Part shown: positions 1-64,000 of the stretch, one piece after another
How the letters are laid out: the number at the start of each line of letters is the position of its first letter
How positions within the stretch are numbered: position 1 is the stretch's first letter
DNA from: Ephemerocybe angulata
Taxonomy: Eukaryota > Basidiomycota > Agaricomycetes > Agaricales > Psathyrellaceae
Direction of reading: 5' to 3'
Length of the DNA: 64,000 nucleotides
Assembly (NCBI GenBank): GCA_013368325.1
Contig: JAACJK010000163.1
Span: 2,356,001 to 2,420,000, forward strand
Program-made: the position numbers and the translations under genes
Notes under the pieces: model-generated
The model's database searches: none
Seen by the model: only the letters and a program-made list of their open reading frames with translations
Told to the model about the DNA's origin: nothing

Positions 1-249
1 TACCTAGGGTCGTTTGGAACGCATGCAGGCTAGTACGGCGCTCTACCTCATGCGTCATGCGTCTGAACCATCCTTATACTCGTATCGTGGTCTTTTTCTC
101 AAGAACTTGAAGTGCCACCCAATGCTATGATCTTCAAATACCTGGCTTCGACAAGTAAGCTGAAATCAAATTCCTCGTCCTATAATAAAGCGTTATACTG
201 GGTATGTATGTATACAAGAGGACTCGATTAAGCTCTTGTCCCTTGGTTT

Positions 250-1850
250 TTACGGGCTAAGTACTGGGCGCCACCATGAGTCGCGTCTGCGAATACAAGA
301 GCCACTGCTGTCTAATCTATCAAGGTCAGTCCTTACTGTCTCGGTCAGACGAGTCATTGCTTCGGAGCTCAACATGTCCTCGATGACATCGTTGGGCTTG
401 CTTGAAATAAGGAAACAGGCAGGCAGCTCCGAGTCCTGAATGCAGAACTTGACGAAACGGAAGACCTCCGTTAAGGCATTTGTATCGCAGAGCTCCAAGC
501 CGTCCAGGACTATAAGTAGGGGAGTGGGTGTCGTCTGGCGCGTTTTCTGTAGTAGTTTGAAGGTGTTCTTTACGAGCCCAACAACTTGCTTCTCCATTCG
601 CAGACCTAACGACGAAGGCCCGCGCGTTCTCAGCCAACCAAGGATGCCAAAGTACTCTGACTCCTGCGCCATGCAGCGAATGATATCGTGTGTGACGGTT
701 GGAACCAGCCTGTCGGTGACGATGTGGTGGCCGACGTGCTCCGTGAAGAAAAAGGAAGCTGTGGGCTGACCGATCTCGATACACCTCTCGACAACGTGCT
801 GCATTAATGCCGTTTTGCCAGAGGCTGTGGGACCGCACAGCCAGTGGATGCAGCACGTTCTGTCGACGGAGGAAAACCAGTCAGCTAGACTTCCAATGGC
901 ACTGTCCATGGCCTGGAGCTCGAGTTTCGGAACGCTGCTTCGATTGACGTGCCCGGAGTCGTATAGGTTGTCTTTTGCGATGCAATTTCGAAGCTCGGGC
1001 CCTACGAGGGAGTATCAAACAAGGTTTTAAAGGGGGAGCTAATCGTGACGTACAGTCTTCAGAACGCGCAGGAGGAGGACTGGTCTTCTGTTGTTCTTGC
1101 AGCCCGTGGTTGAAGTTAAAGGTCATGTTATTCATTGGTTGTTGCATGCTCGGGCGTGCGGTTTTGGGACCGTCATTGACTGGGGATGTATACCGAGCAA
1201 ACGATTTTCTTGTTGGGGTAGGGCCAGGGCTGGATGGTTCTTCTTCTTCTTTTACGGAAGGCGTTTTAGGCGGCGTAGAAGACTTACGCCCTGCAACCTG
1301 TGCAGATTCGTTCATGTTCAGGGTGTATTGAAAATCTCCGTTTGTTAGTGAATGCTGGAGGTCCAGGATGAGCGGCAGTAGAGATAAGGAGTCTTAGATT
1401 AGTCCATCTCAGCCTTGACAACGAGAGCTTACCGAGTATTCCATCTTGTAGGCCTTCATTTTCAATGCAAACGCCCTCGCTCGTTCCCGGAGTACCTCGT
1501 TGCTCAGCCCGTCTTCCTCGTACAGTTCGTCCGCTTCGTCCAGCCTGTCGGTTCAAGGTTGATATTATCAGCTTTCGTGTAAGTGTAACAGACGGCTTTA
1601 TGGGGACCCACTTGGCCATGAGTGTCTTCAGTTTGTCGAGGGAATTCTGCCTGGTACTAGGTCTCTCCCTCTCCCTTGCTGCTTGGTACGCGACGAGTTC
1701 TCGATATTCCCGCCTCAGCTTTTTCATAAATTCGGACCAATCTGGATCCCTTCTCGTCTTAAGCCATCCAGGCGTTTTAATCTTGCGGTCAAGGCATTTG
1801 GGAGGGTCAGGCAGGGTGGTAGTCGGCGTGGACAGTGCGGCAGGGCTCAT
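250..1850 (-). CDS. Truncated NACHT-type P-loop NTPase
   Basis: Proposed exons run 1850-1594, 1544-1433, 1354-1054 and 1001 to about 250, giving roughly 473 aa. A possible last intron (336-287) would give 454 aa ending at 257. The N-terminal part is charged and helical (residues about 20-60). A Pro/Ser-rich linker follows with an MTFNFNHG segment, then a P-loop domain with Walker A GPTASGKT and Walker B LLIVLDGLELC. This layout matches fungal STAND/NACHT proteins, which act as signalling switches, often in non-self recognition. The protein stops soon after the region where the helical part of NACHT normally begins, and no ankyrin, WD or TPR repeats follow. It is therefore a minimal or truncated family member. 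The first-intron donor (gtctgt) is weak and was chosen because it restores the frame. Function beyond nucleotide binding is inference. Confidence 0.65.
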
Positions 1851-2357
1851 TGAGTGGGCGGACGTAGGGGATATGTGGGTGATCTAGGAGGCAACCTAGT
1901 TTGCTCGGTCTTGTTCTTAAGTGTACATACAATAGGCTAGCTGTATCGGACCCAGTATTCAGAACGTCACAATGCAGTACCCCCTTATCAACACTTATGA
2001 AGGCATCCTTGTCTTCTCGTTGCCGTGCCAGTATAATGTGTTTGTGTGTGTGGGCGATTCAAAGTCCACATCCAGAGGGGGAAGCCAAGGGGAACCTGGT
2101 GAAGTGTCTTGCTAGTGTCCCTGCGTAGAATTCTTGAAGTCGATAGCGATGTCCCATAGCATGTTCTACGTGACTCAAGGGTTTGCCATAGCTGCTTCAA
2201 AATCTTGGAGGTTGAAGAAGAGCTCGATTCTTGATTGACAGACTGCTCAATGTCAGCAACGTGCTCAAGTCGTGCCCACACTTGCATACAAAGATAAACA
2301 GACGTTCTTGTCAGAATCTCGTTTCAACCATCTTGATCCATTCCTCTCATTCTCCTC
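1851..2357. other. Intergenic, divergent promoters
   Basis: About 0.5 kb between two divergently transcribed genes. No convincing coding frame, repeat or RNA gene was seen. Confidence 0.4.
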
Positions 2358-3888
2358 ATGGCCACATCCTCTTCCACCAAGAAGTACACGTTCGAAACCC
2401 TTGACGAGGGTGAGGTCTATTGGAGAGACCATTACGATTGGTTGCTCGAATCCGGCTATCAGCTTCGGCCGCGGTACAAACCAGATTGGGTACCGACATG
2501 GAAGGCAAACCCTGCTCTCGATTTCTCGCAGTGCGAGGACTCGACAGTAAATATGGTTAGCACTTAGAGTCGCTGACTTTCTCCCACTTATATCCTAATA
2601 TTGTTGGTAGATTGGTGTGATCTGCGACGCGATACGGTTGAAGGATAACTCTCAAGTTATCTTGAAGAAGGTTGACAAGGAACGGCACAGGAATGAGCTT
2701 GAAGTCCATACCTTCCTATCGGAGACATCGGACCCCAATAACCACGCCATACCAATAATCGAGATCCTCAACCCGCCAGACAGTCCTTCCCACTGCCTTT
2801 TGGTGACGACTCAGAATCGTGATTGGGACGATCTCGACTTCGATACTGTTGGCGAAGTCGTCGACTTCATTGGCCAGATATTTGAGGCATGGCCCTTCCT
2901 TCTCAGCTCTTTATTCTCATTAATAATTTATCAACCATAACAGGGCTTCAAGTTCCTTCATGAAAACCTCATCGCGCACAGGTTGGTTTGCTGAAGCCAC
3001 GGGGAGTGTTAAAAGACTGACACGACCAACAGAGATATCAAAACTGACAACATTCTAATGGAAGCCACCGCCTTGTCCCAGGAGCATTTTCACCTCTTTC
3101 GAAGCGATACCAGCTTGGACATGAAGAAAAATGTTATGCCTAAAACAACACGGACAGAGGGCCACCCACGGTACTACATCATCGACTTCGGCCTGTCTCG
3201 TCGCTACGACGGGACCCAAAATCCTCCTTATGAGATTACCCCTGTATATGGGACAGATACCACCGTCCCTGAGTTCCGCAACCTTGACGAGCCCCACAAC
3301 CCATTCCCTATCGACGTTTACTGCTTAGGAAACATGGTGAAAATCAAAGTCCTCGGCGTAAGTCGTATCTATCTTCCAAGTGGCACAGAAACTCATCCTT
3401 CTATTTAGCGTACCGGGGAGAATCTAGGCTTCCAATGGCTCCTGCCGCTGCTTGATGACATGACGAAAGAGGATCCAGAGGATCGTCCGACTATGGAGGT
3501 GGTCATGACACGATTCTCCGATCTTACTCGTGGCCTCAAGGAATGGAAGCTGCGGTCAAAGTTCCGCCTCGACTGGGATGATCTGGCCTGGTACGAGCAG
3601 ACTACTACTATAGTTCCGCACTGGTGGAGGAAGCTACGGTTCACCGTCACCCGGACACCAGCGATTCCAACGTTCAAGCCCGTCTCCGACGCTAAGCCCC
3701 AAGAGGCGTCAAAGGGCAAGGACGCGTCGAAGGTTGAGGAGGTGTCGGGGCTTGCGAAGCCGTCGGAACCGGAGGATACGCCTAAGCCAGTGGAGGTGTC
3801 CAATGACGAGGAGTCAAACCTGACACAGGCGCCCAAACCTGCGGAGGCGGCTAAACCCATGGAAGTCTCCGAGCCTGTGGACGAGTAG
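2358..3888 (+). CDS. Protein kinase-like protein, copy 1
   Basis: Proposed CDS is 2358-2555, 2611-2886, 2944-2981, 3033-3357 and 3409-3888, giving 438 aa. The domain shows a candidate lysine strand VILKKV, catalytic loop AHRDIKTDN, metal-binding YIIDFGLS and a late PEDRPTM segment, so the main catalytic residues are present. The start was chosen because the first ATG begins the stretch conserved with the second copy at 12491-13871. That copy has the same five exons and the same phases. A C-terminal tail of about 70 aa carries loose repeats of the type P-x-E-x-V-S (KPVEVS, KPMEVS) that the second copy lacks. The second intron starts with GC instead of GT. This looks like a lineage-expanded Ser/Thr kinase family of basidiomycetes; its substrate cannot be told. 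Confidence 0.85.
2887..2943 (+). other. GC-AG intron
   Basis: The exon ends ATATTTGAG and the intron begins gcatgg and ends aacag. The paralog at 13286-13350 has a normal gtgcgg donor at exactly the same codon, so this is a donor base change within a conserved intron. Splicing restores the conserved text up to AHRDIK. Confidence 0.75.
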
Positions 3889-4120
3889 TTACTTTTCCCT
3901 CGACTAGTTCATTGCGCCATACTCACCATCCATTTACCACGTATATACTATACCCTGGAACTGATATCACTTCTTGTATGCATGGCCAACCTATCTCCAC
4001 CCCATACGCACAATTCATATATTCGCACATCTACATAAACCTATAACACAGCACATACAGCCAGAAGGACATCCACTAGGTAAACAACAACGACTAAGGC
4101 AAGCAAAGAGTGAGGTCACC

Positions 4121-5806
4121 TTAATCCACCAAAATACACACATCCCGCATCAACGCATCCCTTTCACACCCCTCCCCCGCACACCACGCCAACCCCACAA
4201 CCCTCCTCTCCTCCTCCTCCTCCACCACCTCCTCCCGCCCCTCCCTTCCCACAACCCTCCTCGGCCCACAAACCTCCACACCCCCGCCCCTCGGCGGCAC
4301 CGTCCACAATCTCGGCTTCTCTCCATTCTCCCCCCTCTCCCCCCTCTCCTCTTCATTCTCCCCCTCCTCTGGTACCTGAGGAAGAGGCCTAAAATCCTCC
4401 CTCGCCCACGCAGCCCTCTCCTCCTCCCCCATCATCTCATACCACCCCTCCCCGGCACACGCACACTCATTAAGCTTCCGATACCGCGCAAAGTCGCCGC
4501 GCACGCCCAGCGGGAGGGGGCGGTCGAACCGGGGCGGGGCGTAGCGGATGTTGTGGTTCGCCGCGTCGTGCGGGGCGGGGTGGAACGTGCAGTCGTAGTA
4601 GCGTGCCTTGGAAGCGGAGGTGTGGATCGCCGAAGGGAGGGGAGGGGGTGGGTCGTCGAGAAGCATGTTAGCGCCGTCCTTTGGTTCCTCAACTTCCATG
4701 GCCTCTTCGGGGCGTTTCGAAGGAGGAGGAGCAGGAGCAGGAGCAGAAGGAGCAGGGGGAGGGATAGCCCACTCCCCCACCGTCTCCCCGGCATTGTCGT
4801 TCACCTCCCACTCCACATCGCCTCTATAAACCTCCTCATCGTCATCGTCATCCACATCCTCATCCTGGCCCTCCTCCTCGTCCTCATCCGCATCCTCGTC
4901 CTCATCCTCATCCACATCCTCATCCTCGTACCCACCCTTCTCACACCACTCCCCCACCTCCCCAAGCCTAACAAAAGCCCCATCCACCTCCGCCTCTCCC
5001 AACGCCAACTTCAACGCTTCCATCCGCAGCGGCGGTACATCCACCAACCTCCCCGCAAGCGGCGCCTCCAAGTCTTTCACGTACGGCCAATCGGAGAAGG
5101 CGAAGTTCCGCCCCGGCTGCACGCCGGGCAGAACGCGGACGTAGCGCGTCTGCGCCTTGACTCCATCCCACCCTCTCCCATCCTCCTCCCCGTCCTCGCC
5201 CTCATCCTCCCCATCAACTCCCTCATTTCCGCCAAAAGGCTTATTCGGATTCGAGTCCTGATAAGACCGGTGACGATGAAGTTCGACCCAAAGCCGCGTC
5301 ACAGCCTCCCTCTCCGCCTCCACCGTAAACTCGCCCATTCCACCACGACTCCCATCCTCCTCCCCCTCCATATCGCAATCCCTGTCGACGTACATCGCCC
5401 CACCAGGCTGCATTGCAAACTTCACAATCCCCTTACCAGGAACCCGAACGTGCATCATCATCTCCGCCCCACTCCTCCGACTCTGAGCCTTGCTCCACGC
5501 CCGCCTCCGAATCCAAAGGCGACGCGCCCGAGCCTTCCGCAGACGCTTACTCGTCGTATTCCCCCGGTCGTCCAAATCCAAATCGTCTTCTTCTGAATCT
5601 ACACGCCCCCGCTTCGGCTTCGGTTCCACACGGACAGCGGGTTTGGATGGTTCAGAATAGACGGAAGACGCGCCGTGCTGCGCGAGGACGGAGATGTTAT
5701 CTTCCAGCATGACAGAGGGTTCGGGGGTAAGAACAGGATTGGGTCTGCTGCCAGAAAACGGGAACGAGAAAGAGAAAGGGAAGTACGTGGGGAGGGAGGC
5801 GAACAT
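4121..5806 (-). CDS. Highly acidic unknown protein
   Basis: One uninterrupted frame of 561 aa; an internal ATG at 5710 is an alternative start. No family was recognised. A basic stretch (KPKRGR, then an Arg-rich run near residues 90-110) looks like a nuclear localisation signal. The middle holds a long Asp/Glu run (about residues 295-330) and a Pro/Ala-rich stretch. Two moderately ordered parts are visible: one around a GVQPGRNFAFSDWPYVKD segment and one around ARYYDCTFHPAP. The C-terminus is again Glu-rich. The opposite strand is open too, but only because of GC-rich low-complexity codons. A nuclear or chromatin-associated protein is a guess from composition only. Confidence 0.7.
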   Translation of the reverse strand: MFASLPTYFPFSFSFPFSGSRPNPVLTPEPSVMLEDNISVLAQHGASSVYSEPSKPAVRVEPKPKRGRVDSEEDDLDLDDRGNTTSKRLRKARARRLWIRRRAWSKAQSRRSGAEMMMHVRVPGKGIVKFAMQPGGAMYVDRDCDMEGEEDGSRGGMGEFTVEAEREAVTRLWVELHRHRSYQDSNPNKPFGGNEGVDGEDEGEDGEEDGRGWDGVKAQTRYVRVLPGVQPGRNFAFSDWPYVKDLEAPLAGRLVDVPPLRMEALKLALGEAEVDGAFVRLGEVGEWCEKGGYEDEDVDEDEDEDADEDEEEGQDEDVDDDDDEEVYRGDVEWEVNDNAGETVGEWAIPPPAPSAPAPAPPPSKRPEEAMEVEEPKDGANMLLDDPPPPLPSAIHTSASKARYYDCTFHPAPHDAANHNIRYAPPRFDRPLPLGVRGDFARYRKLNECACAGEGWYEMMGEEERAAWAREDFRPLPQVPEEGENEEERGERGENGEKPRLWTVPPRGGGVEVCGPRRVVGREGREEVVEEEEERRVVGLAWCAGEGCERDALMRDVCILVD

Positions 5807-8094
5807 AGCAGCTGAGTTAGGGAGGGTAGGGTAGGATGGATGAGATCTAAAGTTTGAGGAATAGACGGATGGATAGGTAGATGAACGGATAGTTGGATAG
5901 TTGGGGGTGGACGTGTGGATAGAAAGGCGGGCGGACGGCAGCCCACCAAGACCCGGCCTTCCTACATTTTAAACCCTCCCATAGCGCCCAGGGGACAAAG
6001 CAAAGCAATGCAAAGCAAAGCAAGTAAAGCAAAGCACACATCGTCGGCATCGGCGGCTCGCGTTTCCAAGCAGCGTGTAGCGAACACAGCTCTTGCATGA
6101 CGAGGTACGCATCCGAGGCGGGGAGACAGTAGGTTGGGCGCTTGGACCCTCGTACTTACGCGGTGACCGTCGTCTGGCGCAAGGGCTACCCATCACTACG
6201 AATGGACGGGAGAGAGAGACTAGACAACGGCCCACAGCTGAGAGACTAATTGTCAGGAGGGAGTGTGCGTCATAGACAAAAAAGTCGTTGTCGTTAAGAG
6301 TGTAGGGTCGTTTGGGCGAAGACAAAAGAGCGCTGAGGGGGGGAGGGCGGGTTTCTCACGGTCATGCTACTTGGTCAGGCGCCCAGAGATAAGATTAGAT
6401 GGGTCTTATGGTCGCTTGGAAAGACGGAGCGAAACTGGAACTGAAGCACAAGACGAGGCAGGAGGAACTCGAGGAAGCGGTAACAAGATCAATCCTAAGA
6501 TGCAAGAAGGGGTGTCCGGGACACAATGTCCACTCTCGAGCCAGAATTTAATCACAGCACGGTCGGGTGCGGTGTTGACATGCTGGGCAGCCGCCGTCTG
6601 AGAACCGCTGACAGGGTGATGCCTGCTATCCCAGAGTGTTCGATCCATGAGTCACGCGAGTCCGCTCGCGAGATGCAGGGATATCGAGGGACGCGGCGGG
6701 GAGGTAGGTACTTACGCGGCGACCGTCGCCTGGCGCAAGGGCTACCCACTACATACCATACCCATCACGACGGATGGACGGGGGAGAGAGAGAGACCGGT
6801 CGACGGCCCACAGCTGAGAGACTAATTGTCAGGAGGGCTTGCGCGTCATAGACAAAAGAATCGTCGTCGTCAAGAGTGTAGGGTCGCTTAGCTGAAGACA
6901 AAAAGGGCGCTGGGAGGGCGGGCGGTGTTCTCACGGTCATGCTACCTCCTTGTCAGGCGCCCAGAATCTAGAGATAAGATTAGATCGGTTTTAGCGTCTT
7001 TTGGATTCGAGCGAGTGAAACGAGGCCAAGGCGCGGCAGGAAGAACTGGGAAGAGATGGTAAAAAGAACGATCCTAAGGCACAAGAAGGGGACGTCGAGA
7101 GACAATGTCGAGCCAGAACCACTGTACGGTTCGAGTCCTACTAAGAGGAGGAATTCGAAGAGATGGTAAAAAGGCGGATCCTAAGACCAAGAAGGCCGGG
7201 TCGCCGAGAGACAATGTCGAGCCAGAACTACGGGTTTGAGGGCATGTCGACAGAGAACGAAAGCAGCATGCCGGGCAGCCGTCGCCCGAGAACCAATGAC
7301 TGGATGGGAAGGTGGATGCCTAGCACACCCGAGCAGGTATTCCAGGATTCGATACACGCGAGTTTGCCCGCGAGATGTTCGAAACCTGGGTAGATGGAGA
7401 GATAGAAGGCCTTCGAATGATGCGGCGTTCGTGTGCAGTCTTCTGACGATTTGAAGGAGTTTCAGGTGCTACGTAGCTGCAGCTATGTTTGGTGGCGATG
7501 GTGGATGGATGGATTCGTTGAAAGTGGAGTGGCAAGCTGTCTGTCAGCCACGGAGCTACAGCACTGGCAGTCGTGGTGGTGTGATGAAAATTTCCGGATG
7601 GGGTGCCGGTGACAGGATAAAGCTGAAGTTCGCCTTCGATTTTTCATCTCCCAGGTCCACAGAAGAGCCAGAAGAGCCAGGATAGACCGACGAACGTGCC
7701 GCTCGAAATGAGAGTCTTAAGCTGAAGAGTAGTCGATAGGCTCAAACGCAAGAAAAATAGGATAACAACGCACAGAGGCTGTCACATCGGACTGACGGAC
7801 GGGCGGACCAAGGGTGATGAGAGCTGCCACTGGGAGATGGCACATCCGCCTCCGCCTCCGCACTGGGCCGAACATTTTTTCGTGGCTGTATGTTGTGGCC
7901 GGGGGTGCTTGGCTTGCCGACGTCCGGGTTGCCGCAGCCCGCTCAACTCTCCCGCCATCCACCACCTTCTCCCTCCTGCTCGCTTCCAAGCGAACGGCGT
8001 ACAGACGTCCTACGACCTCAAACGCTCCTTGGGGACGACCAAGGAGAAACATGCAAAGTTGCAGTTAACTGGGCAGCAAGCGTACTCACCGCAA
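5807..8094. other. Long spacer with tandem repeats
   Basis: The 2.3 kb between the divergent acidic-protein gene and the trehalose gene holds no convincing gene. Short open frames are present on both strands. The best of these, on the minus strand, repeats in both copies (KRPYTLNDNDFFVYDA against KRPYTLDDDDSFVYDA), but an indel separates the copies. The area is best described as a repeat block plus promoters, including GCAAA-type simple repeats near 6000-6030. Confidence 0.5.
6105..7400. repeat. Diverged tandem repeat block
   Basis: Unit 1 (about 6150-6545) and unit 2 (about 6705-7120) share a long series: tacttacgcgg, gcgcaagggctaccca, cccacagctgagagactaat, gtgtagggtcg, a cacggtcatgctac block and agataagattagat. 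A sub-unit with gatcctaag ... gagacaatgtcgagccagaac occurs near 6490, 7070 and 7180. The GGCAGCCG.CG block with a cacgcgag block also occurs twice (6588-6670 and 7272-7380). The pattern is nested, partly degraded duplication. No transposase or RNA gene was recognised. Confidence 0.75.
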
Positions 8095-11000
8095 ATGGGC
8101 CCCTCCGCTATTTCCAGCGCGTCGCACGGTCGCAAAGCCCCCGCGGGGCAACGTTGGTCGGAATCGCCAGCAGTGCGCGTTCCGAGGCCCGCCAGCAGTC
8201 GGGATGGGCGGAAGAACAGCGGCGATTCGACGATGGGCGATTTCCTCGAGGCCCCGTCCGAAATAGGAAGGAGCATGGTACGGTGACGTCGTTGCAACCC
8301 TCATAATCGCAATCCCTGATCTCCTTCTCCTCCTCCTGCAGAGCCCGATCCAGGAGTCGTCCGCCATGAGCTCGTTCAGAAACCACCGCGTCATCATCGC
8401 CTCGCTCTTCCTCCCGACGACGGTCGTCGTCGGCGAGTCCGAGGCGCCGACCCCGGCAGAGAATGCCGCGGCACCCCTGATCAGCATCCCCGCCGTCGCC
8501 CAGCGGCTCGCCGGGCTCGCCCTCGACAAGGCCAAGCCCCTCAAGAGCGCCCTCGCACAGAACAAGGCCGTCGCACCCGCGCACAACGCCCACAGCAGAT
8601 CCGCCAGCGCCAGCGGGCCGCTCAAGAGCATCGTCGAGGATCTGCGCGACAAGGTGCGTTCGTCCTATCCCCTCCGCTAATTTCCGAATCTCCCACTGAT
8701 CGCCTCTGCAGTCGCGCCCGCAGCCGCCCTCGGTGCGCTCGAGCTCCCAGGAGCGCTCGAACCCCTTCACCAAGCTCACGCGCTTCGCCGAGGAGGCGGT
8801 GGCGGCGGTGGTAGGGAAGCCCGATCATGCATCCTTCGGGACGGAGACCGACGGCGGGCTGCTCGCCAGCCTCCCCCAGCCGCAGTCGCGCAAACACCAG
8901 ACGACGCACTCGGACGCCGCCCCGCGCCTGCAGCGCCGCAAGTCGCGCAGCATGTCCCGCCGCCGCCACGGCACCTCCGTCTCGTCTCCCATCGAATCGG
9001 ACTCCCCGCAGAAGGATAAGTGGCACTTCGAGGCGAGCACGACGTGTAATGGGGGTTTGAGGAATGCGGTGGATAGTGTGCATGAGAGGATGAGGCGGAA
9101 GGTGTGGGTGGGGACGTTGGGTACGGCGACGGATGGGTTTGATGAGGACACCCGCGCGCAGATTGATAAGAGGCTTTTGAGCCAGCGCGAGAGCACCGCG
9201 GTTTGGATCCCCGATGCAGAGTTCCAGTCTGCCTACGACGAGTTCTGTCACCAGGTACATTCCATTTACTTTCAATCTCCAGCCTCCCGTACTTATCGTG
9301 ATTCAGGTCCTCTGGCCCTGCCTCCACTACGCCGTCCCCGACGCCCCCAAGACCAAAATGTTCTACGAATCCGCGACCTACAAGCAATACGTCTCCGTGA
9401 ACCAGCGCTTCGCCCGCACCATCGCGTCCCTCTACCAAGACGGCGACGTCATCTTCATCAACGACTACCACCTCATGCTCGTCCCGCACATGCTGCGCCA
9501 GCTGCTCCCGCCCACCGCCGCCATCGGCTTCTTCCTGCACGTCGCCTTCCCCACCTCCGAGATCTTCCGGTGCCTCGCGATGCGCAACGAGCTGCTGCAC
9601 GGCATGCTGGGCGCGGACTTTGTCGGGTTCCAGACAGCGAACTATGCGAGGCATTTTAGGCAGACTGTGAGCAGGATTTTGGCGTATGAGGCGCTGCCGA
9701 AGGGCATTCAGCTGCCCGAGGAGAAGAGTAGCGTGGATTTGGAGTTTGAGGGGAAGGGGGAGGGGGGCGCGGCGCCTGTTAGGGATGGGTTGGGGGAGAG
9801 GGGGAGGTTTGTGGACGTTGCGAGTGTGCCGATGGGCATTGACGTTGTGCAGCTCAAGGAGAAGAAGTACGTATACCCTACATCCTTGAGTTTGTTGGGG
9901 GACATTGGTACTGATGTGGTGTAGATCGGACCCGGAGGTCGAAGAATGGGTGCAGGTGTTGAAGCAGCGCTACGCGGGGATGAAGCTCCTCGTCGGCCGC
10001 GACAAGCTGGACGAGATCCAAGGCGTGCGGCACAAAATCAACGCCTTCGAGGCGTTCCTCGACAAGAACCCCGAATGGCAAGGCAAGGTCGTTCTCATCC
10101 AAGTCGCCTTGCAGACCACCGAATCCAACGAGCTCGCGGGGGGCGTCGCGGACGTCGTGTCGCGCATCAACTCGAGGTTCTCGACGCTGACGTACCAGCC
10201 GGTGGTGTTTTTGCATACACAGGATTTGACGTTTAGCCAGTATTTGGCGCTGTTGAGTGTGGGGGATGCGTTTGTGGTTACGAGTTTGAGGGAGGGGATG
10301 GCGTTGAGGACGCATGAGTTTATTGAGTGTCAGGAGGGAAGGCATGGGGCGCTTATTCTTAGCGAGGTGCGCCGGCGTCTTCTTCCTTCCAAGTCCTCAA
10401 AGCGCGACCGACTACTAATAACAACTTTGTTTTGCTTTGTGCACAGTTCACTGGGAGCTACAGTTATAGTGGGTTCCGGAGCTGTATTGCGATTAACCCG
10501 TGGGACTACCGCGGTACGTCGGCGGCGATCAAGCAGGCGCTGAGTATGAGCCCCGAGGAGGCGCTCTCGCGCTGGGAAGACCTGCATAACCACGTCACGA
10601 CGCAGACGGCGCAGTCCTTCATCACGACCTTCCTCAACCGCACCCTCCGCGCGCACGCAGCGCACCTCGCGGCCCTGCCCTCGCAGAACGGGTTGGGCGA
10701 TACAGCTGAAAGCGTCGTTCCTGTGTTCAATTTGGCGCGGATGCTGCCGAGGTATAAGCATTCGGTGAAGAGGATGATTATCGTGGATTTTGAGGGGACG
10801 TTGTGGAGGCGGGATTTGTCGAGGGAGGGCATGCTGGAGCGGATGTTGAGGGGGGAGGCGGAGTGGAGTGAGGAGGATGCGGAGTGGCCCCGCGAGAGTG
10901 TGGAGGTGCTTAGGGGCCTTGCGGAGGATAGGAAGAATGAGGTGTGGGTGCTTAGTGGGCTTGCGAGGGGGGGTATACTGGGCAAGCTTGCGAGGGTGCT

Positions 11001-12025
11001 GCCCCGCGTGGGGGTGGTGGCGGAGAATGGGTGTTTTATTAGGACGAGGGAGAGGGTGGGCCCGAGGGGGGAGAGGGAGGAGGGGGGGTGGGTTAGTATG
11101 GTGGGCGGGGTGGGGGTTGGGTGGAAGGGAGCGTGTTTGGAGATTTTGCATTATGTGCGTGTTTTCTCTCTTTCTCTCTCTTCTTTTTCGTCCTTTCTTC
11201 CTTTGTTTGTTTGTTTTTGGGGTGTTGGTGACTGATGGGTGTTTGTAGTTCACGGAACGCACCCCAGGCTCGTTCATCGAAGAACGCGAAGCCTCCCTCG
11301 TCTGGCGTTTCTGGTCCGGCGACGACTCCACCGCCCCCACACCCTCCACCTCCCCCCCTCTCTCCCAATCCAAATCCAACATCACCTCCCCCTCCGCCTC
11401 CTCCACCACCCCCTCCGCCCCCTCCGCCGCCGCCGCCGCCGACCGCCAATGGGCGCGTCGCCAAGCCGCCGAAGCGCAGAACCACATCTTCGACAGCCTG
11501 GGAGAGAGATTTGGGTTAAGGATTATCCCGGGCAAGAACAGCTTTTTGGTGTTGCCGAATAATGTGTCGAGGTCGACGGCGGTGGCGGCGCTTATGCACC
11601 CTGGCGGGCCGGCGAGGAGTCCGTTTGCGGGGAGGGCGGTGTGGATGGGGAGTGAGGTTGGCGAGGTGTTTGCAAGGGGGGGTGGGGGTTATGCAGGTGG
11701 TTATAGTGGTGGAGGAGGAAGCGCGGGAGGGAGCTTTGGAGGGGTGGGCGGGGCGTATGCAGGGGGCATTGGTGGAGGGGGTGGGGTTTATGGAGGGGGT
11801 ATTGGGATTGGTGGGGGCTATGGGGGGAGCACGGGGGAGGGCGGGGCGGAGGAGGCGGAGTTTATGTTGGCGATTAGTAGTGATGAGAGGCTTTTGAGGC
11901 GGTTGAATGAGGATGATGGGGCGGAGACTGTTAGTACTAGTGGGAAGGGGACGGATGCGAGGTGGAGGATGGGGTATGAGGATGTGAGGGGGGTGTTGGG
12001 GGCGTTGGTTGCTGCGGGGGCGTAG
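8095..12025 (+). CDS. Tps3/Tsl1-like trehalose synthase complex subunit
   Basis: Proposed exons are 8095-8277, 8342-8653, 8712-9254, 9307-9866, 9925-10366, 10447-11154 and 11249-12025, giving about 1174 aa; the same frame is open back to an ATG at 7837. After a disordered Ser-rich N-terminus comes a GT20 trehalose-6-phosphate synthase domain (CNGGLRNAV, FINDYHLMLVPHML, GADFVGFQTANYARHF, SLREGMALRTHEFIECQEG). A HAD phosphatase-like domain follows (IIVDFEGTLW, WVLSGL, VAENGCF, VSTSGKGTDARW). The expected DxDxT nucleophile motif reads DFEGT, so phosphatase activity is doubtful. Together with the length this fits the regulatory Tps3/Tsl1 type rather than Tps1 or Tps2. The complex makes trehalose from UDP-glucose and glucose-6-phosphate in the cytosol. 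Exon 7 carries a large glycine-rich insertion. Confidence 0.92.
11677..11856 (+). repeat. Glycine-rich insertion in HAD domain
   Basis: About 60 codons of GGx repeats (GGGGYAGGYSGGGG, later GGIGIGGGYGGS) lie between the conserved AGRAVWMGSE segment and the EAEFMLAISSDERLL segment. The DNA is a G-rich purine-biased run on the plus strand. It behaves like an in-frame expansion inside an otherwise conserved domain. Confidence 0.85.
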
Positions 12026-12490
12026 AGTGGAAGAGGAGGAAGGGGGAGGTGGTGTTGGAAACGTGAAGTGGAATGGACTTTGGAGGCGTTGCGATGTGGT
12101 GATAGGTGGAGATTGTTTGTGAATGGGTGGCGGTGGTTGCGAAGGTGGGGATGAGGTATGTGAGGGCTGGTGGTGATCGGTTTGCTACTGGATGAAGCGA
12201 AGAAAAGGAAGGTGGAAAATGGTCGTTGCCAAAGAAGTTGCGTTGCGTCCATCTTTTTTCTTATTTGTATTCTATTTCTCGTGCTATCTTTTCTCGAATC
12301 TGTCTTACGGCTGGAAAAACGCTTGTGTATTGACCTCCACTCTTTTACTTGACTAACTTGTTGTTACTTGCCTACTGAATGTTGTTCGTGCTGTATGTGT
12401 TGTCTGATATGTCTATGTAGATGTGAATGTATGAATTGTGCTATGTAGGGGGTGGGGATAGGGATGGGTTAGAGGGGGCACTATGCTCCA
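12026..12490. other. Convergent 3' region
   Basis: Presumed 3' UTRs of two convergent genes, the trehalose subunit (+) and kinase copy 2 (-). Nothing further was recognised. Confidence 0.4.
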
Positions 12491-13871
12491 CTAGAGCTGA
12501 TAAGTCTTGTCCTTCGACGCCTCTTGGCGTTTAGACTCGGACTCGGGCTTGAACGTTGGAATCGCTGGTGTTCGGGCCACTGTGAACCTCAGTTTCCTCC
12601 ACCAGTGCGGGATTATGGTGGCTGTCTGATCGTACCAAGCCAGGTCGTCCCAATCGAGGCGGAACTTTGACCGCAACTTCCACTCCTTGAGTCCACGAGT
12701 GAGTTCTGAGAATCGTGTGAGTATCGCATCCATGGTGGGTCGATCCTCTGGTTTCTCCTTCGTCATGTCATCGAGCAGTGGCATGAGCCATTGGAAACCC
12801 AGATCTGCTCCGACGCGCTGGTAGGGATTTGAGTCTGTGCTGAGAGTAAAAAATGTAGAGAGGCGACTCACCCCGAGAACCCTGTTTTTGATCATGTTTC
12901 CTAAGCAGTAGACATCGACCGGGAAAGGGTTGTGAGCCTTTTCCAGGTTTTGAAACTCAGGGACGGTAATGTCCGTTCCATACATAGGCGTAATTTCGTA
13001 AGGGGGATTCTTCGACCCGTCATAGCGACGCGAGAGCCCAAAGTCGATGATGTAGTATCTCGGGCGACCTTCTGTACGTGTTTTTGTCGGGGTGACAGTC
13101 TTTTTGAAGTCCAAGCTAGCGTAGGGTCGAAAGAGATGGAAGTGTTTCTTGGATAAGGCACTAGCATCCATAAGGATATTTTGACTTTTGATATCTCTAT
13201 TGGAATGTCAGATCTGCATAAGTTTCATTGTCCTACAGAGAACGGACCTGTGGGCGATGAGATTATCGTGCATGAACTTGAAACCCTGGTAGAAACAATG
13301 CAATGCACCAATGAGGTTGAAATGTCTGCGATATACTAAAGGGGCCGCACCTCCAATATTTGACCGATGAAGTCGACGACTTCTCCGACAATATCGAAAT
13401 CGGGGAAGTCCCAGTCGCGGTTCTGCGGAGTCACAAGGAGCGAAAGATGAGGACTATCTGGAGGGTCCAATACCTCGATAATTGGAATCGTGTGATTCTT
13501 GGACTCGGGTATCTCCGTCAAGAACGAATGAACCTCCAGCTCGCTCTGGTGATCCCTATCCACCTTCTTCAGTACGACCTGGGAATTGTCCTCCAAGCGT
13601 ATAGCATCGCAAACGACACCTCTCTGGGTGCATGGTCAGCTTGTGCCATTGACAGAAATGGGTGAGCATTGACCATGTTCACCGACGAGTCTTCGCACTG
13701 CGAGAAATCGAGCTTGGGGTTCGTCTTCCAACCAGGTACCCAATCTGGCTTGAACCGTGGGCGTAGCCGATAACCCGACTCGAGCAACCAGTCGTAATGA
13801 TCCCTCCAGAAGATTTCAGGAGGCTGTCGTTTCTCAAAGAAAAGCTCATCGTCGTCTGAGGAGATGGACAT
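12491..13871 (-). CDS. Protein kinase-like protein, copy 2
   Basis: Proposed exons are 13871-13674, 13623-13351, 13285-13248, 13196-12872 and 12817-12491, giving 386 aa. Exons 1, 3 and 4 have exactly the same lengths (198, 38 and 325 nt) as in the copy at 2358-3888, and intron phases match. The catalytic loop reads HRDIKSQN in place of HRDIKTDN; the YIIDFGLS metal motif is kept. The lysine strand is VVLKKV. The C-terminus stops shortly after IPTFKPE, without the long tail of copy 1. The first donor (gtcaat) is weak but is supported by the paralog. The pair probably arose by an inverted duplication, or two copies were placed head to head around the trehalose gene. Substrate unknown. Confidence 0.85.
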
Positions 13872-13949
13872 GAAGGAGGAAACGAGGCGCAAGTTCGAAC
13901 AATCGGATCTGTTTATCCTTGTATGTCTGTGTGGGCCCGAATCGAACAC

Positions 13950-14525
13950 GCACCCGTTGCTATTGATGCTTGCCCAGAAATATAAGTTATTAACTGTTAA
14001 TATAATATAAGGGACCGTGCTGCAGTACGGTGATGTGTCGGCTCCCTTCTGCTGTCAACAAACCGGTGCAGGCAACTGGTGAGCCAGTGCTGCCACAGCA
14101 CCGCAGAGTTATCTAGAAACTTGGAGCGTATGCATGCCTACTTGGGGGGTTTGTGGAAGACAGAACGGCTAGTATGTATAACGTTGACCTTCAAAAAGGC
14201 AGAGTTTAGTCAGTAGTATGCCTGGAGAATGGCTCGCGAGGACTATACGCTGTTCCCAGAATGTCATCGCGCCGCATCTGGGGTCAACTTGGGGCTTGGT
14301 GGGTCCCGACTGGCAGGCGGATTGAGTCGACTGAAGTCAAAAGCGTTTGGCGCCTCTTGAGCAGGGGTGGGCGCTTATCTGACATAATCAACTAATGACA
14401 GGAACACGTGTTGTGACGCGACTTGCAATGACAGTGACACGACCCTCGCCGCAGGTCACCGCTTCTCTTGCCCTATACCTTTCCTTCCCACCACAACCCC
14501 TGCACGCCACGTTTAACCCCCAACC
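13950..14525. other. Intergenic
   Basis: About 0.58 kb between divergent genes with an AT-rich patch (ttaatataatataag near 13995). No gene was seen. Confidence 0.4.
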
Positions 14526-16250
14526 ATGTCCACGGAATCACCGGAACCAAGGCTGCCATACGACGTACTCATTGAGGTCCTGAATCGACTTCAGGACGAC
14601 GATGACGTGCTTTCCATGTTGATGGTGAGTCGTGCTTTCGAAACCACACCTCCATACTAACTCCACCCCAGACCTGCAGCACCATCTACAAGTCCACTTT
14701 ACGGAATAAGCGTGTCCTGGCTCGGAAGTTGCATCTGGTGTGCGAGCGGTATGGGATGTTCAAGTCGTCCTTCCCTTGGGAACGCATGTCGCTCCGCGAA
14801 TTGGACCATGCTATTACGGCGCCCCAGCAGTTTCTCCAGATCTTCGAGAGTGGAAGTGGAAGTGACACCATCGAAGCGGCCCCAATAGCTCGGAGTCAGG
14901 TCGTCCCTTTTGAACGAAACGAAGCGTTTGACCACTTGAATCCGGAGATGGGGGCGACCAACGTTATCCTTGTACCCGGGGGCAGGTTTCTTTTCGTAGC
15001 GGAGGGGCCCAAAATTACCTTGTGGGACCTGGGTTACAGCGCAAACCACGACGTCCAAAGATCTCCAATAGCGATCGATGAAAACTTGGGGGGTATGTAT
15101 GCGATCTCGCCAACTTTATCTGGAGAAGGGGTTTTGCTGGCAGTCGGTAGTTTTAATCCTGATCCTGATTTGTAAGTCCCTCCTCACTGAGCTCGCCGTT
15201 CTTACCCTGACTAGTCTGTGATGGATAGCCTAGGCACTGGACCTCACGCCAGATCACTCTTCAGTCTCCACATCATTGGGATAGATCCAACGCAGGGCCC
15301 GGATTGTGAGTTCGAGCTGAAGGCCACACTTACTACTACGGCTCCTCTCCGAGATGTGGACGATATGGATGAGGAAGTGGCTTGCCTTACGCATGACAGG
15401 GCGGTCCTATGGTCTAAGCCCTATCTAGCTGTCTGGAATTGGGTTGAAGACACCGGGTGTTGCTGGATGATTCAATCCTCACAGCTTTCTCAGGTAAGCA
15501 ACTGCTTCCTATAGTGAACGTTGAACTCAACACGTATCAATACAGGTATGGCTATACGGAGACGAGGTTGTTGGGAAATCCATCTCTGACGACAGCGTTT
15601 GTCTTCTTGCCTGGCATATTCCACCCCTCAAGCCGTTTCGCAAAGGTCCGGCGGGTGGTCGCACACTCCGCCGTTTAGACTTCCTCCACCAACACTCGAT
15701 CATCCCACTCTGGTTCCATATAGTTGGGCCCGACTGGGGCCCTCTCTCTCTGTCGGATCGTACTTGGCAGCCACAAACCTCATTGGGTTTGAACATCTGC
15801 CAAGCGACCATGGTACTATACGCCACCACGTACCAGTCTGACCTCGACATCTACCGGATTGGAATGAGGAAAACGGAGTCCGAGTTAGAAGCCGAGGCGA
15901 ATTCGGGGAAATCCTGTCGCATCCCTTTTCTATACAACTCAGATACCGCTGTGCAGAGGGCAACATCCCCACTCCTACAGTGCGACGGTCGTATGATGTT
16001 TTGCACATCCTCCTCTAGTGATGGTTTGGTCGCAACCCTCCTCCCACGCCATATTTTAAATGAAAAGGGAAGAACGAACCCCGCAGTGCGCCCAATCCTC
16101 AGGACATTGACTGCTCCCGGTACCCTATGCAAGGCTTATCTGGTCAAGATTCAAGCAGCGGGCTTCTGTCCTCTATCTGGTCGACTCGCCTATGTCACGT
16201 CAAACAAAGAGGTGCACGTAGTTGACTATCTCACTGTATCAGAATCGTAA
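14526..16250 (+). CDS. F-box-like protein
   Basis: Proposed exons are 14526-14624, 14672-15171, 15229-15493 and 15546-16250, giving 522 aa. The N-terminus (RLPYDVLIEVLNRLQDDDDV, then LMTCSTIYKS after the first intron) is the typical short F-box helix pair of basidiomycete F-box proteins. Such proteins bind Skp1 and recruit targets to SCF ubiquitin ligases. The rest has scattered WD/beta-propeller-like strands (FLFVAEGPKITLWDLG, LAVWNWVEDTGCCW) but no clear repeat family. For intron 3 the first available acceptor gives a stop at once; the acceptor at 15228 keeps the frame. Substrate unknown. Confidence 0.75.
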
Positions 16251-16932
16251 TTTAATGGTATTGAGTAATATGTATCCCTCGAGCTGTATACGATTTGAAC
16301 TTCAGCGCTCAGCGGTCATCGTCCAGCTAGCGCCAGACTCCACATACCCAGAGATTCCTCCCTCACAACTGGTGTCTTCCTTGTGCCCTGAGCTTGCCGC
16401 ACCTCGAAGTCGTGGCTATTGTGAAAGAGACAATTACGGTGTCACGGTTGGCAACTACTGACGAATTCGAACTGCTACTTCGACCAAGCTTAGTGAGTTT
16501 CCATGACAAGTCAATCGGGTCACTAGGAGGATAGTTGTGCTTCCATGGCGAGGGTAGAAGTCGTACCTGAGTCTTCAATTACAGTGACATTTTGGTGGCA
16601 TTCAAACATTTGGTGTTGTCCACCGTGTCGCAACCTATTTTATTGCTACTCGTGGGTTGCTTAGTTCTGTTTACAGCACGGTACACAACAATAATCCCTC
16701 AGGTATCGCATTACAGCTTCTTATGTTCCAGAAGAACTGCTTCGTTTGTAGGTACCATTCGACAGTGGCACGGGCGCTTAAATACCCTATTGTTAAGTGT
16801 AGCCGTCAGCTGTGGCTTAAATGCTCAGTCACGGACAGAAGCATTTCCCCTTAAAATCTACCTTTTCTCTCTGCTTTGTCTCCACGCCTTTTTACAGAAA
16901 TCATCCTCAACACCATCCAGACTCGCTTCGAA
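16251..16932. other. Intergenic, possible gene remnant
   Basis: The stretch from about 16250 to 16590 contains short open pieces such as VLSNMYPSSCIRFELQ. They could be a decayed 3' extension of the upstream gene, but no exon chain could be supported. Confidence 0.3.
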
Positions 16933-17967
16933 ATGTCATCTCGCGAGCTCGAAACACCTCAGGATACAGTTCGTCCCCAGAATCCCGTGGGCCTACACTT
17001 CTCCAAGCAAGAGAAGCGCCCTCGGCCCATTCGCAAGGAGGAAATGGACGAGAGGACGCGACGCCAGATCACAGAACTTATATGTAAGGAGATCAACAGG
17101 AATAGGGCCAAAGCCGCGAAGCGCCTCCGTGCCCAAGTCGACAAAGCAAAACAGGACGATCCTCTCTTACACAGATGGCTCTCTACAGTTCCCCCTAACG
17201 CCCGCGAAGGTCTGGAGTGCGTGGCACCGGAACACACTCAGTGCAGGACCTCCTTGACGAGGGTTGCGCAGGACATGGCAGAAGCCGGCACGCACTACGG
17301 GTACTATGGGGCACCCGCTGTACCTTATGGCTCTATTCGGAAGTCCTACCCCTACGTTTGTGAGGTCGATGACCGCCTCAGGGAGAGATACACCAATGAT
17401 AAGAGGAAGGGTGACGAGTCTGATCACTGCGTTGGGGTGTGGATGGTTGACGCCCACCCGACGACATACATCTCAGACGGGGAGGTTACGACCGAGGATG
17501 CAACCGGTGACGCCAGATTTCAGAGTGTGTACATATGCTAGACTTGTTGAGCCAGACCCGCTAACACCTTCATAGCTTCCCAGTCGAAGATACGCCCTCC
17601 TCTGATAGATCCCGACCGCAAGAAACAGTTTGGCCCTTGGATTGTGAACCCATACGACCGTCACGATGATGAACTCCGGAACACAATGGACTATGTCAGA
17701 CCACAGGATTCTGGGCCCAGAGGAACCTTCGGACAATACTGCGCTGAGAATGACAGATTATGTGGCGCTACAGAGTGGTACCGGCAGATGAGCAGGGTGG
17801 AGAAGCTGGAATTCATTGAGAGCGATATGAGGATGCGGAATGACGTCCGCCTGTGGAACGGGTCGGACAGGGAGCCGAGGAGACGCAGCTCGCTGAGCGA
17901 GTCGATATTTGCGCTGCTCTCGGATGGGACAGTGACTGAGTCTGGAGTGGACTCGGATTTGGATTGA
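16933..17967 (+). CDS. Unknown protein, two exons
   Basis: Proposed exons are 16933-17524 and 17576-17967, giving 328 aa. The start is the first ATG in frame (MSSRELETPQ). The N-terminal third is strongly basic and helical (RKEEMDERTRRQITELICK and following), resembling a coiled or nucleic-acid-binding segment. The middle has conserved-looking Trp/Tyr patches (GTHYGYYGAPAVPYGS, CVGVWMVDAHPTTY). The C-terminal exon ends in an acidic tail (VTESGVDSDLD). No domain family was recognised. The donor aga|gtgtgt was chosen because it alone keeps the second exon open. The structure looks intact and expressed, with no function to offer. Confidence 0.6.
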
Positions 17968-18304
17968 TTTTAATATCTTATGCTATCTTGCCGGTATGGA
18001 CACTCGTTATACAGCCTTGGACATCTACATAGAGCGCAAAGTGCTGTCTCCTGTGTCACTCTAATTCATCCAATTTCACGCAGTAATTGTGTGGACTAGA
18101 TATATTTAGTCCAGAATTCGGCGAGGTCATCCGGGACCTCGAGGAATATTTCCCCAATGAAACGCATACACAGTACAACACTAAAAGTACACGGCAGATC
18201 TAGATGTCCAAGTGTCCACGCCCCACACATAATGCATGTAAAGCATAAAAAGCATAACGATGAAAAGCAAATGGAATAGAAAAAAACCCACGCAGTGGTA
18301 ACAA
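17968..18304. other. Convergent 3' region
   Basis: Spacer of 337 nt between convergent genes. AT-rich, with no gene seen. Confidence 0.4.
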
Positions 18305-19387
18305 TCAACTATAACTCGCCCTCCCGGAACCCTGTCTCGACTTCCGCCTACACAGCTCCTTCACCATCTCACTCCGACTTCTGCTATGCGGGTGCCTCGG
18401 GTGCCGCGCCCCAACGCCCTCCATCGGGCCCTGACCGGTACCCGGCGCCCCTGTAACGCTGGTCTGAGATTTACGTCGACTATGGGTCTCCACGTCCAGC
18501 TCCCTGACGTACCCTGAGATCGCGTACCCCGTGAAGACCCGGAGTCTCGTCGTTGTGGCAGCCTCATCGCCGGAGTCGCGTCGCTGTATGAGCCTCGGGA
18601 CGGAGGTATAGTCTGAGTGGGACTCGAGCACTGGGATCGCCTCGATGAAGGGCACTGTGAGGACCTGAGGCGTAGCGATGGGCCCCCACACATCAGTGTC
18701 GGCATATGTGTCGACTCTGCGTCGCTTCTTCGAACCGGTTTCGCTGCCTGGTCCTTCCCGTGGCACCTTCGATGAGATGCGGCTAATGGATATGGGAGCT
18801 GATATCCGCGGGGCAAACGTCGATGGGAGGTTGATGCTCTTCGAAGTGGGAGGCGGGACTTCGGTTTCGTTGAGGAGATCGCGGAGAAGACGATGTGTGT
18901 TAGGTCCTTTTTCTTGGATGGGTGGTACGGTCTGCTGCGAAGGTACTTCGCTATGCTTCCGTTTTGGAGCATCGCGTCTGGGGAGGTCAGGGGAGGCGAG
19001 GGGGGTCGGGAGAACGCTGGAGCATGGGGAATAGGAGGACGTGACCAGTGGGGGTGGGCTCGTCGAATATCGGTGGAAGAAGGTGCGACTGGGTCCTGGG
19101 ATGGCGGGGCCCGTTAGGGGATTTGGATATCGTGATTTGGGGGGAGGAGAAGGTGGGTGGTAAGGAAGTTTTGAATGTGAAGATTCCCGGGAGTGGCTGG
19201 TAGAGCCTGTAGGTCTATGGTAAGCGATACGAATCGTCGTCGAAGATTGGGAATGTAGGTACGTACCGATTTTAGTCCGGTTGGGGATCGGTTTCGCTGA
19301 TGGCGACCAGTCGAATACAGGTCGAAGCGGACCAGACTGCACACTATCGACGTCCATAGGAGATTCAGAGCGACGCGTACTGCTCAT
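18305..19387 (-). CDS. Disordered Ser/Pro-rich unknown protein
   Basis: One continuous frame of 360 aa from the ATG at 19387 (MSSTRRSESPMDVD). It is rich in Ser, Pro and Arg with a basic cluster GSKKRRRVD that looks like a nuclear localisation signal. More ordered segments are THRLLRDLLNETEVPPP and a C-terminal part with ELDVETHSRRKSQ. A 48-nt intron with donor gtacct and acceptor ccatag (within about 19218-19266) would also keep the frame and remove 16 aa, so the exact structure is uncertain. No known family was recognised. Confidence 0.6.
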   Translation of the reverse strand: MSSTRRSESPMDVDSVQSGPLRPVFDWSPSAKPIPNRTKIGTYLHSQSSTTIRIAYHRPTGSTSHSRESSHSKLPYHPPSPPPKSRYPNPLTGPAIPGPSRTFFHRYSTSPPPLVTSSYSPCSSVLPTPLASPDLPRRDAPKRKHSEVPSQQTVPPIQEKGPNTHRLLRDLLNETEVPPPTSKSINLPSTFAPRISAPISISRISSKVPREGPGSETGSKKRRRVDTYADTDVWGPIATPQVLTVPFIEAIPVLESHSDYTSVPRLIQRRDSGDEAATTTRLRVFTGYAISGYVRELDVETHSRRKSQTSVTGAPGTGQGPMEGVGARHPRHPHSRSRSEMVKELCRRKSRQGSGRASYS

Positions 19388-20640
19388 GTCTGACCAGCTG
19401 GAGGTTGGAAGGAATTGAAATGAAGCTTGAGAAACGAGGGAATACAAGAAAACGGAACGGCGCCAGCGTCGGTGCAGCAATCGATCGTCTTAGGGCACGA
19501 TGCTCGAAGTGGGAAAGAGAAGAGGAACAAGACGCCGCAGCGCACCACTCGAGCGGCTTCTTATGTGCAATTCCGACTGCACAACAAGTACCATGACCCG
19601 TCGAGTGGCGACGCGACGTCACGGAGCCTAAAAACTAAACAGCAACTGGGCTGAAAGACCTCCAGGCAGGCCCGGTTTGGGCCCGGTCGTACTAGCAACC
19701 TACTATGCATAGTGGATATGTTATGTGTAAGCGCTGTTAGGCAACGCTTTGTTACTGTAGTCTGTAGCTGTTGCCGATACTGATGGGCAATGATTGTCGC
19801 TCCGGTGACTGCGAAAGACCTGCAGTGGTGCTATAATGAGTTGCGACAGGCTACCATCAGTCCCTGGGCAACCGAGGTACAAAATGTACACAGTGGTCAG
19901 TGGATACGCGGACGGGGGTCGGTGGGAGTCGGGGACTTCAGGTGGGCGTCTTGGCGACGCGGCCTGATGAAGGAACATCGTCTGATGACAACGACCGACT
20001 TCGAAGTCGTTTGTCGGTGTAGTACAAGGTTAGTAGCATCGATACAGAATAACAACAATTGGAAGGACGCGTGCTTGATATGCGCCTGGGGCTATGCCAC
20101 CTAGCCACCCAGCGGACGCGAATTTGGGGCTGCGGGAGGCTGCGGGAGGCTGGGGTGGCTGTTGCGAAGGTGAAGCGGGGATAAAGGCCTTGGTTTATTT
20201 ACTAAGCCCTGTATATCAAGATGCATGGCAACGTGCTTTTTCTCAACCCACTTGCCTATGTATTTATGCTCCTGAAAATAACACACCCAAGAGCGATCTT
20301 TCTGTTCTGATGAGTTGAGAGGTCGTGGTGGAAGCTGAGAAGGATAATGACGGCGTCGCTTCCGTCGGCCGGCTTGCGCCAAGTTCCCGACCAATTCTCA
20401 CGGATTTGATGCGGCTCAATTCAGAGGCAAGTCTCGAGGGCTACCCTAAACCTTGAAGATTTTGGTATGAACTTCCTCCTTGGTACAGTAGAACTTCGCC
20501 TCATTCTTGGTCCGAAGCTCTGGCTCCTCCGCAATATGATTTGGTTGGGAACTCAGATTCGCGCTTCTTCATTGAATCATCGAACCTTCTGCAACTTGTC
20601 TGCAACTATATTACAGGCCTGGACGGAACTACACTCTTCT
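19388..20640. other. Intergenic, no supported gene
   Basis: About 1.25 kb with only short chance frames on both strands. A short direct duplication (ggctgcgggag twice) lies near 20130. Confidence 0.4.
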
Positions 20641-20696
20641 ATCTATGGTAGAACAAAAACAGCTGCAGGCTGAGAAGGAGCCCAAAACAAGCATAC

Positions 20697-20875
20697 CTGA
20701 TCCGCCTACGGACCCAGTACGAATCCATATTCCAGGATGACGTCGAAGCAAGCTGAAACTGCGCCGACGAGTTAAATTTAGTGCGGACATCGAAAAGGTC
20801 TGAAAGCGCCGCATCGTCCAATCGATCGGTGCATGCGATACCAACAGGAACTTCCAATACTCGCAGATTAGTCTC
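20697..20875 (-). pseudogene. Possible orphan exon
   Basis: Bounded by an acceptor (ttatag) and a donor (gtatgc), this 179-nt minus-strand stretch reads ETNLRVLEVPVGIAC, then DDAALSDLFDVRTKF and SSWNMDSYWVRRRIR, with protein-like composition. No in-frame continuation was found on either side within about 150 nt. It may be an internal exon of a decayed gene. Family not recognised. Confidence 0.3.
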
Positions 20876-21059
20876 CTATAATAGTCTTGTCGTCTTCCGT
20901 GCTTCGAAGGGTCTTCATCGACCGGGTCTAAATTCCTGAACTTGGGCTTGACCAAGGGAGAAGCACCGGCGCCTATTTACTCTCCATCTCGAATCACAAC
21001 GTCATAGCTCTCTGAGAATGTAGATATTAGCGCACGGCTCGTCAGCCACAATAATCAGA

Positions 21060-21238
21060 CCAAGGAAATCCTCAACCCTGCCCATAGAACCGGACAGATG
21101 ATACTACAACGAGATCGAGCAGCGTAAAGCCCGGCGTCTCTTCGAGGCCCATCCATTTTCTATTGATGGTCAACCAAACTTCACCCGTATCTCCGTCTGC
21201 CCATGTATTGGCCCACCTGTTCATTCCCACGAAATGGC
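21060..21238 (-). pseudogene. DUF6593-like C-terminal fragment
   Basis: The minus strand reads TGEVWLTINRKWMGLEETPG and then FTLLDLVVVSSVRFYGQG before a stop. This matches the end of the copies at 21398 and 23098. The 5' two thirds are missing. The DNA just to the left (about 20960-21020) still resembles the 3' flank of the copy at 23098. It is a truncated duplicate. Confidence 0.6.
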
Positions 21239-21397
21239 CTACCCCTTCCCATTATCACTGCCACGGCCCCATTGGCACCCGCGTTAGTGCTCTATGTCTT
21301 GAATCACAATCATCCTAGAACTCTCTAGTATCTACGACATCTGCCTAGTATTGAATCTTTGCGCATATATCTTTAGCTACAACGACCTGGTAAACTC

Positions 21398-22049
21398 TCA
21401 ACCCTGCCCATAAGACTGCACAGCAAATACCACAACGAGGTCCAACAGTGTAAAGCCTGGCACCTTCTCCCAGCCTTTACGCTCTCTATCAATCTTCAGC
21501 TCCACCTCACCCGTACTCCCTTCAGCTCTGCAAGTGACGGCTCTCTTGTGCATTTGAGCATACCGCTTTGCTCCTCCAGTACGGCTGTCAATGCATCTGA
21601 TACATACTCCTGCAAGACGTGAGATCATCGGCACGAGGATGAAGCCACAAGTACCTCCTCCCACCAGGGAAACGAATCGTCTCAAAATCAGGTACGTCCG
21701 TCCCACTCCCATCATTCCGAATAAACTCCTCTACCTCGAACAGGAACTCGGAGGTCATCGTCTGGGCCTCCGGACCCAGGATGACACAGGAAACCTCGCG
21801 CTGCTCGCCGATGGTCCACTCTATCATAGCCACCAAATCTTCAGAATCGTCGTTGCCTCGGTAAATAAGGGTGGTGTTTCCCCCGTCCTTGGCAGGGGTG
21901 CAGATGCGTAGGGCTTGTGTATGGTTCTGGGTGTTGATCAGCCTGCTGTTCAGGATACTTTGGGAAGGGATGTTGGTCTCTGCGTCGTGTTCTTCGATTG
22001 TGCACGGGATGAACTGAAACGTGTCCCATTGTGCGTTTGTAGACCGCAT
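21398..22049 (-). pseudogene. DUF6593-like protein, interrupted copy
   Basis: From the ATG at 22049 the frame runs MRSTNAQWDTFQFIPC through TTLIYRGNDDSEDLVAMIEW to FPGGRRYLWLHPRADD. The layout (short beta-rich N-terminus, IEW strand, R-Y-W strand, final LLDLVVVF strand) fits the fungal DUF6593 fold, function unknown. The C-terminal part (STGEVELKIDRERKGWEKVPG, FTLLDLVVVFAVQSYGQG) lies in a different frame. A 55-nt intron (donor gtggga) could join them but would remove the RYLWLHPRADD core that the neighbouring copy keeps in similar form. A 1-nt frameshift is the simpler reading. A TATA box lies upstream. Confidence 0.55.
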
Positions 22050-22125
22050 GCTCGATAACTGGGTTGAAGGATTGGAGGGAGTCAAGGTTAGTATGGTGCG
22101 ACGAGATCCCGGAGGTATGTGCGGC

Positions 22126-22132
22126 TTATATA
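22126..22132 (-). promoter_or_regulatory. TATA box
   Basis: The minus strand reads ctatataagcc about 80 nt upstream of the ATG at 22049. The copy at 23098-23936 has atataagg at the corresponding place (about 24016-24024). Confidence 0.55.
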
Positions 22133-22423
22133 GCTATTACACCCTTGTCGAGGGCGGGTCCATGTTTAAACGCTTGCGTCCACATGGAGAGTAGGTGGCG
22201 CATTGAAATGCATGTTGTTGTCACCCGCATTTCTGTCTCCAAGGCACCGTTATGGGCATCCTACGTAGCCACAGTACAGCTTCGCTCTATTGTGTCAGGG
22301 CATTTTATTGCCTATTATGAACCTAATTATACTTGGACACACTCTCGAATAAGTGCAATTTACTTGTGCATAGGCGCCTAGCGTACCTACAATAGCGACT
22401 GCGTGTGGGGGCTGGGTTTAGGA

Positions 22424-22580
22424 CACCTCTCTAAAGCGGCCCACACCTCCGAGTCTTGTAACGGTCACGGGCGTGTTTGCGTTGAGCCCCACGCACAATA
22501 AGTAGCCTGCAAACACACTGTAAGAGCTGGGGTCGGACGTGACATTGTTGTCCTTGTCGATAAACCACCAAAGGACGTCT
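22424..22580 (-). pseudogene. Orphan 3' exon
   Basis: After an acceptor (accttcag) the minus strand reads DVLWWFIDKDNNVTSDPSS and then YSVFAGYLLCVGLNANTPVT before a stop. The composition is that of a real extracellular-type beta protein, but no upstream exon is visible. It sits against the left edge of the duplicated spacer starting at 22586, which suggests the rest of the gene was replaced by that duplication. Confidence 0.35.
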
Positions 22581-22585
22581 GAAGG

Positions 22586-23030
22586 TCAGCGCCTTGGGCG
22601 CTTATTTGCCTGAAAAGTGGCGCTGCGTTCACTGGCCGCCCGCGCTTAGCAATGTCGAGCGCTTATAGACGCCGCATTCAGCTTCAGCGGCGTCCAAGTC
22701 GCTCTTTCACCCGGATGGAGTCTGTTCTCGGTGCTATACGGGGCATGCGGGGCGGGTATGAGCCTAAACTCGCTCTCAAAGTGTTCAGCTCTCAGCTCAC
22801 AAGGACGCGTGGAGTGAGGAAAGGTTGGGAAGCGTGGACGGAGATAGGTCATGCTCAGCATTCGATGGCATATAGACTTTGCGATAATCGATAGACTGGG
22901 CGGCGAAGAGGGGAAGGTGGGGTCCGGGGCCCAGTTGATAGATATAATCTTATCTCTCGGGAAGCGTGAAGCGTGATAGAAGTATGTGATGAGGTATCTG
23001 GTTTTAGGCTCTTCGAGGGACTTGGGCTCC
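22586..23030 (+). repeat. Duplicated spacer, copy 1
   Basis: About 445 nt, largely collinear with 24179-24625. Both begin agcgccttgggcgcttattt and share ggagtctgttctcggtgctat-type blocks, ggtggggtccggggccca, agtataatctt-type blocks and ttaggctcttcgagg. Small indels separate the copies. Confidence 0.85.
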
Positions 23031-23097
23031 GGCGCCTACTTACTCAGCTCTATCTTGAATCAATCATTATAGAACTCTCTAGGCTACAGCATCTGCT

Positions 23098-23936
23098 TTA
23101 AGAGTAGTGGATTTGAATCCTTGGGACTCTGGGTGGTGTCAAACTACGACGAACTGGCAAACTCTCGCACCTGGAACCCACAGGCTGACCATGAAAGCGT
23201 ACAGCAAGTACTGCAACGAGGTCCAACAGCGTAAGGTCCAGCCCCTCCTCCAAGTCTTTATACTCTCTATCAATTCTCAGCGTCACCTCCGAACCCGTGC
23301 TCCCGTCTCCAAGAGTGGAAGCCATCTGGTGCGGACCTGCTTCCACAGTCATATTGTCGCCGGGACACCCCTGGGTTACTGTATAGAAAGGTGTGTGGGG
23401 CGGGGTGTCAGCGCCAGGCATACGGTGCCAATCGTATGTCCGCACACCACCTATCCTCATTAGCTGAGCCAAATATCCTCCATTCCATACATCGTAACGC
23501 CAGGTCCCCTTTGTCACGAAAGCGGGATTAAACGCGGACTGGAGAGGACCGCGAGTGTCAATGGACGGTGTTGGGGATGTGAACTTGGAAGACTCGCGGC
23601 TCTGCCCGACCCATTCTATCTTGGCCACCCAGCGTTTAGAATCGTCGTTGCTTCGGTAGATAAAAGTGGTCTTCCCCCAAAGCGCCACAGGGGTACAGAC
23701 GCGCAGGGTCTCTGTACAGCTCTCGGTGTGGATCAGGATGCTGTTCAGGATGCTTCGGCGAGGGATGTCGATCCTCGCGTTGGCGTATTCCTTAGATGAC
23801 AGTGTGCGCGGGATGAATTGGAAAGTGTCCCATTCTCTGGGTAGGGTCTGGTCACGGTTCTGGGCGTCGATGTGTTTCTGTTCAGGATGCGCATGCTTTG
23901 GAAGAGTGTGTTGAGCTCTGCGTCCGTGATGTCCAT
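23098..23936 (-). pseudogene. DUF6593-like protein, 5'-frameshifted copy
   Basis: The main frame covers WDTFQFIPRTLSSKEYA through TTFIYRSNDDSKRWVAKIEW and a TLRIDREYK ... LTLLDLVAVLAVRFHGQ end. It then reads on past the point where the neighbouring copies stop. There is no ATG in this frame upstream of WDTFQF. The promoter-proximal ATG at 23936 (MDITDAELNTLFQ) is in another frame and no usable intron joins them. The copy therefore appears frameshifted near its start, unless a non-ATG start is used. Confidence 0.55.
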
Positions 23937-24178
23937 GTTTGATAGCTATGCTGAAGAGACTGTGAATTTTAGAAACAGGGCGAGTTTGGTGCGACGACAA
24001 ACTAGATAAATACACCCCTTATATGCGGTTACGCCGCAGTCAGCGGTGGGTACATGCTTTAGCGCTTGTGGCCACACGAGTGTTATGTACTACAACACAA
24101 GCTATTGTGGCCCTCCTTTTCTGTCTCCAAGGCACACGGAATTGGACATTCACTTGTTTGAGTGAATTTTACGAGCTT

Positions 24179-24625
24179 TCAGCGCCTTGGGCGCTTATTT
24201 GCCTGAAAAGTGGCGCTGAGCTCACTGGCCGCACGCGCCAAGCGAGGTCGAGCGCTTATAGGTACCGCATTCAGCTTCAGCGGCGATCAACTCGCTCAGA
24301 CATCCAGATGAAGTCTGTTCTCGGTGCTATACGGGGCATTGGGCAGGTATGAGCCTAAACACTCGTTTTCAACACTCAAAGCGTTCAGCTCTCAGTTCAC
24401 TAGGACGCGTGGGGTGGGGAAGCAAGCGTGCACGGAGATGGGTGTTAGGCTTTCGGTGGCGTACAGACTTTGTGATAATCGATCGACTGGCGGGAAGGTG
24501 GGGTCCGGGGCCCAGTTGATAGATGTAATCTTATCTCTCGAGAAGCGTGAAGGTTGATAGAAGGTGGGGCATATTATATATGTGACGAAGTCTCTAAGTT
24601 TAGGCTCTTCGAGGAACTTGGGTTC
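24179..24625 (+). repeat. Duplicated spacer, copy 2
   Basis: Partner of 22586-23030. Together with the adjacent DUF6593-like copies it shows that a unit of roughly 1.6 kb (gene plus spacer) was duplicated in tandem. Confidence 0.85.
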
Positions 24626-26282
24626 CTGGTTTGGTTTTTGGGATGATCGATTGGGTGGTATCTCCAGGCAGGATGGATTAAGATTAGGTGACTGGAACTG
24701 TGATCGTTCTTCGAATTAGTGGATATGTACTACGAGGGGAAGGGCATGAAGAGCTATACTTAGACCTATGTACTCCGAGAAAGCGATGATCTTAAGCATT
24801 GCGTACCAGCCATGCTCGATCTGGCATATCGAAGGTCCGGCGCCTATCTCTACCCCAAGACGCACCAATCGGTCGCAAGCCATAGGAAAGTCAGCATCTC
24901 CCAATACAGCCCGATTATCTCTCCGTTTTTCCGCAAGGAGCTCAGACACGGGGTGTGCTGGGGTGTGCCGACGTAACGAGCGACCTCACAGATATATCAC
25001 CATCTGCCCATCTCATCGATCAACGTACCTACCTGGAGCCCGCCTCGTGCCCCTCTTCGGACATCGAGATCAGCGCGTGGCTGCAACGTGTTGGTGGCCC
25101 CGCTTACTGGGTGATTGCTGGTCGTCTGACCGAGTATTACTTACATCTTCAGGGCTCTATCAGAAAAACTTGCTGCAACTAGCGCTCGGCGCTAAGTCGC
25201 GCCGGCTAACGCTGGGGAAATTAAAAGGGATTGCTGTTGTTGCTGTTAGATAGGACTAGCTTAAGTACCTGTGCAGCGAGCGTCCTAAAGAGTTTCGATG
25301 GGCAAGAGGATCAAGCATGCATTCATAGGTTACTAGATGGTCGACTTACAGGCATACCCATCCAGCCACGATCATTTGCTAACCGACCATTCAAACAACC
25401 ATCTCGCCAATACACAATGTCTCCAGCCCTCCACTCCCCACAGGAACAAGGTCAGGCAACCGATGAACTATGTAGGCCTGCTCAACCGTGCAAAATCCTT
25501 GGCGTGACAGCCGCCTCCGTCTGTTCCGTGCCGAACGTGTGCATGAAAGCTTCGCCGATTCCGCGCTTAGCCGCCCGATCCACCCAGAAAAAGCGTCAGC
25601 CCGCCAGTGCTCGCAGCCCATGAGCAGCAGCCTCCTTCCCTCGCACACTCGGAGCTCGTTACCACACCCAGGGCCCAGGCTCACAGCGGTCAGCGCCTGA
25701 GAAACCCGAGGAGGCTGGGATGGACTGACGGCTGGCTGCCGGCGCTTGCAATTGCTCCCGGGGTCCCAGCCGGTGGGTGGGCAAGACCCCGGAAGGCCGG
25801 CACCAGGGTTGATCTGCAACTCCCACCATCTCTTCGCCTTCCCCGCCCCATCCCCAGCGCACACCCACCCGCCGTCCCTCCAGCGCCCCTCCGCCGTCCC
25901 CACCCCGCCCTCACCGTCTCTCATTCTGCACTTGCCTCGCATCGCATATTCTCTACATACAAGCATACAGCACTACATCATACACTGCATTCAGGCATTT
26001 TCAGCAGCAGGCCCCATCCACCCATCGTCATTGCGCATCGCACATCGCACAACGACGACGACGACGAAGATTTCACGACGTTCACGAAGTGCGTATGTAC
26101 CTCCCACAGTCAGCCCCACCCACCCTGATCGAGCCGGCCCCAGCCCAAGAGAAGAGTCCAAACACAGCCAGCCACCGTCAGCCAGCATCCACCCACTAGA
26201 AACCCCCGCAAGCCACAGAGACACAACCCCATAACCCCATACACCCCATACCCACTACACAACCCCCAACACCCCTCTATAG
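24626..26282. other. Intergenic, C-rich promoter region
   Basis: About 1.66 kb. No exon chain could be supported. The last 500 nt before the OTU gene are strongly pyrimidine-rich (ccaccc/ccccat runs and an acgacgacgacg run at 26050), typical of a fungal 5' UTR and promoter. Confidence 0.4.
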
Positions 26283-28172
26283 ATGGGCAAAACGCATAGA
26301 AAGCAACAAATCCTCTCCGCGCGCTCCCGCACGACGCGCTCGCACAAGCCGCGGCTGCTGCTCTCCGACCCCACCGAGTCCTCCGCGCACCTCACCGCGC
26401 AGCTGCGCGCCCTCGGCCTCTACGCCGCCAACACCCTCGGCGACGGCAACTGCCTCTTCCGCGCGCTCAGCGACCAGCTCTACGGCTCCCACACCAAGCA
26501 CAGCGCACTCCGCCAGGCGGTGTGCGCCTTCATCGAGGCGAACAAGGCGCGCTACGCACCCTTTTGCGAGGACGAGAGGGGGCTCGACGTGCACTTACGG
26601 TGTATGCGGGAGAACGGGACGTATGGAGGCCATTTGGAGCTCAGCGCGTTCGCGCATATGGTGAAGCGCAATGTGAAGGTTGTGCAGCCGGGGCTGGTGT
26701 ATGTGATTGAGTGGGGCGCGGGGCTGGATGAGGGGGAAAGGGAGGTGGAGCTTGGGAGGCGGAGGAAGGAGGAGGAGAGGGAGAGGGAGCGGGAGGGGCT
26801 TGTTATGTGCGTGGGCACGGTGTACGTCGCCTACCACGATTGGGAGCACTTTTCGAGCATCCGGAATCTGAACGGGCCGCATGCGGGGCTGCCGAACGTC
26901 GTCGAGACGCCCGCGGACGACGAGGACGAGGACGACGAAGAGGAGGAGGAGATCCCCGTACGCCGGGATCCGAAGAAGGAGAGGGAGAGGGAGAGGAGGG
27001 AGAAGGAGAAGAGGGATAAGATGCGCAGGATCACGAAGGTGAAGCTGAAGCTGTCCGCGCCGCCCTCGACGACGAACACCCCGCCGCCCGAGCCCGCACC
27101 CGCCGCTATGAAGATGAATATCGACACCCTCTCGTCGCTGTCGTCGCTCTCGTCGCTCACATCAGCAGCCTCGACCCCCGCACCGTCGCCCTCACCTGCA
27201 CCCACCTCGGTCCCTCTATCAACAATATCATCATCATCATCGCCCCCCGCGGCGGCACCGATGCTCTCGACTGTCGCGGCCGCAGCGCTCCCCGCCTTCC
27301 GCGTGCACCGCAGCCCAAAGCGCAGCTTCGACGAGAGCGCGTCGAGCGAGGACGGGCAGAGCGTCGTCTCGGACGACGTCGAGCGCGGGCGGGGAAGGGA
27401 CAAGCGGAGTCGCATGGGCAGCGTCGTGGGCGCTGCGGACCTTGCGGCGGCTGGCGAGGTGGATGGTGAGGTGGATGGTGAGGCGTCCGGCGAGGTGGAT
27501 GGTGAGGTGGATGGTGGGGATATGGATGGGAAGGTTGAAGAGCCGCCTGCGTCGCAGGTGAGTGTGGGGATGGAGCGGATGGAGGGGGTGGAGGGGGAGC
27601 GGGAGCGGGACTCGGAGGAGGAGTTGAAGGAGGAGGAGGAGGAGGATGAGGAGAAGGAGGAGGCGGAGGTTGTAGCTGCTATTGCGCTTGGGGGTGTTGG
27701 TGGGGCTGCGGCGCAGGAGATTGTTGATGAGGGGTATTCGTCGCTTTCGTCGTTGTCGGATTCTGAGGATGAGGACGAGGACGATGGGCACGAGGAGACG
27801 CCCGATGGAGATGATGAAGCTGAGGAGGAAGCGGAGGGGGTTGAGGAGGATGAGGATGAGGAAGAGGAGGGGCAGAAAGATACGAGCAAGGCGACTCTGA
27901 AGGCCAACGGGAAGAAGGGGAAGACGGGTAAGGGTGCGATGGAGAAGCAGGTGCATCTGGGCGAGGACGGCAAGCCGTTGACGAGGAAGCAGAGGAAGCA
28001 GCTGGGTCTGCCCAAGTTTCGCGGGGTTGTTCCGAAGGGGGTGAGTGCCGGGAGGATCGTTATTCCTGGGGGGCGGTTTAAAGGTCGGGCTGGAGTGGGA
28101 GCGGGAGTAGGAGTAGGGGGGAATGTGGGGGTAGGAGGGGCGGGGGCAGGGGGAAGGATGAGGAATGGGTGA
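26283..28172 (+). CDS. OTU-domain cysteine protease
   Basis: Single exon, 629 aa. The N-terminal 190 aa form an OTU domain: TLGDGNCLFRALSDQLYG carries the catalytic Asp and Cys, and VAYHDWEHFSSIR carries the catalytic His. The arrangement resembles the OTUD3/OTU1-like deubiquitinases, which remove ubiquitin from substrates. A long disordered tail follows, first acidic (EDEDDEEEEE) and then basic (KKEREREREKEKR). It continues with Ser/Ala-rich text, repeated GEVDGEV units and another acidic run. The tail ends with a conserved-looking basic motif KPLTRKQRKQLGLPKFRG and a Gly-rich end. Ubiquitin-chain preference cannot be predicted from this sequence. Confidence 0.9.
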   Translation: MGKTHRKQQILSARSRTTRSHKPRLLLSDPTESSAHLTAQLRALGLYAANTLGDGNCLFRALSDQLYGSHTKHSALRQAVCAFIEANKARYAPFCEDERGLDVHLRCMRENGTYGGHLELSAFAHMVKRNVKVVQPGLVYVIEWGAGLDEGEREVELGRRRKEEEREREREGLVMCVGTVYVAYHDWEHFSSIRNLNGPHAGLPNVVETPADDEDEDDEEEEEIPVRRDPKKERERERREKEKRDKMRRITKVKLKLSAPPSTTNTPPPEPAPAAMKMNIDTLSSLSSLSSLTSAASTPAPSPSPAPTSVPLSTISSSSSPPAAAPMLSTVAAAALPAFRVHRSPKRSFDESASSEDGQSVVSDDVERGRGRDKRSRMGSVVGAADLAAAGEVDGEVDGEASGEVDGEVDGGDMDGKVEEPPASQVSVGMERMEGVEGERERDSEEELKEEEEEDEEKEEAEVVAAIALGGVGGAAAQEIVDEGYSSLSSLSDSEDEDEDDGHEETPDGDDEAEEEAEGVEEDEDEEEEGQKDTSKATLKANGKKGKTGKGAMEKQVHLGEDGKPLTRKQRKQLGLPKFRGVVPKGVSAGRIVIPGGRFKGRAGVGAGVGVGGNVGVGGAGAGGRMRNG

Positions 28173-29829
28173 AGACGGGGGTGGGGAGGGTGGATGTGAG
28201 GGGGTTTAGGGAGTTGAAGATATAAGGCATGCGTGTGTGGGTGCTTTTGGGATAAGTTTACTTTGGAGTTTTGGGGATGGGTTGGGTTTGGCTTTGGTGC
28301 GGGCGGTCGTCGTGCTGGAGGACATATCGGAAGCGATTCGTCAGACCTGGGCGTCCGTGTAGGACCGAGCATCTGACTTGAAGATCGACCGACCTATGGA
28401 CCCGCCGACCGACCGGATAAGCATCTGTCTATCCCATCAACGGATGGGGTGGATGACCGGCCGGCCAGCTTCCTGACCTCCTTGGCCGCTGCTGAACCGT
28501 GGCTGCCCTCCTTACCTACTGCGTAGCGTCGAGGGAAGACGGGTCGCTTCTGCCTTACCCCCGTCCGCCCGCCCGACCGCCCGACCGACCGACCGACCGA
28601 CCGGCACCTAGAAGGTTGAAGGTTGAATACCGTTACGGCGGACCTAGCCGTAGGCAGTCTCCAGCGAGGCGCTTTGGTATGGCTGCGGGTCTTGGGGCTG
28701 CCTTGAGGCTGAGGAAGGCCCTGGTGCGCGGGTGGCGAGTGAGTGGAGGGGGAGGACGCGCGCGCGGACTCACGGATGGAGGCACGTCTTTCCAGTCTCG
28801 CCATGAGGGCCGGGCCAGATGGGCGCGTGTGCGTGTGCTGGGGTGAAGGAGAGAGAGGGTTGTTGGCGCGATGAACGCGGTTGGGTGAGATTTAGACCGT
28901 GACGAAGATGAACGAACGAATGAGAGGGCTCCGACCTTCTCCTGGGATATTCTCCTGCTACTTGCTTGATCCATACAACCATCGTTTGGCCTGTTGCTAT
29001 TTGTCTGTTTGCATTGTTCATTCATACAAGTTCTGACTGACTGACACTGTTTTCGACTTTTTTTTTGCTTGCTTTTTTTCTACACATTTTCTTTCCGTAC
29101 ATACATACATACATACTATCCACGCACGAACGCACGCATGGCATGAACAAGGCTCGCACGCACGACGAAGCATGTACCATTTGCATTATTTATTTTCATT
29201 TTTCAATTTGGCATTTTTTCACCATCCAGTACCCAGTTCTGCAGGTTTTTTTGGCTACTTGGGGTGGGGTTTTGCGGGCCAATTGTTTTTTCTGCATTCG
29301 TTTGGCTGAGGGCTCGATGCTGATTACCTGTGCATGTCTCGGGTTACCATGCCGCCTGGCTACATACTGACTCCAGGTTCACTCCGGCGGATCTTACCAG
29401 CTCATACCATGCTGCTACCTTCTCGTCTCCAGACACCCGCCGCCATACCATACCATACCAGCCCGTCTCATATTTGGTTGCCCGCCGGAACCTCCCAGCA
29501 GCACCCAGCGTATCATACCACACTGCCACCCTCTCGTCTCTAGAGTCCTCCGCCGCTGCAGCTTCATCTTCATACCAGACCATACCCTACCGTCTCATAC
29601 CAGACTGTCTACCGCATCAACCCGTGTCTCACCCCGTCCACATACTTAAAACCCGACCTGGTCCCAGATGTCTCGTCCCATCCTGCCCTCCATTCGTGCG
29701 CACGACTTCGAGAGTCAATCCCCCTTGTCCTTCGAGCCATTCCATTTCAACTTGTTTAAACCCTCCTTGTCAATCCTCGACTCCCTTTTTCTATTACTAC
29801 CTGGCACCGATCCCGACCCCGTCCCCGCC
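28173..29829. other. Intergenic with simple repeats
   Basis: About 1.66 kb without a supported gene. It contains CCGA repeats, CATA repeats at 29097-29117 and several cataccatacc blocks between 29400 and 29620. The minus-strand frame at 28394-28804 is a by-product of the GC-rich repeats. Confidence 0.45.
28563..28603. repeat. CCGA/CCGC microsatellite
   Basis: About 41 nt of imperfect four-base units, cgcc then cgac, with five perfect ccga units in a row at the right end. Confidence 0.9.
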
Positions 29830-30555
29830 ATGCCTCCCACCACCCGCGCTCGTGCGAAGCGCAGTCGCGATCTGGGCGCTTTGGCGTCAGTATCCGTGAA
29901 GGAGAACCAACATCTTACAAACAAGAACAAGAACAAGAACTCGGGTTCTCGAAGGCGCACCAACTTGAAATCCACCATCGGACCTGGACTCGGAGGAGAC
30001 GGTACTAGTGTCTCTCGAGTTACGAGAAGTCAAACAGCCCTGCAGCGCGCTTCGCGGTCAGGTGCGATGGAGAGCGGGCAGAATTTGGAGCCCCTCCGTA
30101 CCAAGCGTCATGGGCGGAATTCGTCGATCCGGGATGGGGCGGTGGTGGGAGTGAGCGCGAGTCATGCCACTCAGGCTGCTTGCATGGGATCTGGGGGTGT
30201 GGGATCTCTGGGGAGTCCAAGTACGGGCGCGGGAGTGGGGAGGCTTGAAGGGTTAAGCGCATTGGGAAACGGCGACAGAATCGCTCTTCAAACCCTGCTC
30301 AGCTCCTCGCCCACCCGCGCCCCATCCAGAGCACCCACACCGAGCGCACAGGCCGGACCCTCGTCATTGTGGGATGATGCGGGTGAGTTTGAGGTTGTCG
30401 ACTATCAGAGCTTGTTTGAGCGCGAGAGAAGGCAGGCGGAGGAGGCTTATTGGAGGCAGTGGAACGAACGGGTTTGGATGCACGCCGCTGGGAGTAATAA
30501 AGGAGGGAGGAGGGAGGGGCGAGGGGTGGATACTCCGAGGCTGCAGGAGGAGTGA
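29830..30555 (+). CDS. Basic disordered unknown protein
   Basis: 241 aa from the ATG at 29830 (MPPTTRARAKRSRDLG); the frame is open upstream to 29668, but that part is pyrimidine-rich leader-like sequence. The protein is basic and Ser/Gly-rich, with an Asn/Lys repeat (TNKNKNKNSGSRRR) and probably disordered. The only ordered-looking piece is near the C-terminus: EFEVVDYQSLFERERRQAEE and AYWRQWNERVWM, a likely amphipathic helix. No family recognised; a nuclear role is a guess from composition. Confidence 0.5.
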   Translation: MPPTTRARAKRSRDLGALASVSVKENQHLTNKNKNKNSGSRRRTNLKSTIGPGLGGDGTSVSRVTRSQTALQRASRSGAMESGQNLEPLRTKRHGRNSSIRDGAVVGVSASHATQAACMGSGGVGSLGSPSTGAGVGRLEGLSALGNGDRIALQTLLSSSPTRAPSRAPTPSAQAGPSSLWDDAGEFEVVDYQSLFERERRQAEEAYWRQWNERVWMHAAGSNKGGRREGRGVDTPRLQEE

Positions 30556-31495
30556 GGGAGGAGAGGAGGGGCATGTCTCTCGCTGAATTTTGGATCCTTG
30601 GGCTCGATTTGCCTCATTTATCTGTGTCTATTATTATTGCCTTGACCCAGTACTTTGTATATTACCCGTGGTTTTGTCGTTGAAACCGAGCCTGCCGCTA
30701 ATTAATTTCCCTGTGACATGCAAGGCAGTTGGCGGAAGATAGGGTTAGTCGAAGATAGTGCTACCTTTTTCCGCAGCCTGCTCCTACTATGCTCTTCGAT
30801 TGATTATCGCGGCTTTACCGGTCAGGAATCGCAAAGCCTTGTATCAGTCCCTGAATAGTTTGTGAATAGTTACGGCTGCCAATGACTCAGACTTCCCCCG
30901 ATCCATCGCTATGTATTCTCCTCCAACCTGGAACAAACTTTAAACCCTCGTAATATACTCTTTACGCATCCTATTTCTTCCATGCAGCGTCGTCATCGCC
31001 CTGACGCCCAGCACTTGCACGGGCGCTTGCCATCGGCCGCCGAAGCGCTCATGATCAGCCAATAAGCAGCGGCCCCGGAGAACGCCGCCGGCGATCTCCG
31101 GCTTCGGCATCGGCGCCAAGCATTTCCATCACTGCGATCGAATCGTTCGTTCATCGCAGTCGCTTCCCTTGTCATGTCTGTCCTCCACGTCCCAATCGCT
31201 CTCCGTGTGTTCGGCCATGAGCCATCGTCTACCCTGGTGACAAAGATTACCACATTCAAGGTACGTACCTAGCTGAACCCCTATGTTCTGCATATATATG
31301 TTGGAGGAGAAGTGCGAAGCACCGGAGCCTCGTGCGGGCGGTCGTCTCATGCCCTGCAGCGCCAGGAACCAGGGTCGACGGACTCCAATCTCATCTTGAT
31401 TATCATAGTACGTGTATCTGACGTCGATCTGGCCCCTGGGCGCAGAGGCTATTCGTTTGCTATTTGTTGCAAACTGCAAAAACTTTGCTTGACTT

Positions 31496-31532
31496 TGGTC
31501 TTGAGGAGGATAATTTATCCTCCTCAAGACCA
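31496..31532. repeat. Perfect 18-bp inverted repeat
   Basis: Two 18-nt arms (left arm tggtcttgaggaggataa) separated by a single base, with no mismatch. This is too perfect for chance at this length. Confidence 0.95.
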
Positions 31533-32346
31533 TAAATGCGAGATGTGAATTGAATTGGTTATTGTGATGCGGACAATTCACAGTTCGTTTGGTGTGCGAA
31601 GTGGCAGTCGGACTCGGCCATTTTGCACTTTGTTAGGGAGGAGGTTGGGTTGAGAGTGCGTTACTGAACACCCTGTTACCCAGACGAACTTCGGCTTTCC
31701 GTGTATAGTTGCCTCCTTACCGGAGATGTTACCCCATCTACCACTGCGCTGACACTGACTGTGACGGACGTCCTTCTGGAACTTCCTAGTTCAAAACGTC
31801 GGAGTTCCCTTTGGTCTTTGTAGGACTTCGTGCCATTTCTTTCGCATTTATGTGCGTTGGATCTGTGCGGACAATTTTCACAGATTCATTTCTTGTTTTA
31901 TAATTCGATGGTGGAGACGGTCACGCTATGCTCGTTTCGGCGAGATGGGGGCTTGAAGGACAAGTGCTGTTCAAAATTTGAGGTGTCGTTCGCACGCGGC
32001 GTAACGATGTGCGATTCGTGGAATGTTCAGAGGCATATATCTGGATGGGATGGAGAGGTGAATGGTGTTTTCTCTTCATGGTTGAGGATCACTGCGATTG
32101 CTCCTCTCGATGTATCACTGAGAACTGACGAGCCTTTTCAATGTGACACAATCCATCGAATGTGAAGGTGTCATGCCCGCAGCCCTGGTGGTGACTTCTG
32201 GGATTCGAGTTTATACGCCGGCAGGTTTCAGCAGGCAAAAGTCGACCTTGTGACTCCATTTACTTCATACATTTAGACTCTTCAGAGTGGCCTTGATGGA
32301 GCCATGGTCCAGGTACGACCATCTATTAATCGATAGCGGGCGGTCA

Positions 32347-32364
32347 AGGAAGGAAGGAAGGAAG
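32347..32364. repeat. GGAA microsatellite
   Basis: Four perfect ggaa units flanked by partial units. Confidence 0.85.
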
Positions 32365-35300
32365 CACCAGTTGAAGGATCTTCTTACACATGGGCAGAGA
32401 ATCGAGGCCGATCTGGAAGAACAAGATATGGCAACCTGGGGGTTCGAAAGTCTGATTGCGAATCTGGCTCTAGCGTTGTCAATGGCCTCGAGAAACACCT
32501 TGACTCGGATTGACTGGTCGAGGTCAGGTGGGACACGCAGGGCTTCCGATTCACGTTGATTGTTCTCTGTATGAAATGGGAGAGCGTTCTTCACCTAACT
32601 CTTTCATTTATCCCAGAGCCTAAACCTTATAGATGAGGTCAGTGGGTTCGACTCAGTTCCCATTGCCAAGTAGGGATTTTGGCGTAACCACGAACCATTG
32701 TTCGTGGTCCCAGGGATTCAAATCCAAATCTTACATTCAACTGTATTACATGCCGCATGGGATTGAACTTCAAGCGAACCTCTAATCTATCTTTATTCTT
32801 ACTTCATTCGACGGTTTTCGCGGGCTTGAACTCAGTAGCCTCATGCACCGCCCGCACCTATCGAGCTCAGGTTCAACCTTAAGTCTCGTGGCTTCACACG
32901 AAGTCGAATGGTGCCCTGACTCTCTCATCCCACGAGCTCAAGATCTCTATCTGTGCGCCAATATTAAGGGTATAGGCAGTATTCAATCCCTAAACCCAAA
33001 GAGCAAAACGGTAACGAGCGCAGCACCCGACTCTGACGCTTGGCCATCCGGGTCAAGCATGTGTAACTCCAGCTATTTCATAACTATTTTGTTATTTCGA
33101 ACCCTCTTGAAGATCCGACGCTGCACCTTGTAGGCTGGTCGCCACCGGGAAGCGCGTCCTCTCCAGTATGAGAAGTCTTACGAAAATCCGTATTGGCGAG
33201 TGATGAGATGTGTGCACGAGACCGCCGTCGCACACCTGCTGCTATCTTAGCGCTCACCCCTATCCACTCTTTATCACTTCCATCCGCGGTACTGAATTAT
33301 GTGCTTGGAATCTTCTACGCCGCAGTGCTGACTCGCTCGGAAGTGCTAACCAAAGTACGCGTAATAGAACGCGTGTATGTCTACTATGTAGGGGAGGCAT
33401 ACAAACGCTGAAGTTCATTTTCACGTGCTGCCTCACGCCCTCCAATATGTGAATAGTCACCGTTTGTATTCAATGGTACCTGTTTTAGTCCAAATCACTG
33501 ATTGAACCCTACAAGGAGGCTTGGAACCCATGCGGTCGGACAGGAGCTAGGACACTGCCTTTCTGCCGCCTCAGCGGCCAATTCAAACCTTTCCCAAAAT
33601 TCCCTGCCATTTTTGCCAACCCAGCGAATAGTGGATCCCCTGTGTACTTCGGTTAACGCCTGAGGCGCTCGATCTGATCCCTTCATTTTGTAGGGTGAAA
33701 ACGTTGTGTGTCCCTGTGGACCCTTATCAGCGCTCAGCAAGCGCCGCCTCGTAGGCGTCCGTCCAATTAGAGCGTCTCGACACACACGCAATGCCGAGAG
33801 CTGCTATTGGCTCTGACGATAACGAAGCGTGGTCATTGGGTACCGACGGTCTGCTATCTGACAGGCTGGCTGGACGTTCTGCAGGCAGGCCGTTCGATAA
33901 GCAAAATATGGTCAAGTCGATGCTTGTCATGTATGGTGTCAAAGATCCATCAGTTACGGACCACGGTCAACAGGTGGGCCACGTTCTTTCTGTCACCCTC
34001 ATACCGAACGCGCCCCTTTTGCTCAAGATGCGGTTGAGGTGGAACCTCGTTGCAGTGGATGCTCGGCATTCAATCCTTATCGAGCGCTCCCTAGATATGT
34101 TCCAGCGCAGCAGCCGTACAGCGGCGGTCATTGGCCTCGTATATCAACGCTTGCCGACAATCAAGCCTGAAGTCACTTTGATAAGCGAGGCTGAAGCTGG
34201 GATTCGGTGAAGGAACATGTTTAGAGATGGATTCGACTTGGATTCGACTCCATTCTTGTCATCACACCCAATCACCTTTGCCTCAAGCCTCCGGGTGTAC
34301 TGCATGTATTAATTCCCCGAATTAATTAAGTGGAGAATCGGGACCCAAATCATCCCGAACGTCTGGACCCTTGGAGTTCATTGACTTTTCGTTGACAGTC
34401 AGACGCCCAAAGTCTTGAGGATGCAGCGTGAGCCCAGCTGCGTCCTTTCTGGTCAGAAGTTCAAGACGGGTTGAGGCCTGGAAACCCCCTTGATCAAGCA
34501 ACATGTGAAGACGGAGGGTATACATTTGGTGATAACGAATGTGAAGCCCATTACTGTCTTTGTCTTATCGATTCAGAAGCTCTCTTGAATCGCAATTCCA
34601 GGGAATAGGTTGATCTATTGATGTATAGCATGCGAACGTATACGCAGTTAAAGCGGGGACTGACGTACAAGAACTTGAGAAGAGGGCTTGGTAGGAGGAG
34701 CCATGCCGGCCTAGGGAATGAGGCCAATCCCCTTGCTTTCGATCTTCGACTTCGAACGTTGGCGGCGACGATGATGACGTCGCCGGTTTGGGTGAGCAGA
34801 CGGACCAATGTCGAGTTCAAATTGCAGCTGAATCGCGTCCGTGTAAGGAACGGGAAAACTTATCTGTGCCTATTCTAGGAGATCAACGGAGTCTTATCGA
34901 TCTGCCAGATTCGAGGAGACGATCCATGGGGAAGGTTTTCGATTATGTCGCGCTTTTCGTCTTATCTTGACGGCGACTATCAAACTTTCCCCAGCTTAAC
35001 TTTGACCTCGACCTGCCTTCGAGGGTCGTATGTTGCGGATCCTTTCAGACAAATGAAAGTAATCTACGTCTACAGCCTCAATTCTCCCTTTCTCGCGTCC
35101 CACTTGAGGTTCGCTTGAGGCAAGCTGTGACAGGATGTACAGGATGTGTGGGCAAACTTCCAGATTGAATACGAGTTCCTGGCAGCCAAGAACGGGATCA
35201 GTACTCAATTGGTGGGCAATTATGGTCACCCAAGTTGGGTTCCGATCTTGATTCTGGACGTTTTGCTCCAATTAGTGGTGTGTGGGGTTCCGAACTCGGA

Positions 35301-35841
35301 CAGTGTGCACAATGTACATAAGTCGAGGCGGCAAGTAATTAGCTCAAGAAGAAGGATAGAAACTCTCTGGAGCACTGGGACGAAGGATTCTCAAGAAGGT
35401 TTGCAACGTGGCGGCGTGCAGGTCTTTAGAATAAGCTCTGGTCTTCATCTCAACCGAACTGTATTTGGACAGCTCTTTTGTAACCATCACATCCGGCCAC
35501 TGCCAAGCTGACAGGAACGCTTGTTTGGATCCTGTGAAGATTCAATCGTTTGTCAGGGATTGTTTTCTTTTATCCGGGAATGGACCAATTCAGTTCGCAT
35601 CGCGTGTCCACAGTGCCCGTTAGGCGCCACAGGTGTTCTAGCGCGATCATATAAGGTCGAACACCACGGATGCCCAGTTAGGTTTCCCCGCACTCTACCT
35701 TTCCGCTCTATTTGACTCCTGCCTCTTGTCTCTCGTAACCCCCGCCCTTTTCCCTTCCACTACCATTTCCTTTGCTTTTCGTGTCACCTCCTACTCCCTC
35801 GGTTTCGCCGGGCGAAACGCTTCACGAAAGTCGGACCCACC

Positions 35842-36806
35842 ATGAACGCTATGAATCTTAACATCGAGGTCCTCGACCAGGCTGCTTCCTGGAGTCTAAA
35901 ATCCCTGTCTTCGCCATCACCTCCGACCGTCCCCACCTTCCTCGCGGTTATCTGGAGGAACTTAGCTGATGGCTCCGTGTACATCACTCGGCTCGCTGGA
36001 CGCAAGCTCGGCCACTTCCAGCTCGCTGAATTAGAGAGAGGCTGCATCCACATCCCTCATTCTCACTTCCAACCCCAATGGCACCCGTCGCTCACCGAGT
36101 ATGACAGCTCCGCGTACTACTTTACCGGCTCCCCTCCCATATACATCAAGAAGCCACGTCTGGTCGGCTACGATGAAACGCCCGGGATTGCAGAGAAGTT
36201 TACGATGGAGATCTGTGTCCTGGAGAGGCTGCGTCAGAACCCCCATCCACACGTCTCGCAATACTACGGTTGTTTCGTTGACGATGAGAAGGGTCTGGTT
36301 ACCGGCATCTGCCTCAGGAAATATTCATGCACTCTCGGCGCCTTCCTGGAGAACCGCCTTCCACCAAATCAACAGTGAGTTTTGCCCTGTCTTCGACTTG
36401 AGGAAATCGTGACTGATGGATCATTCCTCCTCCTCTGCACCCTGATTTTGTCTCCTACAGGAAGCCTCCGTTCGACTACATGAAAGTGCTCAAGGGAATC
36501 CATGCAGGGATCATGCACATCCATTCCCTCGGCTTGGCGCACAACGACATATCCCCAAGCAACATAATGCTCGACGAGCATGGTAACGCTGTCATCATTG
36601 ACTTCGATAACTGCGCGCCCTTTGGACACCCATGTCGAGCTGGTACACCTGGATGGACGAACTTCGCAAAAGTGTCAGCGGTCGAGAACGATGGCTTTGG
36701 TTACCATCGCGTTCAGCACTATATCCAGGGAAAGGTGATGCAGCCTCAGCCTCAGCCTCAATCCAACTGGAGCAACAGTCAGCGTACCTTTCCCCCGGTG
36801 AATTAG
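35842..36806 (+). CDS. Atypical protein kinase-like protein
   Basis: Exons are 35842-36374 and 36461-36806, giving 292 aa. The N-terminal 100 aa are unfamiliar. The C-terminal part is a kinase fold: MEICVLERLRQNPHPHVSQY as the C-helix region, catalytic loop LAHNDISPSNIML, and AVIIDFDNC as the metal motif, with DFD in place of DFG. A GTPGW segment follows as the activation-loop end. The likely lysine is in PGIAEKFTMEICVL or IYIKKPRLVG; it cannot be fixed from sequence alone. The catalytic loop Asp and Asn and the metal Asp are kept, so activity is possible. A short QPQPQPQ run lies near the end. Many basidiomycetes have this short kinase type; role unknown. Confidence 0.75.
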
Positions 36807-37135
36807 ATTCGTTGTCTCTTTAGTCTTGTCTCCATATCTTCTTTTTCTCCTTTCCTACAACTCTTGCATCTGTACATACATCCCAGCACTTGTTTTCGTT
36901 TTACTTATTCATACCTACTGACCCCTCCTGACCGGTAGACATGGTCAGCCACTGCACACAGTCCAAACACAGTCATGCCCATTAGCAGATTGAAAAAAGT
37001 CGGACAAGGGTAGGGGACCTATGTATGCATGTCAGAGGTAGATACAAATCTGGTTATCCAATAGAAGGTAGATGGCAAAAGTTCACAGGGACCCAGTGAA
37101 ATGACATAGTCATCGGTTGGGGTCGGTAATTCCGC
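36807..37135. other. Convergent 3' region
   Basis: Spacer of 329 nt, pyrimidine-rich at first (ttcttttt near 36840). No gene seen. Confidence 0.35.
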
Positions 37136-37362
37136 CTAGAGCGCGGTGAGAAGCTCGCTTTTGAGCACGACCTGCGCTTTGATAGGACTACAGATGCATA
37201 TATGGCCTAGACCGGTAGTCGAAGCGCTGGTGGTGAATATGGAGATCCCTTTAGAGATAGACCAAGGGCCCGGGATCGCAAGGCCATTGTATCTACGCTC
37301 GATACAATTAAAAGACCGGCCGAGAGTCAGGAAGCCATCGGAAGGTAGGTGCGGTCTGCTTA
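37136..37362 (-). CDS. Possible 3'-terminal exon, unknown gene
   Basis: After an acceptor (acgttcag) the minus strand stays open for 75 codons: DGFLTLGRSFNCIERRYNG, then AIPGPWSISKGISIFTTSAS and KAQVVLKSELLTAL, then a stop. The composition is protein-like. The preceding exon should lie between 37362 and 37690, where a donor gtacgcc follows KRR-type codons, but two frames compete there and the chain could not be closed. Partial or decayed gene, family unknown. Confidence 0.35.
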
Positions 37363-37751
37363 CTGAACGTTTACAAAACCTTACATCGAGACGTGCTTGA
37401 AGGAAGAGGAAAACAGAAATGCCGCAGTGTATGATGAACGGAGTCCGGATTTCATCTGATGGGGTTAGTCATGAATTATATGGGTCCGGCGTACCTCTTC
37501 GTTTGTACTTGCAGGTCACTTGGTCTTCTTGTCATTCGGTGCTCGGACGAATTGCTGAAGCGACGCCAGTACTTAACGGCGTCAACCTTCTGGATGCTTC
37601 AATGCTGAAATCCTCTGCTCTTCCCCCATCCACGACGGAGTGCGCAGTTCTCACCCAAACTTTCGAGGCTGGCAAGTAGGACGGACTGAGGCAGTAACCT
37701 CAAGACTCGCCGTGCTCGGGGATTTCGACACGATAAACCCACTCTCCAGAG

Positions 37752-38955
37752 ATGTGTAACTCTCAGAATGGGATACTTCCGGACCCAATCGTGGTTCAGA
37801 GCAGCTCAGCCAAAGTCGCCCTGCAGCTTCCAAACGAACTACTGCACAAGATCATCATCTATAGCGTGGAGGACGCTGTTCACTCTGTGGGCACGAGAAG
37901 CGCGTGTACTTGGGAGATGAATCTATTCGTCACCTTCTACTGTGTTTCGATCCCTTTTCGGGAGATCTCGAAAGAGGTCGTGTGCAAAGCGTTCGACATA
38001 TCGAACCCTCACCTGGACAACGAAGATAAAAGGTGCATCATTAAATAATGCCATTTTCAATATGTCGTAGATCTACGAAACTCACTCGTCTTAGCCATCT
38101 TGCTACTATACAGGAAATCCTCGTGTCCCTTCGCGGCATGGCCACGCGGCTGCGAAAACCGTCGAATGCATTCTCGTTGCCCCCTTCGCCCTCTGCCTAC
38201 AGTCCCACAGCCAACCTATCCCCGTTGTTCGCGAGCTATATGCTTTATCTTACATCTGCTACGCTGCGCGAGAACGCAGCAGCGTCCACTGCTCAAGCGT
38301 ATCAGAGGACCCATGAAGCAATTAACGCCACGCTGTCACAATCCCTGACACTGTGTAAATTGGTCTCCCCACCACGAGTCACTGGGAGCCTCTATACCGG
38401 CATTCTAGAGGAATTTGAATTGTCAAGATGCGGTAAGCCTTTATGCATGCTCTCTCCCTTGGCAAAAGCGCTTACCCGTGCTCTTTTTGGCCAGGGACTG
38501 CGCTCGTCCGTGGCTTCAATGAACTCAAAGTTCACGTGGAGTACATGAGGATCCTCCAGCCCTCGATCGAGCGGGACGGGACAGGTCCGACAGCGGTAAG
38601 ATTTCGTACGTATGATCAAACGGCAGTCCTCCTCACATATTGGTAGGGTGTTCGATCCCTCATTCACACTTCATTGGCTACAATCGAAAACGCCATCGAA
38701 AAGTACCCGCACATCCTTCTCAACGAGGCTTCGTTCTCCCGCTTGAACCTATTCCAGGTGCGAAACCTCCCTATCTTGCGGGTGCACGTTTCTGACCGTG
38801 CCTATTTTTAGCTTCCCGGGGTACTCATTGGGCTCCGGCAGATCTGCAGTCTGCAACTTGCTGAAGATGAGTATCGGCTAGAGGAGCGCATACACAGTAT
38901 CCGACAATTGTGGCTCCATAAATGCCCGTTCCTGCAATCTAGGTGTCTTCATTAA
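37752..38955 (+). CDS. F-box-like protein
   Basis: Proposed exons are 37752-38032, 38071-38432, 38495-38595, 38647-38757 and 38812-38955, giving 332 aa. VALQLPNELLHKIIIYSVED is a typical F-box helix in basidiomycete proteins, followed by helical text (VTFYCVSIPFREISKEVVCK). The last exons (ELKVHVEYMRIL, GVLIGLRQICSLQLAED, IRQLWLHKCPFLQS) look helical and Leu-rich. All five exons stay in phase with consensus donors gtgcat, gtaagc, gtaaga and gtgcga. The first intron is only 38 nt, near the lower limit for fungi, so exon 2 could begin differently. Probably a substrate adaptor for an SCF ligase; target unknown. Confidence 0.65.
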
Positions 38956-39527
38956 TTTGCATACTTTGGATTGGCTTAGAGAAACTAATACAATAGCTTT
39001 TACGATTACCCACTTGATCCGACAATCGCGATGACTCCTCCTCATAGTTGGTCGTCTCAGTATGCAGAATTTCAAAGGCGTGTTCCCGCTCTATACGGGC
39101 GCTTAAACCCCTGGGACGGTGCCCTTCAAAAGCTGTGCAACAGCCCTTGCACACGAGGCAAGTATGTATCCTAAAGGGTGACTCCGCTTGCGCCCACCGT
39201 CGATTACGGCCCCGACCTGATCCAATTGGTCGTATTGGAGGAGGCAAGTAGGACATTCATTCTCCTCATAACTCTGACTCGATAGAACTCGACAGGCTGT
39301 GCATTGTGCGAGCTGTGACTCGCCGCATCGCGCAAACCAACTGCCAATTATGTACACTGACAAGCTTTAGAAGGTACCAAAAGAAGACGGGCTTTTACAT
39401 ATATAAAGGTCGCATTGGCAGCACGCCTTTTGATCCTTCGCAACCTCCCGTGTCTTCGCTTCGCCCATCAACAGCAGGCCGCTCGCAGAATCGTCCAAAC
39501 CGCGTGTTGAATTGACGAGAAAACGAA
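38956..39527. other. Intergenic
   Basis: A minus-strand frame near 39103-39363 has CTACRVLSSQSYEENECPTC, a C-x2-C ... C-x2-C spacing. No flanking exons support it. The right end is the BCS1-like promoter. Confidence 0.35.
39400..39407 (+). promoter_or_regulatory. TATA box
   Basis: tatataaa, 120 nt upstream of the ATG of the BCS1-like gene at 39528, on the same strand. Confidence 0.6.
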
Positions 39528-41781
39528 ATGGATGCCTATGGAATGTATCCTCCGGGCCCCAACATGGATGCCTTTGGTTCCGGGGACTTGCCAGACTGGA
39601 TATCCTCGCTGCTGAACTTTGCGGCCAGCGTCACAGGGGTTTCGATGTTCGCCTCCCTCCTCAACTCTAGCGGACTCGGGGAGACCACTGGGATGCAGAA
39701 TCCGAGTTTGAAGATTTTGTTGATGCTGGGCTTGGGATACGTCCTGAACGTAGCTAGAAAAGTGGCCCTCTGGGCTTATCAGCGCTTCAGCTTCCGTGAG
39801 TACTGCTTGTTCGTTCCCTGGATGCTTGCCAAACCGTATTTGCTGTGCAGAGTACTACATCACCGCTCAGTTCCAAGAAGGCGACCCGACATACGAGTGG
39901 CTAGTCCTCCTCCTAGTACGTGTTGAGGGAGTTTGCGTGTGGGGTAAAACTGACAATAACTTGACAGACAAGCGAAAAGGTCTGGAAGAAGTCAAAGGAC
40001 TTCCGCGTAACTTCGAAAACCTCGCAGATGAAATGGAGCATAGGACTGTCGACAACCACATCTGCGGTGAAAGAAGAAGACGACGAGAATGCCGAATACG
40101 TACCAACGTACAGTGCTCCTCAGATTTGGCGGTGGAACGGATATTGGATTGAGGTTACTCGCAACGTCGTGCCCCGCACACCGATGGATGGCTACTACGG
40201 AGGCTCTCCCAACCCGCATGGGACTGGATCGAGTCTCTACCTCACGTAAGTGCTTGTTTCAAACGAAGGGTATGTCGAACTTGCTAACCATCGTCTCTAT
40301 TCAGAATATACACCTTCGACATGCAAGTGTTGTCCAAGCTCGTGGAAACAGCTCGAAAGAAGTACTTCGAAGTCAGCAGGCCATACATCATCATCCATAC
40401 CATTGATACCGTAAGTCAGAGTGCAACCAGTCATTGTCTCCCCTGCTAATTGTCTCGCACCTTTTTAGCTTCAACCAAACTATGGACCCGTTCTCTCGTG
40501 GAACAACGTGAAGAGGAAGAATCGTCGGCCATTGGAGTCCATTATCCTGACAGAGGGCGTCATCGACTCCATCATTCAGGACGCGCGAGAGTTCATCGAC
40601 ATGGAGGAATGGTACATGGATGCCGGAATCCCTCATCGAAGAGGCTACCTGTTGCATGGGCCCCCTGGGACTGGTAAAAGTAAGCTACTCCTTTAAATAC
40701 TATCACGGGGCAATACGGACTAATTATCACATTATAGGTTCGACTATCTTTGCGATTGCGGGTGAACTGGGCATGGAGATATACTCCCTCTCCCTGGCTG
40801 CGAACTTGTGAGTCCTTATTCATCTACAAGCGAGGACCATTTTTGACATTCTTATGTAGCGTCGATGATTCTGTCCTGGCAAGGGCGGCGACATCAATAC
40901 CCAAGAACTCAATATTCTTGATCGAAGATATCGACTGCGCTTTCCCTTCACGCGAGGATGAAAGTCCAACGGATCCAAATATAATGAGCCCCTATGGAAT
41001 GTACACGAGGCCCAGGATACCCGGAACCAGGTCTGCGGTAACGCTTTCGGGCTTGCTCAACGTGCTTGACGGTGTTGGGAGCGAAGAGGGCAAGCTCTTC
41101 TTCGCCACGACAAACTACATTGACCATCTCGATGCCGCCCTCCTTCGTCCGGGAAGAATTGACATGAAGGTCGAGTACCACTTGTCGAATAAGGATCAAG
41201 CTGCAGCGCTCTTCCGCAGGTTCTACCCAACAAAGCATATCAAGCTCACCGATACCTACCCATCTCCCCGGATTGGGACAGTTCCACTTATCGACCACCC
41301 TATCCCTGCTCCCGCACCCAGAGACGCCGAAGTCTCCGACCTTGATGAGAAGCGTGCTACCGTTGCTGAACGTATTGCGCGCATGGCCGATTCTTTCGCT
41401 GAGAAGATCCCCGAGGGCCAGTTTTCAACTGCCGAGCTTCAGGGATACCTCCTTGGGTATAAAAAGGAGCCTGTGTACGCCGTCGAAAGTATTGCTCCAT
41501 GGATTGAGAGAGAACAGGCCCAGAGAGAGGAGAAGAGGAGGCGAGAGGAAAGCAAAAGGGCGAAAGCGAAGGAGAAGAGCAAAGAGATGCTCGCACAGGC
41601 GGGGCTGGCTATGTACAGTGCTGCTGCTTCGTCTGGAATGGTCATGGCCCCAATGCCTCCTGCTGTCGTTGCTGAGACTGCCGGGGACGTCGACGCTGTG
41701 GCGGGACTAGCACGAAAGACTTTGCCGTCACCCACACTCGAGAAGGAGGGCGAAATCAGTGTTGTTCCTTTGGAGGAATGA
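39528..41781 (+). CDS. BCS1-like AAA ATPase
   Basis: Seven exons: 39528-39795, 39851-39915, 39968-40245, 40305-40410, 40469-40679, 40738-40807 and 40860-41781, giving 639 aa. The N-terminus has hydrophobic segments (FAASVTGVSMFASLL, LKILLMLGLGYVLN) and then a BCS1-specific beta-rich domain (QYYITAQFQEGDPTYEW ... YWIEVTRN). The AAA domain has Walker A LLHGPPGTGKSST, Walker B SIFLIEDIDC, sensor FFATTNYIDHLD and arginine fingers LLRPGRID. Bcs1 translocates the folded Rieske protein across the inner mitochondrial membrane for complex III. Fungi also hold many BCS1-like paralogs of unknown role. This one has a long charged C-terminal helix (EREQAQREEKRRREESKR) and a disordered tail, and is longer than Bcs1 proper (about 450 aa). 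It is more likely a paralog than the housekeeping Bcs1. Confidence 0.88.
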
Positions 41782-42019
41782 GCAATTAAACATGGTTTTG
41801 TTCTACATATACCTAGCTCTCGCTGCTAAAACACCTAAACTACGGAATAGCTAATTCATAATACTCGTCAAGCCGACAAGCAATACGACTTGTATTCCCA
41901 CAAGGCAACCCGCGATTTGTAATTCACTCGAAGGTGTTTAGCGCGCCTTGCTACAAGAAGGTACATCCCCTACGTTAGCCTCAGGGTATACGACAGGGCT
42001 GGTCAATCCAATGCATTTC

Positions 42020-43124
42020 TCACCTGAGCGCCTCCATTTTTCCGGGCGGCAATGCCTTGTACCAATCCTCGTTGGAGCAATGGGCAATAGCCCAAAGGGC
42101 AAATTTCGCGCGCCTTTTGGCAACCGTGTCCCAGCTTTCCTCAGAAACCTCTGAGTCGCCGCACATCTCAAGTAGGAATCCGCTCAGACAATGCTGGTCA
42201 TGACTCATGCCTGAGCCCACGTTTTAGATCGTGGCGAGACGCCTCTTCAAGGGTCTCGAACCGGGATGGTCGAGAAAAAGCGAAGTCAAGAAAGATCACG
42301 GAGCCTGAGGGGCGGTGATACTTAATATTCATGTCCTTGATGTCCAAGTGAGCAACTCCGAGCTGGTGGATTCTATGTGTCAGTGCGTAGACGTCGCGAA
42401 TCTGGTGTGGGGTAGGCACGCTTAGTTTCGGGGAATAGGCTTTATCACTCCCTAGGGCTAAGTACTTACCAATCGACACCAGTCTGCATTGTCCGTACTT
42501 GGGTTCCAGGAGAGGATATCGCCGATAGGCCAGAGCTCTTGGCATCGCTCCACGATGGATTCTCCCTCTACGAAGGACATCAGCACAGCGAGACAAGGAC
42601 CTGTTTCATCATTTTCTGGAGATTCGACCTAGAAGAGTCGTGAGGATGCTCGCTAGTGGCCGAGAACTATCTCGAAATACCTGGTAAACCCCGTGGAATT
42701 GAGGAATCTGTCCACCTTGGAGTTTTGAGAGCATTCCGTAGGCCCACGCCTCTTGCCAGGCCATTATTTCAGCAGTATTCCGATGCGAACATAAGTTGGA
42801 CGAGGGTATCCTCGAAAATGGCACCGGCGGAGAGCTATTGCCTGCTTCGCCGTACCGAGGGAGAAGAGATTCGCAATAGATTTTCAGGACGGCATCATTG
42901 TAGATCGGTTTTGTTTTTGTTTTGAAGGAACCCCGGAGAACTTGAGACCATTTATCTTTCCCGACGTATAGTTTCTCCGAAATCTCGAAGGATTGGGGTG
43001 CTGTACGATGGACGAGTGTGTAAGGTTCAGGAATAAGCCGCTGAGGCTTGAAAGTAGGTACACCATGAGGAGGCCAGTATGAGGGAAACCTGACTTCAGA
43101 TAGAATCTGAAGCTGTGTCGACAT
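42020..43124 (-). CDS. Kinase-like protein, full tandem copy
   Basis: Proposed exons are 43124-42681, 42628-42470, 42401-42221 and 42150-42020, giving 304 aa. An in-frame ATG at 43190 exists, but the homologous start in the upstream copy favours MSTQ at 43124. It has a conserved N-lobe (VRFPSYWPPHGVPTF, VGKDKWSQVLRGSF, DAVLKIYCE with the likely lysine, MAWQEAWAYGML). The catalytic loop is VAHLDIKDMNIKY and the metal motif FLDFAFSRP, so DFG reads DFA. The last exon (ESWDTVAKRRAKFALWAIAH) is helical. The third donor (gtgggc) and the acceptor at 42151 were chosen because they keep the WD-rich frame open. Loss of the Gly in DFG does not by itself exclude activity. It may be a pseudokinase; partner unknown. 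Confidence 0.65.
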
Positions 43125-43152
43125 AGTCCTAGGTGAGAGTCGCGGCTGCGCT

Positions 43153-43816
43153 CTACGCAGGGTAGGGCGCCCGAGGTTCATGGCTGTCAAGTCTACTGTT
43201 TGTCCGTCGCCATCTCAAGATCTCACAAGTGCCAGCGGTTTCCACGATGTGTTTTCCGTCGACATAGGACATGAGTGTGGCCATGTGAATACGATTGTCG
43301 CCAAATACGGGAGACTGAACCTAAGAGAACGTCAGAGGGCGGGAAAATGACATTTCGGCTGTCCCTCACCTGGAATGCACCGAAGAATTCCGGAACACAT
43401 TCGCCTTGCAACGGAGCGAGTTTGTTGTAAGCCCAACTTTCTTGCCAGGCCATAAGCTCTCCAGTATATCGGTGGGATTCTTTGTCTGGGCCTGACAGAA
43501 TTGATATTGCTTCTGGGGGAGTTTGATAGTCTTCCTGTCCACAGGGAGGGAAGAACGGTTCACAATAGACTTTGAGGACGGCGTCATCGATTGGTGGGCT
43601 TGATGGACGAATCAATGTTCCCCTGTAGACCTGTGACCATTGCCCTTTACCGGTGTAGAGCTCATCTGTAATAGTAAAAATCGTTCCTTTCTCCGCGCAA
43701 GATAGGGTATATGGGCGTGGGATGAGCGGTTTCGGCTCGAATGTGTCCACGCCATGAGGGGGCCAATACGAAGGAAAGACCGGAAGGTGGGTGACTTCGA
43801 TACTACGCGTGGACAT
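43153..43816 (-). CDS. Truncated tandem copy of the kinase-like gene
   Basis: Exons are 43816-43370 and 43320-43153, giving 204 aa. It is closely similar to the downstream copy through exon 1 (VFPSYWPPHGVDTF, TGKGQWSQVYRGTL, DAVLKVYCE, MAWQESWAYNKL) and into exon 2 (MATLMSYVDGKHIVE against LAVLMSFVEGESIVE). It then diverges after HIVE and ends at a stop about 30 nt before the next copy begins. It lacks the catalytic loop and metal motif, so it encodes an N-lobe only. The intron is at the same position in both copies. This is a partial tandem duplication; whether the short protein is made is unknown. Confidence 0.65.
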
Positions 43817-44408
43817 CTGTCGCCTTAAGCGCATGAGTACGAGACGCGGGTAGCAAAGTATCGTCGTCATCTGGAGAGTGCAATGGCGGTAGGAGACGCG
43901 CTGGCACCATCAGCGCTGGCAGGATTCACTAAGCGCCCACTACATTAGTCAGACTCAGAAGGTCCCACGGAGGTACACCGCCACCCGATGTGGGTGAGAA
44001 GCCGGCCAAGAGCAGAATACGGCCCACCTGGATGAAAGGGCACGTAGCTCCATAACAAGGCTCCCAGAATAATAGAGTGGGCACCTCCCGACGACTCGGA
44101 AGATCACCTTGGGGGAGCCCATGGCGATCGGAGGAGTTGTAGCCGCCGAATGTTTAGCTCGCAGAGGCGGAGATGCGTTATGTACTAACGTGTTGTCTGG
44201 AATCGTGTCTCATTTGGGAGGGAAAGTACCTAAAATCTCGCTCAAAGTACCTGGCTGGACCTGGATGGGTTCCATGCTATATTCCGCAGATGCAAACGAT
44301 CAAGGACAGTGGAAAGCGATCCCAACCAATCACGGGCGCCTAAAAACATCGTTTGGTGACTACTCGTCCTCGGACGCCCTTCCGCTGAATCTGCGGGGAT
44401 AAAACAAG
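43817..44408. other. Intergenic
   Basis: About 0.59 kb. An open plus-strand frame at 44109-44402 has no homologous-looking motifs and lies in the 3' flank of the tyrosinase gene. Not supported as a gene. Confidence 0.4.
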
Positions 44409-45764
44409 CTATGGGTATGCATAGCAGTACGGCTCATACCCAACGTCTATCGCGTCCCGGATAGGCACCGTCGGAGCGAATCCAGCAAATTCCAGAGGGT
44501 AGTCCAACGTCACAACGCCATATGGGGGATTAGGCGACGACCTGCCCCCAATCTCCTGCAGTCTCTTCTTGGGGTTCGCATGCTGCCACGTCCACCACAC
44601 CCTATCAAGCCCCGCATGATGCAAGTAGAACAACGGATCTACATCCCCGCCCAACAACGCACCGTTAGCCAACGCACACGACAAGCGAAGGAAAGAACAA
44701 AAGCGAAAACGCACCATTCGGACTCGAATAAAAACTCGTCATATCCCCACCAACCGTCAAATGCCCTCCATCATGCAACCTCCAATCCTTCTTATACGGC
44801 CTCCCATCCAATGCATTCCAAAACCCATCATACGTCTCCCACCCCAAAATCCCCTCCACCGCCTCCCTCGTAAACAGCGTCCTATGCGCCTCATCGATCC
44901 CCCTCGTCAAACAATGGTCCATGCGCCTCCTCCCTGGGCCGACGTGCAAAGTCAGCTTCGGCCAGGCGAAAGGCCCATCGGCGACGCAGCCTTTCGCGAT
45001 GAAGAGTGAGAACGTGGAGTTGTCGTTGTCTGTGGGGACGGTGTAGGTGCCGGGCACGCCGTCGCCACCAAAACCAGTCGCTGCGTCGAAGAGGGGCGAC
45101 TCGCCGATCTTCCGCGTGCCGTTAGTGTCTCGCGTCCAGTCCCAGAATCTAAAAGACAACTGTTAGCCTTCTTTCACCGTTCACGTCCTTGACATGGAAG
45201 TGAAGTGAAGGACTACGCACGGAAAAGGCCCGCGATACGCGCATTCCTGGCGCAGGGCAGTTTCGTATAGGAACCCAAATTGTCGATGCCAAGGCAAGAA
45301 TTGCCCCTTCACATCCCGAAGCAAGCCTCAACAACCATAACGGACACGCGACAAACACAAAGAGTGCTCACCACACCGTGAATCACGTCGGCCACAGTAA
45401 CATGCGCGATCACAAACTCGTCGAACCGAGTGTACTTCCTATCAAGCGCCGCGTCCTTCGCCGGCAGACCCTGGAGACACTTCACTGCCCGAATGTACGC
45501 CTGCTGTTCCCTGAATCTCATATCTCGCCTGTGAAAGCCAATATCAGTCACTGACGGAAAGAATAGATAGCCAGAGGGCTGTTGAGGAGGCGGAGGAGAG
45601 GCGTACCATTCCTGCCTGAGCCGTATATGAGCACACCGCTTGGGAGCATGACCAGGACCGTGGCCTGCATGAAGGTCCGCCCCAGGCGCACCGAGCGCGC
45701 TACCAACAAGCAACAAAACCCCAACCCACAGAACCCCATTCCCAAGAACACGTAGTAAACCCAT
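44409..45764 (-). CDS. Secreted tyrosinase-like copper oxidase
   Basis: Exons are 45764-45607, 45528-45372, 45306-45221, 45148-44715 and 44638-44409, giving 354 aa. An N-terminal hydrophobic stretch (VLWVGVLLLVGSALGAPG) is a signal peptide with an Ala-x-Ala-like cleavage region. The CuA half shows KCLQGLP, FDEFVIAHV and IHGVGQFLPWHRQF, the last of these across an intron. The CuB half shows HDGGHLTVGGDM and SPNDPLFYLHHAGLDRVWW. FPFWDWTRD is also typical. Tyrosinases hydroxylate and oxidise phenols. The protein is short, ends 60 aa after CuB and lacks the C-terminal lid domain of classical mushroom tyrosinases, so it belongs to the small secreted family found in many fungi. A TATA box lies about 100 nt upstream of the start. 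Substrate unknown. Confidence 0.88.
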
Positions 45765-47003
45765 GATAACCAAACTTGACCCAAGGAAAGAGCGACAAAA
45801 AACACCTGAGATCCAAGCCTCGAAGGTAGAGGACGCTAGATTCTGAGAGCACCTTGTCAGTATATATAGGCAGCAAGGCAATGCATGCTCGCTATACTCG
45901 TCCCGGACTCCGCACACCTTCCCTCTCCCCAACTCCGCATTCTGTTGGACAACCTCCCCCGTGTCCTTGTATGAACCCAGCTGACCTTCTGTAAGTGAGG
46001 TCCGATCAGGGGCGCCGACCAAGGGTCCGAGGGAGAACCATCCGAAGTACTGAGTAGCCTGAGTATCTTGTGCACGACCCACCCACACCGGCCTCTAGGA
46101 CCGCACCTTCCATAGATCTGAAAGGGGGAAAATGGCTCTCGCCCGCTTCTCCCAAATTGAAGCTGGGTGAATCTGTAGGATAAAGTTCAATCAAACAGCA
46201 GTAGTAGGTAAACTGCAGTTCGCACCGATTTCGCGACCAATGCAGCGTCTAGTGACTTTAAGAAGTAAGACGGTTTACTGCAATTCCGATGGCCATGCTG
46301 CGGTCTATCGCCTCGATTCGTACATCTGGATCATAGCCCGAGAAGAACACGACAGACCAAGCTAGCGGAGAACAGAGGAGATAGAAGCCCCTACCCGCGA
46401 ACCTTGCCGTATAGAACCTCACCGCGGAGTACAGGCACGAAAGCCAGCCCTCCACTCTCAGAAGCCAATGCAAATCCTAAGAGCGCTTAACTCTCAACAG
46501 AGGAACGACCTGTCCCAACTCGCCTTACACGATCGAATTGAAGAAGGCGCACGTAAAGGAAGGAAGGCCCATTCCCTCGCGAGTCCCGGGTCTCGACCAC
46601 ACACCCTAAACAGCCTTCTTCATTCAACCTCTCGCGCCGGTGGAGGCCAAGATTCACAAACACGAAAAACACCTCTATAATGTTGAATTATATCACAACA
46701 CGAGCATCAGTAATCTACCCACACCAAGGGACCAAGAAACAGCGAAAGAAACGCATCGCGCACGAAGGAATGCTCCCTTTCCCCCTCAATCCGCCATCCC
46801 ATAACATCCATCCCGTCAGTGCAGGGAGGGAGGCATGGAGTCGCAAGTAGACCACCCCTCTATATCTTCGTAGTATCAATGGCGCGAACATCCATCGAAC
46901 TTGGAACTCGGAGTGAGTGAGTGAGGTGAGCCGTTGAAGGCATAAATATCAACCAAGGCACAGGCTATCGAGCCATCTTGAGCTCGCGATGGGGCTGGTC
47001 GCT
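45765..47003. other. Intergenic
   Basis: About 1.24 kb holding the tyrosinase promoter and the 3' flank of the methyltransferase gene. Short frames on both strands show no domain motif. Confidence 0.45.
45861..45869 (-). promoter_or_regulatory. TATA box
   Basis: cctatatata on the minus strand, about 97-105 nt upstream of the tyrosinase ATG. Confidence 0.6.
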
Positions 47004-48023
47004 TTACGAAGACTTGTTCTTCTTCTGCTCCGCAGCACGCTTAGAGTAGATCATATCGGTCCAGGGTCTGTACCAAGCCACGCATCATCAGCAACCGGAC
47101 CATCGCCGCAGGTAAGTGAGCGAGAGAGATAGACGTACCCTTCGAAGCGCAGGGCGATGAGGTACACAATGTACACGTACACGCTAATCAACAGGCCGGC
47201 AGGGCGCTCGTACCTATCCAACATCAACACCTTGATTAACCTCGGGTACAACTAGAAGAGGAGCAGGAGGACGTACCAGAGAGAGGTAGCGATGAAACAC
47301 ATCGTACTTCCAACATACATAGGATCACGGAGAACATTGAACGGGAACCTAACGCACACCAAAGGATATCAGCTTCTCTCTCCCCACCCAACTCCCCAAG
47401 GGAAAGAAGGACAAGAATCCACTCACCCCTCAACCCTAGCATCCATAAGAATCCCAAAGTAATCCCCCAAGAAAGTTCCAGTAACACCCAACTGCCACGT
47501 CGAGGTAATCACAAACAGCTGGCCCAGACCAAACAGGACCGCGGGCACGATCGTGCTGTACTCCGCTGGCAAGATCGGGACACGGGGCTGGTCCTGCAAG
47601 GCTTTCTGGAACCTATACACACATCACACGTACAAAGCATCAGCTCACAAACCCATAGACCAGGGAAGAAGGAGGGATGGAGGGAGGGGGAAAGAACGTA
47701 CAGATGGTCCCTGAGCATCCCGAATGAAAAGATCATCAACGCAAGGAAGTAGCACCCATTCTTCGGGCTCCCAAACACCTTCGTAAGGGTCTTGTTCCTA
47801 TACTCTACACCCCCACAATATCATCAGCCACCCACCCTCATCAACACCAAGAAGCAGTAGAAAGAGACGCACCATTGCGCGCTACGATATTCCACGCAGT
47901 AGGGTTAAACGCAATGCTCGCGAGACTCAAGAGCAGCGAGGGCTGGCTCAGGTCCACATTATCGAGCAGGAGGCTCTTAACCTGCTGCACGACCTGCTGC
48001 ACGTCTAATCCTTTCGCAGACAT
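47004..48023 (-). CDS. OPI3: Phospholipid N-methyltransferase, Opi3-like
   Basis: Six exons: 48023-47873, 47804-47702, 47612-47427, 47348-47277, 47213-47139 and 47067-47004, giving 216 aa, the usual size for Opi3/PEMT. Several hydrophobic membrane segments are visible (SLLLSLASIAF, CYFLALMIFSFGML, VPAVLFGLGQLFVITSTW, GLLISVYVYIVYLIALRF). Family motifs are GDYFGILMDARVEGFPFNV, LRDPMYVGSTMCF and LRFEGPWTDMIY, followed by a lysine-rich C-terminus (EQKKNKSS) that suits an ER membrane protein. The enzyme uses S-adenosylmethionine for the last two methylations from phosphatidylethanolamine to phosphatidylcholine, at the ER. All exon junctions stay in phase and rebuild the family sequence without gaps. 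Confidence 0.93.
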
Positions 48024-48619
48024 AGCGTTGATAGTGGTAGTGGTAGGTGGTAAACGAAAAACGTGTTCTGGCTTTGATGACGATACGGTCAGAGGTTCAG
48101 TAACCTCTTCTAGATTCTTCTACTCGTGAGATGGATCGTAAACGACAACGTCAAAGGATCGTTAGAGAAAGTGTAGGGGAGACGACGAGCTCGAGGTCTG
48201 CGAAGGAGCAATCCGGGAACGAGGATGGTGGAAGTCAAGAGCAAACACGCCGACGGGAGCTGATGATATGTGTTCGCTGTCGACCTGCAATGATGACGCC
48301 ACGCGATTGGCTGTCGATCCCGGTGCCTGACATGTGCTTCACCCAGTCCCAGCGCCTCCGATTCGCTCGTGCAGCCGGCGCTCGACAGAGACTAGTCACT
48401 ACCATGAACACGGATAGGGACGAAAGCAATTAAGATAAATACATGGATGGATAAAAGCACACTGAAAACACGAAAGCTAAAGACGGAGAGACAAGAGAGG
48501 AAGGGTTCGATGACACGTACAATTTCGGAGGAGTAGGAGTAGGAGGTGACGCGGATGATACTAAGTCGTAAGTAAGTAGCGATGATGTGTAAAAACCCCA
48601 TAGACAATGCATGCAACCA
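48024..48619. other. Intergenic
   Basis: About 0.6 kb between two minus-strand genes; promoter of OPI3 and 3' flank of the E2 gene. No further feature seen. Confidence 0.4.
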
Positions 48620-49869
48620 CTACAGCCTCTTCAGAGCCTTCTTCCTCTTCTCCGCCCCGCTCACCGCACTATTCGTAGCAGCCCTCTTCATACTCTTCCC
48701 TCCCGCCGCACTCCCATTCGCACTCGCCAGCCCCGCCCCAGGAGCGAGCCCAAGCCCCAACCCACTCCCCGCCAATCCCATCTTCGCCTTGCCCTCTACA
48801 TTCGCGTCGGCGGTCGAAAGCGGTGCGGGCGACGCGTGTCGCTCGTTCTTCAGCACCGACCCGTCTTTCGAGTTCTCCATCGAGAGCGTCGAGCTGGATT
48901 TCAGTGACATAGACGAAGTGTAGGATGAGGGTGCCGGGGATGAGGCTTTGCGCGGCACGGCGGTCGGGAGCCCGAGACGGCTCGCTATCGAAGCGGTGGA
49001 TACAGGAGGGCTAGTCGCGGTCGTAGCAGGGGTGGAAACGACCGGCGTCGTTACAGTCGCAGTAGTCGCAGTCGTGGTAGTGGTAGTCGTCGTTGGCGTC
49101 GCTATCGTCGTCGTCTTGGAAGTAGACGCCACACTTTCGGTGCTCGAGGAAGCCGCCTTGGGTGATACCTTCTCTTTCTCATCGCCATCCGGTCTCGAAG
49201 GTGTATCGAACTCAACCGGTCTCGTCCTCGGCGTCGCATGCACACTCGTAATGAGCTTCGCGCGCGAGCAGTAGCTCTCATAGTCCTCCATGAGCAGCTT
49301 GCCGGCCTCTTCGTCCAGCGCGGATTCGGGGTTGGGGTAGATGAGGAGACATTTGACGGTCACGAGGATGTGCCCGATACCGTATGTCGACTTCCAGTCT
49401 TTCTTCAGTGTGTTCACACAGATCTCCCCGGAGGGCCCGACGTTTGGGTGGAAGAGTTTCGTGGCGAACCAACCTATGACGCTAGATAAGCAAGACAAAC
49501 AGACAAACGACTCGCCGAAAGAGGTACGCACATTTGGGCGGGGCGGCGGGGAACTCTTCCGTGAACTTGAATCGCACTCTGAAGTATCCACCAGCATACG
49601 GCGTTCCTTCTGGAAAATGAGAGAATGCATGTTAGTAACCGTTCCCTCAAAGGCGCTGGCGCAAGACGTCCGTGTTTGGACACTCGAGACGTTTCGGTAT
49701 GGAACTTGCGAGACTCACCAGGCCCCTCAATGATGCCGGTCACATCCAACATGTCCTCGTCGTTTGTCTGCACACGGATCCCCTCAGGAGGGTTCTTCCT
49801 GAGCTCGTTGATCTCGCGCATGAGTCGCTTCACAGCTGCACCGGTAGGAGGCTGCATTCCGGAATGCAT
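48620..49869 (-). CDS. Ubiquitin-conjugating enzyme, UBE2S type
   Basis: Exons are 49869-49719, 49609-49532 and 49473-48620, giving 360 aa. The UBC fold spans about residues 8-155: [60 protein letters not shown] with the catalytic Cys, and [18 protein letters not shown]. These match UBE2S (E2-EPF), which in animals extends Lys11-linked ubiquitin chains with the APC/C. A Ser/Thr/Ala-rich disordered extension of about 200 aa follows, with Thr-rich ([13 protein letters not shown]) and Gly/Leu-rich ([13 protein letters not shown]) parts. The protein ends in a basic tail KRKKALKRL. Human UBE2S ends RALRRL, the tail that docks on the APC/C, so this tail is very likely the same docking signal. Budding yeast has no UBE2S. 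Confidence 0.9.
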
Positions 49870-50804
49870 AGATAGATGGGCGTGGTTTCACAACGAGGGT
49901 CGTCGATAGAAGACAATTTTCCGAACGTTCGGGTATTGCGAGTTTGGGTCCAAGAACGCCAAAAGGTTTGAATGTGGCGCGTCATGTTCATTCATTCGCG
50001 TCGATGTCGTAAAGGAGTTCAACCATGGCGCATCCACAACGAAGTCGCAAACGATAAAGGGGAATATAGAAAGAAGAGTATACGAGTGTCAATTAGCAAT
50101 TGTGGCGAAACCCAGAAGCTTCTCCTTGCACCACGCACCATCGTATATTCAGGGCCGTCGTAATTTCGTCAAAATGGAGTCAAGTAGTTTGTCTGAGGTT
50201 CTTTCTTCCCCAAAGGTTCTTCTCAGCACGAAGGATGATAGATAGCGCGCTTCAGGTGTCGCTCTATCGAGAGTTTGTGGTCGTCAGATGGCGTTTTGGG
50301 GTCGTTCAAGGCTCGAGGACAGCAGCAGAGGGAGGTTGAGCCGGGCGGCGGACTGGGAGAGCACAACCGTGTTTGCGTGATGGGTGGCCGTGGCGGAGCT
50401 CGATTCAACACCATCACGTGGAGGCTTATTCAGCTCCATTGTGCTGCGCGTTTTAATTTTTAGCCCTCTGACCGTAACTTTTACATATCCCTTTTTTTCC
50501 GAGACCCTTCGAGTAAATGCTCTCTAGGACTGGATCCCGAGCTGAGCGCCGAACAGTGGCAGGAGGATGAAAGTGATCAAGCCGAAAGCGTTCACCGTCG
50601 TTATCAATGTTCGAAGTCAAGCTTGGTTGAGCTATGTAGATGATTGCCCCTTGGGCTTTCATACAAAACAGGGGGGTATCTCAATTCTTTCGATGGCCAG
50701 AAACCTGCTGAATAACAAATATCTGCCGAATTCTAGGTTTACAAGATATGTCTGGAAAGGTTGCAGTAACTGGAGGTTTCGGTACGCAGGTGAAAGAAAC
50801 CTAC
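49870..50804. other. Intergenic
   Basis: About 0.94 kb without a supported gene; short frames only. Confidence 0.4.
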
Positions 50805-51165
50805 CTACGAAGGAATCGCAGCGCCTTTTGGAAGCGTTGACGCCTTTAGCTGTTTGACATCGCCTGCTAACCTTTCCAGCTTCTCCTCCTCGGTCTTCAC
50901 CATCTCTGCCTCTCCTGCGTCCCCTTTCGCAGCCTTTTCCTGGTACTTCAACATCTCGGCCTGAGCTGCGACCATTTCCTCGAGCTGCTCTCGCAGCGCC
51001 TTCGCAGTCTTTGTCTGTGGGAGGAATTTCTTTTGCCCAACCATCTCGTCTTGAATCTGTAGGACTTCCTTTGAGGAGCGCCTGCGTATCTAGTCTTTCC
51101 ACTTCTTTGAGGAGCGCCTGCGTATCTGGTCTTTCAAATTCCAGGACGACCTGCCAGAGCGGCAT
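50805..51165 (-). pseudogene. G-domain gene, 3' fragment
   Basis: The minus strand reads EVLQIQDEMVGQKKFLPQ then AKALREQLEEMVAAQAEML and a Glu/Lys coiled coil. It matches the C-terminal helices of the G-domain genes at 51467 and 59603 (EVLQIQDELVQRK, EALRKELEAMIEAEAE). No G domain precedes it. A direct duplication of about 36 nt (cgcaggcgctcctcaaag twice, 51084-51101 and 51114-51131 region) sits just upstream. This is a truncated relic of the array. Confidence 0.7.
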
Positions 51166-51466
51166 TATCCGATCCCAGGACCCAACATCCCCCCGTCCTG
51201 ATACTAATAGCTCATAGTGCCGAAGATCGACGGTGCATGATCTCGCCGATGGAGTCGGATGCGATGGCAGAACAGATTGTAATCCCGAGGAACTGGACCC
51301 GAGGGCATCGACATTTTGTCTCTTGGGTGAGCTGTGGTGAGCTCAGAGGGTCGTAAGTTGCTTTAGACAATTGATGCACTTGCAGCCGAGGCTGAAAGCA
51401 CAAGGCGACTCGGACATAGTTGGATTGCAATTTCAGAACTAAGGTCTTAATGTACGGCTCGTGTGA

Positions 51467-52655
51467 CTAGAAACGTCTGAATCGCTTCAAAAAAGTCGCA
51501 GTGCGTTGTATAAGAGTTCCTCGCAAAGCTTTGATTTCGCCCTCCAGCTTCCCCAATTTTTCGTCCTGAACCTTTACCTCCTCATATGCCCCACCTTGGC
51601 CTGCGCTCCGTCGGAGTGCAGCCTGAACTTCCACCATTTCCTCGAGTTGTTCAAGCAATAGTTTTGCAGCGTTTGTCTGTGAAAGGTATTTTCTCTCGGC
51701 AACCAACTCACGCTGGATGTGGAGAACTTGGAAAAGGAGACCGCGCGCACGATTATCCGGGTCCACTAAGCGTTCCAGAGCTTTATCCACAATCTTGATG
51801 GCGCTGGCGTGGTCTTCGGTGGCGAGGCGCATGGTGGTCGCCCCGAAGTCTATCATACCTTTCCAATGCACGTCCTGTAGCTCCTTCTCCCTCGCCCCAT
51901 AATCGTCTCGAGGTGTCTCCCTCTCCCACTTGGTCGTCACGAGTACCACCTTGAACATGGAATGTTCCCCGCACAGCTGATCGAACAGCTGCAAATTCTT
52001 TTTTGCACTCCCCATAAAATCATCTCTGGATATGTCGTGGAGATAGAGAACCCCTCCGAGGATATCCCCTTTGCGGCACCTTGTAACCGGTATTAGTGTT
52101 TGCCATAATCAACACACTTTCGCGAGGGTGGACGCACGACTCGCCAAGGTAGCTCGCAATAAGTTGAAGGGTATTATAGTCTGAGGTGTCGGTATCATCA
52201 AACCCTGGAGTGTCGACGAACAATAATTGGTGTCCTGACACCAGAGAGGGATACTCCGAGAGCTGGGCCCGAGGGGCTTCGATGACTTCGAGCTCTTTGG
52301 TGCAGGAAACCAAATCTCGCCCGACCCTAAGTTTGTCCCTCTCCGACAAATTCGCTGCTGCATTGATGAACTGCAGTCTCCACGAGCATGAGCAGAGCCC
52401 GACCACGGTTAGACCACGGAATCTAAGAAACCGGACTCACAGAACTCTTTCCTGCCTTCGTCCTGCCCATGACTCTGATGGAAAGGTATAAGCATTTTGC
52501 ACCAGCGAGCCTAAAGGCACGCTTCAAGGTCAAGCTTTAAGCTTGACTATCACTCACGGAATTATGATATTCCGGGGTTTGGCCATTGCTCTCGGCTTCC
52601 TTCTGTGTATTTGTTGCTGCTGTGAGACAAGCTTGAGTCCCCTGGCGTTGCTCAT
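51467..52655 (-). CDS. Single G-domain (P-loop GTPase) protein
   Basis: Exons are 52655-52558, 52474-52441, 52370-52138 and 52079-51467, giving 325 aa; an alternative in-frame ATG is at 52586. A tiny 34-nt exon encodes the P-loop (VMGRTKAGKSS), followed by switch/G3 LLFVDTPGFDDTDTSDYNT and G4-like VVLVTTKWERE. A C-terminal coiled coil (LLLEQLEEMVEVQAAL) and a basic end follow. The architecture equals the basidiomycete G domain family related to AIG1/Era-like GTPases. The usual GATGSGKS P-loop reads GRTKAGKS. All introns match the neighbouring copies in place and phase. Such proteins are proposed to act as GTP switches; no specific role is known. Confidence 0.82.
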
Positions 52656-53045
52656 ATTCAACAATTGACCGAGGTACACCACTTACGAGCCTGGCCTGGG
52701 GAAATCAAATTGCTGGAAGACAGAGAAACGGCTTGAAGGGACCTACTCTATATGAGGTCAGAGGGAGCGAATTGGGGTCAGATTGGATATGGGCGGCTGA
52801 GGATCTCGTTTCAATGGGCACCATGCTAGGAGACCTCGACGTTTCAGGAAGATACAGTACCTATGTACGTTTTTGGCATTGTGACACCAGACTTGTTGTC
52901 GATTTCATATCTAAACACATCATGCGATCGAACATGCGGCAAACGCGTCGACACAAGGCATTTGTGACTTCCCGTTCCCCCGCTTGGTCCTCCCGATTCC
53001 CCTCTGCCCAATCCATGATGCACTTTCCCTTATTAAGGCTTCACT
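52656..53045. other. Promoter region of the G-domain gene
   Basis: About 0.39 kb. Parts resemble the region upstream of the G-domain locus at 58577, for example ggagacct..cgtttcagg and cgaacatgcggcaa against cgagcatgcggcaa. No gene seen. Confidence 0.4.
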
Positions 53046-53250
53046 TATTTATGGCAATAATACTGTTCGGAAAATCAAGAGACGTACATGTTGCAGAATC
53101 CTGTTCATGGGACAACATGTTGTTGAAATAGACCTCATGCACATGTTTCGCCGGGTACACGTTGTATTACTGACATGTTTGAGTTTGGGTATGTTACTAG
53201 CAGGATACAAGTTCATGTTGGACAAGCTGTGGATGGCCAGACATGTTTGC
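53046..53250 (+). repeat. Left inverted repeat with ACATGT sites
   Basis: Contains five ACATGT palindromes (near 53086, 53115, 53141, 53173 and 53241) plus ttcatgttgg variants. The outer 75 nt match the right arm best. Confidence 0.8.
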
Positions 53251-54619
53251 AACGGCCGCTATCACCGGAATGATGTGGCTGTGCAAGCGATCAGGCGCCT
53301 ATCTGAACTTTGGAGGGGCGTCTTTGACCGCCTCTAGCAGATTTGAGAGCCTCGGACTTAATTGTAAGAAACAGAAGGTTTAGCATAGTGTCGCTGTATA
53401 CATTCACTGTGAGGTAGGGCTTGAGGTTGGGAGACTTCAAGCACACAGAAGTCAAGCGCGAGGGCCATGAGGTCCGATGATGAAAAGTGCACCCGGACTG
53501 CCAGTCTGCTGAGCAGCGTCAGCGGAGTATGACCGCTCCACAAACATCTGGTATCTGTACCACTACGGAGAGGGTATGCAGTAGACAGACCTGAGATGAT
53601 GAAACACCGAATGGCGAGTGGGGAAATCCGGTGGAAATCAAGTGGAAATCTCAAATTATATTCCACTTTCAATTCCACTCTGACGCTCTAACGCTCCAAG
53701 AGACACTCCAGGAGTACACCAAGTTCGATGATACCTCAGAATGACGTCTACGCAACAGCCCAAGCCTCGATATCCTTCTAGTATAAATACAAAAAAGCGA
53801 ACGAGCATATTTCATTCACCAGTCGCATTCTCATCTCTCATACCAGCGATTACTTCTTATATCATCCCAACCTTTATCGCATCTCCTCCAATGGATAAAA
53901 TCAGAGGTATGTACATATGTCATGTGCATTTATATAGCACTTCTAAGTGTGCGTACGTGAAGAGCCCCGCCCCAACCCGAACTGCATCCCGGTTTCTTTG
54001 CCAAGTTCAACTGAGTCGCGAGTCGACTCGTGTACCAAGCACTGCAACCGTTACCTTACCTGTTATACACCGAGATATGGATTTTAGAGGGCTGTATTGC
54101 ACGAGGATAATGCTGATGAAAGTCATGAGAGAAATTTCGTCACAATCCGGCGTGAAGAAAACGCGATCCGCGATTTGGGCGCCCAAGATAAGATAAGTGC
54201 TCTCTCTCAAAATACGGATGAGCGGGCGAGCGCGCACACATATTACTCTGGGGAATCACTGGCCTAAGGACTGTAGCATAATATGTGATTGCATTGCCTG
54301 CCGCTTGTCGATACGTACACGGATGAAGGCGACAGTACACTTTTCTTGCAATAAAGGCAATGAAATTGTTTCTTGGGCGCATGCTGTAGGTACCTTATGT
54401 CCCAAGGTCACAAGGCCTATATATTCATAATCTAGTGCATCCTAGCTATCGAACAGTGTTATATTATATGCCTTACAATTAAACCCGAACGCGAGATCAA
54501 GAGGAAACAAAATCCCCAATCCCTCGATTCGACGCGTCCCGGTGCTCAGCCACCAACTGATCGCGCGCCCTGGGCCCAATCGGGCGGGCCATTAATCGTT
54601 ACACCTACTTGCCTCGGAT

Positions 54620-54856
54620 GCAGCATGTACGTCCCACCAGAACATGTCTACCCTCAGAACATGCTGATAGGAAACATGTATCCCCCAGCAACATGTCGTC
54701 CTCTTAATGATATTTCGCAACATGTAAGTCTACCCCAGACCCAAACATGTCAGTAGTACGAGATCCATTGCAAAACATGTTGTCCCATGAACAGAATTTT
54801 GCAACATGTAAGTCTCTCGATTTTTCGAACAGTATTATTGCCATACTTATTCACTC
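54620..54856 (-). repeat. Right inverted repeat with ACATGT sites
   Basis: Nine acatgt/acatgc-type sites between 54621 and 54810, spaced about 15-30 nt (near 54624, 54642, 54659, 54674, 54691, 54720, 54745, 54775 and 54804). The reverse complement aligns with 53046-53250. Confidence 0.8.
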
Positions 54857-54997
54857 GACGAAAGTGCAGTGGCAGCGCTAATATATGATGCAGGTTACTT
54901 AGACATCGAGGTCGATTGCTGACCGGGGGTAATAAACCATCATGATAGGTGGCGAGGTAAGCAAGCAGGGTACACTACCAACCAACTCAAGGACCAA

Positions 54998-57900
54998 CTA
55001 GAGACCAGTAAACATGCGCACAGCGAGCATCCTTGATGACTTCTTCTGGGTTCTGCCTCGTTTCGACGTCGCCTCTTCAGCTAAACTCCCTGGCTCGACC
55101 TGAAGTACCTTTCTGCGGGTTGCTATCGCCTCGTGAAGTTGTTGATGCATAGCCTTCCCAGCATCTGTCTCCGCCAAGGAGACTCGTTTGGGGCCGATTA
55201 ACTCGTCCTGAATCTGCAGCAACTCGTACAAGAGAGCCCCACTATCCGGACTGGCCGCAAGTCCCAGCAGGTTATCCACAATGCGTAGTGCACTGCCGCC
55301 CTCGTCTTCGTCACTGAGCCGCATGGTTTGCGCCCCCCGTTCGATCATACTCCGCCAAAACTTTACCAACAGCCTGTTCTCCGTCGCCTCAAAATCCCTG
55401 CCCTCACCCCTGCACCACTTAGTTGTGACAAACACAACCTTTTTCGAGAAAGCTTCCCCACACATGCGGCTGAATAGGTCCAGATTCGCTCGAGCGGCCC
55501 TTGAAAAATCGTCTTGGGAAATGTCATGGACATAGATGACCCCTCCGAGAGCATCTCCTTTTTGGCGGCTTTGGCGACACTCCAGTTAGTTTATTGGCGT
55601 TTTCTCTTCCAAAAACTCGACGTACGAGTGATCCAGCCAGTTTACAATTCCTGAGAAGATGCTATAATCTCTCGCAAACTCTTCGCCGCAAAACCCGGGG
55701 GTGTCGACGATGAGAACTCGGCGCCCTTTCAAAGCTGGATACTTCGAGGACAGGTCGTTGACTGCAACAGCCTGTAATTCTCTCGTACAAGGGGACAGAC
55801 CATAGCCAATTTGAACCTTCTCATCGCTCCCCACTTCCTTTAAGAGCTTGCTGATAAACTGAATCCCCTTGTGAGCGAGTCCCCTGAGATGCTGAGGTGG
55901 AACTCACATAACTCTTTCCAGCCTTCGCCATACCCATGACGCTGCAGAATAATGCAATCTCAGCGATTAAATAGGTGAATCATTGGAAAGAAAGAGGGCG
56001 TTCAAAGGATTCAAAGTGCATTCGACTTACAGGATTACGATATCTGATAGACGATCGGTTGGTTGGTTCTTGGATGTTTGTTCGGCCACAGTCTCCAAAT
56101 CGTTACTAGAAATAAACCTAGATCATCACAATGCGCAACAAATTGGGTGCCGCATTACTCACAAAGTCGAGGGCCTATCGACCGGTGAGCTCAAGACGCT
56201 CTCGTTTCTAGCTTGGGGTCCCTATTGCACACTTAGTCTGCGAGCATTCTTTAACGCATCAAGCGGGCTGCTTACAACTCCGAGTGTACTAACTGGTCAA
56301 TCGACACAGTTTTTGCAATGCGCCTCTGATCGTCCAACGAGTTTTCCATGACGGCGAGCATGGCATCCTCATTGCTGGCCGTCTCGATTTTAGCTTGAAG
56401 CCCCCTGGCGCACAATTAATCAACATACGGGCTCCAATGCATCGTGTCCCACTCACGCGGTCCGTGATTGGTCCATCGCTGGGGTCTTCGCAGTGAAATA
56501 CTGGTGGTCCGATGACTCTTCCACCACAGCAACTACAGCAGCCTCGTTGCTGACAGCCTTGTCTTTAGCCTGGATCTCCCTTAAGCACGGGTTTTAGTAC
56601 ACAGGCTTAAACGTGTCAGGTGCGTTGCTCACGAGTGTACTAGTAACTTATCCATCGACAGGGTCTCCGCAGGACATTCATGGTCATCCATTAGGCCATC
56701 TACAACGACCTCGTCCTTGTATTGGAGCTCCCTGTTATATGATCCGTCAGTATATAGGCCTAAACAAGGCATCAGCGAAGTAATTCACGAGATTGGCAAC
56801 TGGTCCATAGGCGATGTTTTCACAAGAAATTTCTGGTCATCGGATGCCTCTTCCACGATGGCGATCCCGACGGTCTCGTTGCCGGCGACCTCGTCCCTAG
56901 CGTGAAGATCCCTGGGTCACATCTATCAGAACAAGGGCTGCAACGCACCACGGAGGCTCACTCACTTTAGTAACGCAATCGGCGAGTGACCCCTCGATGA
57001 GGGTTTCGCTTCCCGGTCATCCGAAGACTTTTCCATACTAACAGCGAACCCAATGGAATCGTTGCCGGTGGCCTCGTCTTCGGCTGGGAGCTCTCTGGCG
57101 CACCGTTCGTCAGTGTACGGGATTTGAAGCGTCGCGCGTCACTCACCCCTCTGGTACCAGGTCCCTTGGCGGCACTGTTGTCGTCGTTTCTGCGGCAACA
57201 GGCGGCGCCAGTGCGTGTTCAACGGCTTCTGCAATGCTCCTGGGTCTAGATGCAAAACATCTAGTTTCCGACACACTGGTACGTCGGTTATAAGTATATA
57301 GCTCTTCAACATGCGCTAATTGGGCAGCGGAGATTTACTTACGGAGTCAACGGCCGGTCATTCAACATCGTAACCAAGCGGCCTAGAATGCCATCCACGA
57401 TGTCTTTGGCGGAAGCGGCTTCGGCGGCAGCGGCTTCGTCTTCAGCTAAGATTTCCCTGAACAAAATATATTAGTATGCTCTTATCGAATGAACGGGAAC
57501 CTTGGAGGCATGCCTGCTTATCTCTGCTGAGGGTTTCTTAGTGTTTGGCGGAGGCACCTTCCATAGGTTGCCCACGAATCGCCGGGGGCCGGCTCCTTCT
57601 GCCTTGAACCTCTTGACGTGAGCTCCTTCGCTTACCATGGGGGCCCACTCCGCAAGTAAGAGCTGTTTCTCCCTTGTATCGAATGTTCTGTTATGCGTTC
57701 TGCCCCACTTCGACGTCACAAGCACCACCTTATCCATTGAACCTTCCTTGAGAAATCGTTGCAGCGTTGCAAGGTTCTTTTGAGATTGACCTGGATGCCG
57801 ATCCTTGGAAATATCGTGAAGGTATATGATCCCCCCAAGTACAGCGCCGTCTCGACAACTTCGGGCCATCATAGTCAGAGGTATAATCATGGTAATTTAG

Positions 57901-58577
57901 AACAGTAACAGACGTACTTTTCTTTCAGCCATGTCTCGATTCGCTTGAGGAGGTGTTGATCTGAGGCTGGATCAACGTCGCTATTGAACCCCGGAGTGTC
58001 GATAACGTCGACCTGGAAGCCGCTCAACACGGGGTACGCGGAGGTTAAGCCTGGAATGAAGACGTGTGTTATGTCCACAGTGCAAGGGCGTATTTGTTGG
58101 CCGATCGTGACCCGGTGTTGGATTCCTGCAGCCTCCAGTAGCTTGTTTATGAACTGACTCCCAACAGTCATGAGTCTCCCCCAAGTGCAAGTTGTCTCCT
58201 TCTACTCACATAACTTTTTCCAGCTCCCGTCTCCCCAACGACACTGGTAATATGCATAAGCAAGCTAAATTTAACAGTACAACGACTTGCGAAGGATCCA
58301 CTCACAGGATCACAATATTGGATAACACATTGGTGGCCTGAGTGCAAGGAATCAACATCCTTGGTATCAACGGCGTGAGCGTCAATACAGATACGAAGAG
58401 CAGGAGGTACAGACAAGTACCAAAGTAACGCTTTCTAAAGATTGCCACGAGGCGGAGGGCAAATTGAAGCCAACAAGATACCAGAACAAACATGGCGAAC
58501 AAACATTTCGTTTCAGCGGTGGCCACGCCAGGAGACCTGCTCGTTTCAGGGCTGATGCCTGATACATTAGATTCCAT
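54998..58577 (-). CDS. Candidate double G-domain protein with exon-repeat linker
   Basis: Sixteen exons stay in one frame (about 884 aa): 58577-58306, 58243-58210, 58153-57918, 57858-57514, 57456-57343, 57239-57147, 57094-56966, 56911-56789, 56731-56633, 56579-56457, 56404-56276, 56207-56163, 56105-56031, 55941-55908, 55858-55626 and 55568-54998. Order: two hydrophobic, possibly membrane-spanning stretches (FAMFVLVSCWLQFALRLVAI, TCLYLLLFVSVLTLTPLI), G domain 1 (VVGETGAGKSY, VDVIDTPGFNSD, VVLVTSKWGR), a linker of repeated exons, then G domain 2 (VMGMAKAGKSY, VLIVDTPGFCGEE, VVFVTTKWCRG) with C-terminal helices. The junction between G domain 1 and the linker needs a GC-AG intron (57513-57457). 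Without it, domain 1 ends at a stop at 57471 and two genes must be assumed. Both P-loops sit on 34-nt exons as in the neighbours. Confidence 0.6.
56163..57456 (-). repeat. Tandem exon repeats in the G-domain linker
   Basis: Seven exons of 93-129 nt plus a short 45-nt one, each separated by about 50-70 nt introns. All have length divisible by three and phase 2 on both sides. Typical starts are EILAEDEAA, ELPAEDEATGND, DLHARDEVAGNE, ELQYKDEVVVD, EIQAKDKAVSNE and GLQAKIETASNE. Typical ends are PMDQLP, MDKLLVHS, MDQSRT and IDQLVHS. They clearly come from repeated duplication of one exon. One member of about 31 codons (SIAEAVEHALAPP) is more diverged. Confidence 0.85.
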
Positions 58578-59602
58578 GTTTGAAATCACAAACTTCTAAT
58601 CGAGCATGCGGCAACTGAATCAGGAATAAATCGATTCCAACTGCAGTAAGTAGGCCTCGTTCCCAGATGCGTGACCGCTGCTCATGCAGAAACGGCCAAA
58701 ACGGCTCTGCTCGTTGCGGACCGAAAGCACCATAGGTTCCACTGGGTCCCCGATTCAAAGCCGTTTCACTGTTTCCCCCTTATCGCAGCATCTAAATACA
58801 TAGTTAGTGTTACAGCCCGAAAACATTCAATTCAACGCACCGAAACAGGCTGATCACTGGCAGAAGCCCAAAGTTGCCACCTCAGTGGGCCTGTCTCCAA
58901 GATTAAACCTTCTATATCGGCTTGTGAACGTTTGGCGACTGGACGGGGAGTCGGTGAACTCAAACTCGGTTATCACAATTGCTGCCTCTTCTCTCTGCAA
59001 GTAATCGACTGATCCAGGTACTGCACGGCGGTTACAGCCCTCGTTCATTATCGCACTTGACCAGACGTCGGGTCGACCTCGATGAGGCGTGGCCCGAATT
59101 TCGGCCGGTCGAACGCATGAATCGGGGAGGTTCGATCCTAGTCGACCGTAACGGGAGAGTGGCAAGTGGAACAGGTGGGCGTCGGGGAAGGGGGAAAGAT
59201 CCAGTTCGAGGTTGGCTCGAAAATCGAGTACTATGCATATGGCCAGGGGCCTCCAGGGCCGAATCTTGCAACCCGAAAGCCATTTCCTATACCAAGGTAG
59301 TCGAGGCGGTTTCACACAAACACCGACCAGATATTAGAACCAGCTCATACGCTGCTCGGAAGGGAAACGGTGAGAAGGGGAATGGCTGAGCGCAAGGTAT
59401 GCTTAGCAATCCCTCGATGGCATCATTGCCATCAGCTTTGAGGATCTAATCTAATCGAAGGACTCAGCGCTTTCCGTGGCCAGGTAAAAAAAAATCTATG
59501 TAAGAGGGCCTTAAGATATGCACGAATGTCTTCAAGAATCGTGTACCTCAGATACGCCCCAATATAGTACATAAGGTTACATATGTATTGATGACAACCC
59601 CG
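58578..59602. other. Intergenic
   Basis: About 1 kb between two minus-strand G-domain loci. Frames on both strands near 58850-59390 overlap each other and have no family motif, so no gene is called. Confidence 0.4.
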
Positions 59603-60680
59603 TCAAGTTGAACGACCCAGCAGTCTGAGCGCCGATGCCATGCGCCTTGTCAGAGACTCCCACAACTCTTTAACCTGAGCCCTTAGTCCCACCAGCCTTG
59701 CCTCGTCCGTCACACCATCCATCTCCGCCTCCGCCTCTATCATCGCTTCCAACTCCTTCCGCAACGCCTCAGCAATCTTCGTCTCCTTTAGGGGCATCTT
59801 TCGTTGAACTAGCTCGTCTTGAATCTGAAGGACCTCATTCAAGAGCTGCTGTCCACTGGGTCCTACCGCAACCCCACTCAAAAGACCGTCCACTATGCTC
59901 CGAGCGCTAGCCTTCTCGTCCATCGGGTCGAACCGCAATGGCCGGGCTCCTTTTTGAATCATAGTTGCCCAATGATTAGCTTGGAGATCTCTCTCTGTTC
60001 GCTCAAAATCCCTGTTGCCTGCCCTCCCCCATTTAGTTGTCAAAATGACTGTCTTCCTCAGGCAAGGCTCCCCGCAAAGGTGATTGAACATTTCCAGGTT
60101 TCTTCGAGCCGCCCCAGTGAACCGATCTTCAGAAATGTCATGCACGAATATGACTCCTCCGAGAACCGATCCGCGCTCGCATCTTCGCGGAAAGCAGGTT
60201 AGACGAGAGGTGCACCAATTCTACTTTGATATGACGTACGATTTCTTCAACCATGTCGCAATCTGCTTGACAGTTTCGAAGTCGGAGGTCTGGGTATCGT
60301 CGAACCCTGGAGTATCGACAATGGTAACATCCCGTTCTTCTAAACTGGAGTATCCTGAGGTCAAGCCCTTAATTGTAATGGGGCTGAGCTTTGCAGTGCA
60401 GGAGGCCAACTCGAGGCCGACCTTAACACGTTCGCTGGTCCCCGTCGCCTCGAGTAGCTTGTTGATAAACTATATCGTCTAGTATAAGCCCGTCTAGACA
60501 TCACATCCAGCATTTAAAATGACCCACATAACTCTTTCCAGATCCTGTCGCACCCATGACACTGCACTTAAGGCATCAGTATACAGGCAGACGGCGTGGT
60601 TTGCGAGGTGTTACTCACGGGATCACGATGTTGGATGTCGACTTGGATGTCGACTTGGGGGTGCGCGGCTTCGCCACCAT
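59603..60680 (-). CDS. Single G-domain (P-loop GTPase) protein
   Basis: Exons are 60680-60619, 60561-60528, 60469-60240 and 60182-59603, giving 301 aa. The N-terminus has a small direct repeat (PKSTSKSTS). The P-loop exon encodes VMGATGSGKSY, the most canonical of the array. G3 is VTIVDTPGFDDTQTSDFET and the G4-like strand TVILTTKWGRAGN. The C-terminal helices (EVLQIQDELVQRK, EALRKELEAMIEAEAEM) match the other copies. This is the best preserved single-domain copy and a useful reference for the exon structure of the array. A role as a GTP-dependent switch is family inference only. Confidence 0.85.
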
Positions 60681-61118
60681 GATAAACTGCGTCCTGGGGG
60701 AAGGTAGAGGACGCTACGCTCCGAGCATGCTTTCTTATATGATGCTAACCGCAGCCTTACGAGCCGATGAATTCACGACGCTCTCGCCTTCTTCTACCTC
60801 AAGATGGGTCCGTTCATCCAGTCGGCTAGACGATGGCGCAATGGAACTGTCAAACTTTGCTGCATGGACTTTAGCTCTGTGATGCACCCAATTAATGCGG
60901 CGCAATGGATGAGCATTGTCGCCGAAGTTTCTGAAAATGTTCATCGGTATCACCAGCCTCGCGAACATATCGTGCATTCTGGTGTGGCTTCGGCTCTCCA
61001 GGAAATCGACATGACCCCGTTATAATCGCCACCTTTCTGGAATATGATCGTTGGTGTATCTCAAATGAAGTCGCAGTAAGATATAGATACAACATACCAC
61101 GGTATGATACACTTCTAC
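60681..61118. other. Intergenic
   Basis: About 0.44 kb upstream of the G-domain gene and at the 3' flank of the kinase. Nothing recognised. Confidence 0.4.
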
Positions 61119-62568
61119 TCAAAACCAAGAGCCCCCGGACCTATGTGCGTCTTCAATTTTGAACCAAGGATGTGAAAGTACTTCATCAATCGACGGCCGC
61201 TCCCCGGGTAGGTACCGCAGCATCGGTTCCAACAAGTCCACCAGCAGCTCGAGCTCCTCTTTCTCTATCCGGACTCCACTGGGTTCGGCAAATATCACAT
61301 CCCTTCCACCTTCATCGGCCAATTGAGCCTTCTCCAACTCCTGCATGATCGAGGTCTCGGCCCGACTATCTAAATCCTCCTGGCACTCCTCATGCAGCTT
61401 GAGCCCATTGGCACGTTCGTCGACCGCAAACTCCAATCCTCTGGTCCCTTCCACGCCTCTGGGGGCTCCCCAAGAATCCGGACAACACTCTTCCACGCCC
61501 CCTCCTCTCCAGAACACTCGTCAAACAGTGGCGATCCTGTTCGGACCTCAAAGATCACACATGCCAAGGCCCATATGTCGGACGGCATCCCGATCCTCCC
61601 ATCGAAGCGCAGCTCGGGCGACATGTAGTGTGTGAGTGTGCACAAGGGATGTCCAGGTGGAAGGGGTCGCCGCACTTTGAATGAATGTTTGAAGTCGGCC
61701 AGAATGATGTCCTCCTGAAGGAAGTATGAATCCAGGAGCTTGTATGTGTCGATGCAGTCCACGAACTGCCTTTCAGGTGGTCCGTACACGTAGGGGTCCC
61801 CGAAATAGGCGAAGATATCCCTGTCCGACCAGTCCTGTACTTGTGGGTCAAGACGGAAGAGAATGTTCCCCGTTGTCAGATCTACGAGACTGGAGCGTTA
61901 GTGGAGCTCTGTGTATGAATGAACCTAAAACGCTGCGCACCTCCATGTACCCATCCACGCCGATGCATGTCTGCGAGCGTTTCCGCAGTCTGCCTAGCAA
62001 CCTTTCTCGCAAGGTCTGCTCGCAGTCTGCGCCCCGTGTCGGATAGAACGGTATACACGCTCAATCCGGCAGGTTCGTACACAAGACATGAATGTAGGCC
62101 ATCTGGATCGGCGGCGAGGAAATGGTCCCTTGGTGCCCGTGCGCGCACTGTCGGAACGGACGAGGAGCTGGTTCCTATGTTCAGGACAGAGTTCATCAGG
62201 TCACGAGGAAGTAGGCGTTCGGAATCTTCTTCCAAAGATAAAGTAGAGTGGTGTTCTGGATTTCTGACTTTGATAGCGACAAGCTTCGCGTCGTGGTCGT
62301 CGCGTGCCAGCCAAGTCATCGAGGAGCCCCCAGAACCAAGCTTGTGCACGACTTTATAGCGTCCATGCGCAAGAGTGCTGCCAACAGTTATCTGGCCTTC
62401 TATTTTTGAGCTGTGCTCGTTAACTTGGCTCTAGTCATCTCGAATGTGGCGAGGGGGGCTGTGGAAGATTGGGGGAGACCGGGAGAAAACTCGCAGTAGG
62501 CCTGGACGTGGCACTACCGATAAAGCATGAGTGAAGATCGGTCGAAAGCGCAGGGAAAGAAGGGTCAT
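61119..62568 (-). pseudogene. SRPK-like protein kinase, apparent frameshift
   Basis: Proposed exons are 62568-62518, 62430-61941 and 61881-61119, about 434 aa. Motifs: a short basic, Phe/Leu-rich start (MTLLSLRFRPIFTHALS), GRYKVVHKLGSGGSSMTWLA (glycine loop), VAIKV (lysine), WVHGDLTTGNILF (catalytic loop across an intron), IILADFK (metal Asp), THYMSPELRF and SDIWALACVIFE. The layout fits fungal SRPK-like kinases. After LGEPPEAWKGPEDW the frame must shift by one base (-1) or skip two (near 61434) to reach AVDERANGLKLHEE and the C-lobe end ERPSIDEVLSHPWFK. No intron can do this in so short a distance. Intron 1 (donor gtagtg) is needed to avoid an in-frame stop. It is either a pseudogene or contains a sequence error. 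Confidence 0.65.
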
Positions 62569-62803
62569 GAAAAGGGTTGAGTCCCGCCTGTAACAAGTCA
62601 GTGCGCGCCGTGGTGAAGGGAGGATAAAGCAACGAGCAATTGTGAGGATGGCGTCGCGGTGCGCGCCGACACCATCTGATCCGCCCCCCATTCTCTCGAC
62701 GGGCCAACCATGTAGCGACCACCCGAACTCGGACGATGACCGACCACCTGTATCTGACCCAGTTGTGCATTATATATCGATCATCAATGGCTACCGAGAG
62801 GTG

Positions 62804-63530
62804 CATTAATAGCGATAATGATTGTCCCTGCGATGCTATCCTCTGTCATGCATTAGCCTTACCTGTACCCGTGCCCACCAAAACGTGCTCGATGCATCAT
62901 CCTCAAAAAGATGCATCAGACGGTTGGGCGCTCTCCCGCCATCACTCCCGCCTCGACCCACCATTTTGGGCAGGGCGTCCACGACTTGTTGATCTGCTTC
63001 CTCACCTCCTTCTAGCGTTGGCAGAATCTGCCAGGTCAAGAAGGAGGTGACCGCGATGCATTATCTTCCAGCTACCCCAAGGCTTGATGCATCAAGCCTT
63101 GGTGATGCAGTGATGCATTACTGTGGAGACCCAGGCGAGCGATCGCCCGGCTCTCGAGTTCGCAATGCATTAATCGAAGCAGTATTTGTTTATTTGCGGC
63201 TTAATGTATTACCTTTTGTACACAGGTGGTGAAGTTTAATGTATTACCTTTTATACGCAGGTTTGAAATTTGAGGACTGATGCATTACGGGCCATGCACT
63301 GGTCGCCGAGCCCTGGACTCGGCGCTTCCCGCTCCCCCGAGCAGCTCTCCAGCTTTCTAATGCATTAATTAAAGCATTTACCAAGTTTTAATGTATTACC
63401 TTTTGTCCAATGGGACTGATGCATTACGGGCCCCGCAGTCACTGGTTTCCGTCCTCGCCTCCCAGATTTAATGCATCACACGCCTTCTCGATGCATTATA
63501 TTCTGGCACTCACGCGATAGGTCGTAATGC
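62804..63530. repeat. Cluster of ATGCATTA-type motifs
   Basis: About 17 copies of TRATGCATTA or ATGTATTA variants in 730 nt, for example near 62847, 62890, 62909, 63056, 63088, 63112, 63164, 63280, 63358, 63418, 63471, 63491 and 63526. Larger blocks recur: tgatgcattacgggcc twice and ttaatgtattacctttt three times. The cluster fills the space between the divergent kinase (-) and the gene at 63598 (+). Confidence 0.85.
63077..63102. repeat. 26-bp perfect palindrome
   Basis: Two perfect 13-nt arms (ccaaggcttgatg and its complement) meeting at an ATGCAT centre, inside the motif cluster. Confidence 0.95.
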
Positions 63531-63597
63531 ATGAGATACCAGCCTAACCAACGCAGGCGACCCATCACCCTGTCAGAACCCCTTTCTTCCAACCTCC

Positions 63598-64000
63598 ATG
63601 CCTTCTCGTCGCAAATTGACGGCGCGACCAGACCCGGGGTACTATGAAATTGACGACTGCTGGGGGAAAACGAAGGTATGGACGAGCTCGGAGGCGTACT
63701 GGAGGTGGTTGAAGGAGGAAGATGAGGAAGGTAAAAGGCGGGAGGAGAAGGAACAGCAAGAGAGGGAAGCAAGGCATGAGCGGGGCGAGTATAGCAGTGC
63801 GGAAGACGACGAAAGTGACGACGACGACGAGGATGATCGAAGTGACTGGGTTTTTCCGAACACAATCCAGCCGATGGTGTCAAAGTGGTGCACCAATTGC
63901 TGCGACTGTCGAAGGTTTCGTGGTGCACTTTTGACGCCAGCTGTCGCCTGCTTCTCTGGGGCGCCGTGGTGTAAAGGCCGGGTGTATTCTGGTGTATTCA
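63598..64000 (+). CDS. Partial gene, acidic-linker protein
   Basis: Open from the ATG at 63598 to the window end (134 codons, no stop). It begins MPSRRKLTARPDPGYYEIDD and continues KTKVWTSSEAYWRWLKEED. Then come a Glu/Lys-rich helix (KRREEKEQQEREARHE), an Asp run (ESDDDDEDDRSD) and a Cys-containing part (KWCTNCCDCRRF). An intron may lie before the end of the window, since the text after CRRF is less protein-like. No domain was recognised. Confidence 0.5.
   Translation, partial: MPSRRKLTARPDPGYYEIDDCWGKTKVWTSSEAYWRWLKEEDEEGKRREEKEQQEREARHERGEYSSAEDDESDDDDEDDRSDWVFPNTIQPMVSKWCTNCCDCRRFRGALLTPAVACFSGAPWCKGRVYSGVF

Follow-up and report, generated by a model that had tools for sequence, protein, structure and literature searches.

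Proteins that carry several G domains in one chain are already known. In the mollusc Biomphalaria glabrata, 8 of 91 AIG genes are dual-AIG1 genes (PMC7053062), which, like the fungal genes described here, specify two G domains per protein and lie in tandem arrays; some of their products have transmembrane segments and coiled coils, and the same article names an IAN motif and a conserved box in the AIG1 domain (PMC7053062). The fungal genes differ in that the Biomphalaria AIG1 domain is mostly contained in one exon, in that a spacer of duplicated small exons goes unmentioned in the available part of that article (PMC7053062), and in that the two fungal domains score below the Pfam AIG1 cut-off. 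Vertebrate GIMAP8 likewise combines several G domains of the GIMAP type in a single chain, but it has three of them, it belongs to lymphocytes, and no such linker is named in the available part of its source (PMC4201521). Pairing of G domains is believed to switch GTPases of the GIMAP/septin type, and GIMAP domains are believed to be regulated through homo- or heterodimerisation and to assemble scaffolds on membranes (PMC8201404). EngA/Der also has two G domains in tandem (PMC3466195); unlike the fungal protein it is a bacterial ribosome-assembly factor with a KH domain, and the similarity is only distant. The nearest solved structures by profile comparison are septins and GIMAP7, to which the similarity is weak and partial. 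Septins and GIMAP7 have a single G domain per chain.

Here we analyse a locus of the basidiomycete Ephemerocybe angulata in which two G domains, G1 and G2, are separated by a run of small exons. Based on predicted gene models, we favour the reading that both domains belong to one polypeptide, with a probability of roughly 0.55. Fungal double-G proteins of this family occur in no title or abstract opening among the literature matches listed, and as far as these matches show, fungal double-G genes and a spacer of repeated exons are new. An earlier, sequence-only reading of this DNA had proposed the tandem double GTPase as a new architecture. This holds at most within the fungal family, since dual-AIG1 genes are known in molluscs, GIMAP8 has three G domains and the locus is not unique even in its own genome, which contains two further complete models (D1 and D2, see below).

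Two G domains of one family in a tandem array

The window, by which we mean the whole 64,000-nt stretch of DNA analysed, is part of contig C117 of the genome that was searched (58.7 Mb in 232 contigs). Its minus strand carries an array of related genes, X (~60.5-59.6 kb), G1, G2 and Y (~52.5-51.5 kb), all on that one strand, and when the last exon of G2 was used as query, 26 genome matches reached E 0.001 or better among 35 candidates scored, including itself, G1, X and Y. The minus-strand exons proposed earlier were found at their positions (Table 1). Introns at the locus measure 49-89 nt and have GT-AG ends, with the GC donor of intron 4, at 57513, as the sole exception at the ends. Both of the P-loops that had been read from the sequence, GETGAGKSY and GMAKAGKSY, are present, each within a micro-exon; 34-nt P-loop exons with identical borders and fixed phases recur in 21 hand-picked paralogous P-loop exons.

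Table 1. Exons of the G1-G2 locus (positions in the window) and double-G gene models found elsewhere in the genome
Feature	Position	Strand	Content
Exon 1	58306..58577	-	Start (ATG at 58577), two hydrophobic segments, beta-1 strand (NIVIL) of G1
Exon 2	58210..58243	-	G1 P-loop micro-exon (VVGETGAGKSY), 34 nt
Exon 3	57918..58153	-	G1 switch regions, DTPG
Exon 4	57514..57858	-	G1 TSKW and own tail; GC donor CAG/GCATGC (slash marks the junction)
TAA "stop"	57471..57473	-	Part of a branch-point-like motif (TACTAAT); intron 4 ends 14 nt further on
Exon 5 (e5)	57343..57456	-	G-domain-tail-like helix (EAASAKDIVDGIL)
Exon 6 (e6)	57147..57275	-	Open, in phase; not a clear repeat copy
Exon 7 (e7)	56966..57094	-	Repeat unit
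Exon 8 (e8)	56789..56911	-	Repeat unit
Exon 9 (e9)	56633..56731	-	Repeat unit, shortened
Exon 10 (e10)	56457..56579	-	Repeat unit
Exon 11 (e11)	56276..56404	-	Repeat unit
Exon 12 (e12)	56163..56221	-	Decayed unit; acceptor 56221 gives TGA in linker frame; acceptor 56207 gives open 45 nt
Exon 13	56031..56105	-	G2 lead-in and beta-1 strand (DIVIL); lacks an ATG; preceded by an in-frame stop a few codons away
Exon 14	55908..55941	-	G2 P-loop micro-exon (VMGMAKAGKSY), 34 nt
Exon 15	55626..55858	-	G2, DTPG
Exon 16	54998..55568	-	G2 TTKW, tail, basic C-terminus; stop TAG
D1	L038:3467-5271 (C117 near 2.584 Mb)		Complete model: seven exons, all GT-AG, 1479 nt, 492 aa
D2	L040:5624-7443 (C117 near 3.564 Mb)		Complete model: seven exons, all GT-AG, 1440 nt, 479 aa
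D3	L039 ~2459-4100		Fused pair; apparent frame breaks in both domains

The claim of two G domains is borne out by Pfam MMR_HSR1 (PF01926), where G1 scores 28.8 and G2 23.4 bits, both above the curated cut-off of 21.9. For Pfam AIG1 (PF04548, cut-off 27 bits) both remain below, G1 at 25.0 bits (26.9 when trimmed) and G2 at 18.0; the AIG1 profile matches 12/12 members of our family alignment at E 0.01 or better. Against Pfam Septin (PF00735, cut-off 26.2 bits), G1 scores 25.2 bits whole and 26.5 trimmed, and the 303-aa piece of G2 gave no match at E 1. When a profile of the 12 family members was compared with solved structures, septin-9 (E 1.1e-8, profile positions 5-97) and GIMAP7 (E 6.4e-8, positions 4-155) came out at the top. 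The P-loop residues G9, G14, K15 and S16 (GxxxxGK[ST]) and the DTPG motif (DxxG) are invariant in the 12-sequence alignment. On sequence grounds, we regard G1 and G2 as true members of one family of predicted septin/AIG1-like GTPases.

The guanine-specificity motif, [NT]KxD, is absent from both domains, which read TSKWGR (G1) and TTKWCR (G2) in its place. In every one of the 12 rows of the family alignment this position reads T-[STN]-[KHM]-W with no following Asp. Given the missing Asp, nucleotide specificity in the family may be unusual.

A probable spacer of copied exons

Between the domains lie exons e5-e12, of which e5-e11 measure 114, 129, 129, 123, 99, 123 and 129 nt; all seven lengths are divisible by three and all open in phase 2. 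When the DNA of e7-e11 was compared, 9/10 pairs exceeded all 300 shuffles, and the tenth, e7 with e9, exceeded 294/300. Comparison with the other linker exons gave a best z of 3.6 for e5 and 3.9 for e12, and for e6 one pair at z 3.1. The proposal that about eight small exons descend from one ancestor is therefore retained for five clear copies (e7-e11); e5 and e12 are weak and e6 is nearly unrelated. Among the introns between the repeats, 0/15 pairs were clearly above shuffles in global identity, and z exceeded 3 in 5/28 pairs in a local comparison. At the thresholds used, neither the linker DNA nor the linker protein had a match at any other place in the genome.

The pattern of differences among the copies suggests that they have evolved as coding sequence. 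Over 360 codon pairs of e7-e11, differences at codon positions 1, 2 and 3 number 136, 112 and 184 (permutation P = 0.00035), and dN is below dS in all nine of the ten pairs for which it could be computed; it should be noted that gaps in this codon alignment are whole codons by construction and that the ten pairs are mutually dependent. The codon score of the joined linker was matched or exceeded by 19/2000 random windows. From the excess at third positions, the low dN and the linker coding score, we conclude that the sequence of e7-e11 points to repeats that are translated now or were until recently. In e6 the codon score does not prefer the joined frame. Synonymous codon bias was discarded as a coding test, as it is near zero even in the sure exon 16. 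The spacer is rich in acidic residues, with 58 Asp+Glu vs 27 Lys+Arg in its 298-aa version.

The first exon of the spacer has a different likeness. The e5 helix in Table 1 resembles the last G-domain helix of gene X (EKASARSIVDGLL), with 0/2000 shuffles scoring as high, and in comparisons with seven segments it reached P 0.012 or less in five, the two misses being the own tails of G1 and of the first domain of D2 (D2a). Joined to G1, e5 fits the family profile as well as the tail that G1 already has. Possible origins are the tail of a third G gene, since lost, and the duplication of a G-domain tail.

Possible joining of G1, the spacer and G2

The sequence-only reading had given an open frame of 2655 nt without a stop. 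This is one among many: in the region of exons 11-13 we counted 119 splice combinations with an open frame and many different totals, so that the divisibility by three of the exact 2655-nt model carries little weight, and we did not retain it. The plainest models are 2646 nt/881 aa, in which exon 12 is skipped, and 2691 nt/896 aa, in which exon 12 begins from 56207.

The GC donor at 57513 had been flagged as the weak point, and it is weak, as 21% of the GC sites on the plus strand of the window score as well. No GT donor giving a short in-frame intron 4 was found: the in-frame GT donors between 57720 and 57471 were rejected because they require introns of 153-258 nt. One of them, the GT donor at 57609, provides a good G1 tail from e5 (218.0 vs 214.5 bits with the exon 4 tail) but has a donor score of -7.0. 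GC donors are not mentioned in the available part of PMC2397502. The acceptor at 57456 is among the top 1% of AG sites and is preceded by TACTAAT, which contains the TAA at 57471.

This junction is also where the locus would divide into two genes, with G1 alone running to 57471 (309 aa) and a second gene, made of the linker and G2, starting from an in-frame ATG in exon 5 (~57368). The G1-only frame is indeed open to 57471, its product fits the family profile nearly as well as the GC-joined form (214.2 vs 216.6 bits), and the GC donor is weak. However, the supposed stop lies inside the branch-point-like motif that precedes a top-1% acceptor, the part of e5 in front of the ATG is itself G-domain-like, only ~100 nt would separate the two genes, and the problem of exon 12 would remain for the second. 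We consider such a division unlikely.

Exon 12 is a second weak junction, overlooked when the GC donor was named as the weak one. From the acceptor at 56221 (score 0.1) a TGA follows after nine codons, and the in-frame acceptor at 56207 scores -6.9. Skipping the exon leaves an intron of 170 nt, vs 49-89 nt for the others at the locus, and fungi seldom have cassette exons (PMC2397502). G1 and the linker could form a gene that ends at the exon 12 TGA, leaving G2 as a neighbour that lost its start or as an unproductive remnant; it is the better-scoring acceptor that gives this TGA, and the rarity of exon skipping in fungi speaks for the same outcome. Yet G2 is clean across ~300 aa, with P-loop and DTPG, which would be unexpected in a dead remnant, and exon 13 retains a strong donor (9.3). 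We therefore regard a gene ending in exon 12 as quite improbable.

The start codon of G2 bears on the same question. The first strand of G2 is encoded by exon 13, which contains no ATG and has an in-frame stop a few codons upstream, and ATGs inside the G2 P-loop exon would omit that strand. By comparison, the exon upstream of the P-loop exon contains an ATG for 16/19 other P-loop exons in automatic models, one of the three misses lying at a locus edge (G1, G2 and the second domains of D1-D3 were set aside in this count), and in 4/4 paralogous genes inspected individually. Without a start codon of its own, G2 needs the exons upstream. We favour the fusion of G1 and G2 because of this missing start, the tail-like helix of e5 and the repeats that evolve as coding sequence; it is favoured rather than shown, since it requires both the weak GC donor and the awkward exon 12.

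Double-G gene models elsewhere in the genome

In three further places of the fetched loci, D1, D2 and D3, two G-domain matches share a strand and are separated by less than 200 nt. The exon closing the first domain carries, in all three, the first strand of the second domain at its end (TDIVIL, RDIAVL, TDIVIL). In D1 and D2 this beta-1 strand has no start of its own and is in frame with the first domain through GT-AG introns only; at the G1-G2 locus G2 has no start, but the connection would include two weak junctions. As predicted gene models, D1 and D2 show the double architecture more cleanly than the G1-G2 locus does. Together with the fused pair in D3, these two complete models make a recurrent double-G architecture in this genome well supported at the level of gene prediction.

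D3 appears from its frame breaks to be a decaying double-G gene, and the G1-G2 locus as a whole might similarly be a recently decaying copy, one in which the weak GC donor, the TGA of exon 12 and an exon 6 unrelated to the repeats would be the first lesions. Two weak junctions within one gene would fit this explanation as well. Decay is difficult to reconcile with a joined frame that is open in 15/16 exons and with the third-position excess among the repeats, and we judge it the least likely of the alternatives to fusion.

A tree of 20 rows places G2 with Y (84/84) and joins G1 to the first domain of D2 (87/88); two rows with long branches, one of them the second domain of D1, had been left out of the 22 that made up the first tree, where G2 is again found with Y (84/81) and G1 belongs to a loose group that also includes X, D2a and two genes of locus L037. 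A single ancestral double-G gene was tried as an explanation, and a clade uniting G2 and the D2 and D3 second domains was rejected (p-AU 0.005). Groupings that were not rejected are G1 and G2 as sisters (0.109), a clade of G1 with the first domains of D1, D2 and D3 (0.171) and D2b with D3b, their second domains in D2 and D3 (0.519), the tested groupings having been partly chosen after the first tree. Based on the tree groupings and the p-AU of 0.005, the fusion of G1 and G2 appears to be separate from D2 and D3. Repeated fusion of pairs in one fungus, if true, would amount to natural covalent G-domain dimers, and the locus offers a view of tandem arrays making new protein architectures, including a spacer made by exon duplication.

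The N-terminus and a possible membrane anchor

The two hydrophobic segments noted in exon 1 exist (peak mean hydropathy 2.05 and 2.04); they suggest, rather than establish, the membrane anchor that had been proposed from them, as two such segments are found in 7/514 pieces (up to 91 aa) of the long open frames of the window, exon 1 pieces included. T is enriched at codon position 2 of exon 1 (0.42 vs 0.28 at positions 1 and 3), as in membrane segments, and the general coding score of the exon is like that of random windows (480/2000 as high). Relatives of exon 1 were searched for in the genome and none was found at E 10. A later in-frame ATG (residue 74) would shorten the N-terminus to about the length seen in the single-G paralogues. 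A membrane anchor of the fused protein is possible.

The automatic model of a single-G paralogue at locus L050 (near C117 3.165 Mb, minus strand) ends with an extended low-complexity tail and, at the C-terminus, the hydrophobic segment FFLFVGLLLLIIVPIV. Because of this segment, membrane attachment may recur in the G-domain family.

Proposed origin and mode of action

What the computations support are the two G domains, the coding character of the repeats, the missing start of G2 and the complete double-G models at other loci; we infer dimerisation, the membrane site, and the splicing at 57513 and near exon 12. In the proposed course of events, a tandem array of single-G genes (X, G1, G2, Y) would have undergone fusion of the neighbours G1 and G2. 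The product, ~880-900 aa long, would consist of a possible N-terminal hydrophobic hairpin, G1, an acidic spacer and G2 with its basic tail, the spacer of ~280-300 aa being composed of e5, as a G-domain tail, and tandem copies of a small exon of symmetric phase. By analogy with septin, GIMAP and Toc relatives, the most likely mode of action is that both domains would bind nucleotide and pair mutually or with single-G paralogues, and that pairing would set hydrolysis, while the spacer would let the two domains meet and the ends of the protein would hold it at a membrane. With two domains per chain, pairing would become more likely locally, and such a chain could bridge a pair of membranes or of assemblies.

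More tentatively, and as a possibility that we hold with clearly less confidence than the fusion, this lineage might repeatedly fuse neighbouring septin/AIG1-like GTPase genes. Here the exon-repeat spacer would also have grown, through tandem copying of an exon of symmetric phase, perhaps derived from a G-domain tail, into part of a membrane-anchored double GTPase of adjustable reach, and the product could switch between G1-linker and full double-G forms, depending on whether exon 12 is included.

Just 3' of G2 lies a transposon-like element (window 53050-54880), whose arms are 72-nt inverted repeats (53050-53121 and 54774-54845) that are 93% complementary. Its right end recurs at C202 (98%) and C47 (89%), and each of these copies has a second piece in the opposite orientation, ~2 and 7.5 kb away, respectively.
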